A DNA stretch of 51,800 nt from an uncultured Prochlorococcus sp. (GCA_902572825.1 CACGHD010000009.1:1-51800), one strand, 5' to 3'; numbered from the stretch's first letter, positions 1 to 51,800 are shown. Notes: generated by a model not told the origin, from the letters alone. Numbers and translations: made by a program.

Positions 1-1
1 A

Positions 2-1159
2 TCAGTTTTAATGCCTGCATTTAATCTTGTTAAAGAAATTAAGTTTCAAAGTGGAGAAAATACTGATTCATTAAGATTCATGGATTGGATCAATAGTGCA
101 TTAAAAATAGACTTAGAAAGTGGAACTTCGGTTTTGAAAGTCAATTATTTTGATACTGATAAAGAAAATATTATCCCAGTCTTAAATAAAATATCTGACA
201 TATATCAGAATTATCCAGTTAAAAAAAGTAAACAAAGTGTTTCAAGGACTATTACTTTTTTAAAAAAACAAATAGAAATTATGGAAGAAAAAAGTGAGAA
301 ATCTATTAATAATTTCCAGGAATTTTCATTAAAAAATAATTTAACTTTTCCAGCATTGGATGATAGTAAAAAAGAAAATTTTATGGACTACGCAAATAGT
401 CAAAACAATTTTCTTTTTTTAATTAATCCCAATAATAATTCAAGATCAAGGGAAATAACATCAAAATTTAGACAATTATATAGAGAAGCTTTGAGAAATT
501 CTGTTTCATTAGAAAATCTAGAAAAAGAATTACATATTCTCTCTATCGAACAAGAAAAATATCAAACTCCTTGGAAATTAATTTCAGAACCTTCAGTCCT
601 GGATAATCCGGTGGGTCCTTCTAGAACTTTGATGATATCTCAAAAGCTGATGTATGGAATTTTAGTTGGCTTATTAATTTCATTAATTAGAAATTTAATA
701 AGAAATGCAATTTTTAGTGAAATTAAAATAAAAAAAATATTTAATACTAGAATTTTAGAGATATTATCACCAAAGGAACTAAAATCATGGGATGAACCAT
801 TTAGAATAATCAAAAACTACCCCCTAAATGATCCCAAAGAATCTACAGCCATAATATATATCGGTAATATTAAAGAAAAGTATTTAGATAAAATTAACCA
901 ACTTATTAATATAGATAAAAATTCAAATTTAACCTTATTGACAAGAGATATAATTACGGCCAAGCAATATACAAATAAAATATTGCTTTTTCAAAAAGGA
1001 CATATTTCAGCCAATAAATTAATAAAGTTTTCTAATAGATTATTTAATCAAGGAATTATTTTAAATGGTCTAATTTTATTAGATGATGATGAAATGATAG
1101 ATTTTGATTTTCTATTATTTATGTTAGATAAATATAGTGTAAAAAAAATTCAGATTTAA
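2..1159 (+). CDS. Wzz-like polysaccharide chain-length/export protein, 5' partial
   Basis: The reading frame is open to the left edge, so the N-terminus, including the first membrane helix expected of Wzz proteins, is missing. Counting from the first visible Met, residues 32-67 have the Wzz pattern (ESGTSVLKVNYFDTDKENI), residues 75-185 are charged and coiled-coil-like, PSVLDNPVGPSRT (195-207) is the usual proline-rich approach to the second membrane segment, and 212-230 is that hydrophobic helix. About 150 cytoplasmic residues follow, faintly like a BY-kinase domain but with no Walker A motif visible. Role by family: controls glycan chain length at the inner membrane. Its place at the head of a glycan island fits. 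Confidence 0.7.
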   Translation, partial: SVLMPAFNLVKEIKFQSGENTDSLRFMDWINSALKIDLESGTSVLKVNYFDTDKENIIPVLNKISDIYQNYPVKKSKQSVSRTITFLKKQIEIMEEKSEKSINNFQEFSLKNNLTFPALDDSKKENFMDYANSQNNFLFLINPNNNSRSREITSKFRQLYREALRNSVSLENLEKELHILSIEQEKYQTPWKLISEPSVLDNPVGPSRTLMISQKLMYGILVGLLISLIRNLIRNAIFSEIKIKKIFNTRILEILSPKELKSWDEPFRIIKNYPLNDPKESTAIIYIGNIKEKYLDKINQLINIDKNSNLTLLTRDIITAKQYTNKILLFQKGHISANKLIKFSNRLFNQGIILNGLILLDDDEMIDFDFLLFMLDKYSVKKIQI

Positions 1160-1263
1160 GTTTCTATTCTAAAAAAGATTATTTTAAAAATATTGTTGTA
1201 AGATTAATAAAATAATCAATAAACTCAAAAAAGTATCAAAGCTATTGCTTATCTTATTTATAT

Positions 1264-2109
1264 ATGAGTTCATATTTTCCAATACCTAATAATTTTCAAA
1301 TTTGTACAAGAAATGATTTAAGCATCGAGTCATCGATAACCGTTTTTAATTATCCTAATAACTCCCTCCTTAGAAACATAAATAAAAAAAGAGATAAGAT
1401 TTACTATTATGTTTATTTTTTAAATAATAATAAATGGGTAAAATGTTATCAAAAAGAATGCGTATATGGTAATTATCTAGAAATAAAGAGGTCTGAACTA
1501 AATATACCTAAAGAAATGTTTGCAGTAGCTATCCCTTCATTCAATAAAAACCAACAAGATGAATTAGATATTTTATTTAAACCTAGTAGTACCAAAAATG
1601 ATATGTGTCCAGTTGCAGAGAGAGCTTCATATAATTTTTATATTAATAATTCAATAACTTCTTTTCAAGGAGAATACCCTTATGAATTAGCCTTAGATAA
1701 AAGATATTCTTTTTTCTCTTTTGACTCTTTAAGATTAGACCGAGACGTTAATAGTAAAACTTTTTTAATTTTAATAAATTTAAATAAGGATCCTAGGAAA
1801 AAAGATTTTCATAAAGTTTATTTTTACAAGTCAAGTAATAAATCGTTATTAAAAGAAATAATCGTTAGATCCAATTCTATAAAAAATATTTGTATTTCTG
1901 ATATTTGCGAGCATAATAATTCAATTATTGATCCTACTTTTATAACTTGCTCTAGTACTACTTTTATCCCTATATATGTCACTATTCAAGATGATAATAG
2001 CAATTATCAAATTAGCGTTGAGCATACTCATCCTCCTGCGGAGATGTTTTGGGGAGAAACAAAATATAAATCTCTAAAAAAACTTAAATCTAATTGGATA
2101 TTGAAATGA
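1264..2109 (+). CDS. Unrecognised protein with an HTHPPAEMFWG motif
   Basis: I do not recognise this 281-residue protein. It has no signal peptide or membrane helix. Alternating hydrophobic/polar stretches suggest a mostly beta fold. The clearest signature is EHTHPPAEMFWG near residue 250, a His/Pro/Glu cluster that could bind a metal or sugar (inference). Cysteines occur at 14, 49, 55 and 116, without a zinc-finger spacing. Its stop codon overlaps the ATG of the next gene, so the two are probably co-translated. An ATG start follows a 104-base gap after the Wzz-like gene. Membership of the glycan pathway is inferred from position only. Confidence 0.6.
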   Translation: MSSYFPIPNNFQICTRNDLSIESSITVFNYPNNSLLRNINKKRDKIYYYVYFLNNNKWVKCYQKECVYGNYLEIKRSELNIPKEMFAVAIPSFNKNQQDELDILFKPSSTKNDMCPVAERASYNFYINNSITSFQGEYPYELALDKRYSFFSFDSLRLDRDVNSKTFLILINLNKDPRKKDFHKVYFYKSSNKSLLKEIIVRSNSIKNICISDICEHNNSIIDPTFITCSSTTFIPIYVTIQDDNSNYQISVEHTHPPAEMFWGETKYKSLKKLKSNWILK

Positions 2110-2936
2110 AAAATTTTATAAAGTTGGTTATTGGTAAAAAATTAAGTAGATCTTTAATTTTTCAAAAAAATAAAAAATATATTCCTTTTAAACTTAGATC
2201 TTTAATAAATCCTGAGAGTTTATATTCTGATTTTTTTATTCTTGATACTAATATCTATAAAAATATTTTTATTGCAGAAAATATATTTTCCCTCTTAAAT
2301 CAAAAAAAAATAGAAGTTGAGCATAAATTTAGATTTTACTCTAAGGAAGGTATTTTTCTTTCTAGTAAATCTTATAAAAGCAATAATTATTTAAGTAAAA
2401 TCCAATTGCCAGAATTTTCAAATCAAGGAAGTTATATTTCATTTACTCATGAATCTATTCCTATAGTTAAAGAATATAATAATAAATTTAGTATTCCAGA
2501 ATTAAAACAGACGACAATTCAACATAGAGGTTATTCAGTATTTTTTAAAAATAAAGATAGCTTAGGAAGTATAGTTCATGGAAATTTTGGGGCAGTTTCA
2601 CCCTCTAATATTAGAAATTCTGGGGCTATTATTAGAGCAAAGACTTATGCTTATACACCATCATATATCTTTAAAAATAAAAATATTTATCACCTAGTTT
2701 TTAATAACCCCACTCAAAAGAATTTAAAGATAGAAGTAATGGGGATTAATTTATTGGATAATAAAAGAAATTTATTCAAATTAGATTTAAACCCTATGGG
2801 CACAAATTTTGTAAGGGTTAAAGACTTTGAAGGGAAAATATCTTTTTACTCTAAATTACCTATATGTAGATCCATCATATTCAAAAATCCAGAATATTTA
2901 ATCAATAATGAAAATTATGATGTATTTCATTCATAA
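2106..2936 (+). CDS. Unrecognised protein with an HRGYSVFFK/VHGNFG signature
   Basis: Unrecognised protein of 276 residues. I chose ATG 2106 because it forms a four-base ATGA overlap with the upstream stop; a TTG at 2094 would add four residues. The centre carries HRGYSVFFKN and SIVHGNFGAVSPSN, followed by strand-rich sequence with NNPTQKNLKIEVMGINLLD, which looks like an immunoglobulin-like beta sandwich. No signal peptide or membrane helix is apparent. The overlap with the preceding gene suggests a two-protein unit. Like its partner it has conserved-looking His/Gly/Asn clusters. No function is assigned. Confidence 0.6.
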   Translation: MKNFIKLVIGKKLSRSLIFQKNKKYIPFKLRSLINPESLYSDFFILDTNIYKNIFIAENIFSLLNQKKIEVEHKFRFYSKEGIFLSSKSYKSNNYLSKIQLPEFSNQGSYISFTHESIPIVKEYNNKFSIPELKQTTIQHRGYSVFFKNKDSLGSIVHGNFGAVSPSNIRNSGAIIRAKTYAYTPSYIFKNKNIYHLVFNNPTQKNLKIEVMGINLLDNKRNLFKLDLNPMGTNFVRVKDFEGKISFYSKLPICRSIIFKNPEYLINNENYDVFHS

Positions 2937-2986
2937 CTAAAATTTTTAAATAAAAAAATTTGATTAAAAAGAGAAAGCCTGTTTTA

Positions 2987-3433
2987 ATGATTTTTAAAGA
3001 ATTTAATAAATATAATATAAATATGCAAAGAAAAAAAATAATAGAAAAGTTATTTCAATATATTATTTCCAATAAGAAAGAATTAAGCAAATTTTTTTTA
3101 GTTGGAATCTTATCAACATTCATAAATTACATTACTTACATTTTTATTTATAAATTATCCAGCATTATTGTGTTAGCTTCTTTTTCTGGTTATTCATTTG
3201 GTTTAATCATTTCTTATTTACTTTCAAGATATTGGACTTTTAGTATTAAAAATAATTCTAAAAATTTTATAATGCCATTCTTATTTATCCATTTTTCTGG
3301 GCTTATAGCGTGTGTATCTTTGATCTATTTAGTTGATAAGTTTATAGATAATTATGTAATTGCATGGTTTGTTGGGGCATTATTTGTCGCACCTTATAAT
3401 TATATTGGCCTTAAAAAATTTGCTTTTAAATAA
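2987..3433 (+). CDS. GtrA family membrane protein (lipid-linked sugar flippase)
   Basis: Small four-helix membrane protein. The GtrA pattern begins at LSKFFLVGILSTFINYITYI, continues through SYLLSRYWTF at the end of the second helix pair, and ends with the typical AWFVGALFVAPYNYIGLKKFAF tail, which carries the family's conserved aromatic and Asn residues. Family role: moves undecaprenyl-linked monosaccharides across the inner membrane for glycan modification. ATG 2987 is my preferred start; TTG 2960 would add nine residues and ATG 3023 would remove twelve. No dedicated GtrB-type polyprenyl glycosyltransferase lies next to it, so its sugar donor is unknown. Confidence 0.85.
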   Translation: MIFKEFNKYNINMQRKKIIEKLFQYIISNKKELSKFFLVGILSTFINYITYIFIYKLSSIIVLASFSGYSFGLIISYLLSRYWTFSIKNNSKNFIMPFLFIHFSGLIACVSLIYLVDKFIDNYVIAWFVGALFVAPYNYIGLKKFAFK

Positions 3434-3610
3434 TTAAAGTTACCAAATATCAAAAAATATGATTTTAATCAAAAATAATCTTTATTTGTTCGTTTATATA
3501 CTTTAAAAATATAATTTTATTTTTATCCAAAATATTTTACAGTTGACTGACAAATATTTTTTACTTATGAATTTAAAGTAAAACAAATACTTGAGCTGCT
3601 AATAAACAAA

Positions 3611-4414
3611 TTATTTAGTTACATTATAAATTTTTATTTTTTTTATTGCCTTAGCTGTTAAAAAGATTCCAAAATGATTCTCAAATTTTTTTATTAAAAA
3701 TCTTGGGATTAGCATTCTAGCAATCTTGAAAAGATTGTTATTTTTATATTTTTTTAGGGTGGCATAGATAGTAGATCGCCTAATCCAGCATATTTTTTTA
3801 TTGTCTTTACTTCTAAAAAAAACCTTCTAATATTTTTTTTGAATTCTTTATTTGAATAACATTTTGTTCCAGAAGATTCTAAGTATTTAAAAACAATTTC
3901 TTCCTGTGATAAAAAGAATTTAAATTTTAAAAATCCGTGAAGTATCCAAAGCATTAATCCATTAGAACTGAATTTTGAATAAACTATTATTTTTTGAATA
4001 CCACCAGGTTTTAAGTCTCTCGCTGCTTCTGAGATACATTTCATCTTAATTTTTAGCATGATGTAAAACGTCCCAACTATAAACAATGTCAAATTTATTA
4101 TCTTCAAAAGGTAAATATTCAGCATCGTGTTTCTCAAGAAATTCCAAATTATATTTTTTATTATTCATTGAATAACTAATATTCTCCTTGGTTTCTAAAA
4201 TTGCAGCATCAGTAGCATCTATTCCATAATAATTTGCTCCTTTCTTTAGGGCTTTTACAAAATCAGTGCCTGCCCCTAAACCTATTTCGAGGAAATTTTT
4301 ATCTTTTAGAGTTTCATCTAATAAGAATTCTTTTATGAATCCCTCATATTTATATCTATTTTTCTTTATATAGTAATGAATGTTTTTATTATAAGTGGTA
4401 TTATTGTCTTTCAT
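3611..4414 (-). pseudogene. SAM-dependent methyltransferase broken by two frameshifts
   Basis: Read right to left, the first segment (ATG at 4414) has methyltransferase motif I FLEIGLGAGTDF, acidic loop GIDATDA and DIVYSWDVLHHAKN, then a stop. Continuity resumes one frame over (KCISEAARDLKPGGIQKIIVYS) at a run of five A/T bases, plus-strand 4050-4054; one base fewer there rejoins the frames. The second segment stops after GLGDLLSMPP near 3754, and the family-like tail (LFKIARMLIPRFLIKKF) continues in a third frame to a stop at 3611; one added base near 3757-3765 would rejoin it. Restored length is about 265 residues. A TTG upstream (4438) is a possible alternative start. Confidence 0.75.
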
Positions 4415-4545
4415 TAAACCGCAGACTTCTTTTACCAATAGTCATTGATCTTTTCTTGCTTAATCATTTAATAGGGTTTCTGAAATTAAATTATAAAAAA
4501 TGATCTAGTAAAAGTAAATTTATCTAAATTATAAAATTTAATTAA

Positions 4546-5130
4546 ATGTTTAAGATTTTTTCAGCGTTTTTATTTACTTTAATGATAACTTTAGTGGCCA
4601 CTTCTCCAGTGCCTAGTATACCTTTGGTGATACTAAGTTACAAAGTTAATGGATTAGTACTTGGATATCTAACAAGTTTAATTGGTGGATTATTAGCATC
4701 AATAAATCAATTTTTTCTTTCTAGAAAACTAGTATTAAATGTTTTAAAAAGAAAGTTTCCTAATAAATATAAATTTATAAAAAAATATTCAAACATTATT
4801 TCAAGAATGACTTATTTTGAATTTATTTTTTTATTATTATCGGGGACAATTCCAAGTACTATTATTTCAGTAGCCTCTGGCCTTTCAAATATAAAATTTA
4901 GTAAATTTATAATTTGCTTAGTTTTAGTTTCTTTACCTCAACAATTTATTTTTTTATTAGCTGCAAGCCAACTTGGGACAATCGAAAAGGTAGTCAATAT
5001 ATGGGGTTTAAATGGAGTTAATTCATTGATAGTATCATTAAGCAGTGTCTCATTATTGGCCTTCATGATCTCATACGCAATTAGGCTTACGCCAGAATTG
5101 ATGAAACTTTTTAAAAGAATTTTAAAATAA
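4546..5130 (+). CDS. TVP38/TMEM64-type (VTT/DedA) membrane protein
   Basis: A 194-residue integral membrane protein with the VTT-domain layout: N-terminal helix, a re-entrant loop PVPSIPLVILSYKVNGLVLG, glycine-rich helix GYLTSLIGGLLAS, then FEFIFLLLSGTIPSTIISVASGLSNIKFSKF, which is the second conserved loop, and further helices. Family members (TVP38, TMEM64, DedA) include lipid scramblases or undecaprenyl-phosphate recyclers, which would suit a glycan locus, but the substrate here cannot be read from sequence. It stands alone, divergent from the broken methyltransferase on its left and convergent with the cyclase gene on its right. Confidence 0.75.
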   Translation: MFKIFSAFLFTLMITLVATSPVPSIPLVILSYKVNGLVLGYLTSLIGGLLASINQFFLSRKLVLNVLKRKFPNKYKFIKKYSNIISRMTYFEFIFLLLSGTIPSTIISVASGLSNIKFSKFIICLVLVSLPQQFIFLLAASQLGTIEKVVNIWGLNGVNSLIVSLSSVSLLAFMISYAIRLTPELMKLFKRILK

Positions 5131-5313
5131 AAATAAATAAAAAATTTCTCTTATATCTGTAATTTTTGACTTTAATTATCATTTTTTGAAAACTATAAAT
5201 ATAACTTCCTGAGAAACCTTCATTACTATAAAGCATTTATAATATTTTCAATATCAGAAGTACATCTTGTGAGTGAAATTATTTTTTAAAATTTTTTTAC
5301 CTTAGTAATGAAT

Positions 5314-6420
5314 TTATAAGTAAAGACATTTAAAAGAGTTTTCAATAAGATCGATTTTTTTAATGATTTTTATATTTGCTTTTCCAATTGATTCGCAAAG
5401 TATATATCTATTACCTTCTGATGTTCTTTTTTTATCGTTTACTATATTTTTAGTTAATTCTGAGATCTCAGGAATATCATCAGAGTTAACTTTTTTAAAA
5501 GAATTTGGAAGATTATAAATATTCAACAACTCATTAGTTTTCTCAAAAAGTTCTTTAGATTCAAAATTGTTTATTAATAAGTCTGAAAGTTTTGCGGCTA
5601 CCGTTATTCCTAAAGCAACAGCCTCTCCATGCTTAAGTTTATCTTGATATAAGCCATAATATGTCTCTATAGTTTGTCCAAAAGTATGCCCATAGTTCAG
5701 TATCAACCTTTTTGATTTTTCTTTGAAATCCCCAGAAACATGTTTTAATTTAGTAAGAACTGACCAATAAATAATATCTTCTAAAATATCTTTATTTCTT
5801 GAATAAACAAATGATTTGATATCAAAGAACTTATTGAACATTTCTTTATCTGAGGTTATAGACATTTTTATTGCCTCGCAAATTCCTGAAAGATAGTCTC
5901 TTTCACTAAGGGTAGAAAGAAAATTTAAATCCATAAAAATTGCTTTTGGATTATAGTAAGAACCTATTAAATTAACTTGATCATAAAAATTTAATCCTGT
6001 TTTACCTCCAACTGAGCTATCTATCATTGCAGTTGTTGTAGTTGGCACGTGAACTAAATCTATTCCTCTCTGGTAGGTGCTTGCGATAAAGGCGCTTAAA
6101 TCTCCGATTACACCTCCTCCAATCGCAACTATTAATCCATCTCTTGCTATATTATTTTCCACCATTACCTTTATAATTTTTTCGTAATTTGGAATTGTCT
6201 TTGCTTCGATCCCTCCATCAACAAATAAACAGTAGTAGTTATAAATAAATGAAAGATCTTTTATATATGAAGTATTAGTATTTTTAAAATAAGAATCAGA
6301 AATAATAAAAACATTCTTTTTATTATAGGTTTTTATAAAGGAATATAATTCTTTAAATATGTTATTTCCTATAAAAACAGGATATTTTTCAACCCCAACT
6401 TTTGCTTCAAAAGTATGCAT
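5314..6420 (-). CDS. 3-dehydroquinate-synthase-like sugar phosphate cyclase
   Basis: AroB-fold enzyme, 368 residues. The NAD-binding GGGVIGD (101-107), VPTTTTAMIDSSVGGK (125-140), NLIG (150-153), CEAIK (181-185), GHTFGQ (244-249) and HGEAVALG (264-271) follow the dehydroquinate synthase order. Expected Zn ligands E182, H245 and H264 are present. The second His of the family motif GHTFGH is Gln here (249), and the GKN loop reads QVN, so the substrate may not be DAHP. It is the last gene of a tight SDR-KdsB-like-cyclase unit (5-base gap) in a glycan island, not an aromatic operon; I infer a paralogue making a cyclic or modified sugar. A redundant aroB remains possible. Confidence 0.8.
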   Translation of the reverse strand: MHTFEAKVGVEKYPVFIGNNIFKELYSFIKTYNKKNVFIISDSYFKNTNTSYIKDLSFIYNYYCLFVDGGIEAKTIPNYEKIIKVMVENNIARDGLIVAIGGGVIGDLSAFIASTYQRGIDLVHVPTTTTAMIDSSVGGKTGLNFYDQVNLIGSYYNPKAIFMDLNFLSTLSERDYLSGICEAIKMSITSDKEMFNKFFDIKSFVYSRNKDILEDIIYWSVLTKLKHVSGDFKEKSKRLILNYGHTFGQTIETYYGLYQDKLKHGEAVALGITVAAKLSDLLINNFESKELFEKTNELLNIYNLPNSFKKVNSDDIPEISELTKNIVNDKKRTSEGNRYILCESIGKANIKIIKKIDLIENSFKCLYL

Positions 6421-6425
6421 AAATT

Positions 6426-7166
6426 CTAATATTTGCCAAAGAATTTATCTGTTTTCATTGCAACTCTAGCTTTTAAAAGATCATCTTGAACATCAATAGA
6501 AAATGAATTTCCTTCCACTGGAAGTGCGTATAAAAACATATCATTTTCTAGAGCTCGTAATAATTCAACATCTTCAGATTGCTCATTAGGTGTTTGTTCT
6601 AATTGACTATATTTAAGTAATGCTTTTTTTGTGAATCCAATAACAGATAAATGTTTTTGTACTGTAGGAATAGGAACTGAGTATCTATGGGGTAAGCTAG
6701 CCCTTGTTAATGTCATAATTCTCCCTGAAAGAGAAGATTGTACTCTGACGATGGTTTCAGGAACGGAGTAAGGAACTTCTAAAGTAGGAATAATAATATC
6801 TTCTTTTTTTAGATTTTTTGATATGCTGTCAGCAACAATATCAATATGGTGAGGATTAACTAAAGGTTCGTCTCCTTGTATGTCAACAACATATTCATAT
6901 TTATAATCTTCTATAACGGATGCAATTCTCTCAGTTCCATTTCTGCAGCTACTGCTTGTTAGTTTAGCTTCTACATCATAATCACTGCAGGTATTTGCTA
7001 TCTCTTCACTATCAGTACAAACAACCACCTTTCCAAGTAATTTACTTAATTGAGCTCTTTTAGCAACATGAACTATGACAGGAATATCATGAATTTTTGC
7101 TAGTGCTTTACCCGGTAATCTTTTTGATCCAAGTCTTGAAGGAATTAAACCTATTACATTTTTCAT
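6426..7166 (-). CDS. KdsB-family CMP-sugar (3-deoxy-octulosonate type) cytidylyltransferase
   Basis: A 246-residue nucleotidyltransferase with KdsB hallmarks: PSRLGSKRLPGK (9-20) for CTP, NGTERI (76-81), QGDEPLV (97-103) for the metal, and a terminal SIDVQDDLLKAR segment. Family role: CTP + 3-deoxy-2-ulosonate gives CMP-sugar + PPi. I start at ATG 7166, one base after the SDR stop (TAA-C-ATG); longer starts run into the SDR gene. Its partners (SDR and cyclase in the same unit, KdnA-like aminotransferase further upstream) suggest a modified acid sugar rather than plain Kdo. The motif variants (SKR for STR) may reflect this. Confidence 0.85.
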   Translation of the reverse strand: MKNVIGLIPSRLGSKRLPGKALAKIHDIPVIVHVAKRAQLSKLLGKVVVCTDSEEIANTCSDYDVEAKLTSSSCRNGTERIASVIEDYKYEYVVDIQGDEPLVNPHHIDIVADSISKNLKKEDIIIPTLEVPYSVPETIVRVQSSLSGRIMTLTRASLPHRYSVPIPTVQKHLSVIGFTKKALLKYSQLEQTPNEQSEDVELLRALENDMFLYALPVEGNSFSIDVQDDLLKARVAMKTDKFFGKY

Positions 7167-7167
7167 G

Positions 7168-7917
7168 TTACTTTGCAGTCCAACCTCCATCACTATATAT
7201 AACCGTACCAGTCATATAAGAATTTTTTTCTGAAATCAAAAATAAAGCTAAATCTGCAATTTCTTCGCACTTACCCCATCGCCTCATTGGAGTTTGAGAA
7301 ATAGTCCATTCATACAACTTTTTATTGTTCTTTTTGAAGCTGTCAGCATAAGATGATTCAACAAAACCTGGAGCTAAGCAGTTAATTTGAATTCCTTTAT
7401 TCCCGTATTCAACTGCTGATGACCTCATAAAACCCTCTAATGCTGATTTTGAAACAGCATAAGTTGATAATTCATCAAACCCTCTTGCTCCAACTATTGA
7501 AGAAATAAATAAAATGTTACATTTACTATTCTCATTTAAGTTAGATTCAATAACCTGTTTGGCAATGTTTATGTTTGATATCGTGTTTGTTTCAATTATT
7601 GACCTGTATAAATCTAAATTACTTTTTTTGATTGAGTTTCTTGATCTTACTCCCGCATTACAAATTGCAAAGCTAAATGGAACATATTTTTTCTGTTCTC
7701 GTTCTAATAATTTATGAATTATCTGATTTTCACAAATATCATTCTCGTAAAAAATAAATCTGTTCTGAAATTCTTTTTGGATTTTTTCGATGTTTTGATT
7801 AATAGTTCTAGAAATACCAAGTAATTTAATATTTTTATTTTCAATTAGCAATTTCTTTGTTATGGATAGTCCTATCCCTTTCCCACAGCCTGTTATTAAT
7901 CCAAATCTAGGGGACAT
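7168..7917 (-). CDS. Short-chain dehydrogenase/reductase (SDR)
   Basis: Classical SDR, 249 residues: cofactor motif TGCGKGIG (9-16), NAG (87-89), catalytic Ser in ISS (138-140), YAVSK (153-157) with Tyr and Lys, and a C-terminal GTVIYSDGGW as in FabG-type members. It reduces or oxidises a hydroxyl/keto group with NAD(P); the substrate is unknown. It is the first gene of a three-gene leftward unit, one base ahead of the KdsB-like gene, so it probably acts on the sugar that is then CMP-activated. ATG start at 7917. Confidence 0.88.
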   Translation of the reverse strand: MSPRFGLITGCGKGIGLSITKKLLIENKNIKLLGISRTINQNIEKIQKEFQNRFIFYENDICENQIIHKLLEREQKKYVPFSFAICNAGVRSRNSIKKSNLDLYRSIIETNTISNINIAKQVIESNLNENSKCNILFISSIVGARGFDELSTYAVSKSALEGFMRSSAVEYGNKGIQINCLAPGFVESSYADSFKKNNKKLYEWTISQTPMRRWGKCEEIADLALFLISEKNSYMTGTVIYSDGGWTAK

Positions 7918-8314
7918 TTGTAATCAAGTTCTTCTGTATCTCGTATTATATTATATGGATAAATTCACTAAAAGATTTTCTTCTATACATTATAAATTAC
8001 TAATTATGACCATTTATTTAAGAAGAGAAATTTAAAAACCAAATTTGTACAATCGCTCTTAAATATATTTTCTTTCGCAATTCTTACTTTAATTTATTAC
8101 GAGATTTAGATCTTTTTTAAAATGATCTTTAAATTTTAAATATTTATAGCTTCTTTAAATTCAATCCACCAGATCATCTTTTGCACTCCCACCAAGAACT
8201 ATTGATAATAATCAGATGAAATAACTGTTTTTCCTTTGTTAGTTTATTGTTTCCAAATATTTTTTTTAGGCAAATTCTGCTTGAGTTATTTTTGTAATTA
8301 AAAATTATTATATT
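7918..8314. other. Intergenic gap, 397 bases, no gene recognised
   Basis: This gap lies between the KdnA-like gene and the SDR, both leftward, so it must hold the promoter of the SDR unit. On the minus strand there are only short open stretches (one of about 18 codons in 8150-8210) with no recognisable protein motif. I see no tRNA, repeat or clear hairpin. Confidence 0.4.
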
Positions 8315-9448
8315 TCAACCGAAATATTCCTTAAGATCCGCACCTAATTTCTCATATTCTTTCAGGCTCCTTTTTATCAATATTGGGATAGCAATCGCAT
8401 TCGAGAGAATTTTATAGGTTTTTTTAGAATGTTTGAATCCCTCCTCACCTATCAGATGCTCCCAAAAGTAACTGCAATGCCATCTCATTGCATCAGGGAG
8501 ATTCTTAGTTCCGAAGTTATTGAGCTTCAATATTTTTAAAATTTCATTAGCCTGATTGTCTTGTAAATTTATAAATATAAAGGTGTCATAAGAACCTCTA
8601 CAATTATTTAATTCTTGCCTGATATAAGGTTTGTTTGGGAAAAAGTTATTTAAAATTTGATATCTTGTCTTATGTTCATTAATAATATTTTCTAACTTAT
8701 TAAGTTGAACTTTTCCAATTGCAGCTTGAATTTCAGTCATACGATAATTAAAGCCTGGCATTATTGCTTTATCATTACCTCTTGCTACTTTAGGTTCTAA
8801 AGCATGACCATGGTCAGTGTAGGATCTGGCATATTCGTAATATTTTCTGTTATTTGTCAAGAGCATACCTCCCTCCCCACAAGTTATATTTTTACCAAAG
8901 TCGAAGCTAAAGACTCCTATATCGCCAAAGCAGCCATAATAACCATTATTATTTTTTCCTCCAACAATTTCGCAAGCATCTTCTATTATTGGGATATTGT
9001 ATTTTTTACCTATTTCAACAAGTTGTTCGATTGGCCCTCCAATTCCTAACATGTGAACGAGAATTATTGCCTTTGTATTCTTATTTATCTTTGATAAGCA
9101 ATCCTTTAGACAAAAATCCAGATTATCGTCTACATCGCATATAATAGGCTTTGCATTGCAATCATGTATGGCTTCTACAGTGGCTATAAAGTTAAAAGAT
9201 TGAGTTATAACTTCATCTCCAGGCCCAACTCCAACAGCTTTTAAGGCAGTTTTTAAAGCAGATGTTCCTGATTGAGTGGCTTGAGAATAATTAGCGGAAA
9301 AATATTTACATGAATTAGATTCAAATTCTCTTACATGAAACTTGTTCCTCAATGAATCAAAACCATGAGCAAATAATATTCCACCTTCATTAAAAACTGA
9401 TGCTGTTGCTTCTGCTTCTTCTCTACCAATAACTTCGAATCCTGGCAT
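8315..9448 (-). CDS. DegT/DnrJ aminotransferase resembling KdnA (8-amino-3,8-dideoxy-octulosonate)
   Basis: PLP-dependent sugar aminotransferase, 377 residues. SGT (60-62), GDEVITQSFNFIATVEAI (77-94), EDACE (156-160) and SFDFGKNITCGEGGM (181-195), with Lys186 as the PLP lysine, are in place. The opening MPGFE, the VHM at 131-133, the DHGHAL region and the aromatic C-terminus (MRWHCSYFWEHL) recall, from memory, Shewanella KdnA, which aminates C8 of oxidised Kdo. It lies 12 bases after the oxygenase gene in the same direction. No KdnB-type iron alcohol dehydrogenase is in the window, so another enzyme would have to make the aldehyde. Exact substrate is inferred. Confidence 0.82.
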   Translation of the reverse strand: MPGFEVIGREEAEATASVFNEGGILFAHGFDSLRNKFHVREFESNSCKYFSANYSQATQSGTSALKTALKAVGVGPGDEVITQSFNFIATVEAIHDCNAKPIICDVDDNLDFCLKDCLSKINKNTKAIILVHMLGIGGPIEQLVEIGKKYNIPIIEDACEIVGGKNNNGYYGCFGDIGVFSFDFGKNITCGEGGMLLTNNRKYYEYARSYTDHGHALEPKVARGNDKAIMPGFNYRMTEIQAAIGKVQLNKLENIINEHKTRYQILNNFFPNKPYIRQELNNCRGSYDTFIFINLQDNQANEILKILKLNNFGTKNLPDAMRWHCSYFWEHLIGEEGFKHSKKTYKILSNAIAIPILIKRSLKEYEKLGADLKEYFG

Positions 9449-9460
9449 AATTTTTAATTC

Positions 9461-10231
9461 CTATAGTCTATTTTGATTGACAATATTTTTATACCATTCG
9501 TCATGATTAGCTTTGTATTTATCTTTAATTGAAAAAAAAGACATTCTTAAAACTAATCCTCTTTCGGTACCTTGAGGCACAGGATTTGCGTAATGAACGC
9601 TTCTCGAATGGTGGATAGTACAGTCTCCTGCATTATAATATGGATCAAGTTTTTTAAGATTATTAACTTTATTTTTATCTAATATAGTTAAAGAAAAACC
9701 CTTCTCTTTTGAAAAAATATGATCATATTCATTATTAACAGGATTAGAGAAATACCTTAAACCTCCTTCAAAGGGATTTTGCTTATCTAGGGGAATGTAA
9801 AAGGTAAGAGCTTTTCCTCTCTTTAAACCATAATAAGCATTATCTTGATGTGTAGGAATTTTAGTACCTAAGGCAATTCTAGAATGAATTTCCATACTAT
9901 AAATACAAACTTTCTCCTGAAGTAAAGTTTCAGCGATTTGATATATATCACTTTGAGAAAATCTCCCAAATATAAATTTATCAAAGGAAAAAGGATACTC
10001 AAAGTATTTAATAAGGCGTTTTTTTTCTATGTTGTCTAGAACTAAGCCTTTTTTATCTGATATATATTTTTCAATTATTTCTTCCTCTTTATCTAAAATA
10101 TATTTTCTAATTTGGGCACAAAATTCATCATCAAAAAGGTTTTCAATTTTTATTACAGAGTTATTATTAAATTCACTATTAGCATGACCATTTAAGACAT
10201 CTTTCAATTTATAGGTTGTCTTAAAAGTCAT
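9461..10231 (-). CDS. Phytanoyl-CoA dioxygenase (PhyH) family Fe(II)/2-oxoglutarate oxygenase
   Basis: A 256-residue PhyH-type oxygenase. The facial triad is visible as THQDNAYYG (His128, Asp130) and GDCTIHHSRSVHYANP (distal His213), followed by GTERGLVLR with the Arg expected to bind 2-oxoglutarate. Family members hydroxylate or oxidise small molecules; in glycan loci they hydroxylate sugars. It sits between the CBS-aminotransferase gene (72 bases upstream) and the KdnA-like gene (12 bases downstream), in one leftward unit. An oxygenase producing an aldehyde for the aminotransferase is an attractive inference, not shown by sequence. Confidence 0.82.
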   Translation of the reverse strand: MTFKTTYKLKDVLNGHANSEFNNNSVIKIENLFDDEFCAQIRKYILDKEEEIIEKYISDKKGLVLDNIEKKRLIKYFEYPFSFDKFIFGRFSQSDIYQIAETLLQEKVCIYSMEIHSRIALGTKIPTHQDNAYYGLKRGKALTFYIPLDKQNPFEGGLRYFSNPVNNEYDHIFSKEKGFSLTILDKNKVNNLKKLDPYYNAGDCTIHHSRSVHYANPVPQGTERGLVLRMSFFSIKDKYKANHDEWYKNIVNQNRL

Positions 10232-10303
10232 TAATCAAAATCAATTATTAATAAAATTTTAGTAAAGACTACCTATATTTTCTTTCACCCTTTACAGTTA
10301 ATA

Positions 10304-11749
10304 TTATTTTTTTTGAATAGATGCAACTGCATCTAAAAAAATGTTTGCAATATGTTCTAATTGTATATTTTTTATAGATGATGAAGAAGGTAAAGAAATA
10401 CCCTGAGATGATAATAATTGGCTATTTTTCAAGACTTTTGAGTGTGTGAACCCTTTATAAGGGGGCATATCACAAAGTGAATTAAAAGAAGGTCTGGTAT
10501 CAATTCCTAAATCTTTTAATTTGTCAATTAGAGAGTCTCTGTTTATGTACTCATCTAGAATGAGTGTATATAGCCATGAAGAGTTAATTATATTGGATGA
10601 ATTTATAGGTAATTGTAAAATTCCTTTTTTTCCCATAAACTTTTTATTATAAAAATTAAATATAGTTTGCTTTGATTTAATAATCTGGTCAAATCTTTCC
10701 ATTTGTGCAACACCAACAGCAGCTTGCAAATTTGTCATCCTATAATTAAAACCAACTACATCATGCCAATACCTTTTGGTTTTGGACATACCATGATCTC
10801 TTAATAATTTTGCTTTATTATAAATTTTTTCACAATTAAATAATGCCATACCTCCTTCTCCAGTCGTAATAGTTTTATTGCCATAAAAACTGAATGTTGA
10901 GCAGTCGCCATAAGTTCCAACTCTCTTTTTATTTATTTTACTGCCAATAGCTTCTGCGCAATCCTCAATTACAAATATATCCTTATCTTTAGCAATATGA
11001 ATTAATTTCTCCATTTCACATGGGATTCCATAAAGATGAACTGGAATTATTGCTTTTGTTCTAGGAGTAATTAATTCATTTATAGAATCAATATCAATAC
11101 ACCATGTTTTAGAATTTATTTCACAAATTACAGGAGTTGCATTGCAATAAAGAACAGCATTAATTGTTGCTGCGAATGTGATATCTGGAACTATCACCTC
11201 ATCTCCTTCTTTTATACCTAAAGCAATTAAGGTTAAATGCAGAGCTGTAGTTCCACTTGAAACAGCTAAAGAATAATATCCAGGATGCATATCGCTAAAA
11301 ATTTTTTCAAATTTATTTACATATTTTCCTTGCGATGATATCCAATTTGTTCGAATACACTCAGAAAGATATTTCAATTCATTTCCATTTAAGTTGGGAG
11401 ATAATACTGGAATCGAATGAAAGTTTTCATGATCCGCATAGTCCACAACCTCACCTCTTTTATTAATCAAGGGTATTATTTTAATTCCTTTTTTTGACAA
11501 ATATTGATTAATTAATTGAGTATCTGCATCAAAATTGAGGGATAAAAAATCTCTATTCATATAAATACTTACCTTTGAATTAAATTGTCCGCCACTTAAT
11601 AAAGCTCTTCGAATATCTCCATCAGTCAAAATCCCAACCAAAAGATTTTTTCCCTTTACTACAAAACATACTCCCTTACCATTTAAATCAATAATCTTCA
11701 ATGCCTCTTTAAGGCTTACATCATCTTTACAAATAATTTGACTTAACAT
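10304..11749 (-). CDS. CBS-domain / DegT-type sugar aminotransferase fusion
   Basis: Two-part protein of 481 residues. Residues 1-110 are a CBS pair (VGILTDGDIRRALL at 38-51 is the CBS signature). Residues 112-478 are a DegT/PerA-type aminotransferase: SSGTTALHL (164-172), GDEVIVPDITFAATINAV (182-199), EDCAEAIGS (262-270), FSFYGNKTITTGEGGM (286-301) with PLP lysine K292. It probably makes a 4-amino sugar (perosamine/LegC-like) and may be tuned by a nucleotide through the CBS pair. A comparable CBS pair occurs on the NeuB fusion at 18140-20449. First gene of the leftward unit with the oxygenase and KdnA-like genes. ATG start. Confidence 0.87.
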   Translation of the reverse strand: MLSQIICKDDVSLKEALKIIDLNGKGVCFVVKGKNLLVGILTDGDIRRALLSGGQFNSKVSIYMNRDFLSLNFDADTQLINQYLSKKGIKIIPLINKRGEVVDYADHENFHSIPVLSPNLNGNELKYLSECIRTNWISSQGKYVNKFEKIFSDMHPGYYSLAVSSGTTALHLTLIALGIKEGDEVIVPDITFAATINAVLYCNATPVICEINSKTWCIDIDSINELITPRTKAIIPVHLYGIPCEMEKLIHIAKDKDIFVIEDCAEAIGSKINKKRVGTYGDCSTFSFYGNKTITTGEGGMALFNCEKIYNKAKLLRDHGMSKTKRYWHDVVGFNYRMTNLQAAVGVAQMERFDQIIKSKQTIFNFYNKKFMGKKGILQLPINSSNIINSSWLYTLILDEYINRDSLIDKLKDLGIDTRPSFNSLCDMPPYKGFTHSKVLKNSQLLSSQGISLPSSSSIKNIQLEHIANIFLDAVASIQKK

Positions 11750-12106
11750 TTTAATTTAACAATTTTTCAGCAAGTTTTAATTGTGGGACTAATTCATTAG
11801 TGTGACTATTATAAATTTAAGGATTGCAATAGTCTAAATCTTTTTTAGTAGATTAAATAAAACAGTACTGTTAATATCATAAGGGTTAGAGAGGAAATCT
11901 ATCTTTTTAGATAAACAGTAATTCCAAAAACAGAAATTATCTGCTGATGGTAGCTCATAGTTCCTTAAAAAATATTGGTGAGATTAATTGTTATCTGAAG
12001 AATTCAAGGGCTGATATTTATCTTTAGGTATATTTTTAAAGAAAATTTTTTATATTTTTTCTAAGAATGCTTTGAATAAATATTCGCAATTAGAAATTTT
12101 GTTTTT
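11750..12106. other. Intergenic gap, 357 bases, with a possible remnant ORF
   Basis: The gap between two leftward genes should contain the promoter of the CBS-aminotransferase unit. Apart from the 49-codon open stretch on the minus strand listed separately (11834-11983), I see no gene or RNA. Confidence 0.4.
11834..11983 (-). pseudogene. Possible gene remnant, 49 codons, unrecognised
   Basis: An open stretch with stops at both ends and no start codon, containing YELPSADNFCFWNYCLSKKI. The mix of Cys, Trp, Tyr, Pro and Asp looks protein-like rather than random AT-rich translation, but an open run of this length can occur by chance. I do not recognise the family. It would fit other decayed genes in this island. 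Confidence 0.25.
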
Positions 12107-12844
12107 TTATTTATTTTTTTTGTAAAAATTATCATACCAATCTAACGTATCTGTAATAGTAAAATTTGGATTTTTAATGTAAAGATACTCATACAATTCT
12201 TTTATAAAAATATATTGATCAATAGTATTTATATCTAATACTATTTCTGGTCTACTATATTCTTTTGGGCATTTAATTGTACTAATTGGACACCAATTTG
12301 AATCAACAGCCTTCTCTGTAGAGTAATCAAAAAAGTTTAAATGGACATGTTCAAGTTTTTGCTTATCATTTTCGTTCTTGTAGGCTTCTTCTAATAGATT
12401 AAAGTCAAAAATTTCAGCTCCAATTCCATCTGGATAGTTTGATCCAAAAAAAGAAGATAGATTTGATGAGAATCCAGCTCTTTTTAGACTTATATGATGA
12501 TCAATAATTTTATCTATTTCAGAAGGTTCAGGTGTTGCGTTGTCTGCAGGTAGTCTAACTACATAGTCAGAGGATGAAAATTTTGCTGCCTCGTAGTATC
12601 TCTCTAGAAGATTAAATTCAGACCCTCTAAAAGTGGAAACATTATATTCTTTTCCAATTTCGTCAAGAGGATCATTCTCTTTTGTATTAGGTATGGCGAG
12701 AACTATTTGATCAATATTCTTACATTTTTTGACTCTTTCAAGAATTCTCCCTACTAAGGGTTTCCCCGCTAAAGTTAATAAAGACTTGCCTGGTAATCTA
12801 GTAGAGCCCATTCTGGCTTGAATTATAAGGACAATCTTTTTCAT
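12107..12844 (-). CDS. SpsF-like cytidylyltransferase (sugar nucleotidyltransferase)
   Basis: A 245-residue nucleotidyltransferase of the SpsF/CMP-sugar synthetase superfamily. QARMGSTRLPGK (9-20) is the nucleotide-binding signature, RLPADNATPEP (around 97-107) replaces the usual RxTxDxP metal motif, and the tail (YSRPEIVLDINTIDQY) is like SpsF proteins of spore-coat and nonulosonate loci. It likely activates a sugar with CTP. It is divergent from the TIM-barrel gene, sharing a 162-base promoter region with an inverted repeat. ATG 12844 start. Confidence 0.8.
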   Translation of the reverse strand: MKKIVLIIQARMGSTRLPGKSLLTLAGKPLVGRILERVKKCKNIDQIVLAIPNTKENDPLDEIGKEYNVSTFRGSEFNLLERYYEAAKFSSSDYVVRLPADNATPEPSEIDKIIDHHISLKRAGFSSNLSSFFGSNYPDGIGAEIFDFNLLEEAYKNENDKQKLEHVHLNFFDYSTEKAVDSNWCPISTIKCPKEYSRPEIVLDINTIDQYIFIKELYEYLYIKNPNFTITDTLDWYDNFYKKNK

Positions 12845-12965
12845 ATTGATAATTTTGACTTTTACTTTAAGGTACTATGAGAAAAATAATAGTTATTAGT
12901 TTATGACATATTCTATTTTTTTAATAACACAATTTCTTCTTGATTTTTTCTATATTATTTAATCT

Positions 12966-12989
12966 ATAAGCTATGATAAGTTAGCTTAT
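12966..12989. promoter_or_regulatory. Perfect 8-bp inverted repeat upstream of the TIM-barrel gene
   Basis: ATAAGCTA (12966-12973), an 8-base spacer, then TAGCTTAT (12982-12989). It ends 17 bases before the ATG at 13007, in the divergent region with the SpsF-like gene. TATGAT at 12972-12977 inside it could be a -10 box. It may be an operator or a leader hairpin; there is no T run, so not a terminator. Confidence 0.4.
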
Positions 12990-13006
12990 TTCCTTGGTAG
13001 ATCATA

Positions 13007-13849
13007 ATGGATAATATCTTTATATCTTCAGGAGGTTTTAGAAATAAATTAATAAATGAGGTTGCTGATTATGTTGAATTAATAGGTTGCAGAAATATAG
13101 AATATTCATCTGGACCATATCAAGACAAAATAATAGACAAATTCCTTAATTTAGAAATTGAAAATTTTACAGTTCAAATTCATAATTATTTCCCAGTCCC
13201 TCAAAAACCTTTTGTTCTTAATTTAGCTAGTTTAAATAAAGAAATTTGGCAAAATTCATTTAATCATTGTATTAAATCAATTAATTTAGCAAGCAAGTTG
13301 AAAACAAAGCGATACAGCGCTCATTGTGGTTTTTGTTATGATCCTAAAACTTCGGAACTCGGAAGACCATTTAAAAAAGATTTTAATTTTAATAAAAAAG
13401 ATTACGAGAAAAAATTTATTAATACCATTACAAAATTAAAAAATTATGCTGATATTAAAGAAGTTGATTTTTATATTGAAAATAATGTGTTAATTTCCGA
13501 AAACTTAAGAAATGATCAAAACCCCCTTTTAGGAACAACTATGGATGAAATGGAGAAATACAAACAGAAAACAGATGTTAAAATTCTAATTGATACAGGA
13601 CATCTTATCGTAAGTTCAAAAACTTTGAATATTAATGAATCAAATCAATTAGATCTTGCAAAGAATTTGGCAGATGCTTATCATTTGTCAACAAATAATA
13701 GACTTAGAGATCAAAACAAAGAATTTGAAAATAAAGATAAAATAATGCAAGCAGTAAGAAAAGATGCAGACTTTTATACTATTGAAGTTTATTCAAAACT
13801 AGAGGGAATAAAAAAATCTTTAGATAATTTAATATCTTTTTTAAAGTAA
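13007..13849 (+). CDS. Sugar phosphate isomerase/epimerase-like TIM barrel protein
   Basis: A 280-residue AP-endonuclease-2/xylose-isomerase-like barrel. Metal-site type motifs fall at strand ends in order: VQIHNYF, YSAHCGFC, FYIENN, ILIDTGHLIVS, AYHLSTNNRLRDQN and TIEVYSK; the Glu, Asp, His and Glu residues in these match the family's divalent metal ligands. It likely isomerises or epimerises a sugar; the substrate is unknown. The C-terminus of the NeuB fusion at 18140 carries a related fold. It is the only gene transcribed rightward between 5.2 and 17.4 kb. ATG start. Confidence 0.78.
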   Translation: MDNIFISSGGFRNKLINEVADYVELIGCRNIEYSSGPYQDKIIDKFLNLEIENFTVQIHNYFPVPQKPFVLNLASLNKEIWQNSFNHCIKSINLASKLKTKRYSAHCGFCYDPKTSELGRPFKKDFNFNKKDYEKKFINTITKLKNYADIKEVDFYIENNVLISENLRNDQNPLLGTTMDEMEKYKQKTDVKILIDTGHLIVSSKTLNINESNQLDLAKNLADAYHLSTNNRLRDQNKEFENKDKIMQAVRKDADFYTIEVYSKLEGIKKSLDNLISFLK

Positions 13850-13895
13850 TACTATTAAATCTTTCTCCTAAATTTTTATACATATTAGATTCTAA

Positions 13896-14060
13896 TTTTT
13901 TACTGGGAGTTCTAAAATTAAAACTAATACAGCAATTAATCCCTGTAATGGCGGGGATACTTTGCTTAACGAAAATGAGGAATTTATTGTTTTAAATGCT
14001 TTTGGAAAAAAATCAAGTCAGGGTTTAAATTTTGCCGTATGCGCAAGGATTATATTTTGA
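13896..14060 (+). pseudogene. Possible gene remnant, 55 codons, unrecognised
   Basis: Open stretch between two stops without a start codon, containing TAINPCNGGDTLLNENEEF and IVLNAFGKKSSQGLNFAV. Its balanced charge and Gly/Asn content look coding, unlike the flanks. The NAFGxxS..NFAV part is faintly like the C-terminal NSFGFGG of ketosynthases, which is not enough to name it. Confidence 0.3.
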
Positions 14061-14074
14061 AAAATAAATTTATC

Positions 14075-15163
14075 TTAATTTAAAATTACACTCTTATAGG
14101 GTACCCAACAGTAAGCATGGTAAGCATAATTTGTCCAAATTATTAAATTTAAAAAAGCTAGAAAAATAATACCTTTTACAAAGTAATGACTCTCTATTTT
14201 GAAAAGTTTAATATCTGGTAATTTAGAAGTAATGAGTAAACTCGAAGGGAAAATGTATAATATTAATCTATATGCAACAACAGACTTAAAGAAAACTAAT
14301 GGTAATAATAGTATTTCGAGAATGGAAAATATAATAAGTATTTTATTTAGATAATCTTCAAATTTAAATTTTTTTATATTGCATAAGAATATTACTGCGG
14401 GTATGAAATTTATAATCCATACAAAAATAGTACCTTTTGCAGGAGTTACAATTATATCCGGCAAAGTAAAATAAATGTAAAGCTTATTTATATAGCTTGG
14501 GAAATTAAATGCAATTATTGAAATTAAAAATAATGGAAAAAAAATACCCAATTTTGAAAATTTATTTTTTTTAATTCTTATCAATACTGGTGTTAAAAGT
14601 AAGGCATTGAATATTAATGAAAATTGATGAATTAATGCAGAAAATATTGTTGATGCATAATAACTAAGGTATCTCTTATTTTTAAGATTTATAAAAGATA
14701 ACATTAATATTGATATACAGGCAGCTTGTCTTATAGGACCCATTCCTACCACAATAATGTAATAAGGATAAGAAACCAATAATGCAAAATATACTCTTTT
14801 TAATTTAGAACAAAAGATAAATAATGGAGCTGTAAATAAGATTGCATATATTGTATTTAATAAATATATATTTCCCGTAAAAATTGTTATTATCACATGC
14901 CCTAATTCTTGTATTGTATCTGTATTCCCAATAATGTTAAATGTTAATATCTCTATAATATTAAGAGAAGAATATTGATCTATCATTTTTATATATCTTT
15001 CCCAATCGCATCCAATTTCATACCTTAAACCAATAAAAATAATAAAAAATAAGGCTAAGCATGAATAAAAAATTCTATTACTTAAAATATTGCTTAACCT
15101 ATTAGAATTTTCTAATAAAGCTAATGTAGAGAGGAAAATTAATGGTATTATATAAATTGTCAA
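14075..15163 (-). CDS. EpsG/Wzy-like polysaccharide polymerase
   Basis: A 362-residue polytopic membrane protein with about ten hydrophobic segments. EpsG-type signatures are GLRYEIGCDWERYIKMI (about 45-61, the GxDxxxY loop) and MGPIRQAACISILML (about 143-157, the RQ helix), followed by an IHQF histidine motif near 181. Family role: polymerises lipid-linked repeat units at the outer face of the inner membrane. It starts at TTG 15163. A tandem repeat lies just upstream. With the genes at 32607 and 38857 there are three polymerase/ligase-type proteins in this window, so division of labour is unclear. Confidence 0.75.
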   Translation of the reverse strand: MTIYIIPLIFLSTLALLENSNRLSNILSNRIFYSCLALFFIIFIGLRYEIGCDWERYIKMIDQYSSLNIIEILTFNIIGNTDTIQELGHVIITIFTGNIYLLNTIYAILFTAPLFIFCSKLKRVYFALLVSYPYYIIVVGMGPIRQAACISILMLSFINLKNKRYLSYYASTIFSALIHQFSLIFNALLLTPVLIRIKKNKFSKLGIFFPLFLISIIAFNFPSYINKLYIYFTLPDIIVTPAKGTIFVWIINFIPAVIFLCNIKKFKFEDYLNKILIIFSILEILLLPLVFFKSVVAYRLILYIFPSSLLITSKLPDIKLFKIESHYFVKGIIFLAFLNLIIWTNYAYHAYCWVPYKSVILN

Positions 15164-15185
15164 ATTTAATGATTCATGGATTACT

Positions 15186-15212
15186 CATAAATTGATCATA
15201 AATTGATCATAA
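15186..15212. repeat. 11-base tandem repeat upstream of the EpsG-like gene
   Basis: CATAAATTGAT occurs twice head to tail (15186-15196 and 15197-15207), followed by a partial third copy CATAA. The unit junction makes the palindrome TGATCA. It lies 23-49 bases upstream of the TTG at 15163. One unit is about one helical turn, so it could be a binding-site array; it could also be slippage-prone low-complexity DNA. Confidence 0.5.
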
Positions 15213-15426
15213 GGATTTTTTACCATCTATTACTAAATTTTTATATTGATATACGAAGAGGTATTGGAAAACACTAATTTTGTAGTTAAAACTTACTCTT
15301 ATTTTTTGTAATTCTAATAATTCCTTATTTTAAATTTGAGCTATATTTTTTTTAACATTTTTTTAGAAAATTAATATTTATTTTTCTCAATTAACTAATT
15401 TTTCCTCTTTAATCTCTAATCTGATT

Positions 15427-16350
15427 TTATGAAGGTTCCCAATCCCAAGGATCAATACCTTTGTTTGCAGGCCTTTGCATTAAGTGATTTCCAAATTGAT
15501 CAATTGTCAAAGATTTACGCATTCTTAATCTATTATCTTTCTCACATCTGGTAACTTCCTTATCTTTGTTGCCCATAAATATTTCAGCTTTTCGAATCAT
15601 TTGAATAAATTCTTCGAGTTCTTGTGGTTCGAGACTTGCTTTATGATCTGGCCCACTTAATTTATTTGATAATGTAAAGTGTTTTTCAATATAATTTACT
15701 CCTTTTGCTACTGCACATAAAGATGCAAGTTTACCCTCGCTATGATCAGAAAATCCTGTAGGTAAATCAAATGTTTTCATATAGGTATCTAAAACATTTA
15801 GATTTAAATATTCATCAGGACAAGGGTATTCAGAGGTACATTGCATTATTACAATTTCGCCAGAAGAGGTAAATGATTTTATGTAATTTATTGATCTCTG
15901 TACTTCAAAAAAAGTTGCCATTCCAGTCGATAGAATTATCTGTAAACCGGTTTGAGAAGCCTTATATAGGAGAGGTTTATTATCAATATCTGAAGAAGAA
16001 ATTTTAATTCTTTTAATACCAATTGATATTAAGAAATCCAAATCAACCGGATCGGAAGGCGTAGACATAAATTCTATTTTTACATCATCACAATATTTTT
16101 TTAAGCATTCAAATTCGTCATAAGTAAGTTGTAAAGGTCTAAGCATTTCTCTTTGATTAATTTCAGAAGACAAATTTGAAACTTGATATTTAGCTAAAGA
16201 GGCTGATTCGCTGGCTATCCTCTCGTAATCAAATGTCTGGAACTTTACAGCATTACAACCTGCCTTTTTAGCTACATCTATTAATTTAATTGCATTTTCA
16301 AGTGATCCATTATGATTAACCCCTGCTTCTCCAATAACAAAAACCGACAT
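15427..16350 (-). CDS. neuB: NeuB-family nonulosonate synthase with shortened SAF domain
   Basis: PEP-condensing NeuB enzyme, 307 residues. IGEAGVNHNGS (6-16), AVKFQTF (34-40), STPSD, IKISSSDI, ILSTGMA, QCTSEYPCP, TGFSDHSEG and IEKHFTL...GPDHKASLEP are all in family order. The C-terminal antifreeze-like (SAF) domain is cut to about 35 residues (RKSLTIDQFG then KGIDPWDWEPS), lacking the usual central part. ATG 16350 is chosen since the catalytic domain begins at once. Role: condenses an N-acetyl mannosamine-type sugar with PEP. The SAF loss could impair substrate binding, since in NeuB this domain completes the partner's active site. Confidence 0.82.
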   Translation of the reverse strand: MSVFVIGEAGVNHNGSLENAIKLIDVAKKAGCNAVKFQTFDYERIASESASLAKYQVSNLSSEINQREMLRPLQLTYDEFECLKKYCDDVKIEFMSTPSDPVDLDFLISIGIKRIKISSSDIDNKPLLYKASQTGLQIILSTGMATFFEVQRSINYIKSFTSSGEIVIMQCTSEYPCPDEYLNLNVLDTYMKTFDLPTGFSDHSEGKLASLCAVAKGVNYIEKHFTLSNKLSGPDHKASLEPQELEEFIQMIRKAEIFMGNKDKEVTRCEKDNRLRMRKSLTIDQFGNHLMQRPANKGIDPWDWEPS

Positions 16351-16500
16351 AATTTCAAAAAGGTAAAAATTTAGAATAAGAAGGCGAAATAGTTCCTGTT
16401 TTCGTTTTTCTCTCAATTACCATAGTAGCTTATCCTATATTTATATTTCGCGCTATAAATGCTTTATCCAAAATTGTTGAATTAGTTCCTATAAGATTAA

Positions 16501-16776
16501 TCACCTTACAATGATTAAAAATCCATCTACTCCATCTGAATTAACCTGAGTGAAGGGACCAATATCTGCCATATGACCAATATCAACTTGATAATTAATA
16601 TAAACACATTTATGAATTTCAATTTTTGGGCCACTAATACAAATTGGACTAACGATTAATCCCTTGCCTAGATTGGCTAAGGTAGAAATAATCGAGGTCT
16701 CATGAATCAAGCTTGTGCATTTAAAACCTTTATTTTTCAAACTAGAAAAATAATTTCCTTTCAAATGAGTTACCAT
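16501..16776 (-). pseudogene. NeuD/PglD-like acetyltransferase fragment
   Basis: A 91-codon piece with CTSLIHETSIIS, as in the LIHP entry of NeuD/PglD acetyltransferases, followed by left-handed beta-helix hexapeptides (GKGLIVSPICISGP, INYQVDIGHMADIGPFTQVN). The normal protein has about 210 residues with an N-terminal Rossmann-like sugar-binding domain and more hexapeptide turns; both are missing, and the sequence ends in an unrelated GFLIIVR. It lies 150 bases upstream of the neuB start, the usual NeuB-NeuD neighbourhood. I read it as a relic, though a small transferase cannot be excluded. Confidence 0.6.
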
Positions 16777-17429
16777 AATTAGCGAAAACCTGATGTAACC
16801 AGCTGATTTGAACGTTTCCTAGATCCCATGTAGATCACGTTTAAATTTATAACTAGTGTTTGCAACTGTTTTAGCTAAGTTAGTCGCAGGGGCTGATCGC
16901 AGGGATAACATTATGAAGAATACCTAATAAAACGACTATTTATTTTGGTTAAGTGATTTCAAATATCTCTTTCTTTGACAATTATAGACATTCTAATCTG
17001 CAGTTAATCTTGCATCTATTTCATTAAAATCATCATCTAAAAATCTCCTTTTTAACTATCTTTCGATTTTAAATTTCAGTAACTTTGATTTTCTGGACTT
17101 AATAAAGCATCATTGAATCAATCATCAATATCAGAACTAAAGAACTTTTTTTGCATCTTTAATTGAATGTTAAAAAAATATCTCTCTCCAAATAAAAATA
17201 ATATTTAATTTCTAAAATCTTTTCACATTAATTTCTATATTCTCTTGATTTTAAAAAATCAAGATCATAAATATCAAAAATTTAGAAAATAATGCTTAGG
17301 CGTATAATTCCTAAAATTTAATTTAAAGGTTCAACTTCAAAATTGTAAATTTTATCTATATTTTTGGAGAATTAAGATTTATAATAAGATAATTAGGATT
17401 TATAAAAATAAGTAAGTTTTTTTGTAGTA
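16777..17429. other. Intergenic gap, 653 bases, probable gene decay
   Basis: This divergent region separates the neuD fragment from the NeuA-like gene and should contain the latter's promoter. The stretch 16800-16920 is less AT-rich than its surroundings and has a short minus-strand open run, but I recognise no protein. The rest is AT-rich with short runs between stops. No tRNA or clear repeat. Confidence 0.4.
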
Positions 17430-18140
17430 ATGTTGAAAAAATTAAAAAGTTTTAAAGATTCTACAATTGCAATTATACCCGCCCGAGGCGGTTCTACTAG
17501 AATTAAAAATAAGAACCTAAAAAAAATAGGAACAAATACTTTAGTTAGAAAATCTATTCAGACTTGTACTAAAAGCGGAATTTTTGATCAAATTATTTTA
17601 TCAAGTGACTCTCCAGAAATTAGAAATCATTCAAAAGATTTAGCTTTAGTTCATAAGCGCTCAGCGATTAATTCAACAAGTATTTCTAGTTCTGAAAGTG
17701 TAGTTCAAGAGGTAATTGATGATTTGCCTGATTTATTTAAAAATCAAGTTTTGATTTATCTTGTTCAATGCACCTCTCCTTTTTTAAAGCCCGAGAATCT
17801 CTCAGAAAGCTATAAATTAATTAAAGGCAATCTTAGTCAATATAATTGTTTGTTATCGGGTTATTTCTTTAATAAGTTTATTTGGGAGAAGGATAAAAAT
17901 AGTCAATCATGGTTGCCAAAAAATTATAACCCGCAGAATAGACCAAGATCACAAGATAAATCCCCTCTATTCGTAGAAAATGGTGCCTTTTATGTTTTTG
18001 GTTCAGCCAATTTTAAATTAACAAATTGTCGAATACATGGTGAAGTTGGTATTTATCCCATGGACGAATTAAGATCAGTAGATATTGATGAGAAAGATGA
18101 TTTAGATTATTCAATTTATTTATCAAAATATTTAAAATAA
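17430..18140 (+). CDS. CMP-nonulosonate synthetase (NeuA/PseF-like cytidylyltransferase)
   Basis: A 236-residue enzyme of the acylneuraminate cytidylyltransferase family: IPARGGSTRIKNKNL (around 16-30) is the CTP loop, LSSDSPEI (54-61) and LVQCTSPFL (the QxTSP motif) follow, then NRPRSQDKSPLFVENGAFYVF and DIDEKDDLDY, both family signatures. It activates a nonulosonic acid with CTP. Its stop overlaps the start of the NeuB fusion (TAATG), so synthase and activase are co-translated. Whether the sugar is of sialic, legionaminic or pseudaminic type cannot be decided. Confidence 0.9.
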   Translation: MLKKLKSFKDSTIAIIPARGGSTRIKNKNLKKIGTNTLVRKSIQTCTKSGIFDQIILSSDSPEIRNHSKDLALVHKRSAINSTSISSSESVVQEVIDDLPDLFKNQVLIYLVQCTSPFLKPENLSESYKLIKGNLSQYNCLLSGYFFNKFIWEKDKNSQSWLPKNYNPQNRPRSQDKSPLFVENGAFYVFGSANFKLTNCRIHGEVGIYPMDELRSVDIDEKDDLDYSIYLSKYLK

Positions 18141-20449
18141 TGAATTTAGACTTTTTTCAAAAGATGTTTATCGATTCTGAACTTGATAGATTTGTTATTG
18201 ATATTAATAAATCAGTAAAATATGCAATGTCTCTTTTTGAAAATAATGCAGGTTTGCCCCTAATTGCAATAAATAATCAAAATGAATTAATTGGAACTTT
18301 AAGTAATGGTGATATTAGAGTTTTTATTTCAAAAGGCCAAAACAATATTGATGCTCCAATAATAAAAGCAATAAATAAAGAATCAAAATATTGTTTCGAT
18401 CATTTTGATAAGAGTATTTTTGAACATTTACTATCTAATCCAAAGATTAGAATAGTACCAATTATAGATAAACATAAAAAATTAAAAGCAGTAGCTTATT
18501 ATGACCAAATTCATTTTAAAATTGGCAATAAAATTTTAAATAATAAATCAAACTATACCTATTTGATAGCAGAGATAGGAGTTAATCATAATGGAAAAGT
18601 AGAAGAGGCGATTGACTTGATAAATAACATATCTAATGCAGGCTTCGATGCTGTGAAAATGCAATTTAGATCTTCTGAAACTTATTCAAATATCAAGATG
18701 AATAATGATATTGATTTAGGTACTGAGTATATCTTAAGTGAACTAAAAAGGGTGGAATTGAAATTTGATCAAGAGAAAAAAATTATTGAGCATATAAAGA
18801 CTAAAAACTTAGATTTTATAGGAACACCATTTGATAATAAATCATTAGAGAGATTATTAGCTTATAAACCGGATGCAATCAAGATAGCATCTTGTGACAT
18901 GACGAATAATATTTTAATTGAAAATTGTGCAAAAAATAATCTTCCAATAATTATAAGTACTGGGATGTCAAATGAAACTGAAATTATAAGAACTAATCAA
19001 ATTCTTGAAGATTTGAACGTGAATAGATGTTTTTTACATTGTAATTCAACTTATCCAACACCAATAGAGGATGTAAATTTGTCATATATAAATAGATTAC
19101 GTTTAATTACTAAATGCATTATTGGTTATTCATCACATGATGGCAATCAATTAATACCTTTAGCATCAATTGCTTCTGGGGCAAAAATTGTAGAGCTGCA
19201 TATAACAAGAGATAAGAATGCTAAAGGAACTGATCACATTGCATCTATATCTTTAGACGAGACTCATGCATTTGTTGAATCTGCAAGAAAACTATCTTTA
19301 GCAAATGGTTCTGAAAGGCCGAGATCCCCTTCTCAGGGAGAGTTAATGAATAAAATACCTCTTGGCAAAAGTCTTTGCTATGCAAATGACTTTCCAAAAG
19401 GTTATCAAATTAAATCAACCTATGACTTTTCAGCTTGTTCACCTGGAGATGGAATTCAGGTTCGAGATTATAAAAAATTTCAAAATAAGATTTTAAAGAT
19501 AGGAGTTAAAAAATTAGATAGAGTGGATGATTATCATTTTACTGGGGAAATAAAAAAAGATGAATCTCCTTTAAGTGATTTCTCAAAAATGGTTTTATCA
19601 AATTTCCTTTGGGGTATTCCAGTTAGGTATCGAGACATTGAAATATTAAATAATATCTTTAATCCACCTTTATTAGAAATACATTTAAGCTCTAGAGATT
19701 TAGAGTATGATTTAAAATTAATTGATAAATCAAATTTTATTGGAAAAACAATAGTAGTGCATGCTATTGAACAATATCATGATGGTTTTCTACTTGATCT
19801 TGCATCAGAAGATAGTGATTTAAATGATGAAAGTTTAAAAAGATTTGATAATTTGATTATCCACTGTAATAAAATTCTAGATCACATAGGTTCAAAACAA
19901 CCTATAAAAATAGTTTTAAATTGTGGAGGTTTTACAAAGCATGGTTTTTGTGATGCGAGTAATCTTTCAATTAAGAAAAAAATACTATATGAAAATTTAA
20001 ATAATTTAAAAAATAAGTATCCTGATTTTAAAATTTTACCTCAAACAATGCCGCCATTCCCCTGGCATCAAGGCGGGACTTCGTATCATAATTTGATGAG
20101 ATCATCTAAAGATATTCAAGAAATGAATAAGGAAACAGGGCTAAAAATATGTTTTGATTTTTCTCATACTTTCATGGAATCAAAGTACTCAAATAGCTCA
20201 TTTAATGATAATTTTTTGCAAATAATTCAATTTGCTGATCATTTACATTTGTCAGATAGTAGTTCTTCATCAAATGAAGGTTTAAATATAGATGATGGTA
20301 ATATTGATTTTAAATTCACATTAGATAAAATTTTCAACTCTAGTAATAACAAAGTAATTTCATTTATTCCTGAAGTTTGGCAAGGTCATCTTAAAAATGG
20401 AGAAGGATTTAAAATATCCCTAGAACGAATAGCTAGATATTTATCATAA
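18140..20449 (+). CDS. CBS–NeuB–SAF–TIM barrel fusion (nonulosonate synthase)
   Basis: A 769-residue multi-domain protein. Residues 1-125 are a CBS pair (LIGTLSNGDIRVFI). Residues 140-395 are NeuB: LIAEIGVNHNG (142-152), AVKMQF, GTPFDN, IKIASCDM, IISTGMS, HCNSTYPTP, GYSSHDG, VELHIT and GTDHIAS. SAF, about 405-455 (IPLGKSLCYANDFPKGYQI), is complete. Residues 485-769 are a sugar isomerase/epimerase-like barrel with VVHAIEQYHDG, LNCGG, ICFDFSH, HLHLSDSS and FIPEVWQG. A single chain may therefore isomerise, condense with PEP and sense a nucleotide. TAATG coupling to the CMP-synthetase gene supports a nonulosonate role. Confidence 0.9.
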   Translation: MNLDFFQKMFIDSELDRFVIDINKSVKYAMSLFENNAGLPLIAINNQNELIGTLSNGDIRVFISKGQNNIDAPIIKAINKESKYCFDHFDKSIFEHLLSNPKIRIVPIIDKHKKLKAVAYYDQIHFKIGNKILNNKSNYTYLIAEIGVNHNGKVEEAIDLINNISNAGFDAVKMQFRSSETYSNIKMNNDIDLGTEYILSELKRVELKFDQEKKIIEHIKTKNLDFIGTPFDNKSLERLLAYKPDAIKIASCDMTNNILIENCAKNNLPIIISTGMSNETEIIRTNQILEDLNVNRCFLHCNSTYPTPIEDVNLSYINRLRLITKCIIGYSSHDGNQLIPLASIASGAKIVELHITRDKNAKGTDHIASISLDETHAFVESARKLSLANGSERPRSPSQGELMNKIPLGKSLCYANDFPKGYQIKSTYDFSACSPGDGIQVRDYKKFQNKILKIGVKKLDRVDDYHFTGEIKKDESPLSDFSKMVLSNFLWGIPVRYRDIEILNNIFNPPLLEIHLSSRDLEYDLKLIDKSNFIGKTIVVHAIEQYHDGFLLDLASEDSDLNDESLKRFDNLIIHCNKILDHIGSKQPIKIVLNCGGFTKHGFCDASNLSIKKKILYENLNNLKNKYPDFKILPQTMPPFPWHQGGTSYHNLMRSSKDIQEMNKETGLKICFDFSHTFMESKYSNSSFNDNFLQIIQFADHLHLSDSSSSSNEGLNIDDGNIDFKFTLDKIFNSSNNKVISFIPEVWQGHLKNGEGFKISLERIARYLS

Positions 20450-20620
20450 TAAATTTTTTAAGAACCTTTTCAATTTTATATCGTCTTATAGTTTCATTAT
20501 CTAGATCCTAATTTGGTTGGCTAGTATGTCTTGTTTCTAACCTATCTTATTTGTTATTAAATTCTTTATATGATTAATCTTAAAATATTAATAATTAATA
20601 AATAACAAAATAATTATTAA

Positions 20621-21361
20621 CTATAATTCCTCTGGAGTAAGCTGCCTATATGATTTCGCATTGTTTTGGGAAGTGAATCTAAAAAGACCGCAAGTACTAG
20701 GTTCCTCTGTATTATTGTAATTGGATTTATGTATACAATATTCATCAAAGAATAAACAATCTCCTAATTCTAGAGATGGCTGCACCTCATTGAAATTTTT
20801 TTTAATTTCTTCTATATTTTCAGGTATTAAGCTTGTGTATCCATTTTGTTTTAGTTCCTTTTTAAATTTTAGTTCGCCTAAACTGCATGATTTAGAAAGA
20901 TATGATAATGCTCCATTTTGAGGAGAGGTCTTTCTAAGAAGAGGGTAATTTGCAGAAATTATAGGCCTGATAGTTTTCATATAATTACACTCTTGATGCC
21001 AGTCGTATATTAATCTCTTATCTTTGGAGAGATTAATTAAGTATCCTGCTGAATTGGAAACTAACTGGTAATGGTTCGAATTCAATAATTCTTTCAAAAC
21101 TTCCGAAAGGCAATTCTCTATTTTGATAAAAATTTCTCTTTTAGAGGTTGCTAAATGAATTTGATATAGTTTTTTTGGATCATTTTTATCGAGTCTTTTA
21201 ACTATTTCTTGATAATTAGTTTTATATCCAGTGGCTTTTTGAAATCTCTCCTCAATGTCTTCTATTACTTCATATATTAAATTTTTAGGAATTATATTTC
21301 TTACAAGTAAAGCACCAGTCGTTTTAAATTCTTCTATTTGATATTTTGAGAGTGAATTCAA
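20621..21361 (-). CDS. PhyH-family dioxygenase with an HxE metal motif
   Basis: A 246-residue PhyH-type Fe(II)/2-oxoglutarate oxygenase. The N-terminus (YQIEEFKTTGALLVRNII) is the usual PhyH entry. The metal motif reads DWHQECNY, His122-Gln-Glu124, where most members have HxD; HxE is rare but seen in some active oxygenases. The distal His211 is in LFFDEYCIHKSN and Arg228 in GLFRFTS. Its substrate is unknown and it is not the same as the oxygenase at 9461. It is 66 bases downstream of the methyltransferase gene in the same direction. TTG start. Confidence 0.75.
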   Translation of the reverse strand: MNSLSKYQIEEFKTTGALLVRNIIPKNLIYEVIEDIEERFQKATGYKTNYQEIVKRLDKNDPKKLYQIHLATSKREIFIKIENCLSEVLKELLNSNHYQLVSNSAGYLINLSKDKRLIYDWHQECNYMKTIRPIISANYPLLRKTSPQNGALSYLSKSCSLGELKFKKELKQNGYTSLIPENIEEIKKNFNEVQPSLELGDCLFFDEYCIHKSNYNNTEEPSTCGLFRFTSQNNAKSYRQLTPEEL

Positions 21362-21427
21362 GTGTATAAAATTTTTTATATCGTAACAAAAAAAATTTTT
21401 GTTTTTTTAAAATTTTATAAATTAATT

Positions 21428-22354
21428 TTATTTTGTAATTATAAAATTCATAACTCCACCATCTCCAAAAAGTATTCTTGATAAAGAGCTTTTGTAGGAA
21501 AAATAAATTGGTTCCAAAATTTTTCTTATATTATTATATTTTGGTTTGTTTGATATACGATATTGTTTTTTAAATCCTATATCTTGAAGTTTTTTCAAAA
21601 AATCTTTTTCTTTAGTTTGTCTGTATACAGGTGCATACATTCTATCTTTGATAGTAAGCATTAAATCATCATCTATTAATGCACTTATAGCATCAAGTAA
21701 TTTAATGGAGTTTTTATATGATTTACTTCCATCATCATCAATTGCATTCTGCATTTCTTCGATGCTTTTTCTAAAAGAATCTATATTTAAATTATTGTCG
21801 ATATACGCTTTGAAGAATTTGTTTTCTTTATATTCATTTCTCATTGTTCTCATTACAAAATTACCAATTAAGCCACCATTCCCAACTAGTGAAATATAGG
21901 CTTTTCTTTTAGGCCTTAAAACTCTATAAATTTCCTTTAAAGCATCCTTATCATTATGAAGATGATGTAAAACTCCTTGACATAGTACAAAATCAAAACT
22001 TTCTGATTCATATGGCAACTTGATGGCATCCCCAATTTTTAAATCCCACTTCCCTGAAAATTTTTTATATTCACTTAAACTATTTGAAGCAGGTTTTATA
22101 AATGAAGAATCGATATCACAGCCATGAACAAATTTTGCACCTAAATTTAGAAGATTAATAGTTCCAGAAGCCGCAGAGCCACATCCAATATCTAAACAAA
22201 TTTTATTTTCAAAAAATTTTTCATCTATTTTTAAATTATTAGGAGAAATAAGATTATGCATTCTGTTCTTTGTATTTATATTTTTTGTCTGTTCAAGATG
22301 TATTGAATGGAATACCTTTCTTGTACTTTTAGATAATTTAATATGATCAATCAA
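21428..22354 (-). CDS. Class I SAM-dependent methyltransferase
   Basis: A 308-residue methyltransferase: motif I CLDIGCGSAASG (53-64), acidic GCDIDSSF, IGDAIKLPYESESFDFVLCQ with the VLHHLHNDKDALKEIYRVLRP block typical of Methyltransf_11 enzymes. The C-terminal 150 residues are family-specific and I do not recognise them. It may methylate a sugar, lipid or quinone; the glycan setting favours a sugar. TTG 22354 is the only start leaving the whole domain. It probably heads a two-gene unit with the HxE oxygenase. Confidence 0.85.
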   Translation of the reverse strand: MIDHIKLSKSTRKVFHSIHLEQTKNINTKNRMHNLISPNNLKIDEKFFENKICLDIGCGSAASGTINLLNLGAKFVHGCDIDSSFIKPASNSLSEYKKFSGKWDLKIGDAIKLPYESESFDFVLCQGVLHHLHNDKDALKEIYRVLRPKRKAYISLVGNGGLIGNFVMRTMRNEYKENKFFKAYIDNNLNIDSFRKSIEEMQNAIDDDGSKSYKNSIKLLDAISALIDDDLMLTIKDRMYAPVYRQTKEKDFLKKLQDIGFKKQYRISNKPKYNNIRKILEPIYFSYKSSLSRILFGDGGVMNFIITK

Positions 22355-22378
22355 AATAAAATATAATTTCTTTTAATA

Positions 22379-22649
22379 CTATACATTCAAAGCTACACCC
22401 TCTAAACGTCCGCGATTAAATTTATTATCTTTAAAAAAAGCTGCATCACAATTTCTGCAACCCCAATTTTTTCAACTGGATAATCTGGAATAAACCAATT
22501 AAATAAATATTATCGTTGTAAAAATCTTCTTCTCTTGGATAACCTAATACAGCTTTTCTAACTTCCTTCTTGCCGCAGTTTGGACAAATTGTTGGCTTTC
22601 GATCAGTAATAAACCAATCGCTGCGCTCTCTAATTGGTTCGCATTTCAT
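22379..22649 (-). pseudogene. Small zinc-ribbon protein gene broken by two frameshifts
   Basis: ATG 22649 opens with TICPNCGKKEVRKAVLGYP and reads to IYLIG, then leaves the expected pattern. One added base near 22490 gives IPDYPVEK, and one added base in the following six-A run gives NWGCRNCDAAFFKDNKF, ending at a stop at 22379. Restored, it has about 85 residues with CPxC...CxxC, like small bacterial proteins of the form CPxCG-G-P-GGC-W-CxxC. As it stands only a 67-residue product without the second Cys pair can be made. It is 140 bases from tRNA-Ala. Confidence 0.55.
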
Positions 22650-22789
22650 TAAGTTAATTTCCCCACTAAACGATCTCTTGATCTTTCCTTTTGGTCGTTA
22701 TCTATATCGTCAACTATCAACCTATGTCAGTCTAATCATTAGATTTATGAGAATCGCCCGAATCTATTGCTATCACTACTAAAATCTTA

Positions 22790-22862
22790 TGGAGCCAAGG
22801 AGATTCGAACTCCTGACCCCCTGCATGCCATGCAGGTGCTCTACCAGCTGAGCTATGGCCCC
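22790..22862 (-). tRNA. tRNA-Ala (GGC anticodon)
   Basis: Read on the minus strand the gene begins GGGGCCATAGCTCAG and has a complete cloverleaf: acceptor GGGGCCA with TGGCTCC plus discriminator A, D arm AGCTCAGCTGGTAGAGC, anticodon stem CCTGC/GCAGG around loop ATGGCAT, so the anticodon is GGC (Ala), and T arm AGGAGTTCGAATCTCCT. 73 bases, no CCA encoded. It lies inside the island, with gene scraps on both sides. Confidence 0.97.
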
Positions 22863-22964
22863 AAGTGGTTGATATGACAGAGATTGCATCAATCTCATGC
22901 AACTTAACAATTATACTTCACCACTCAAATATACCCAAATACACCTATATATACCCATAGTCTC

Positions 22965-23177
22965 TTAATTTTCTAAGTTTTTTAGCCATAATTCAAAATT
23001 ATACATTGTCCATAATAATCTTCCATTTTTCTCTTTATCATTAAGATGATTTATTGCTAGTTGGGAAGCGAAATCGTGATCCAGAAAATCTAGATAATTG
23101 AAAAATGTTCTTTCGACAAATTCATTGGTTACATATTTTAATGGACCATTTTTATAAATTAGTTTACTAATGGATTC
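22965..23177 (-). pseudogene. Asparagine synthetase (AsnB) C-terminal remnant
   Basis: A 70-codon open stretch without a start codon. It ends in KNGRLLWTMYNFELWLKNLEN, the LW...F.LW ending typical of AsnB-type glutamine-hydrolysing asparagine synthetases, which in glycan islands amidate uronic acids. The upstream glutaminase and synthetase domains are absent; the frame is closed by TAG at 23178-23180, and the gene at 23191 begins the next coding stretch. I read it as the leftover end of a deleted gene beside tRNA-Ala. Confidence 0.5.
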
Positions 23178-23190
23178 CTAATTAAATAAT

Positions 23191-24390
23191 TCATAAGAAG
23201 CGTATATTTTTTGTTCGTTTTAATAATTGTTCAGTCATTTTTAAATTTATTGGATTGTAATAGGGAACTTCCGAATAATATTTTGATTTACTTTTATTTT
23301 CTTGCGAATTCAAGTGTAATTTTTTAAGGATTGTGAGTATTAAATCTTTGTCGAATTTATTAGTCCAAAATTCACCTGATGTATTATTTGGGACTGAATC
23401 CAAAAAAGGCCTTTTGGAATAATTGTATTCCTTATAGCCTCTACAACTGCAAATGAACGTTTGAATATCTCTTCCTAAGCACTCGTAAAGTAGCGCAGAA
23501 TCTATACCCACAACTAAGTGAGAATTATCTAAAAATTCAAATTTTTCTTTTAAATCTATGAATTTTTTCTTGTATTTTATATTTAGATTCTTCAATTTAA
23601 AAAATTCTTTTTCGCTTTTAATATTTTTTTCTTGTGTTGAAGAACCTATAAAATATAATTCCAAGTTAAAACTTTTAGAAAACTCATCAACTATTTCTAA
23701 TAGATCATAGTCATAAGAATAAAATTGATCATATGATAAGTTTTCAAGATTAAAATTGCTCTTCTTTTTTTTAGTACTTAAATAACGAAATTGAGAAATA
23801 AATACAATTCTATTCTTAGGATTTAATTTTGTTTTTGAAATTGAGTTCGATTCTATTGATCCAAAAGGGATTGAAGCAACACCATTACTTATGATTTTGC
23901 GAGATCTTTCTCTGGTTAAAGTAAAAAAAACAGTATTTTTGGAAGTATTTGATTTATTTGGGATATATTCATCTGGAGCGCAATATCCATTCTGGAAAAT
24001 ATAAATATTTGAATTGATATCTTTGCAAATTTTCCAAAAAAGTTCATTATTGTGAATATAGGTTAAAGTTAATCTTGGATTTATATATGAAATACATGAT
24101 GATAGATATGACTTATATAGAGAAGATAATTTTATGGAATCTAATTTTGATAAAGAAGACAAAATAATCCAAAAATAAAACTCTTCATTTCTGGTTTTAA
24201 GTATTGACGATTTTTCTGAAATTTTAAAGATACTTATAAGCGTTTTAGAATTTCCATCTAAAATTAAATATTCATTTTTTTTGGGTAAATCAAATCTTAA
24301 TCGGGGAATTATATTTAATAAAAGTTTTAGAGATTTGTAAAGAGAAAAAGATAATAAAATAAATTTATCTTTATATTTTTTTAGGTACAT
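23191..24390 (-). CDS. Putative surface carbohydrate biosynthesis protein (LA_1612-like)
   Basis: A 399-residue soluble protein. The pattern RLTLTYIHNNELFWKI, IYIFQNGYC, RIVFISQFRYLS and LVVGIDSALLYECLGRDIQTF is like the spirochaete LA_1612 family of O-antigen proteins, related to capsule and CDP-glycerol glycerophosphotransferase GT-B folds. The C-terminal GxDSALLYE segment matches the nucleotide-binding half of those folds. Assignment is from memory of the family pattern. It starts 11 bases after the methyltransferase-like gene, so the two are co-transcribed leftward. ATG start. Confidence 0.55.
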   Translation of the reverse strand: MYLKKYKDKFILLSFSLYKSLKLLLNIIPRLRFDLPKKNEYLILDGNSKTLISIFKISEKSSILKTRNEEFYFWIILSSLSKLDSIKLSSLYKSYLSSCISYINPRLTLTYIHNNELFWKICKDINSNIYIFQNGYCAPDEYIPNKSNTSKNTVFFTLTRERSRKIISNGVASIPFGSIESNSISKTKLNPKNRIVFISQFRYLSTKKKKSNFNLENLSYDQFYSYDYDLLEIVDEFSKSFNLELYFIGSSTQEKNIKSEKEFFKLKNLNIKYKKKFIDLKEKFEFLDNSHLVVGIDSALLYECLGRDIQTFICSCRGYKEYNYSKRPFLDSVPNNTSGEFWTNKFDKDLILTILKKLHLNSQENKSKSKYYSEVPYYNPINLKMTEQLLKRTKNIRFL

Positions 24391-24401
24391 TTATTATTTT
24401 T

Positions 24402-25256
24402 CTATTGCTGCTCGATTCTATTAAAATAATCTTCTCCTAAACAATGATTTAGCATTCTTTTGTTATAAACACCTAGAGGTTTCTCTTGAAGTTCAAAAAA
24501 ATGTTGATCCCATTTCTCGGAATGATAATGAGCCCATTTTCTCTGAAGATTACATGCCAGAAATCTTGCATTAGCAGTTCTGCCATCTACTATGATTAAT
24601 GTACCAGGTTGTAGGAAATGCTCAAAAGCAAGTATATCTGCAGACATAGGCATGCGATCCTGATGTTTTGTGGATAAACCTCTTACCTCTCCAATGGCCG
24701 AATATTGATCAGGTCCGTCTAGATAAATTAAATCAGGCGATATATTTGGTAATGGATTATAAAGAGTACATATTCTTCCAAGAAATTCAGCTGTAATTAA
24801 TTTACTAAGGTGTAGATTAATATGATTACTATCAAAAAGATATTGTGGGATATTCTCTCTGCATTGGTTTAACCAACTTTCATAATTATCTACAGAGTGG
24901 CACTGATATAGATTTCCTCTTCTTAAATTTTTAGATGTATAATTATAAAAATTTTTTTTGTTAATAAAAAGTGCATTCCCGAATATAGAAGTCGATTTGC
25001 CTACTCCAAACTCAAGTATTGTAGTTACTTTTCTAGATCTTGTTATGTAATGAAGTCTTGATAAATCGTCTAATTCAGCGGGAAATGGAATTTTATTATT
25101 TACATCTACTGAAAAAGTTGGTTCATAAACAATTTTTTTGTTTATCTCATTAGGTAACTCGTCTGACTTAATATTTAATAATTTATTCAATTCATATTTA
25201 TTGATGTATTCTCTATAGTTAAAACTATCTGGGATTAAATCAGTTGATTTAAGCAT
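24402..25256 (-). CDS. Methyltransferase-like (Rossmann fold) protein, function unknown
   Basis: A 284-residue protein with TTILEFGVGKSTSIF (about 77-91) at the position of methyltransferase motif I, and DLIYLDGPDQYSAIG, the acidic motif of class I enzymes that act in secondary metabolism or glycan loci. LIIVDGRTANARFL follows, as in proteins that may not methylate. The N-terminal 70 residues are unrecognised. First gene of a leftward pair with the LA_1612-like gene. ATG start at 25256. Confidence 0.6.
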   Translation of the reverse strand: MLKSTDLIPDSFNYREYINKYELNKLLNIKSDELPNEINKKIVYEPTFSVDVNNKIPFPAELDDLSRLHYITRSRKVTTILEFGVGKSTSIFGNALFINKKNFYNYTSKNLRRGNLYQCHSVDNYESWLNQCRENIPQYLFDSNHINLHLSKLITAEFLGRICTLYNPLPNISPDLIYLDGPDQYSAIGEVRGLSTKHQDRMPMSADILAFEHFLQPGTLIIVDGRTANARFLACNLQRKWAHYHSEKWDQHFFELQEKPLGVYNKRMLNHCLGEDYFNRIEQQ

Positions 25257-25453
25257 GAAATATTTTTTTATTTATTCTAGCATTTAATTTTTTCTAAAAA
25301 AATAAACTTCTTATCAATAGGATTTAATATTAGATTTTATTCTTTTATTTAAGATATTATAAATTAGTTTATATTAATCAATATTCTTAGTTTGCTAAAT
25401 TTAATTATCAGATTTAGCATTAATAGATAATCATTAGAATTATTAAAACTTAA

Positions 25454-26398
25454 ATGAATAAAAATAATTATGAAATAACAATAATTGGTCTTGGGAATAT
25501 AGGGTTAAGATACTTAGAAGGCATTTTGAAGATAAGGTACGTAAAAACAATTAATTTGATTGAAAAGGATCTTCATTTTTTAGAAAAAAAATTACTAAAT
25601 TTTTCAACAAAAGATCGCATAATTTATAAAGAAGAATTAATTACAAATAGAATTATAAATTCTGATTTAATAATCGTATCTACCCCTTCAAAAGAAAGGT
25701 TTGAAGTTTGTGAAAAATTGATCAATGTTGGTTATCTTGGTGATTTGCTTCTTGAAAAATTTTTATTTCCTAATCTTAATACTTTAGAAAAAGCAGAAAA
25801 TTTGTTTAAAACTTATCCCTCCAAAATTTACGTTAATCAGTGGATGCGTAAGACATTTATATCTAATATTTTGAATCAAAAAGATATAAATACTATATCG
25901 ATTCAAGGGGATAATCTAGGGCTATTATGCAACTCTGTTCATTTTATTGATTTAGTAATTGAAAGATTAAAAATAAATGATTTTAAGATTGATTCACAAA
26001 AATCCCAAATCAAAAAGATATTTAAAACAAAAAGAAAAGGCTATACAGATATTTGTGGAAGGCTTGGATGGATTAGTGATTTTAATAAATTACAGTTTTC
26101 TTTAGAGGACCATGCGCTAGGTGGAGATAGTAGAAATATTAAGTTCTCAATTAAAAGTAATTTCAAAAATAACGAATATGTTCTTTGTAAAGACTACTTA
26201 ATTAATTTAAGCTCAAAAGAAAAATATAAGATTCCTTATCTCTCAGAACATTCTAAAGATACAATAATTAAAATTCTTAATAAGGATGATCCTGTCATAC
26301 CTAATTTTAATAGATCATTAACTCATCATAAATTATTATTTAATTCATTATTTTCAATATTAGATTTAGAAGATTATCAAAAAATAATTATTACTTAA
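25454..26398 (+). CDS. Gfo/Idh/MocA-family sugar oxidoreductase
   Basis: A 314-residue NAD(P) oxidoreductase: nucleotide-binding IIGLGNIGLRYLEG (10-23), STPSKERFEVCEKLI as in the second Rossmann half, then LEKF where the usual catalytic EKP stands. CNSVHFIDLVIERL matches the NxxxHxxD active-site helix. The C-terminal domain is an alpha/beta sheet of the GFO type. Likely oxidises or reduces a sugar or nucleotide sugar. It converges with the related gene at 26432, with a 33-base gap between their stops. ATG start. Confidence 0.75.
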   Translation: MNKNNYEITIIGLGNIGLRYLEGILKIRYVKTINLIEKDLHFLEKKLLNFSTKDRIIYKEELITNRIINSDLIIVSTPSKERFEVCEKLINVGYLGDLLLEKFLFPNLNTLEKAENLFKTYPSKIYVNQWMRKTFISNILNQKDINTISIQGDNLGLLCNSVHFIDLVIERLKINDFKIDSQKSQIKKIFKTKRKGYTDICGRLGWISDFNKLQFSLEDHALGGDSRNIKFSIKSNFKNNEYVLCKDYLINLSSKEKYKIPYLSEHSKDTIIKILNKDDPVIPNFNRSLTHHKLLFNSLFSILDLEDYQKIIIT

Positions 26399-26431
26399 AA
26401 TATCAAAAAAACTATTTATAAATTTAATGCT

Positions 26432-27361
26432 TTATTGTTGCAAATTTTTTAGCCACATCATAATTTCCAGAGATTCATTAATATCAGGTAATTGAATTTC
26501 GTTTTTTTTAAAGTTAACTAGATCTTTGCATACCCCTAAAATTCCTGGCTTTTGATATTCCATGCATATTTGCTCTTCAGAAAATGGTTGAGATTTAGGT
26601 TTGTATTCTCTAATGAAATTATTCTTTGTTGGTTCAATAATTTCAAAACTTTTAAAAAATGAGGCATTTTCTATAGGCGAACATTCAATAATTGAATTAT
26701 CTTTTAAATAAAATTTTATACTGAAATTTTCAATATAATCATAGTTACAACTTATGAAAATTTCTTCAACATTTTTACCCTCAGTAAGTATAAATAATGA
26801 ATTACTTCCTAACTTTTTGAAAATAGGTTTTTTTAAACCTCCACATAAATAATATATAAGATCAAAAACATGAATTGAATTATTAATTAGTGAGATGGGT
26901 ATTTGATTCCAAAGTATTTTATTATTTCTTTCTGGTATATTAACTACAATTTTATTTATTAATTTCTTTTTAACTAATCTTTTTATTTTTGGAACCCAAG
27001 AATAATATCTTCTGTTCATTAATACGAAAACGGAATCTTTTGAATCGAAATTATTAATTTCATCAATATTTAAAGAGACAGGTTTTTCTACAGCTATTAG
27101 TTCTGCATTATCTTTAAAATCTTTTATTGAACTTAGATGATGTTGAGTGCTAACACAACTTAAAAGTAGTTTAATATTTAATTTCTTTGCCTTCTCTATA
27201 TGTAACAAGGATGAACTTCCAAATTCATTAAGTGCTTTTTTATAATTTTCAGAATCTTTATTACGGTAAGCCATAAAACATTCTTGGCCTAAATATTTTA
27301 GATGCCTATAGTAAGTTTTAGACATATAACCTGTCCCAATTATTATGGTCTTATCTTTCAT
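26432..27361 (-). CDS. Gfo/Idh/MocA-family oxidoreductase
   Basis: A 309-residue relative of the gene at 25454: IIIGTGYMSKTYYRHLK (N-terminal nucleotide fold), SCVSTQHHLSSI, IAVEKPVSLN with the catalytic EKP lysine, MNRRYYSW, and NNSIHVFDLIYYLCGG with the His helix. Likely a sugar dehydrogenase or reductase in glycan precursor synthesis. Unlike its neighbour it retains EKP. Faces the neighbour tail to tail. ATG 27361 is clear. Confidence 0.78.
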   Translation of the reverse strand: MKDKTIIIGTGYMSKTYYRHLKYLGQECFMAYRNKDSENYKKALNEFGSSSLLHIEKAKKLNIKLLLSCVSTQHHLSSIKDFKDNAELIAVEKPVSLNIDEINNFDSKDSVFVLMNRRYYSWVPKIKRLVKKKLINKIVVNIPERNNKILWNQIPISLINNSIHVFDLIYYLCGGLKKPIFKKLGSNSLFILTEGKNVEEIFISCNYDYIENFSIKFYLKDNSIIECSPIENASFFKSFEIIEPTKNNFIREYKPKSQPFSEEQICMEYQKPGILGVCKDLVNFKKNEIQLPDINESLEIMMWLKNLQQ

Positions 27362-27736
27362 AAATACTTCTATATAAGATACTTATTTAAATTAATTATT
27401 AGTTTACTACGTTATAAATTCCTTGTTATGAAATTCTTTTTATTTTAAATATTATGGAATGTGAAATTAATAATAAAAAAAATCTTCTCACAAAAGTCCT
27501 TCAATTCAGTTTAAAACAAAGTTATTTAGATTTAATAGCTGTTATATAAATTGCTAGTACTAGAAATATATGTAATTTTAATCCAATATTATGAAATAAA
27601 TTAGGTAACTTTTAGAAATAATTTTTTTATTATTATAAAAAGGAAAAGAAAATATATTAAGAATTACTTTTGTCAATCCAAATACCTATTAATCTTATTT
27701 TGATTTTAAGTATTATCGAAATAGATTAATTTTTAT
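27362..27736. other. Intergenic gap, 375 bases, divergent promoters
   Basis: This spacer separates the leftward oxidoreductase from the rightward methyltransferase and must hold promoters for both. It is AT-rich with only very short open runs. I see no RNA gene, repeat or hairpin that stands out. Confidence 0.4.
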
Positions 27737-28564
27737 ATGATGAATTATAAGCAACTTTTTCGATTACCTTTTGACGTCGTAAAAAGAATTACTTCATATA
27801 TCATAAAAGAGATAAACGAATACAGATATCCTTATAAAAAAAGATATAAAAAATTAATTGCTAATTATAAATTATGTGGATTAGATCAGACTAGAGAGAT
27901 TCATTTAAGCTATTTGAATTCTCTTTTAAAGGAATTAGGTTTTCCCTTATATGATGAATCAAATGGAATGTATTCTGAACATCTTATTATTTTTGCTGCT
28001 ATTGCCTCTTCAAATTTTAAAATAAAAAATATTTTGGAAATAGGTACTTACGATGCTAAAACATCTATGATTTTAGCTACTTTATTTCCTGAATCTACAA
28101 TCAGAACTATTGATTTAGAAGATGATAATCCTCTTTTTTTGCAAACCTATGATAGAAATGAAAATGTAGATAAATTCATCAGATTAAGGAATAAACTAAT
28201 TAAAAAGAAAAATAATATAAAATTTATACAATCAAACTCCTTAAGAATTACTCTTATGGAACAATTACCCAAGCAAGATCTTATTTGGGTAGATGGAGCG
28301 CATGGTTATCCTGTAGTTACATCTGACATAACCAATTGTATAAGTTTAATGCACGAAAATACTATTCTAATGTGTGATGATATTTGGAAGAAATCAAGAA
28401 ATAATGATTCTATTTATAAATCTAATGCGGGTTTTCAAACTTTAGAAGCTTTTTCTAAAGCAAGAGTTATAAAAAATATTTATTTGAGAAAAAGAATTGG
28501 TAAAAAATTTAATGGAAACTATAAGTTTATAAGTTTTTCAAGACTAAAAAATAACCAAAAATAA
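27737..28564 (+). CDS. Class I SAM-dependent methyltransferase (Methyltransf_24 type)
   Basis: A 275-residue methyltransferase: ILEIGTYDAKTSMILATLFP (motif I, about 96-115), TIDLEDDNP (acidic loop), LIWVDGAHGYPVVTSDITNC (metal/substrate loop like O-methyltransferases) and ILMCDDIW. Similar enzymes occur in glycan and secondary-metabolite loci. The DGAHGY segment is characteristic. Stands alone, divergent from the oxidoreductase and convergent with the gene at 28611. Two adjacent ATGs (27737, 27740) could both start it. Confidence 0.78.
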   Translation: MMNYKQLFRLPFDVVKRITSYIIKEINEYRYPYKKRYKKLIANYKLCGLDQTREIHLSYLNSLLKELGFPLYDESNGMYSEHLIIFAAIASSNFKIKNILEIGTYDAKTSMILATLFPESTIRTIDLEDDNPLFLQTYDRNENVDKFIRLRNKLIKKKNNIKFIQSNSLRITLMEQLPKQDLIWVDGAHGYPVVTSDITNCISLMHENTILMCDDIWKKSRNNDSIYKSNAGFQTLEAFSKARVIKNIYLRKRIGKKFNGNYKFISFSRLKNNQK

Positions 28565-28610
28565 AAAATTTTTTCTTAATGAATTTATATTAAACAATTC
28601 CAATAGTTTC

Positions 28611-30506
28611 TTAATTGTCTTCTATTAGTGCTAACCAATATCGAAAGTCTTTATTTATGTAAAAACAACTAGAATTATTTCGAAGTAAATCAAAGTTAGA
28701 TTTATATCTTTTTAATGAATTTTCCAAATCTTTTGAACTTGTAATAAATTCTACCCCTTTTTCTTTTCTTAAAGGACTTAAATTTAGTTTGCTTGGATCT
28801 AGCATTGAGATAATATATTTACCTAAAAAGAAGAATTCCAAAGCAACAGTTGTTGTGTTGCTTGTGAAGACACAATCAACTTTATTAATTAATTCTGAAA
28901 TTGATTTATCGGTAATTGTGAATTTAATTTTAGAATTTTCCATATTTATTTTATTATTACCGGGATGCGGTTTGATTATGATTTTGAAATTTTTGTTTAG
29001 ATATTTATTAATCCCCTCCAAAATTTCTAATTGTTTCTTTGTCTGGGAAATATTGTAATCACAAACTACAAGAAGGACTTTTTTAAAATTTGATTGTAAT
29101 TCTTTTTTAAAATTATATTTATTTTTAAAATTTCTTAATTTGTTTAAATACATATATCTTGTCGCTTCTAATTTTATTATTTTGTTTTCTTCTATATTGT
29201 TAAAACTAAAATTTGATTTTGCTAGATCTCCATTTAAGCCAAATTTATCAGGCATAGGAAAGTCAGGGTTTAAAAAGGTTTTAGAAGCAAAATATTTTCT
29301 CAAATCCCAGTAGCTAATATTTGAATGAGCATAGCCTATTATTTCCAATTTTTTATTTATTCTCCATGCTTGAATCATAGAGAATTCCCATGATTGATTT
29401 TCAAACAAGTAAACTAGTTTTGAATCATTATTGTAATTTCTGAAAATACTATCAAAAAGATTAAAATCTAGGCAATTTGAAATTGCAGAAACCCCTTTAA
29501 TAGATTCATTCCATTCATCTTGATAAAGTTCCCATAGATTTAAATAACCTATCTTAGGTATCTTTAGATTAAGTTTAAAGCTTGGCCCTTTTTTACTTAA
29601 CTTTAACCAATCAAATATTGTTTTTAGAACTACATTTAAACTTAAAAAACTATCAATGGTGATGTGAGTTTGGTAGTCATTTGAAACTTCATTAATTAAT
29701 TTAAGTCCATTTGATATATCATTTGTTTTTTTAAAAATGAATTCATTTTTATCAAGATTAACTGGTAAATGTATCCAAGATGATTTAATTTTATTTTTTT
29801 TGAGTGTATTGGTAAGATCTCCCCAATAAGAACTCTTAAAGTTTCCTTTTTTCATCTCATCTTTATCAATATTTAATAAATAGTCAATAAACAAAATATT
29901 TGCTTTAGCTTTTTTAAAATTATTTTTGCCAATATTTATAAAAGGTATAGAGTATTTTAATCTTCTTATTAACCAGACAATTGCTTTCAATCTTTTTGGA
30001 AAAGAATAATAGATTAAAGACCTTATACATATATTTTGAAAATTTTTTTTTATTAAATAGCCTTTAAAAATGAAATCGGCGTTTTTAGAAAATTCCTTTA
30101 GGCACAAATATAATTTTTTATTAGAAGTATACAAACTAATTTCTTTAATAGATTTTTTCCTGGCCCACTCTTGAAATGCTATTAATTTTATTGCTTCATT
30201 AATTTGATAAGAATGCTCATAATTTGACTTTTGGACAAAGTATGATTGCCACCAAGCACTATACTTATCTCGTATTTTTAATTTTTCATATAAAGGAATA
30301 CTATTGATCTTAATATCACCTATTTTATTTATCCAATTTAAATAAATTTTTTTTACCTTATCAGAATCTTCTTCAATGATTTGATTTATAGAAATATAGC
30401 TACTTTGGTCATCAGCAGAATATTGCCCCCAATATATTTTAATTCCATTTATTTGTGCTTTTTCATAAGGAATATTAATCTCGTCAATTATGGTTACTTT
30501 GCTCAA
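28611..30506 (-). CDS. Surface carbohydrate biosynthesis protein, TIGR04326-like
   Basis: A 631-residue soluble protein. Features resembling the TIGR04326 (Leptospira LIC13510) surface-carbohydrate family are KYSAWWQSYFVQKS near residue 80, SWIHLPV, LVYLFENQSWEFSMIQAW, IIGYAHSNISYWDLRKY, and a C-terminal GT-B-like half with IIKPHPGN and VFTSNTTTVALEFFFLGKYII. The last motifs are those of nucleotide-sugar binding in CDP-glycerophosphotransferase-like folds. Probably a glycosyl/phosphosugar transferase or its partner. Family name is from memory. TTG start. Confidence 0.65.
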   Translation of the reverse strand: MSKVTIIDEINIPYEKAQINGIKIYWGQYSADDQSSYISINQIIEEDSDKVKKIYLNWINKIGDIKINSIPLYEKLKIRDKYSAWWQSYFVQKSNYEHSYQINEAIKLIAFQEWARKKSIKEISLYTSNKKLYLCLKEFSKNADFIFKGYLIKKNFQNICIRSLIYYSFPKRLKAIVWLIRRLKYSIPFINIGKNNFKKAKANILFIDYLLNIDKDEMKKGNFKSSYWGDLTNTLKKNKIKSSWIHLPVNLDKNEFIFKKTNDISNGLKLINEVSNDYQTHITIDSFLSLNVVLKTIFDWLKLSKKGPSFKLNLKIPKIGYLNLWELYQDEWNESIKGVSAISNCLDFNLFDSIFRNYNNDSKLVYLFENQSWEFSMIQAWRINKKLEIIGYAHSNISYWDLRKYFASKTFLNPDFPMPDKFGLNGDLAKSNFSFNNIEENKIIKLEATRYMYLNKLRNFKNKYNFKKELQSNFKKVLLVVCDYNISQTKKQLEILEGINKYLNKNFKIIIKPHPGNNKINMENSKIKFTITDKSISELINKVDCVFTSNTTTVALEFFFLGKYIISMLDPSKLNLSPLRKEKGVEFITSSKDLENSLKRYKSNFDLLRNNSSCFYINKDFRYWLALIEDN

Positions 30507-30755
30507 TTATCTAATGCTATTTATCTAAACTTAGCAAAATATCTTTAAAAGATATGGAATTATCATTTAATAAAAATCTGTTTTTCTTGAAAATAAGACT
30601 TTTTACCTGTCTTATTTTTTCACCATAAAATCTTATAAAAATTAAAAATATTTGAATTAAAAAGTTACTTAAAATTTGAAAACTTGTTGTTTACTTATTG
30701 AAAAGTATAATTTAAATTAAATCAGATAAATTAAGGTATATAAATTTTTGAAATT

Positions 30756-31676
30756 ATGAAAAATGTAGATTTTTCTTTTACTGTAATAATTCCTACTTAT
30801 AATCGAATCGAATATTTAAAGCAATCTATTAAATCAGTTAGGCATCAGACATTTAGAAATTGGAAATTGCATATTGTTGATAATTTTTCTACAGACGGAA
30901 CTCAAGAATATCTTAATAATTTAATCAAAGAGGATAATAGAATTATTTATGACAGAGTAAGAAATAATGGGATAATTGCTTTTTCTAGAAACTTTGCCTT
31001 GAAAAAAGCAATGACTGATGCTGTATCATTTTTGGATGATGACGACATTTGGTATAGTAACAAGCTAATGGATGATTATTTGATTTTGAAAGAAAGAGAA
31101 GGCTTGGTTTATTCTAGGGCCCACTCATTTAGTGATCAAAAAGGATTTATAAGAAACTTACCAACTAGAAAATTAAACCATAAAAATGATATATATCAAC
31201 TTTTACATTATGGAAATTTATTTACAACATCAACAATTAGTTTTTCTTTAAATGAAAAGACTAGATATTGTTTCTTTAATGAATCAGCTGAATTAAGGAC
31301 TTGGGAGGATTATGAATTATGGGTAAGGCTTTTGAGTAATTGTTCTTTAAAACCCTTTTTTACTGGAAGAATAAGCACTAAATATAGGGTTTCCGAATTT
31401 CAAAATTCATCATATATTCAAGATATTAAGAATACAAATTTATGTTCTAAATTTTTTGTGGAACTTTATAACCTTTATAGAATAAAGACAAAAAAAAACT
31501 TACCTTTATGGGCACACTACAACAATATGTATGCTTTTTATTGTTTAAAAAAATATAAAAATTCATTATTGTCTTTATTTTATGTTTCTATTATTTCTTT
31601 AAGAACAATTGATATCCCATTTTTATTTAAATCCCTTGCAAAATATCTTAGTTTGATTCTTAATTTTAAATATTAA
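30756..31676 (+). CDS. Family 2 glycosyltransferase
   Basis: A 306-residue GT2 enzyme: VIIPTYNRIEYLKQSIKSV (9-27), HIVDNFSTDGTQEYL, RNNGIIAFSRNFAL and SFLDDDDIWY with the DxD metal motif, then RTWEDYELWVRLLS with the acceptor-loop ED. Hydrophobic residues at the C-terminus may touch the membrane. First gene of a rightward unit (gap of two bases to the next gene). The preceding 249-base gap should hold the promoter. Sugar and acceptor unknown. Confidence 0.88.
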   Translation: MKNVDFSFTVIIPTYNRIEYLKQSIKSVRHQTFRNWKLHIVDNFSTDGTQEYLNNLIKEDNRIIYDRVRNNGIIAFSRNFALKKAMTDAVSFLDDDDIWYSNKLMDDYLILKEREGLVYSRAHSFSDQKGFIRNLPTRKLNHKNDIYQLLHYGNLFTTSTISFSLNEKTRYCFFNESAELRTWEDYELWVRLLSNCSLKPFFTGRISTKYRVSEFQNSSYIQDIKNTNLCSKFFVELYNLYRIKTKKNLPLWAHYNNMYAFYCLKKYKNSLLSLFYVSIISLRTIDIPFLFKSLAKYLSLILNFKY

Positions 31677-31678
31677 TA

Positions 31679-32617
31679 ATGAAACATTTATTTAAACCAG
31701 AAATTACAATAATAATTCCTTATTATTTTCAAAAAAAAATTGTAGAGGAAACTTTATCTAAACTTTATAATCAATCTTTGTACTTGAAAAGTTTCGTTGA
31801 AGTTTTAATAGTTGATAGTGATACAGATGCTTTTGATATTTCTATTAAAAAATATAAAACTAAAAATTCATTCTTACAAATAAAGATAATCAATACTACA
31901 AATTCTCTTTCAAGGAAACGTAATAAAGGAATTAATTATGCCAATTCTGATTATTTGGTTTTTTTGGATGATGATGTGATACCAAGTAAGAATTTTATTA
32001 AATCATTTTTGGATATTTCCAAAAATGATGAATTCTTTACTTCATGTTTAGTTGATTTTGATGAGCCTAAGAATGCATATTTGTATTACAGAAAAAGAAA
32101 GGAAAATTCTGTTAAATTGAGTAACTTTAATGCAGAAGTTATTAATCCAGTTTATTGCTCAGCTATGGCTTTTGGGGCAAATAAAAAATTGATAATAAAC
32201 AATAATCAATTTTTTGATGAGAATTTTAAAGGATATGGTTGGGAAGATGTTGATTTTTTTATTCAAGCTGAAAAAAAAGGAATAAAATTAAATTTTGGCA
32301 ACATAGATGTCACCCATCGAGAATTAAGTAATTACAAAAAATATTTTAAAAAACAAATTCTAATGGGAAGCTGGTATGAATATTTCCTGGGGAAACATCC
32401 TAAATATGCAAAAAAAATTAAAATTTATATTCTTTATAAATTTAAGAATTTATTTAAATTATTTTTACCAATTTTAATTATTTTTTTTAAATTACTTGAA
32501 ATATTGTTTAAATTTAAAATGCCATTTAACTTTATTAGTTATTATCTTTTCGAAATATACTTTAAATATGCAAATATATTAGGTATGCTTTCTGATCCAA
32601 TTAAATATGAATATTAA
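31679..32617 (+). CDS. Family 2 glycosyltransferase with C-terminal membrane segment
   Basis: A 312-residue GT2 enzyme: IIIPYYFQKKIVEETLSKL, VLIVDSD, SLSRKRNKGINYANSDYLVF, then LDDDV as the metal motif, CSAMAFGANKKLI and GYGWEDVDFFIQAEKKGI as the C-terminal acceptor motif (ED). A hydrophobic stretch follows residue 255. It starts two bases after its neighbour's stop and its own end overlaps the next gene by 11 bases. Role: adds one sugar to a lipid-linked oligosaccharide. Confidence 0.86.
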   Translation: MKHLFKPEITIIIPYYFQKKIVEETLSKLYNQSLYLKSFVEVLIVDSDTDAFDISIKKYKTKNSFLQIKIINTTNSLSRKRNKGINYANSDYLVFLDDDVIPSKNFIKSFLDISKNDEFFTSCLVDFDEPKNAYLYYRKRKENSVKLSNFNAEVINPVYCSAMAFGANKKLIINNNQFFDENFKGYGWEDVDFFIQAEKKGIKLNFGNIDVTHRELSNYKKYFKKQILMGSWYEYFLGKHPKYAKKIKIYILYKFKNLFKLFLPILIIFFKLLEILFKFKMPFNFISYYLFEIYFKYANILGMLSDPIKYEY

Positions 32618-33938
32618 TTTAATAAGAATATCAGAAATTGTATTCCCAATGTTGCTCTTTTCTCCAGGATTAAGGGGCCTAGGCCTATTTTATTATTTAT
32701 TTCTTGGAGCTTCATTTATTTTTTCTATACCCTTAATATCATCTTCATATTTAAAAATTTTTAAATCTAACTTTTTAACAATATTAGTTATTTTTTATAT
32801 TATTACAGGGATAGGTTTAATATCTAGCTTCGATGAATATAATCTTTTTTCAATTTTATTTTCTTTAAGTAGAATTTCATTATGCATAATTTTTGTTTTT
32901 CTTTTTAATAGTTATAAAAATAAATTAAATACAAATAAAATTACTAAATATTATTTAATTGCTACTTTTATAGCTTCTTCATTCATTTATATCCAATATT
33001 TTATAGGCCCAATTGATTTCTTTTCAGAACCATTTTCTATGAGAACAGGACTGCCAAGATTTTCAACTACTTCTGGTAGTACAAATATTTATTCTGTATC
33101 AGTTGCATTTTCTATTTTAATGTCAACATTTATAAAAGATAGGATTAATTTTTTTAGGAGTTCTATCGTTTTAATTATTTATCAATTATTTATTTTAGGA
33201 GCAGCATTCACTAATCTTACAAGATCGGGAATGGTTGCAAGTGTTGGAGCTTTTTTATTCGCAAGAATTTATTTATTTTTTAAAAAATTAAATCCAAAAT
33301 TTTTTGAAGATATATTTATCATTCCATTAAGATTCAAATTTTTTAACTTTAAATTAAAAGTAAGTCAATTGTTAGGATCCATTTTTATTGGAATAACTTT
33401 TGTTACATTTTCTGAAATGGCCTTGAGATATTTTAGGACAATGCTTTTTTTCTTAACTGATGATAAACAATTGTTAATACGTTACTCTGATGCAACTTTT
33501 GAAACAGGAAATATTGGTGATGATATGGCTAACAGATTAGTTTGGTTTGATCCTCAATTTTTTTCTTCTTTATTAGATCAACCTCTCAATATTATTTTTG
33601 GAGGAGGTAGTAAATATTTTGGCGGTACTATTGGTATTCCAAGAGGATACGCACATAATATGTTTATTGATATTTTTCAAGCTCAAGGATTTTTGGGTTT
33701 TCTCCTTTTCCTTTTTTTATTAATAAATCTTTTCAATAAAAGCCAAAACTCTAATTTATTTAAATTGAACTTATCATTTGAGATTAGATCATTATCAATC
33801 ATCTTGCTTTTTATTTTTTTATGTACTCATAATTCAGGAATTATTTTTCACCCTCTTACAGTTTTCCCGTTGCTTTTCGTTCAAGATTTTTTACAATCAT
33901 TAAAGGTTTCTGAGAAAAAAAAAGAATTACTTCCTTAA
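32607..33938 (+). CDS. O-antigen polymerase/ligase family membrane protein
   Basis: A 443-residue polytopic protein with about twelve hydrophobic segments. Family (Wzy_C) signs are AFTNLTRSGMVASVGAFLFA in a mid-protein helix and GYAHNMFIDIFQAQGFLGFL, whose His and downstream glycine match the periplasmic-loop motif of WaaL/Wzy proteins. Large outer loops lie around 285-340. It either joins glycan to lipid A core or polymerises repeats. ATG is inside the end of the GT2 gene; wecB follows after 40 bases. Confidence 0.8.
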   Translation: MNINLIRISEIVFPMLLFSPGLRGLGLFYYLFLGASFIFSIPLISSSYLKIFKSNFLTILVIFYIITGIGLISSFDEYNLFSILFSLSRISLCIIFVFLFNSYKNKLNTNKITKYYLIATFIASSFIYIQYFIGPIDFFSEPFSMRTGLPRFSTTSGSTNIYSVSVAFSILMSTFIKDRINFFRSSIVLIIYQLFILGAAFTNLTRSGMVASVGAFLFARIYLFFKKLNPKFFEDIFIIPLRFKFFNFKLKVSQLLGSIFIGITFVTFSEMALRYFRTMLFFLTDDKQLLIRYSDATFETGNIGDDMANRLVWFDPQFFSSLLDQPLNIIFGGGSKYFGGTIGIPRGYAHNMFIDIFQAQGFLGFLLFLFLLINLFNKSQNSNLFKLNLSFEIRSLSIILLFIFLCTHNSGIIFHPLTVFPLLFVQDFLQSLKVSEKKKELLP

Positions 33939-33978
33939 AATATTTCTCATGCGAAATGAATTTAAATAAATTACCTCA

Positions 33979-35112
33979 ATGAAAAATTCTTTTGCCTTAG
34001 TAACCGTAATAATTGGTACACGCCCAGAAGCAATTAAGCTTTCCCCGGTTATTAAAGCGTTCCAGTTAAATAGTTTTTTCAAAGTAAGAGTTGTTTTAAC
34101 GGGACAACATAAGGAGTTAGTTGATGAAGTACTTAATGTTTTTAATATCAAATATGATTTCAATATAAATTTAATGAGTTCGAAACAATCTCTAAATTAT
34201 ATTACAGTTAAAATTTTGGATGGACTTGAAGAAGAATTTGATAAATTCTTGCCAGATTTAGTAATTGTGCAGGGAGATACATCAACAGCATTTGCTGCAG
34301 CCTTGGCATCTTTTTATAAGAAAATATTAGTTGGGCATGTTGAGGCAGGTCTAAGAACTGATAATATTTATGATCCTTTCCCTGAAGAGGTAAATAGAAG
34401 GTTAATTTCTCAAATAGCAGGTTTACATTTCGCGCCAACAAAAACGAGTCTAGAAAATTTAATTAGCTCAAAAGTTCAAGGAGAAATAATTAAAACAGGT
34501 AATACGGTAATCGATGCTTTATTAATTGCTTCTGAAAAAGCAACAAAAAAGAATTTTATAAAAAATTTTGAAATTAAAAATAAATTGATACTTGTTACTG
34601 TTCACCGAAGAGAAAATAGAGGTGAAAAACTCTTAAACATAGCAAATGGTTTGTTAACTTTAGTCTCAAACTATCAAGAAGTAAATTTATTAATTCCCAT
34701 GCACCCCAATCCAGAAGTAAGAGCCCCTTTGAAAAAACTATTAGGTAATCATAAAAGGATTAAACTTTGTGAGCCTTTGAATTACTTAGAAATAGTATCT
34801 GCCATGAAGCATTGTTATTTCATTATTACTGATTCTGGAGGAATACAGGAGGAGGCGCCTGCATTAGGTAAGCCTGTTCTTATAATCAGAAATACTACTG
34901 AAAGACCCGAAGGCATAGAATCAGGGACAGCTAAATTAATAGGCACTGAATCAAAAAAAATTTATGAAGAAGCACGGATTTTATTAACTAATCAAAAGAA
35001 ATATCAAATGATGTCAAAAGCAATTAATCCTTATGGAGATGGAAAAGCTAGTGAAAGAATTGTATCTATATGTTTAAATAAATTAAAAAGAGACAATATT
35101 TTTAAAAATTAA
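33979..35112 (+). CDS. wecB: UDP-N-acetylglucosamine 2-epimerase (non-hydrolysing)
   Basis: WecB/MnaA family, 377 residues: GTRPEAIKLSPVIKAF (13-28), VVLTGQHKE, VQGDTSTAFAAAL, GHVEAGLRT, PFPEEVNRR, TVHRRENRG, PMHPNP and ITDSGGIQEEAPALGKP are all in place. Reaction: UDP-GlcNAc to UDP-ManNAc, a precursor of glycans and possibly of the ManNAc-type substrate of the nonulosonate synthases on the left. Length is normal. It sits between the polymerase/ligase and galE in a rightward unit. Confidence 0.95.
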   Translation: MKNSFALVTVIIGTRPEAIKLSPVIKAFQLNSFFKVRVVLTGQHKELVDEVLNVFNIKYDFNINLMSSKQSLNYITVKILDGLEEEFDKFLPDLVIVQGDTSTAFAAALASFYKKILVGHVEAGLRTDNIYDPFPEEVNRRLISQIAGLHFAPTKTSLENLISSKVQGEIIKTGNTVIDALLIASEKATKKNFIKNFEIKNKLILVTVHRRENRGEKLLNIANGLLTLVSNYQEVNLLIPMHPNPEVRAPLKKLLGNHKRIKLCEPLNYLEIVSAMKHCYFIITDSGGIQEEAPALGKPVLIIRNTTERPEGIESGTAKLIGTESKKIYEEARILLTNQKKYQMMSKAINPYGDGKASERIVSICLNKLKRDNIFKN

Positions 35113-35174
35113 TAATATCTAGATTTAAATTTAAAGCAGAATGTTTGGTTAGAAAATCATTCACCTTAACTATT

Positions 35175-36224
35175 ATGAAAACAATTTTAGTTACTGGCGG
35201 TGCAGGGTTTATAGGTTCGCATACTTCTTTACTACTTTTAAAAAAAGGATTTAATTTAATAATATTAGATTCTTTTCTTAATAGTAATCCTAAGGTTATT
35301 GAAAGAATCTCTGAATTATCAGGCATTAAAAATGTTCAAAAGCGAATAGAATTAATTAAAGGAGATATAAGAGATCAAAAATTATTAGAAAGAATATTTG
35401 ATTTTGCAAAAATAAATAATAATCCAATTGATGCAGTTATACATTTTGCAGGCCTAAAATCTGTGAGTGATTCTCTTGAGAATCCATTTGATTATTGGGA
35501 AGTTAACGTTTTAGGGACTATAAAATTACTACAAGTAATGGAGAAAAATAATTGCTTCACAATTATCTTTAGTAGCTCTGCAACTATTTATGGGGTCCCA
35601 AAGGATTTACCTCTTAAGGAAATTTCAGATATCAACCCTGTGAATACTTACGGAGAGACTAAAGCAGCAATAGAAAAAATATTTAGAGATGTATCTAAAG
35701 TTAAATCAAAGAAATGGAGAATGATTACCTTGAGATATTTTAATCCAGTTGGTGCACATCCAACTGGAAAAATGGGAGAAGACCCTCTCATTGAACCCAA
35801 TAATTTATTTCCTTATATTTCACAAGTTGCTATTGGAAGAAAAGAAAAGCTCAGAATATTTGGTAATAATTGGCCAACTTTTGATGGAACATGCATAAGG
35901 GATTATATTCATATCATGGATCTTGCAGAATCTCACATCGCATCTTTAGAATTCTTATTAAAATCTTCTTCATTACTTTTGAATTTGAATATTGGAACTG
36001 GAATTGGAAGAAGCGTCCTAGAAATTGTAAAAACTTTTGAGAAAGTAAATAATCTAGTTATTCCATATTCTTTCGTTGAAAGAAGGGAAGGAGACATAGC
36101 AGTAAATTATGCTGACAACAAGAAAGCTTTATCATTTTTAAATTGGAGACCGATCTATACTCTTGAAGATATGTGCAGAGATTCTTGGAAATGGCAAAAA
36201 ATGAATCCAAATGGATATAAATAA
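35175..36224 (+). CDS. galE: UDP-glucose 4-epimerase
   Basis: GalE-type extended SDR, 349 residues. NAD motif TGGAGFIGSH (7-16), HFAGLKSV, SSSATIYG, catalytic Tyr159 and Lys163 in NTYGETK, RYFNPVGAHPTGKMGEDP and a DGTCIRDYIHIMDLA segment are canonical. Interconverts UDP-glucose and UDP-galactose. ATG 35175 is chosen because the NAD motif starts directly; a TTG 30 bases earlier is also possible. The next gene is 183 bases away. Confidence 0.94.
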   Translation: MKTILVTGGAGFIGSHTSLLLLKKGFNLIILDSFLNSNPKVIERISELSGIKNVQKRIELIKGDIRDQKLLERIFDFAKINNNPIDAVIHFAGLKSVSDSLENPFDYWEVNVLGTIKLLQVMEKNNCFTIIFSSSATIYGVPKDLPLKEISDINPVNTYGETKAAIEKIFRDVSKVKSKKWRMITLRYFNPVGAHPTGKMGEDPLIEPNNLFPYISQVAIGRKEKLRIFGNNWPTFDGTCIRDYIHIMDLAESHIASLEFLLKSSSLLLNLNIGTGIGRSVLEIVKTFEKVNNLVIPYSFVERREGDIAVNYADNKKALSFLNWRPIYTLEDMCRDSWKWQKMNPNGYK

Positions 36225-36407
36225 TAAAGTTATTACAAGATTTAAATCATAAATTATTATCCTTTTACTTTAAATAAGCAATAAGTTGTAAATATTATCT
36301 CTCACAGAAAAAAGATTTTAAACTTTATTTTTATTGAAATAAAATTTTCCTTGACTATTTTTTTTTAATTTCAAAAAAAGTTAGTATATTCATATAGGAC
36401 TTCTAAA

Positions 36408-37358
36408 ATGGGCAAAAAGGGTATCAAAAATATAGTTACAGGTGGAGCTGGATTTTTAGGATCTCATCTTATTGATAAGTTAATGTATAGAGGAGAATCG
36501 GTAATATGTTTAGATAACTTTTTAACGGGGGATAAAAAAAATATAAAAAAATGGTATAAAAATAAAAATTTTGAGTTAATCAATCATGATTTAACCAAAC
36601 CTATTTTTGTTGAAGGCGATCGTATCTGGCATTTAGGATGCCCAGCCTCACCCAGTCATTATCAAACTAATCCAATATATACAGCGAAAACAATTTTCCT
36701 TGGAACTTTAAATATGTTAGATCTGGCAAAAAAATTAAAATCAAAAATATTTTTGGCGTCAACCAGTGAAATATATGGGGATCCAAAAGTTCATCCTCAA
36801 ACGGAAGATTACTTTGGATTTGTAAATCCGATTGGTATAAGAAGTTGTTACACAGAAGGGAAAAGAATAGCTGAAACACTTTTTTTCGACTATCAAAGAC
36901 TTTACAATTTAGATATTAGAGTCGCAAGAATATTTAACACCTATGGACCTAGGATGACAATAAATGATGGAAGAGTAATGAGTAATTTTATAGTTCAGGC
37001 GTTAAATCATAAACCTTTAACAATTTATGGTGATGGATTACAAACTAGAAGTTTTTGTTATGTTGAGGACTTAATTAATGCGATGATAAAAGTAATGGAT
37101 GGGACTATATTTGGACCAGTAAATTTAGGAAATCATGAAGAGATTTCAATATTAGACTTGGCAAAGAAAATAACAAAAGAAATAAATAGTGAAATGGATT
37201 TGATTTTTAAAGATTTGCCTATTGATGACCCTAAAAGAAGACAACCCTCAATTGCACTTGCTAAAAATATTTATCAATGGGAACCAAGAATATCTTTAGA
37301 AAAAGGTCTTAAACCCACAATTATTTACTTTAAAAAATTGTTGAAAAAAATGAAGTAA
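36408..37358 (+). CDS. UDP-glucuronate decarboxylase (UDP-xylose synthase)
   Basis: UXS-type extended SDR, 316 residues: TGGAGFLGSH (11-20), the very typical CPASPSHYQTNPI (78-90), TSEIYGDPKVHPQ, NPIGIRSCYTEGKR with catalytic Y148 and K152, ARIFNTYGPRM and YGDGLQTRSFCYV. Converts UDP-glucuronate to UDP-xylose. The substrate comes from the Ugd encoded just downstream, so the pair makes a UDP-glucose to UDP-xylose route. ATG start. Confidence 0.93.
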   Translation: MGKKGIKNIVTGGAGFLGSHLIDKLMYRGESVICLDNFLTGDKKNIKKWYKNKNFELINHDLTKPIFVEGDRIWHLGCPASPSHYQTNPIYTAKTIFLGTLNMLDLAKKLKSKIFLASTSEIYGDPKVHPQTEDYFGFVNPIGIRSCYTEGKRIAETLFFDYQRLYNLDIRVARIFNTYGPRMTINDGRVMSNFIVQALNHKPLTIYGDGLQTRSFCYVEDLINAMIKVMDGTIFGPVNLGNHEEISILDLAKKITKEINSEMDLIFKDLPIDDPKRRQPSIALAKNIYQWEPRISLEKGLKPTIIYFKKLLKKMK

Positions 37359-37465
37359 AAACTATTTTAAGTATGAAATTCCCATTAATAAATAATTTTG
37401 GTCTTATTTTTAAATGTAAGATTTTACTATTATGATAATTTGGTATTATCTTTAAAAAATATATT

Positions 37466-38890
37466 TTGGAATCTTTTAAAATAAAGAAAATTTGTTGTAT
37501 TGGTGCAGGATATGTAGGTGGACCAACTATGGCTGTAATAGCAGAAAAATGCCCTCACTTGAAAGTTACAGTTGTTGATATTAATGAGGAAAGGATAGAT
37601 GAATGGAATAGCAGTGACTTAGAAAATATGCCTATATTTGAACCTGGATTAAAGGAAATTATTTCTAAGGTTAGGGGAAAAAATTTATTCTTCTCAACTC
37701 AAATTGCAAAGGAGATAAAGGAATCTGATATGGTATTTATTTCTGTAAATACCCCCACTAAAACTGAAGGTTTTGGGGCGGGATATGCCATAGATCTTAA
37801 ATGGGTAGAGTCTTCCGCAAGACAAGTTGCTAAGTATGCGCAAGGACATACTATTGTCGTTGAGAAAAGTACATTACCAGTAAAGACTGCTGAAGTAATC
37901 AAAGAGATTTTACTAAACTCGATTAAAAATAAAAATTGTAAGGACTATGATAAAACTTTTTCAATACTCTCTAATCCAGAGTTTCTAGCTGAAGGAACAG
38001 CTATTCAAAATTTACAAAATCCGGATAGAGTCCTTATTGGGGGTGAGGACCAAGAATCAATTAATTACCTTAAAGAAATTTATATGAATTGGGTTAAAAG
38101 TACAAAAATATTAACTACTAATCTATGGAGTAGTGAATTATCTAAATTGACAGCTAATGCATTTCTAGCTCAAAGAATAAGTTCGATTAATAGTATCTCA
38201 GCTATTTGTGAGGTTACTGGTGCAGAAGTCGGTGAAGTATCTAAAGCAGTAGGTTTCGATTCTAGAATCGGTTCTGAATTTTTATCTGCGGGCCCTGGCT
38301 TTGGTGGGAGTTGTTTTAAAAAAGATATTTTAAATTTAGTTTATCTTGCAAAGTTTTATAGATTAAATGAAATAGCAGATTACTGGGAACAAGTAATTAA
38401 GCTAAATAATTGGCAAAATAGAAGGATCTCTCAACTTATTGTTGAAAAACTATTTGGGACTGTATCTTTAAAGAAAATTGTAATCTTAGGCTTTTCTTTC
38501 AAAGCTAATACTAATGACACAAGGGAATCTCCAGCTATTTCAATAGTTAATGATCTTCTAGAAAATGGAGCAGAAATAAAAATTCATGATCCAAAGGTAA
38601 AGAGTAAACAAATTATGAAAGATTTGAATTTGAGCTTTAATACTAAAGAAAAAAGAAAAGAGTTTGGATCTTGGGATTATGTGAGTGATGTATATAAAGC
38701 ATTAGAAAATGCAGATGCTGCTGTAATAGTTACTGAATGGCCTGAATATAAAAAACTAGATTGGTTAAAAATATCTGAAATAATGAGAAATCCAGCTTGG
38801 TTATTTGACACTAGATCAATAACTGAGCCTTCTGCAATAAAAGAAACAAGTATAAACTACTGGTCTGTTGGTAACGGTTCGCTTGAATAA
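37466..38890 (+). CDS. ugd: UDP-glucose 6-dehydrogenase
   Basis: Ugd of the longer, animal/plant-like class, 474 residues: GAGYVGGPT (13-21), SVNTPTKT (93-100), VEKSTLPVKT, LSNPEFLAEGTAI, the catalytic GPGFGGSCFKKD with Cys283, and GFSFKANTNDTRESPA in the C-terminal half. Makes UDP-glucuronate with two NAD+. TTG 37466 is the only credible start. Its 3' end overlaps the opposite-strand O-antigen ligase gene by 34 bases. Works with the adjacent decarboxylase. Confidence 0.95.
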   Translation: MESFKIKKICCIGAGYVGGPTMAVIAEKCPHLKVTVVDINEERIDEWNSSDLENMPIFEPGLKEIISKVRGKNLFFSTQIAKEIKESDMVFISVNTPTKTEGFGAGYAIDLKWVESSARQVAKYAQGHTIVVEKSTLPVKTAEVIKEILLNSIKNKNCKDYDKTFSILSNPEFLAEGTAIQNLQNPDRVLIGGEDQESINYLKEIYMNWVKSTKILTTNLWSSELSKLTANAFLAQRISSINSISAICEVTGAEVGEVSKAVGFDSRIGSEFLSAGPGFGGSCFKKDILNLVYLAKFYRLNEIADYWEQVIKLNNWQNRRISQLIVEKLFGTVSLKKIVILGFSFKANTNDTRESPAISIVNDLLENGAEIKIHDPKVKSKQIMKDLNLSFNTKEKRKEFGSWDYVSDVYKALENADAAVIVTEWPEYKKLDWLKISEIMRNPAWLFDTRSITEPSAIKETSINYWSVGNGSLE

Positions 38891-40155
38891 TTAGAAATTG
38901 TTTTGGGTGAGTTAATTAATTCTTTTAATCCTGCTAATAGTATCCAAAAAATGAAACTTATTCTTCCATCATAATATTGAATATCAACAAATTGAGAAAG
39001 TAGCAGTACAACAAAAGCTGAGAACCAAGCTCTATCATAAAGGTTAATCTTTCTAGGATTATGATTAACATATATTTTTAAAAAAGATAGTATGCAAATT
39101 AAAAAGATCGTTCCAAATATTAAAACAGCTAATGGTATTCCATAACTAAGCGCAAATTCTAAAAGTAAATTATGACTATGGAAAATTATGTCTTTATTTA
39201 AAGAGTAATAAAGTAAGGGGAAAGATGCCGCCCCCCATCCTAAAATGGGTCTCTGAAGAATAAATAAAATTGCTGCCTGCCAAATTTCAATTCTACTTAG
39301 TCCATAAGTATAGTTTTCAGAAGCAAATTTAAGCCAAAGCCATTTTGGGAGAACACCTCTTATTAATAATTGAAAATCTGGGGATACGAAATTTCCATTA
39401 GCCAGTAAAATTAAACTAGAAACTAAAAAAATTGCTGGCAAAATCCAAATTAATGAAGAAATCCCCATTAGCAATGGTATAAATGTAATTAGGCCAATCC
39501 AAGCACTTCTGGAACTAGTTAGAACTAAGGAAATCGTTATAAAAATTAGAAATGTTAAACATATATTTTTGTTTAGGTTGCTATTTTTATTATCTAAAAA
39601 TGAAGCAAGTGAAAAAGGAAAGATAATACAGTACCATGCACCAGCGTAATTCTGATTGCTAAACACTGCGCTTATTCCCTCCATTGGATTTACAGGCTTT
39701 TGAAACCAGATAATTAATCCATTCAAAAATTCAAAAGGTCCATATAACTGGAAGAAAAATTGACTGAAGCCAGAAATAATTAACGGAAAACTCCCTGCTA
39801 TTAATAATTTGCAAAATATATTCCTGTCTTTTTCTGTACTTACGTATTCTTGAAATGCAATAAAACAAAAGAATAATGGTAACCAATTAGATAAACCTAC
39901 CCATGTTAAAGATTTTTCCCAATTATTTATTAATGGTACTATGGTTGCATCAGGTTCAATAAAGTTTTTTTGCAATAAGGCAAATAAAGGCATCAAAATT
40001 GATGAAAAAATAAAAACTAAGTTCCATTTATCCTGTACAAATTTTTGAAAGTTTTTTTTACTGGACAATAAACCACTTATTATTAAGAAAATAGAAGCTA
40101 AACCTGGCGCCGAGGCCAGTAAAAAAATACCTATCCAGAATAATTTTTTTATCAA
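38857..40155 (-). CDS. O-antigen ligase/polymerase-family membrane protein
   Basis: A 432-residue polytopic protein with about eleven hydrophobic segments. Wzy_C features: LTSSRSAWIGLITFIPLLMG, a GWGAASFPLLYY loop and FHSHNLLLEFALSYGIPLAV, whose SHN and following hydrophobic helix match WaaL-type active loops. It either ligates O-antigen to core or belongs to the related IctB-like group of cyanobacteria; the glycan context favours the first. Overlaps the end of ugd. Close to tRNA-Arg, which marks the island end. Confidence 0.78.
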   Translation of the reverse strand: MIKKLFWIGIFLLASAPGLASIFLIISGLLSSKKNFQKFVQDKWNLVFIFSSILMPLFALLQKNFIEPDATIVPLINNWEKSLTWVGLSNWLPLFFCFIAFQEYVSTEKDRNIFCKLLIAGSFPLIISGFSQFFFQLYGPFEFLNGLIIWFQKPVNPMEGISAVFSNQNYAGAWYCIIFPFSLASFLDNKNSNLNKNICLTFLIFITISLVLTSSRSAWIGLITFIPLLMGISSLIWILPAIFLVSSLILLANGNFVSPDFQLLIRGVLPKWLWLKFASENYTYGLSRIEIWQAAILFILQRPILGWGAASFPLLYYSLNKDIIFHSHNLLLEFALSYGIPLAVLIFGTIFLICILSFLKIYVNHNPRKINLYDRAWFSAFVVLLLSQFVDIQYYDGRISFIFWILLAGLKELINSPKTISNYSSEPLPTDQ

Positions 40156-40213
40156 CTTAGTAATCTCTCATTATGAACTGATAAATTTTTTAGTAAGGAT
40201 TTAGTAATAAAAA

Positions 40214-40287
<74 letters not shown>

Positions 40288-40425
40288 ACCTAACTATTAT
40301 ATCTGACAGCAATAGCCTAAACAATTAAAAAAAAATTTATAAAATCAATCAAATTGCTAAAAACAAATAAAATATGAAAATTATTTTTCGAACTTATATA
40401 GAATGAATATAAAAAGAGATTTATT

Positions 40426-41094
40426 TTGGCTAAAAGTCTTTTCGATAAACAAAAAAATGAAATAATAAAAAGCTTTACTAATGGAGTTTCTATTGATCAA
40501 CTTGCAGAAAAGTATAATTTTACAAAAATTACAATTTCAAGAAATCTAAAGAAAAATTTAGGTGAGAAAATCTATAAAACTCTTATCAAAAAAAACAAAT
40601 CTGTTAAATCAAACTTCAAAGAAAAAAATATTGATTCAAGAAAAGTAACTGAAGAAATAAAAACAGCTTCAAAAAATCAAAAATTTCAAGAGAATAAAAA
40701 TCAAATTAGTAAAGATTTTAATCAAGAAATGTCATTTATTGAGATTGAACCTTTAGATTATGAAATTGATATTCAAAAACAGAAAGATTTATCATCTGTT
40801 TCAATTTTAGAAATTTCTTTTCCAAAGATTGTATATATGATAGTGAATAAAAAAATAGAGTTAGAAATTAAAACTTTAAAAGATTTTCCAGAATGGGATT
40901 TTCTTTCTCCTGATGATTTGAATAGAAAAACATTACAAATTTATTTCGATATAAAAATTGCAAAAAGAGATTGTGGTAAGGAACAAAAAGTAATAAAGGT
41001 GCCAAATCCTGAGGTTTTCAGAATAGTTGCTCCTTTATTAGCCTCTCGAGGAATATCCCGAATTGTAAGCGATGATAATTTAATTGCTCTCTGA
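40426..41094 (+). CDS. Conserved cyanobacterial helix-turn-helix protein
   Basis: A 222-residue protein. Residues 10-45 (IIKSFTNGVSIDQLAEKYNFTKITISRNL) form a helix-turn-helix of the resolvase/sigma-70 region 4 type. A lysine/asparagine-rich linker follows, then a second conserved domain (about 128-222) with DFPEWDFLSPDDLNRKTLQIY and IVAPLLASRGISRIVSDDNLI. It looks like a DNA-binding regulator of unknown target. TTG 40426 follows a GAGA-type ribosome site. It overlaps the convergent LapA-like gene by 15 bases. Confidence 0.72.
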   Translation: MAKSLFDKQKNEIIKSFTNGVSIDQLAEKYNFTKITISRNLKKNLGEKIYKTLIKKNKSVKSNFKEKNIDSRKVTEEIKTASKNQKFQENKNQISKDFNQEMSFIEIEPLDYEIDIQKQKDLSSVSILEISFPKIVYMIVNKKIELEIKTLKDFPEWDFLSPDDLNRKTLQIYFDIKIAKRDCGKEQKVIKVPNPEVFRIVAPLLASRGISRIVSDDNLIAL

Positions 41095-41310
41095 AATTCT
41101 ACGATGATAATCAAGGCTGATAATACTACCTAATAAAGATCCAGTAATAAAACTTGTTCCAATAATAAAACTCAAAGGCAATTCAACTGATTCATTAATA
41201 AGTAAATTTACTTTTTTTTTGATTGAGCTATTTTGAATACCAATAATTAATATTAAAAGTAAAGAAGAATTAAAAATAAAAGCAAAAAGTAAGTTCTTAA
41301 ATAAAAACAA
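41080..41310 (-). CDS. LapA-domain small membrane protein
   Basis: A 76-residue protein with two hydrophobic helices (about 4-24 and 46-64) joined by NSSIKKKVNLLINESVELPLS. The second helix ends in GSLLGSII, as in LapA (DUF1049) proteins. Family function is poorly known; in proteobacteria LapA/LapB are linked to lipopolysaccharide assembly. It follows rsmI by 26 bases in the same direction and could be co-transcribed. ATG start. Confidence 0.65.
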   Translation of the reverse strand: MFLFKNLLFAFIFNSSLLLILIIGIQNSSIKKKVNLLINESVELPLSFIIGTSFITGSLLGSIISLDYHRRISESN

Positions 41311-41336
41311 GATTTTAATTACACATATATTTAATT

Positions 41337-42200
41337 TTAATGTAAATTGTAAATTATGCTTTTATTGAGGTTTCTCTTTTTTGCCAAATATCGCGAAGCG
41401 GCAGACAAGCTCAATCCCGCATTAATTAATTCGGACAGTTCTTCTCTTAAAACGATCTTGTTAAAGTTTTCATTTTTTTGTTTTTCAATTCCTTTTATCA
41501 CTATTGTTATCTCTCCAAGTATTTCTTTATCCTTAAAAAAGTTAATTACGCGATCAACACTCGTCTGAATATTTTCCTCAAATTTTTTTGTCAATTCTCT
41601 TGAAACTTGTATCTCCCTTTCCCCTCCACAATATTTTTTCAATTCTTGTAAAAGAGTATTTAGCCTATGGGGAGATTCAAAAAGTATAGTAGTTTTTTCG
41701 CTTTCAGATATCTCCAAAAGAATTTTGATTCTCTCAATTTTTTTCTTTGGTAAGAAACCTTCAAATATAAAACGAGACGAATTCATACCACTTGTTACAA
41801 GAGCTGTTAGAGCTGCACATGGCCCTGGAATGCATATAACATCAATCCTATTTGCCTTGGCTCTATTTATGAGATCTTCCCCAGGATCGCAGATACCTGG
41901 TAAACCAGCATCACTCACTAAAGCAATCGAATCACCAGATTCTAGATAGTTCAATATGGGAGGAATTTTTTTGTAAGAATTATTTTTATTGAAGCTTACT
42001 AGTTTATTATCAAAATTGTATCTTTCCATAATCTTTTTGGTTTGTCTTGTATCTTCGCAGGCAATTAAAGAAACATTTTTAAGAATATTTATAGCTCTTG
42101 AAGAAAGATCATTTAAATTCCCAATAGGTGTGCCTACTACATATAAAGTATTACTTTCAGGTTCCTCTTTTCTATGAGATAATGGGGAAATATTTTTCAT
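41337..42200 (-). CDS. rsmI: 16S rRNA (cytidine-1402-2'-O)-methyltransferase
   Basis: RsmI, 287 residues: LYVVGTPIGNLNDLSSRA (19-36), IACEDTRQTKKI, FNKNNSYKKIP, ALVSDAGLPGICDPGEDLI, CIPGPCAALTALVTSGM, FEGFLPKK and ILFESPHRL are all family blocks of the tetrapyrrole methylase fold. It 2'-O-methylates C1402 in the 30S P-site. ATG 42200 leaves only three bases before the start assigned to cysQ on the other strand, so promoters must lie inside coding DNA. Confidence 0.96.
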   Translation of the reverse strand: MKNISPLSHRKEEPESNTLYVVGTPIGNLNDLSSRAINILKNVSLIACEDTRQTKKIMERYNFDNKLVSFNKNNSYKKIPPILNYLESGDSIALVSDAGLPGICDPGEDLINRAKANRIDVICIPGPCAALTALVTSGMNSSRFIFEGFLPKKKIERIKILLEISESEKTTILFESPHRLNTLLQELKKYCGGEREIQVSRELTKKFEENIQTSVDRVINFFKDKEILGEITIVIKGIEKQKNENFNKIVLREELSELINAGLSLSAASRYLAKKRNLNKSIIYNLH

Positions 42201-42203
42201 TTT

Positions 42204-43106
42204 GTGATTAAATTACCCTCAGGTGTAGATGTTGGGAATCTTGTACATGATTTAAGGGATTTTAGTTGGGAAGCGTCTGATATCTTACTTTATTATTCAC
42301 AAATTTTAAAAGATTCAAAAGATAAAAGCAATTTTCTAAAAAATGTTGACAATAATGAACCTGTAACAATAGCGGACTTAAAAGTAAATGACATAATTAT
42401 TCAAAAAATTAATGAAAAGTATAAGAATATTAATTGGGAGATTTTAAGTGAGGAAAATGTCAAAAAAGATACTTACAATACTACAAAATATTCAGAATGG
42501 ACATGGGTTCTTGACCCGCTAGATGGTACTAAGGACTTCATTCAAGGTACCGGTAATTATGCTATGCATTTGGCATTGAATTATAAGCAAAATCCCTACA
42601 TTGGAATTGTATTAATACCCGAAAAAGATGAATTATGGATAGCTAATGGGGAAAGGACTTGGTGTGAAAAAAGGGATGGTTCAATAATGAAACCCCACTT
42701 ATCTAACCATAAGACTCTTGAAGAAATGATTTTAGTAACTAGCAAAAATCATAGAAATAAAGCTTTAAAAAATTTAATTAAAAGAATTGATTTTAAAGAA
42801 GTTCATACAATGGGAAGCATTGGATGCAAGATTGCAAATATTCTAAGAGGGGAAAGCGATATTTATATCTCTTTGAGTACCCCGGGTAAGAGTTCACCAA
42901 AAGATTGGGATTTCGCTGCCCCAGAGGCTATTTTGATAGAGAACGGAGGAGCAATCACAAACTTAGATAATGAAAAACTCTCATATGGTAATTCAAAATT
43001 TGAGCAAAGAGGAGTAATTATTGCTTCGAATAATAAGGAAAACCATAAATTAGTTTGTCTTCAAATAAAAAAAGTTATTGAAGAATTCAATATCTTGTCA
43101 AATTAA
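42204..43106 (+). CDS. cysQ: 3'(2'),5'-bisphosphate nucleotidase (inositol monophosphatase family)
   Basis: A 300-residue CysQ-like enzyme: EPVTIADLKVND (about 53-64), ILSEENV, WVLDPLDGTKDFIQGTG with the metal-binding DPLDGT (about 111-116), and KDWDFAAPEAILIENGGAIT for the second metal Asp. It hydrolyses PAP/PAPS or inositol phosphates. GTG 42204 is assigned because SWEASDILL is conserved-looking near the start. Divergent from rsmI by three bases, convergent with pnp with three bases between stops. Confidence 0.88.
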   Translation: MIKLPSGVDVGNLVHDLRDFSWEASDILLYYSQILKDSKDKSNFLKNVDNNEPVTIADLKVNDIIIQKINEKYKNINWEILSEENVKKDTYNTTKYSEWTWVLDPLDGTKDFIQGTGNYAMHLALNYKQNPYIGIVLIPEKDELWIANGERTWCEKRDGSIMKPHLSNHKTLEEMILVTSKNHRNKALKNLIKRIDFKEVHTMGSIGCKIANILRGESDIYISLSTPGKSSPKDWDFAAPEAILIENGGAITNLDNEKLSYGNSKFEQRGVIIASNNKENHKLVCLQIKKVIEEFNILSN

Positions 43107-43109
43107 GAA

Positions 43110-45275
43110 TTAATTTAAAGGCGCTACTGGAGTAGGTGTTGGCTCTGGGTAGGACATTCTTCCGTTTTGGGAAACCCCTCTAAGTGTGAGATTTATTCTG
43201 CCTCTGCTATCGATTTCTCGAACCCTTACAGTTACTTCGTCACCTTGTCTGACCACGTCTTCAACTCTCTCAACTCTTGCTTCAGATAGCTGAGATATAT
43301 GAACCATTCCTTCTTTACCTGGAAGAATTTCAACAAAAGCTCCTATTGGGATAATTCTAGTTACAACTCCAGAAAAGATTTCTCCCTCATGTACTTTTCT
43401 CGTTAGTCCTTCGATTATTTTTTGGGCTTCTTCGGCTGCGGCCCCATCATGTGAAGCAATAGTTACTATCCCGCCATCCTCAATATCTATTTTTGTATTA
43501 GTCCTTTCGGTAATACCCTTTATAGTCCTACCGCCAGGACCTATCACAGTTCCAATAAGCTCAGGATCTATTCTAAAGCTTAAGAGTCTTGGAGCATGAG
43601 GAGATAACGATTCTTGTGGTTGATCTATCGCTTCTTGCATTTTTTCTAAAATATGCAATCTTGCTGGCCGGGCCTTTTTTATTGCATCAGAAATAACAGA
43701 AACTGGTAATCCTGTTATTTTCATATCCATTTGTAATGCAGTTATCCCCTTTTCTGTTCCGGCCACTTTGAAATCCATATCTCCAAGGAAGTCCTCAATA
43801 CCTTGGATATCTGTCAAAATTCTTACTTCTTTCCCTTCTTTTATTAACCCCATTGCTGTACCACTTACTGGAGCCTTTAAAGGAACTCCAGCATCAAGTA
43901 ACGATAGTGTGCTGCCACAAACAGAGCCCATTGAAGTAGAACCGTTGGAGCTTAGGACTTCACTAACTACTCTTAAAACGTATGGAAATGTTTCTTTGCC
44001 AGGCAATACCGGAATAATAGCTCTTTCAGCTAAGGCACCATGACCTATTTCTCTTCTTCCAGGTGTCCTCATTGGTCTAGTTTCTCCAACAGAAAAAGGT
44101 GGAAAATTATAGTGATGCAAATAAGTTTTTTCGGTACTTGGATTTAGGTCATCCATTTCTTGGGCATCGCTTGGAGTCCCAAGTGTTGTTGTAGATAAAA
44201 CTTGAGTCAATCCTCTTTGAAATAATGCAGAGCCATGAACTCTCTTAGGAAGTATACCGGCAGAAGCACTAATTTTTCTAACTTCATCAAGATCTCTACC
44301 ATCAACCCTTTTGCCATCATTAATGATTTGAGATCTCATTAATTTTTTTGTTAACTTTTTAAAGTCAGAGTGAATTAATTTATCGTTTTCAGCGATAAGC
44401 ATCTTTAACTGGTTGTCATCTTTTAGAGATTCAATTTTGTTTTGAATGTCAACTTTGATTTTGTCTAGTTCTTGATCTCTCTCTTCTTTTGATTGATCAA
44501 ATTTCTTTAATACCAAATCAATAGGTTTTGAACAGTTCTTTTCAAGATAACTAGATAATGTTTTATCTTCCTCAGGTTCAACAGGTTTTACTTGAGAAAT
44601 ACCTAACTCTTTTAGAAGATCTTCTTGAGCTTTAATTAGTTCTGTTACGGCTTCATATCCAAAATCTATAGCTTCGATAGTATCTTGCTCTGAAAGTTGA
44701 TTTGAACCAGCCTCAATCATTACGATTCCGTCAGGGGATCCAGCAACAACTATATCAAGATCACCTTTTTCAATTTCTCTATAACTTGGATTTAAAATAA
44801 AATCATCACCTATGAGCCCAACCCTTACTGCAGCCATTGGTCCATAGAAAGGTATTTCAGCTAGTAATGTGGCTATTGATGCACCTGTTACTGCTAAAAC
44901 ATCAGCTGGGACTCTTTCATCAAGGGAAAGGCAAGATGCAACTATCTGGATCTCATCACGCATCCATCCAGGGAAAAGAGGCCTCATCGGTCTATCTATT
45001 AACCTTGCAATTAAAGTTGCTCTTTCAGGAGGTCTACCTTCTCTTCTCATGAAACCGCCTGGAATTCTTCCGGCTGCATATAGTTTTTCCTCGTAATCAC
45101 AAATGAGAGGAAGAAAATCAGCAGTTTCTTTCTTTATTGTTTTCGTTGCTGTAACTAATAAAGATGTGTCTCCACATTCAATCATTACTGACCCATTTGC
45201 CTGAGGTGCATAAAGCCCTGTCGTTAGTCGTATCTCTCGTCCGTCAAACGTGATCGACTTATTTTGTCCTTCCAC
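43110..45275 (-). CDS. pnp: Polyribonucleotide nucleotidyltransferase (PNPase)
   Basis: Full-length PNPase, 721 residues: first RNase PH domain ([20 protein letters not shown] region), helical linker, second RNase PH domain with [33 protein letters not shown] and [21 protein letters not shown] domain with [15 protein letters not shown], and S1 domain ([20 protein letters not shown]). It degrades RNA by phosphorolysis. Last gene of the leftward core run, 187 bases after rpsN. Cyanobacteria depend on it strongly for RNA decay and tailing. Confidence 0.98.
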
Positions 45276-45462
45276 TTTTTAAATTATAAATCTATTCATA
45301 ATTTATTCTTACATCTAAAAGGGACATATTGAAGGAATTATTTAAATAAGGTTGAAAAAATTTTATTTATAACCATTTAAAATGGCTTTAATCTATTGGT
45401 ATCAGTAAGTTTTTCTAGATAAAATTAAATTAAAAAAAAATTATAAAATATAAAATATTTAG

Positions 45463-45765
45463 TTACCAACTTGATTTTACGACGCCTGGCAATTCACCAT
45501 TATGAGCCCTTTGCCTTAATTGGTTTCTACATAATCCAAAATCTCTATAAACTCCTCTTGGTTTTCCTGTCGCCCAACATCTATTCCTAATTCTTGTTGG
45601 AGCTGAGTTCCTTGGAAGTCCTTGTATTTTTCTATGAATTTCTAATCTCTCCATAGGATCATTAGCACTATTAAATTGATCTAATAAAGATTTTCTCTTC
45701 GCAGCATATTTTTTTACAAGTTTTTTGCGTTTTACTTCTCTAGCAATCATTGATTTTTTTGCCAT
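45463..45765 (-). CDS. rpsN: 30S ribosomal protein S14
   Basis: A 100-residue S14 of the long, zinc-free type: [13 protein letters not shown] start, [45 protein letters not shown] and [12 protein letters not shown]-terminus. It has the family's standard length and no CxxC zinc motif. I start at ATG 45765; ATG 45771 would add two residues. Located between rseP and pnp, as in marine cyanobacteria, not in the main ribosomal operon. Confidence 0.98.
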
Positions 45766-45828
45766 CAACAAAAATTATAAATATAAATTCCATATTAACA
45801 GTTAATGCATCAATATTAAAATATTAAA

Positions 45829-46908
45829 TTACGGATTAATTAACTTTTGAACAATTAATAATTGACTAGTATCCCTAATGATCAATAAAACACTTAATCC
45901 TACCAAAAGAAAAAAGCTAGATTGAGTTACTGCAGTTTGTATATTTATTGGAACAGGTTTACCTCTTAAACCCTCAATGAGAGTAAAAACCAGTTGACCT
46001 CCATCAAGAAGGGGTAAAGGAAGTGAATTTAAAACTGCAAGATTAATTGAAATTAATGCAGCAAAGAGTAAAATCCCAGTTCCTCCTTGTTCTGATAGTT
46101 GTGCACCAATCTCAACAATTTTTACTGGCCCACTCAATTGCTGAGCAGTAGAGGAGAAATTTGTAATTAAACCCTTATAACCTTGTATTGTTTTTATTAA
46201 CAATGAAGAAAATTCTTTATTTGTATAGTTAAAAAGTTCATTAATATTTTTAATTTTTTTTGTTTCTTTTTTTATATTTGGTTGAAGCTGTGCCCCAATC
46301 GTGCCCTTACCATTGATGTTTTGAGGAACTAAAGTTAGATCTTTTAAAGAGTTTTTCCTTTGTATTTGAATTAATATTGATTCTCCTGACGAGGTTTGTA
46401 TTCTTTTGACCAGAGATGATACTGCTTGGTCACCAATACCTAAAGAAGTCCCATCTATTTTTAGGATTTTATCTCCAGTTTCCAAGCCAGCAAGAGATGC
46501 AGCCTTTTCCGGTTGGGTAGCCAAAACTAAAATACCCGGTTCGGGATCTAATGGAATCCCTACATTAGTTACATTGATAATAAGGATAGTGTAAGCAAGA
46601 ATTAGGTTGGCAAATACCCCCGCAGAAATTACGATTACCCTCTGAATAATCGGTCTATTTTTTAAAAGATTTGGATCTTTAGGGTCAATATTATTTATCT
46701 CTTCATCAGGAAAGGACACAAACCCCCCTAATGGAAAGGCTCTAAGTGAATAAGTGATATCTTTATATTTTTTTTGTATTATTGAGGGTCCAAAACCAAT
46801 TGAAAATCCATCAACATAAATTCCTTGCAAAATCGCTGCAAGAAAGTGACCCATCTCATGAAAAAAAATAAGAAATCCTAAAACTGTTATCGAGGTTAAA
46901 ACATTCAT
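45829..46908 (-). CDS. rseP: RseP-type membrane site-2 metalloprotease
   Basis: A 359-residue M50 protease. Zinc motif HEMGH (H17, E18, H21) in the first helix, YSLRAFPLGGFVSFP as the conserved membrane loop, a PDZ domain (about 120-195; GLETGDKILKIDG), and LPLPLLDGGQ (D302) as the third ligand before the last helices. It cleaves membrane anchors of regulators such as anti-sigma factors. It follows serS by nine bases. ATG start. Target unknown in this organism. Confidence 0.93.
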   Translation of the reverse strand: MNVLTSITVLGFLIFFHEMGHFLAAILQGIYVDGFSIGFGPSIIQKKYKDITYSLRAFPLGGFVSFPDEEINNIDPKDPNLLKNRPIIQRVIVISAGVFANLILAYTILIINVTNVGIPLDPEPGILVLATQPEKAASLAGLETGDKILKIDGTSLGIGDQAVSSLVKRIQTSSGESILIQIQRKNSLKDLTLVPQNINGKGTIGAQLQPNIKKETKKIKNINELFNYTNKEFSSLLIKTIQGYKGLITNFSSTAQQLSGPVKIVEIGAQLSEQGGTGILLFAALISINLAVLNSLPLPLLDGGQLVFTLIEGLRGKPVPINIQTAVTQSSFFLLVGLSVLLIIRDTSQLLIVQKLINP

Positions 46909-46917
46909 TTTTTTATA

Positions 46918-48195
46918 TTAAGCAAGTTTTAAGTAATTTGATCCAAAATATGGGACTAAGGCCTCTGGAATCTTTACGCTTCCATCGTTTTGCTGACCAT
47001 TTTCAAGAATCGCAGCCATTGTCCTACCAATAGCTAGACCACTTCCATTTAAGGTGTGTAAATATGTATTTTTTTTATCAATTTTTGTTCTTATTGATGA
47101 TCTGCGGGCTTGAAAGTCTAGACAATTGCTGCAACTTGAAATTTCTCTATAACATTTACTGCTTGGTAGCCAGACTTCAAGGTCAAAAGTCCTACTAGAA
47201 GAAAATCCTAAGTCTCCAGTACAAATATCTACTAATCTATAGGGTAAATTGAGCTTTTTTAAAATACTTTCTGCGTCAGCAGTAATCTTTTGATGAGCTT
47301 CTAAAGATTCTCTTGGATCACAAAACCAATATAGCTCTACCTTATTAAATTGATGAAGTCTTATTAAACCTTTGGTATCTCTTCCATAACTTCCTGCTTC
47401 TCGTCTAAAACATGGGCTATATGCAACGTATTTTATTGGTAACTGACTTTTATCAATAATTTCATTTCTATGGAATGCAGTTAGTGGAACTTCAGCTGTT
47501 GGAGACAGCCATAGATCGTCATTCGAACACTTAAAACTTTCATTTGAAAATTTAGGTAATTGCCCTGAACCCGTTAGACTTTCTGAATTTACTAAGGCTG
47601 GAGGCATTAACTCTAAATAACCATTTTTAATATGCATGTCGAGCATGAAATTTATTAATGCCCTCTCTAATCTGGCACCATTACCAATAAGTGTAATAAA
47701 ACGACTTTTTGATATTTTAGTTGATTTTGTAAAGTCAAACAGATTAAGACTTTCGCCGATTTCCCAATGAGATTTAAGGCTCTCTTCTTTTAAAGGCTCT
47801 CCCCAAGTTTTTACTTGGACATTATTACTTTCATCTTTACCAATAGGTGCATCTTTGCTGGGAAAATTTGGTAAACTCAAAATCTCATTATTTATTTCTT
47901 TATCAAAAATTCTTTGTTTTTCTTCAAATTCTGAAATCTTAATTCTGTATTCGTTTCCCTTTTTCTTTAAGTTATTTAGTTGCAGAGAATTATTGTTTTT
48001 AGATTTATTAATTTCTTGCCCAATTAATTTACTTAATTTTTTACTTTCATATTGAAGATTTGATACTTCTATATCAATTTCCTTTTTTTTAACGGCTAAT
48101 TCTTGTATGTGGGATATGTTGTAATCCTTTCCCCTTAAAGATAAATTCTCTTTAACAAATGTTGGATTTTCTCTTATTAATTTTTGATCTAGCAC
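46918..48195 (-). CDS. serS: Seryl-tRNA synthetase
   Basis: Class II synthetase, 425 residues. The N-terminal long coiled-coil arm (residues about 30-100, rich in K/E) begins with [18 protein letters not shown]. The catalytic core has SPTAEVPL, motif 2 [20 protein letters not shown] and motif 3 [17 protein letters not shown], ending with an [10 protein letters not shown] tail. Attaches serine to tRNA-Ser. It precedes rseP by nine bases in the leftward unit. Confidence 0.98.
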
Positions 48196-48318
48196 TCTTT
48201 TTTTTTATACCTTAATTAAGATAGTTAATTTAAAATCATTATTAGGTATTTTTGGTGAAAAATTAACTAAATTAATGATTCCTAACTTATTCATTATTTT
48301 TAATAAATTAAAATTTAA

Positions 48319-49785
48319 TTAAGATGCAAAACGAGCTCTTCCTGTGGATGACCATTCTTTAAGTAAATCAATTTGTTCTTTAGCTGTTCTGGATAAGGGA
48401 ACTAATTCAGAAACTGCTTTTATTAAATCTTTCTCCATAAGCTCTCTATTTTCAGAGAATGAAATGTGCATACCCTCTATTACTGCTTGTTCAAGTTCTG
48501 CGCCTGAGAATCCATCTGTTCTATCAATAATTGTAGAAAGAGGGAAACTGTAACTTGGTCTTCTCTTTTTTAAGTGTAAATCCAAAATGCTTAATCTTTC
48601 TTCTGAATTTGGTAAATCAAGAAAAAATATTTCATCAAACCTACCTTTTCTTAATAATTCGCCAGGAAGCTTATCTATAGCATTAGCAGTGGCAATTACA
48701 AATACAGCGGTTTCTTTTTCAGCCATCCAAGTTAGCAAACTTGCCAAAACCCTTTGACTTGTACCTCCATCACTTCTAGCATCACCACCAAAGCCTTTAT
48801 CAATTTCATCGATCCAAAGGATACAAGGTGACATGGCCTCAGCTCTCAATATTGTTTCTCTTGTTCTTGCCTCGCTTGAACCCACAAGACTAGAAAATAA
48901 TCTTCCAACATCTAACCTAAGCAGCGGCATCGACCAACTATTGGAAATTGATTTTGCAGTAAGTGATTTCCCTGTACCTTGGGCTCCAACAAGTAATACT
49001 CCTTTGGGAATAGGTAGTCCATAGTCTCTAGCTTCTTTAGAAAAAGCCCTGTATCTTTGTTTAAGCCAAACTTTTAAAACATTTAATCCTCCAATATCAT
49101 CTTGACTTGATTTAGCTTCGAAAAATTCTAAAATTTCACTTCTGGCGATAACTTGTTTTTTTTCTTCAAGAATATCTTTGATATCTTCTTTACTTAATTT
49201 CCCTCTTTGAGCAAGGGCCTTTGCAGTGACTTGTTTTACTTTTATTTCGGTAAGTCCACTTGAGGCTATAGAAAGTTCATTTAAGTCTTGTTCCTCAAGA
49301 TTTGAATTGGTATTAATAGCAATTTGTTTTATTAGATTTCTTAATTCTTTTTGATCAGGTAGAGGTAAGTTTAAAATTGTCATTAGTTCATCGAGATCTT
49401 CTGATGATGGAAATAAATGAGAACTAATAATTAAATTATGGCTAGTTTTCTTTAGTGCTGAAGATAGTTCTTTAATAGTTCTATTAATAGATGGATCATC
49501 ATAAAATTTGTGGAAATCTTTTAATAATAAAACTATAGAGACTTCAGAACTTTGTTCTTTAATCCAGTTGAGTACTCCTAAAGGATTATTAGAAAATTTA
49601 CCTTCTTCATTTATTAATCCTTTTATACCGCTTACACAATCCCAGCGAACGAATCTTTTTATATTTAATTTTTCACAAGAGAAGTTAACCAGTTTTTCTA
49701 ATCTTTCCTCTTCTTTAGTCCTAATCCAAATTATTGAGGTTCTTGATTTTATGAGTAATTCTAAATTTCCACACCAAGAATTCAT
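48319..49785 (-). CDS. Ycf46-like AAA+ ATPase
   Basis: A 488-residue protein. The N-terminal 215 residues resemble a degraded AAA domain (SIVLLLKDFHKF, LIISSHLFPS). The second half is a full AAA+ module: GAQGTGKS Walker A (267-274), ILWIDE Walker B (322-327), VFVIATANAIDKLPGELLRKG with sensor 1 and arginine finger, and DGFSGAELEQAV. This layout matches Ycf46 of algal plastids and cyanobacteria, linked to CO2 uptake regulation in some. Starts 15 bases after yidC. Confidence 0.88.
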   Translation of the reverse strand: MNSWCGNLELLIKSRTSIIWIRTKEEERLEKLVNFSCEKLNIKRFVRWDCVSGIKGLINEEGKFSNNPLGVLNWIKEQSSEVSIVLLLKDFHKFYDDPSINRTIKELSSALKKTSHNLIISSHLFPSSEDLDELMTILNLPLPDQKELRNLIKQIAINTNSNLEEQDLNELSIASSGLTEIKVKQVTAKALAQRGKLSKEDIKDILEEKKQVIARSEILEFFEAKSSQDDIGGLNVLKVWLKQRYRAFSKEARDYGLPIPKGVLLVGAQGTGKSLTAKSISNSWSMPLLRLDVGRLFSSLVGSSEARTRETILRAEAMSPCILWIDEIDKGFGGDARSDGGTSQRVLASLLTWMAEKETAVFVIATANAIDKLPGELLRKGRFDEIFFLDLPNSEERLSILDLHLKKRRPSYSFPLSTIIDRTDGFSGAELEQAVIEGMHISFSENRELMEKDLIKAVSELVPLSRTAKEQIDLLKEWSSTGRARFAS

Positions 49786-49800
49786 TATGTAAGTTTCAGA

Positions 49801-50943
49801 CTATTTTTTACTATTAGGTTCAAAAGGTAATCTTTTATCTGAGATATTTGTAGCAGGAGTAGTTATTACTGCATCTTTGGCCAATAATTGTTGATCCAAA
49901 ATTTTTTGTAGATTCTCAGGAAGAGCCTCTTTATTAAGCAGAAAAGTCTGAAATGCCTGAAATATATTAGCAACAACCATATATAGTAAAACTCCTGCTG
50001 GTAGTGGGAAAAACAGGAACATTCCAGTAATCATTACTGGTGTAATTTTGTTCGCTGTTGATTGCTGTGGATTGGCAGGCATCCCTTGACTTGATAGAAC
50101 TTGAGAAAGAAGTAGGGTTAATCCAAAGGCACCAACTAGTGCTGCAATATCCCAATTAATTGCCCCATCTACATAAAACCCAACTTGTCCAAGAGCTTTA
50201 ATAAAAAGAAAACCACTTTTAGCAGCTAGACCTGGGATTTTTGCCTCGATTGTCGCATCCCCTGGTTTAATTGCTGTTACTGTACCGTCTTGAGAAACTT
50301 TAAGATTTTCGGATCCTTTAGAAACGGACCAAGTGGGAAGAAATTTTGATCCATTGTCATATTTAGATAAAACTTCCGAATAGCTATTGCCGTTTGTTGT
50401 TTGTAAATTTATTTTTACGGATTCCTCTGTTCCTAATTTTGTTCCACTGGGGATTGAGGCTACTACAGGAAAATGAGATTTTTCTGTAATGAATATAGAG
50501 TGTCTTGGAGATTTGTAGGGTTTTGGATCAATAGCAGCTACTTGATCTTGTGGAACTACCTTGAGATTTATGTTGTATGGGACATCAGCGAATGGTGATC
50601 CTCTTAAAGTTGCAAATAATGCGAACAAAACGGGCATTTGTACAATTAAAGGAAGGCAACCTGCTAAGGGACTACCAAACTCATTCATTAATTTTCCAAG
50701 TTCTTCTTGCTGTTTCTTGGGATCACCTGAAAACTTAGATTTTATTTCTGCTTGTCTTTTTTGCATTACTGGTTGTGCAATCTTCATCCTCCTTGCGCTT
50801 CTGATGGAGCCAGCGCTTAAAGGGAAAAGTGCAATTCTAATTACGACTGTTAATGCAACAATCGCTAATCCATAACTAGGAACTAAACCGTAGAAAAAAT
50901 CTAGAATCGGGATAAGTAATTTTTCAGAAATGAACCCTATCAC
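49801..50943 (-). CDS. yidC: Membrane protein insertase YidC/Oxa1 with periplasmic Ig-like insert
   Basis: A 380-residue insertase. [20 protein letters not shown] is the first conserved helix, [16 protein letters not shown] the second, and the last helices ([38 protein letters not shown]) close the core. Between helices 2 and 3, residues about 145-245 form an extra domain with [27 protein letters not shown], as in bacterial Ig-like (BIG2) modules. Short proline-rich tail. Inserts membrane proteins, probably including thylakoid ones. ATG start. Confidence 0.96.
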
Positions 50944-51015
50944 GATATTAAAAAGAGTGTAATTTTATTAGACATTTTATTTTACAGGAAAATAAGGTTT
51001 TTGTAATTAATTAAT

Positions 51016-51429
51016 TTAGGACTTAGTAGCAAATCCCTCAACCTCGTTGAGATTTGGGATTTGTGATCTCTTGTTTATATTTTCTTCGATAAATTTTTGC
51101 TTTTCTCTAAAAAGGGGTAATGATTTCATTTCAACCTTTGATCCATCATTAAGGATGAGAACCATATCACCGTATGATCCGAATCCCCTTGGAATAGATC
51201 TAATTTCTTCAATATTACTTAATGATACTTGTGTTTTGTTTTTACCAAACCAACCTCCATCTATTGAAATTCTTTTGTTTGTAATTTTATATCTCAACCA
51301 CAATGCTCTAACTATTGCGGCAAAGGTAAATGGTAATCCAAGAATAGTTATACCTGCAAAAAGATTTATAATTAAATCACTTTTTGCGGGCCCACCTTCA
51401 TAAAAGATTTCTTCATTCATGTTAATCAT
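51016..51429 (-). CDS. PH-domain membrane protein (bPH2-like)
   Basis: A 137-residue protein: one or two helices at about 20-48 (LIINLFAGITILGLPFTFAAI), then a bacterial PH-like domain: WLRYKITNKRISIDGGWFGKNKTQVSLSNIEEIRSI and MVLILNDGSKVEMKSLPL. Family role is unclear. ATG 51429 overlaps the rnpA stop (ATGA), so it is co-translated with rnpA; an inner ATG at 51420 is possible. Found next to rnpA and yidC in marine cyanobacteria. Confidence 0.85.
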   Translation of the reverse strand: MINMNEEIFYEGGPAKSDLIINLFAGITILGLPFTFAAIVRALWLRYKITNKRISIDGGWFGKNKTQVSLSNIEEIRSIPRGFGSYGDMVLILNDGSKVEMKSLPLFREKQKFIEENINKRSQIPNLNEVEGFATKS

Positions 51430-51800
51430 TTGATTAGACGAGATTTGAACATTAAGTTTTGAAATTCCTCCAAAAGTTTACTTTTATCATTGCAGAAATC
51501 CCCAAATTTAAGGTTAACAAGTAACCAATAAGGTTTGTGGTTATTAATTTTTTGAATGTTTGTTAATAACCACTCTTGCAGGATTCTTCTTAATTTATTT
51601 CTTTCTACAGCTTTTTTTGAAACTTTCTTACTAATAGCAATTGCAACCCTAAATTTATTTGAGGTATTTTTGAGTTTATGGGTTAAGAGAATACCTGGAT
51701 TTGATCTTGCAACTTTAAATGTCATTAATTTTCCATGATATGTTATGGAATTTTTATGAATGTAATTAAAGGTCCTATGACCTTTTAAACGCATATCCTT
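51426..51800 (-). CDS. rnpA: Ribonuclease P protein component, 5' partial
   Basis: RnpA: MRLKGHRTFNYIHKN, VARSNP, and the signature FRVAIAISKKVSKKAVERNKLRRIL (last part RNKLRRIL with basic residues binding RNase P RNA). The Met at 51794 is preceded in frame by Asp and Lys codons up to the window edge, which suits the family's opening LPKDxRL, so the true start lies beyond the window. Partner of RNase P RNA in tRNA 5' processing. Confidence 0.95.
   Translation of the reverse strand, partial: KDMRLKGHRTFNYIHKNSITYHGKLMTFKVARSNPGILLTHKLKNTSNKFRVAIAISKKVSKKAVERNKLRRILQEWLLTNIQKINNHKPYWLLVNLKFGDFCNDKSKLLEEFQNLMFKSRLIK

Follow-up and report, generated by a model that had tools for sequence, protein, structure and literature searches.

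Gene organization and genomic setting of the cassette

The window analysed here is a stretch of 51,800 nucleotides (CACGHD010000009.1:1-51800) from an uncultured Prochlorococcus sp. (GCA_902572825.1), corresponding to contig C9 of a genome of 1.33 Mb that is 79% complete. On the minus strand of this contig three open reading frames follow one another in the order SDR, KdsB-like and AroB-like:

7168..7917, minus strand: SDR oxidoreductase, 249 aa, cassette gene 1 (PF13561/PF00106)
6426..7166, minus strand: KdsB-like CMP-sugar synthetase, cassette gene 2 (ATG start; PF02348, 132.9 bits)
5314..6420, minus strand: AroB-like sugar phosphate cyclase of a DHQ synthase (DHQS)-sister clade, 368 aa, cassette gene 3 (PF01761 and PF24621)

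The genes are separated by 1 base (SDR/KdsB-like) and 5 bases (KdsB-like/AroB-like). The TAA stop codon of the SDR gene is followed after one base by the KdsB-like ATG at 7166, and the TAG of the KdsB-like gene after five bases by the cyclase ATG at 6420; a GTG at 7193 merely extends the KdsB-like frame into the SDR gene. Both the sequence and the family matches agree with the initial annotation of this DNA, which had described an oxidoreductase, a Kdo-type CMP-sugar synthetase and an AroB-type cyclase lying one and five bases apart, and catalytic residues were found in all three proteins.

The surroundings of the cassette are made up of glycan genes, including two DegT/LegC-type aminotransferases, NeuB, SpsF-like and NeuA-like cytidylyltransferases and methyltransferases. 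The upstream aminotransferase gene (8315-9448) lies about 400 bases away, and NeuB-type synthases are encoded elsewhere in the window (15427-16416 and 18140-20449). The region 17430-20449 contains a NeuA-like cytidylyltransferase gene followed directly by the gene for a 769-residue protein in which a NeuB domain occupies the middle and a xylose-isomerase-like barrel the C-terminus.

Recurrence of the cassette in picocyanobacteria

The initial annotation had proposed looking for the trio in other genomes, and it was found in identical order in seven further picocyanobacterial genomes (G423/AG-388-A01, G308, G115, G225, G277, G031 and G394). Because the same order recurs in these genomes, the cassette is a real, conserved unit and not a chance neighbourhood. 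A KdsB search of 300 genomes of the family gave, besides the window, close matches in G115, G225 and G277 (63, 54 and 52% identity), with the divergent cassette of G031 among the weaker matches, and, among 200 genomes of the genus, the cyclase picked up G308 and G423 in addition, the latter (Prochlorococcus sp. AG-388-A01) being the closest named match of the cassette and of the same genus as the window genome. In 400 genomes of the family, a clade-profile search in which clade cyclases scored at least 350 bits and ordinary AroB proteins at most 291 added G394, with a full trio, and G409, where the gene after the cyclase is a PF02348 gene of a different kind and no SDR adjoins. The neighbours outside the trio vary by genome and are mostly polysaccharide genes, the trio alone being common to the loci.

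The cassette is rare. Among 390 genomes of the class none but the window's own matched at the threshold used, and when about 25 loci carrying other KdsB genes of picocyanobacteria were searched with the same queries, over some 1.5 kb to either side, none had an AroB-like neighbour. A single-sequence scan of genome contigs gave one relative only, and viral contigs gave no match when scanned with an SDR profile. In phage and plasmid records, searches with the cyclase and with KdsB returned matches that were all below 60% identity, those inspected being in ordinary aroB or kdsB contexts.

Two of the loci show additional features. At the G409 locus (L177:8422-13365), which reads as a variant pathway without an adjacent SDR, the clade cyclase lies between a methyltransferase and a PF02348 gene that is not of the KdsB type, with a sulfotransferase and an ATP-grasp protein after them. 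In G031, at 2 kb from the cassette, lies a fragment of 168 residues that corresponds to the C-terminal half of a DHQ synthase (L042:5683-6189) and is perhaps a decayed second cyclase.

The cyclase belongs to a sister clade of the DHQ synthases

A PF01761 search of the window genome matched two genes, that of the cassette and, more strongly, one on contig C3 that scored 390.6 bits with the aroB equivalog model TIGR01357 (cut-off 305). The cassette cyclase scored 299 bits, under this curated cut-off, and the same was observed for other cassette-type cyclases (L039, 282.8; L040, 275.6; L041, 273.6; L042, 246.9), the cyclase of the viral contig L049 being the only tested clade member that reaches it (307.8). 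A separate aroB is present in 8 of the 9 genomes with a clade cyclase, while the draft genome G394 shows the cassette gene only. The presence of an ordinary aroB elsewhere in the window genome rules out that the cassette cyclase is its only one.

In two trees of 66 and 31 rows the cassette cyclases formed a single clade of 10 members (support 100/98 and 100/99.2), placed as sister to DHQ synthases of cyanobacteria, Acinetobacter, Leptospira and Lactococcus (support of the join 99/90 and 89/87) and, in both trees, apart from a large phage clade of TIGR04425-like sequences and from cyclases of the sedoheptulose-7-phosphate (S7P) type. The members are picocyanobacterial, with the addition of L049. 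All 10 have a PF02348 gene at the locus, adjoining the cyclase or, in L049, three genes on; this partner is KdsB-type in eight members and of another type in G409 and L049, and an SDR lies next to the cyclase in 9 of the 10. The group is a new sister clade of the DHQ synthases that is associated with CMP-sugar synthetases. Placement in a tree and a search for a second aroB had both been suggested in the initial annotation, which would have yielded had the cyclase been the genome's only aroB and fallen inside the DHQ synthases; it has instead a clade of its own outside them (100/99), and the ordinary aroB is that on contig C3. In place of the earlier wording "aromatic-pathway cyclase", the protein is better described as belonging to a DHQS-sister clade whose DAHP-type pocket is intact.

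The active site, numbered as in A. nidulans DHQS and mapped via conserved motifs, is altered at two positions in a largely conserved setting:

5707..5751, minus strand: cyclase K224 to R238, corresponding to DHQS K250, E260 and R264 of the DAHP pocket; retained
5725..5727, minus strand: cyclase F232, at the position of DHQS Glu258; changed in the whole clade
5674..5676, minus strand: cyclase Q249, corresponding to DHQS His275; Gln in the main clade

The clade retains R130, D146, K152, N162, E194, K197, K250, D257, E260, R264, N268, H271, H287 and K356. S7P-type cyclases, for which a DDGS-like (L115, 5tpr) and an EEVS-like (L113, 4p53) sequence identified by PDB search served as references, differ from it at 250, 264, 268 and 356; the pocket K and R are as in all DHQS, where the S7P-type cyclases tested have M/H/Y and D/S/E/C. 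An S7P cyclase is ruled out by the DHQS-type K, R, N and K at these four positions. Since the DAHP-type pocket is retained, the clade should, to judge from these residues, bind a carboxylated, DAHP-like phosphate. The position of Glu258 is E in all AroB rows tested and F, L, P, Y, I or V in 10 of 10 clade members, and that of His275 is Gln in six main-clade members and His in AroB, G031, G394, G409 and L049. In DHQS, His275 is described as taking up the C5-hydroxyl proton in the first oxidation (PMC7144000).

The AlphaFold model of the cyclase (pLDDT 90.7) predicts a full DHQS fold, with the best Z score, 46.5, to 1nvd (2.0 A over 353 residues). Other cyclases are near in fold score (2gru, Z 40.6; 4p53, 39.9), and the fold alone leaves the activity unsettled.

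The SDR and the KdsB-like enzyme

The SDR proteins of the trios keep the N111, S139, Y153 and K157 tetrad, the NAD(P)-binding TGxGxGIG motif and a conserved NAGxRSR/RCR motif, so the window protein has the cofactor motif and N-S-Y-K tetrad of a classical SDR. By PDB search it is generic FabG-like, and its substrate therefore cannot be named. For the G031 SDR the top NCBIfam model, with a score far under the cut-off, was KduD, an enzyme that carries out an analogous reduction of a 3-deoxy-diulosonate.

The KdsB-like protein, the only PF02348 match of comparable strength in the window genome, scored 107.5 bits with the kdsB model TIGR00466, under the cut-off of 155.2, and keeps the R/K catalytic loop of cytidylyltransferases and the QGDEP and SxDxxDD motifs. 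Its predicted structure was weak (pLDDT 74.9) and was left out of use. Two positions that presumably contact the sugar are changed (numbering from 7193):

6639..6641, minus strand: KdsB-like I185, Tyr in canonical KdsBs
6561..6563, minus strand: KdsB-like L211, usually Gln in canonical KdsBs

Position 185 is Ile in all 8 cassette KdsBs, against Tyr in each of 25 others from picocyanobacteria, and position 211 is Leu (8/8) in the former and Gln (22/25) in the latter. Ile185 is also found in a viral KdsB (L073) and in a KdsB of a Marivivens plasmid (L123), and is not exclusive to the cassette. Because the plasmid enzyme, encoded in an LPS gene context, bears the same Ile/Leu residues, the changes Y185I and Q211L may be taken as no more than supporting evidence for a substrate other than Kdo. 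In the viral contig a KDPG/KHG aldolase gene overlaps the KdsB gene, which is of the cassette subgroup (L073:4130-5547); this overlap fits a KdsB subgroup activating short 2-keto-3-deoxy acids, and the phage possibly makes such an acid in CMP-activated form.

PF00793, which takes in both DAHP synthase and Kdo-8-phosphate synthase (KdsA), matched one gene each in G000, G423, G308, G394, G409 and G031, so that no separate KdsA was found by this search either in G031 or in the five clade-cyclase genomes of Prochlorococcus. The lone match of the window genome is a DAHP synthase (TIGR00034, 503.6 bits), and although this genome is about 79% complete the same single match was obtained in G031 and G409, which are 99% complete. 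The Synechococcus-like G115, G225 and G277 have an additional KdsA near a canonical KdsB, separate from the cassette. Judged from these gene sets, the cassette KdsB is either a paralogue or encoded in a genome without detected Kdo synthesis. As KdsA was not found or a separate kdsA/kdsB pair exists elsewhere, the cassette does not represent an ordinary Kdo pathway, which is ruled out by the single PF00793 gene (DAHP synthase) or the separate canonical pair.

A viral fusion protein and the possible precursor

The IMG/VR contig L049 encodes a cyclase of 39% identity followed by an SDR and, further downstream, a 498-residue protein with an N-terminal PF02348 domain (E 1.6e-7) and a C-terminal DAHP synthase part that scored 361 bits with TIGR01361 (cut-off 268). 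Scans with the L049 proteins gave no match beyond L049 itself. As the protein fuses a cytidylyltransferase to the enzyme making the substrate of DHQS, this fusion, seen in one contig, is the most direct hint that the precursor might be DAHP.

Proposed pathway and alternatives

Altogether, the evidence suggests that the product of the trio is probably a hitherto undescribed acidic component of the surface coat, with DAHP as its probable precursor. A CMP-activated acid other than Kdo is the best reading of the product. The chances somewhat favour a DAHP-derived, CMP-activated C7 acid in either an open-chain or a carbocyclic form, and the open-chain (3,7-dideoxy) form in particular is put forward tentatively, at rather less than even chances. 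The initial annotation had envisaged a CMP-activated carbocyclic or rearranged sugar, which is supported in part: its CMP-activated acid agrees with the best reading, but the carbocycle does not, a ring-closed C7 acid being without an anomeric carbon for a normal glycosyl donor. On the best reading 3,7-dideoxyheptulosonate fits CMP activation better, and its un-cyclised form accounts for the SDR and the KdsB-like enzyme no less well than the carbocycle.

It can be hypothesized that the trio is a dedicated side branch leaving the shikimate pathway at its entry, and that it provides a surface glycan with a CMP-activated acidic C7 sugar. DAHP would come from the only DAHP synthase of the cell, which is present, and the AroB-like enzyme, given its intact pocket, would bind DAHP or a close 3-deoxy-heptulosonate 7-phosphate and follow the chemistry of DHQS, with oxidation at C5, expulsion of the C7 phosphate and re-reduction of C5. 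Its product would probably not, or not only, be 3-dehydroquinate. More speculatively, the loss of Glu258 and the change of His275 to Gln might cause the 6-keto-7-methyl form to be freed or kept un-cyclised, the intermediate captured ahead of ring closure being 3,7-dideoxy-hepto-2,6-diulosonate, a compound that also occurs as an intermediate when archaea make DHQ. The SDR would then reduce the C6 ketone to yield a pyranose-forming 3,7-dideoxy-hept-2-ulosonate, the KdsB-like enzyme, as its family suggests, would join the C2 hydroxyl to CMP, and a glycosyltransferase of the surrounding island would transfer the activated acid. Such a pathway predicts a new C7 acid in the surface glycans of picocyanobacteria, the first contact for phages and grazers.

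On Kdo, the hydroxyl activated by KdsB enzymes is that at C2, next to the carboxyl group (PMC3149649), and interception would make chemical sense because the ring closure of DHQS consumes the DAHP ketone corresponding to this C2. Conversely, DHQS is reported to pass through its late steps spontaneously (PMC7144000), meaning that a halt ahead of ring closure would need active control, which counts against the open-chain product. Four clade members that keep His275, and G409 with no SDR beside the cyclase, also count against this explanation, and in most members the link to DAHP comes from active-site residues, the DAHP synthase fusion being confined to one contig. The open-chain and carbocyclic products are isomers (C7H12O6), so that mass spectrometry alone cannot decide between them.

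The carbocyclic product, which we consider unlikely, would be formed if the cyclase made 3-dehydroquinate or an epimer, the SDR reduced this to an acid resembling quinate, and CMP were then added by the KdsB-like enzyme at the tertiary C1 hydroxyl next to the carboxylate, giving a CMP pseudo-sugar. C1 of quinate (OH, COOH, CH2) resembles C2 of an ulosonic acid, the pocket and fold are those of DHQS, the L049 cyclase scores above the aroB cut-off (307.8 vs 305), an SDR lies next to nearly every clade cyclase (9/10) and interception is not needed; furthermore, NDP-cyclitols occur in the acarbose and validamycin pathways. However, a carbocycle lacks the ring oxygen that stabilises a glycosyl cation, which would make its CMP ester a poor donor, and the clade has departed from DHQS in sequence; we know of no CMP-cyclitol acid, and none was found in the literature searched. 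If true, bacteria would build a nucleotide pseudo-sugar via a shikimate-type ring closure into a surface glycan. The presence of NeuB-type synthases elsewhere in the window, the C8 acids that are the normal substrates of the KdsB family and the other type of PF02348 enzyme used by G409 and L049 would suit a different phosphorylated ulosonic acid (e.g., C8 or C9), on which the cyclase would act as a phosphate lyase or epimerase. The DAHP synthase fusion of L049, the absence of a second PF00793 gene in six clade-cyclase genomes and the restriction of the common genes to the trio make this quite unlikely.

Phages carry AroB-like and SDR pairs without an adjacent KdsB, as might be expected if the cyclase and SDR made a free quinate-like cyclohexane-carboxylic acid as a non-nucleotide decoration and the KdsB-like enzyme activated an unrelated acid, the three genes being merely transferred as a bundle; but those pairs belong to a different clade, and the spacing of 1 and 5 bases in the window and the unchanged order across divergent genomes render the idea distinctly improbable. 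A spare DHQ synthase boosting aromatic amino-acid synthesis among chance neighbours is barely credible in view of the separate aroB, the separate clade, the conserved cytidylyltransferase partner and the glycan island, despite a score near that of the aroB model (299 vs 305).

Comparison with known systems

Neither the trio nor a characterised equivalent was described in the literature searched, in agreement with the initial annotation, which knew of no characterised pathway with exactly these three genes; the trio links the entry to aromatic biosynthesis with CMP-sugar activation, a link that was likewise not found there. The cassette cyclase resembles AroB (TIGR01357) in its fold (Z 46.5), its metal/NAD and DAHP-binding residues and its position as a sister clade, and departs from it in the loss of Glu258, the replacement of His275 by Gln in the main clade, the score of 299 against 305 and the partnership with a CMP-sugar synthetase.

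TIGR04425, an AroB-related putative sugar phosphate phospholyase, also comprises DHQS-like enzymes found beside an SDR in glycan clusters; however, the cassette cyclase scored 205.4 bits with this model (cut-off 400), and the phage TIGR04425-like sequences form a separate, strongly supported clade that keeps His275 and nearly always Glu258 and has mostly Asp at 260 and partly His at 197. Membership of TIGR04425 is ruled out by score and tree. In many phage contigs (L051:9297-12641, L055:7477-10867, L057:8428-12581, and L063/L067 at about 9-11 kb) an AroB-like gene of this TIGR04425-nearest clade directly follows an SDR gene. A ThDP enzyme lies next to the pair in L051, L055 and L057; that of L057, which also has an HpcH/HpaI aldolase, is acetolactate-synthase-like by NCBIfam, and the N-termini are similar in L051 and L055. 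A DHQS and acetolactate synthase in prasinoviruses were read as amino-acid biosynthesis (PMC5371798); the phage pair of AroB-like and ThDP enzymes looks like a sugar cassette. The phage contigs L067 (5696-6799) and L063 (6345-7451) also encode a PF02348 cytidylyltransferase, which in L067 is fused to a cupin domain; an aminotransferase gene, of class III in L067, comes next, and the SDR and AroB-like pair lies a few genes further downstream.

The S7P cyclases (EEVS, DDGS and EboD-like) are of the same superfamily and serve dedicated secondary pathways, but they replace pocket positions 250, 264, 268 and 356, at which the cassette cyclases keep the DAHP type. The KdsB-like enzyme shares with the CMP-Kdo synthetase KdsB the PF02348 family, the catalytic residues and about 30% identity, and is distinguished by a score under the kdsB cut-off, by Y185I and Q211L and by being paralogous to the canonical KdsB in G115, G225 and G277.

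In the 8-amino-Kdo pathway of Shewanella (KdnA/KdnB/KdsB), a KdsB variant together with an enzyme of the DHQS/Fe-alcohol-dehydrogenase fold leads to a modified CMP-ulosonic acid. KdnB is an Fe-type alcohol dehydrogenase that acts on Kdo together with an aminotransferase, whereas the cassette has an AroB-type enzyme and an SDR, and kdsA was not found in the window genome. The DHQS-sister clade defined here will tend to be labelled aroB by annotation pipelines, and in this it resembles the EboD clade, likewise AroB-like and dedicated to an unknown product, whose members databases mislabel as DHQ synthase (PMC5133447).
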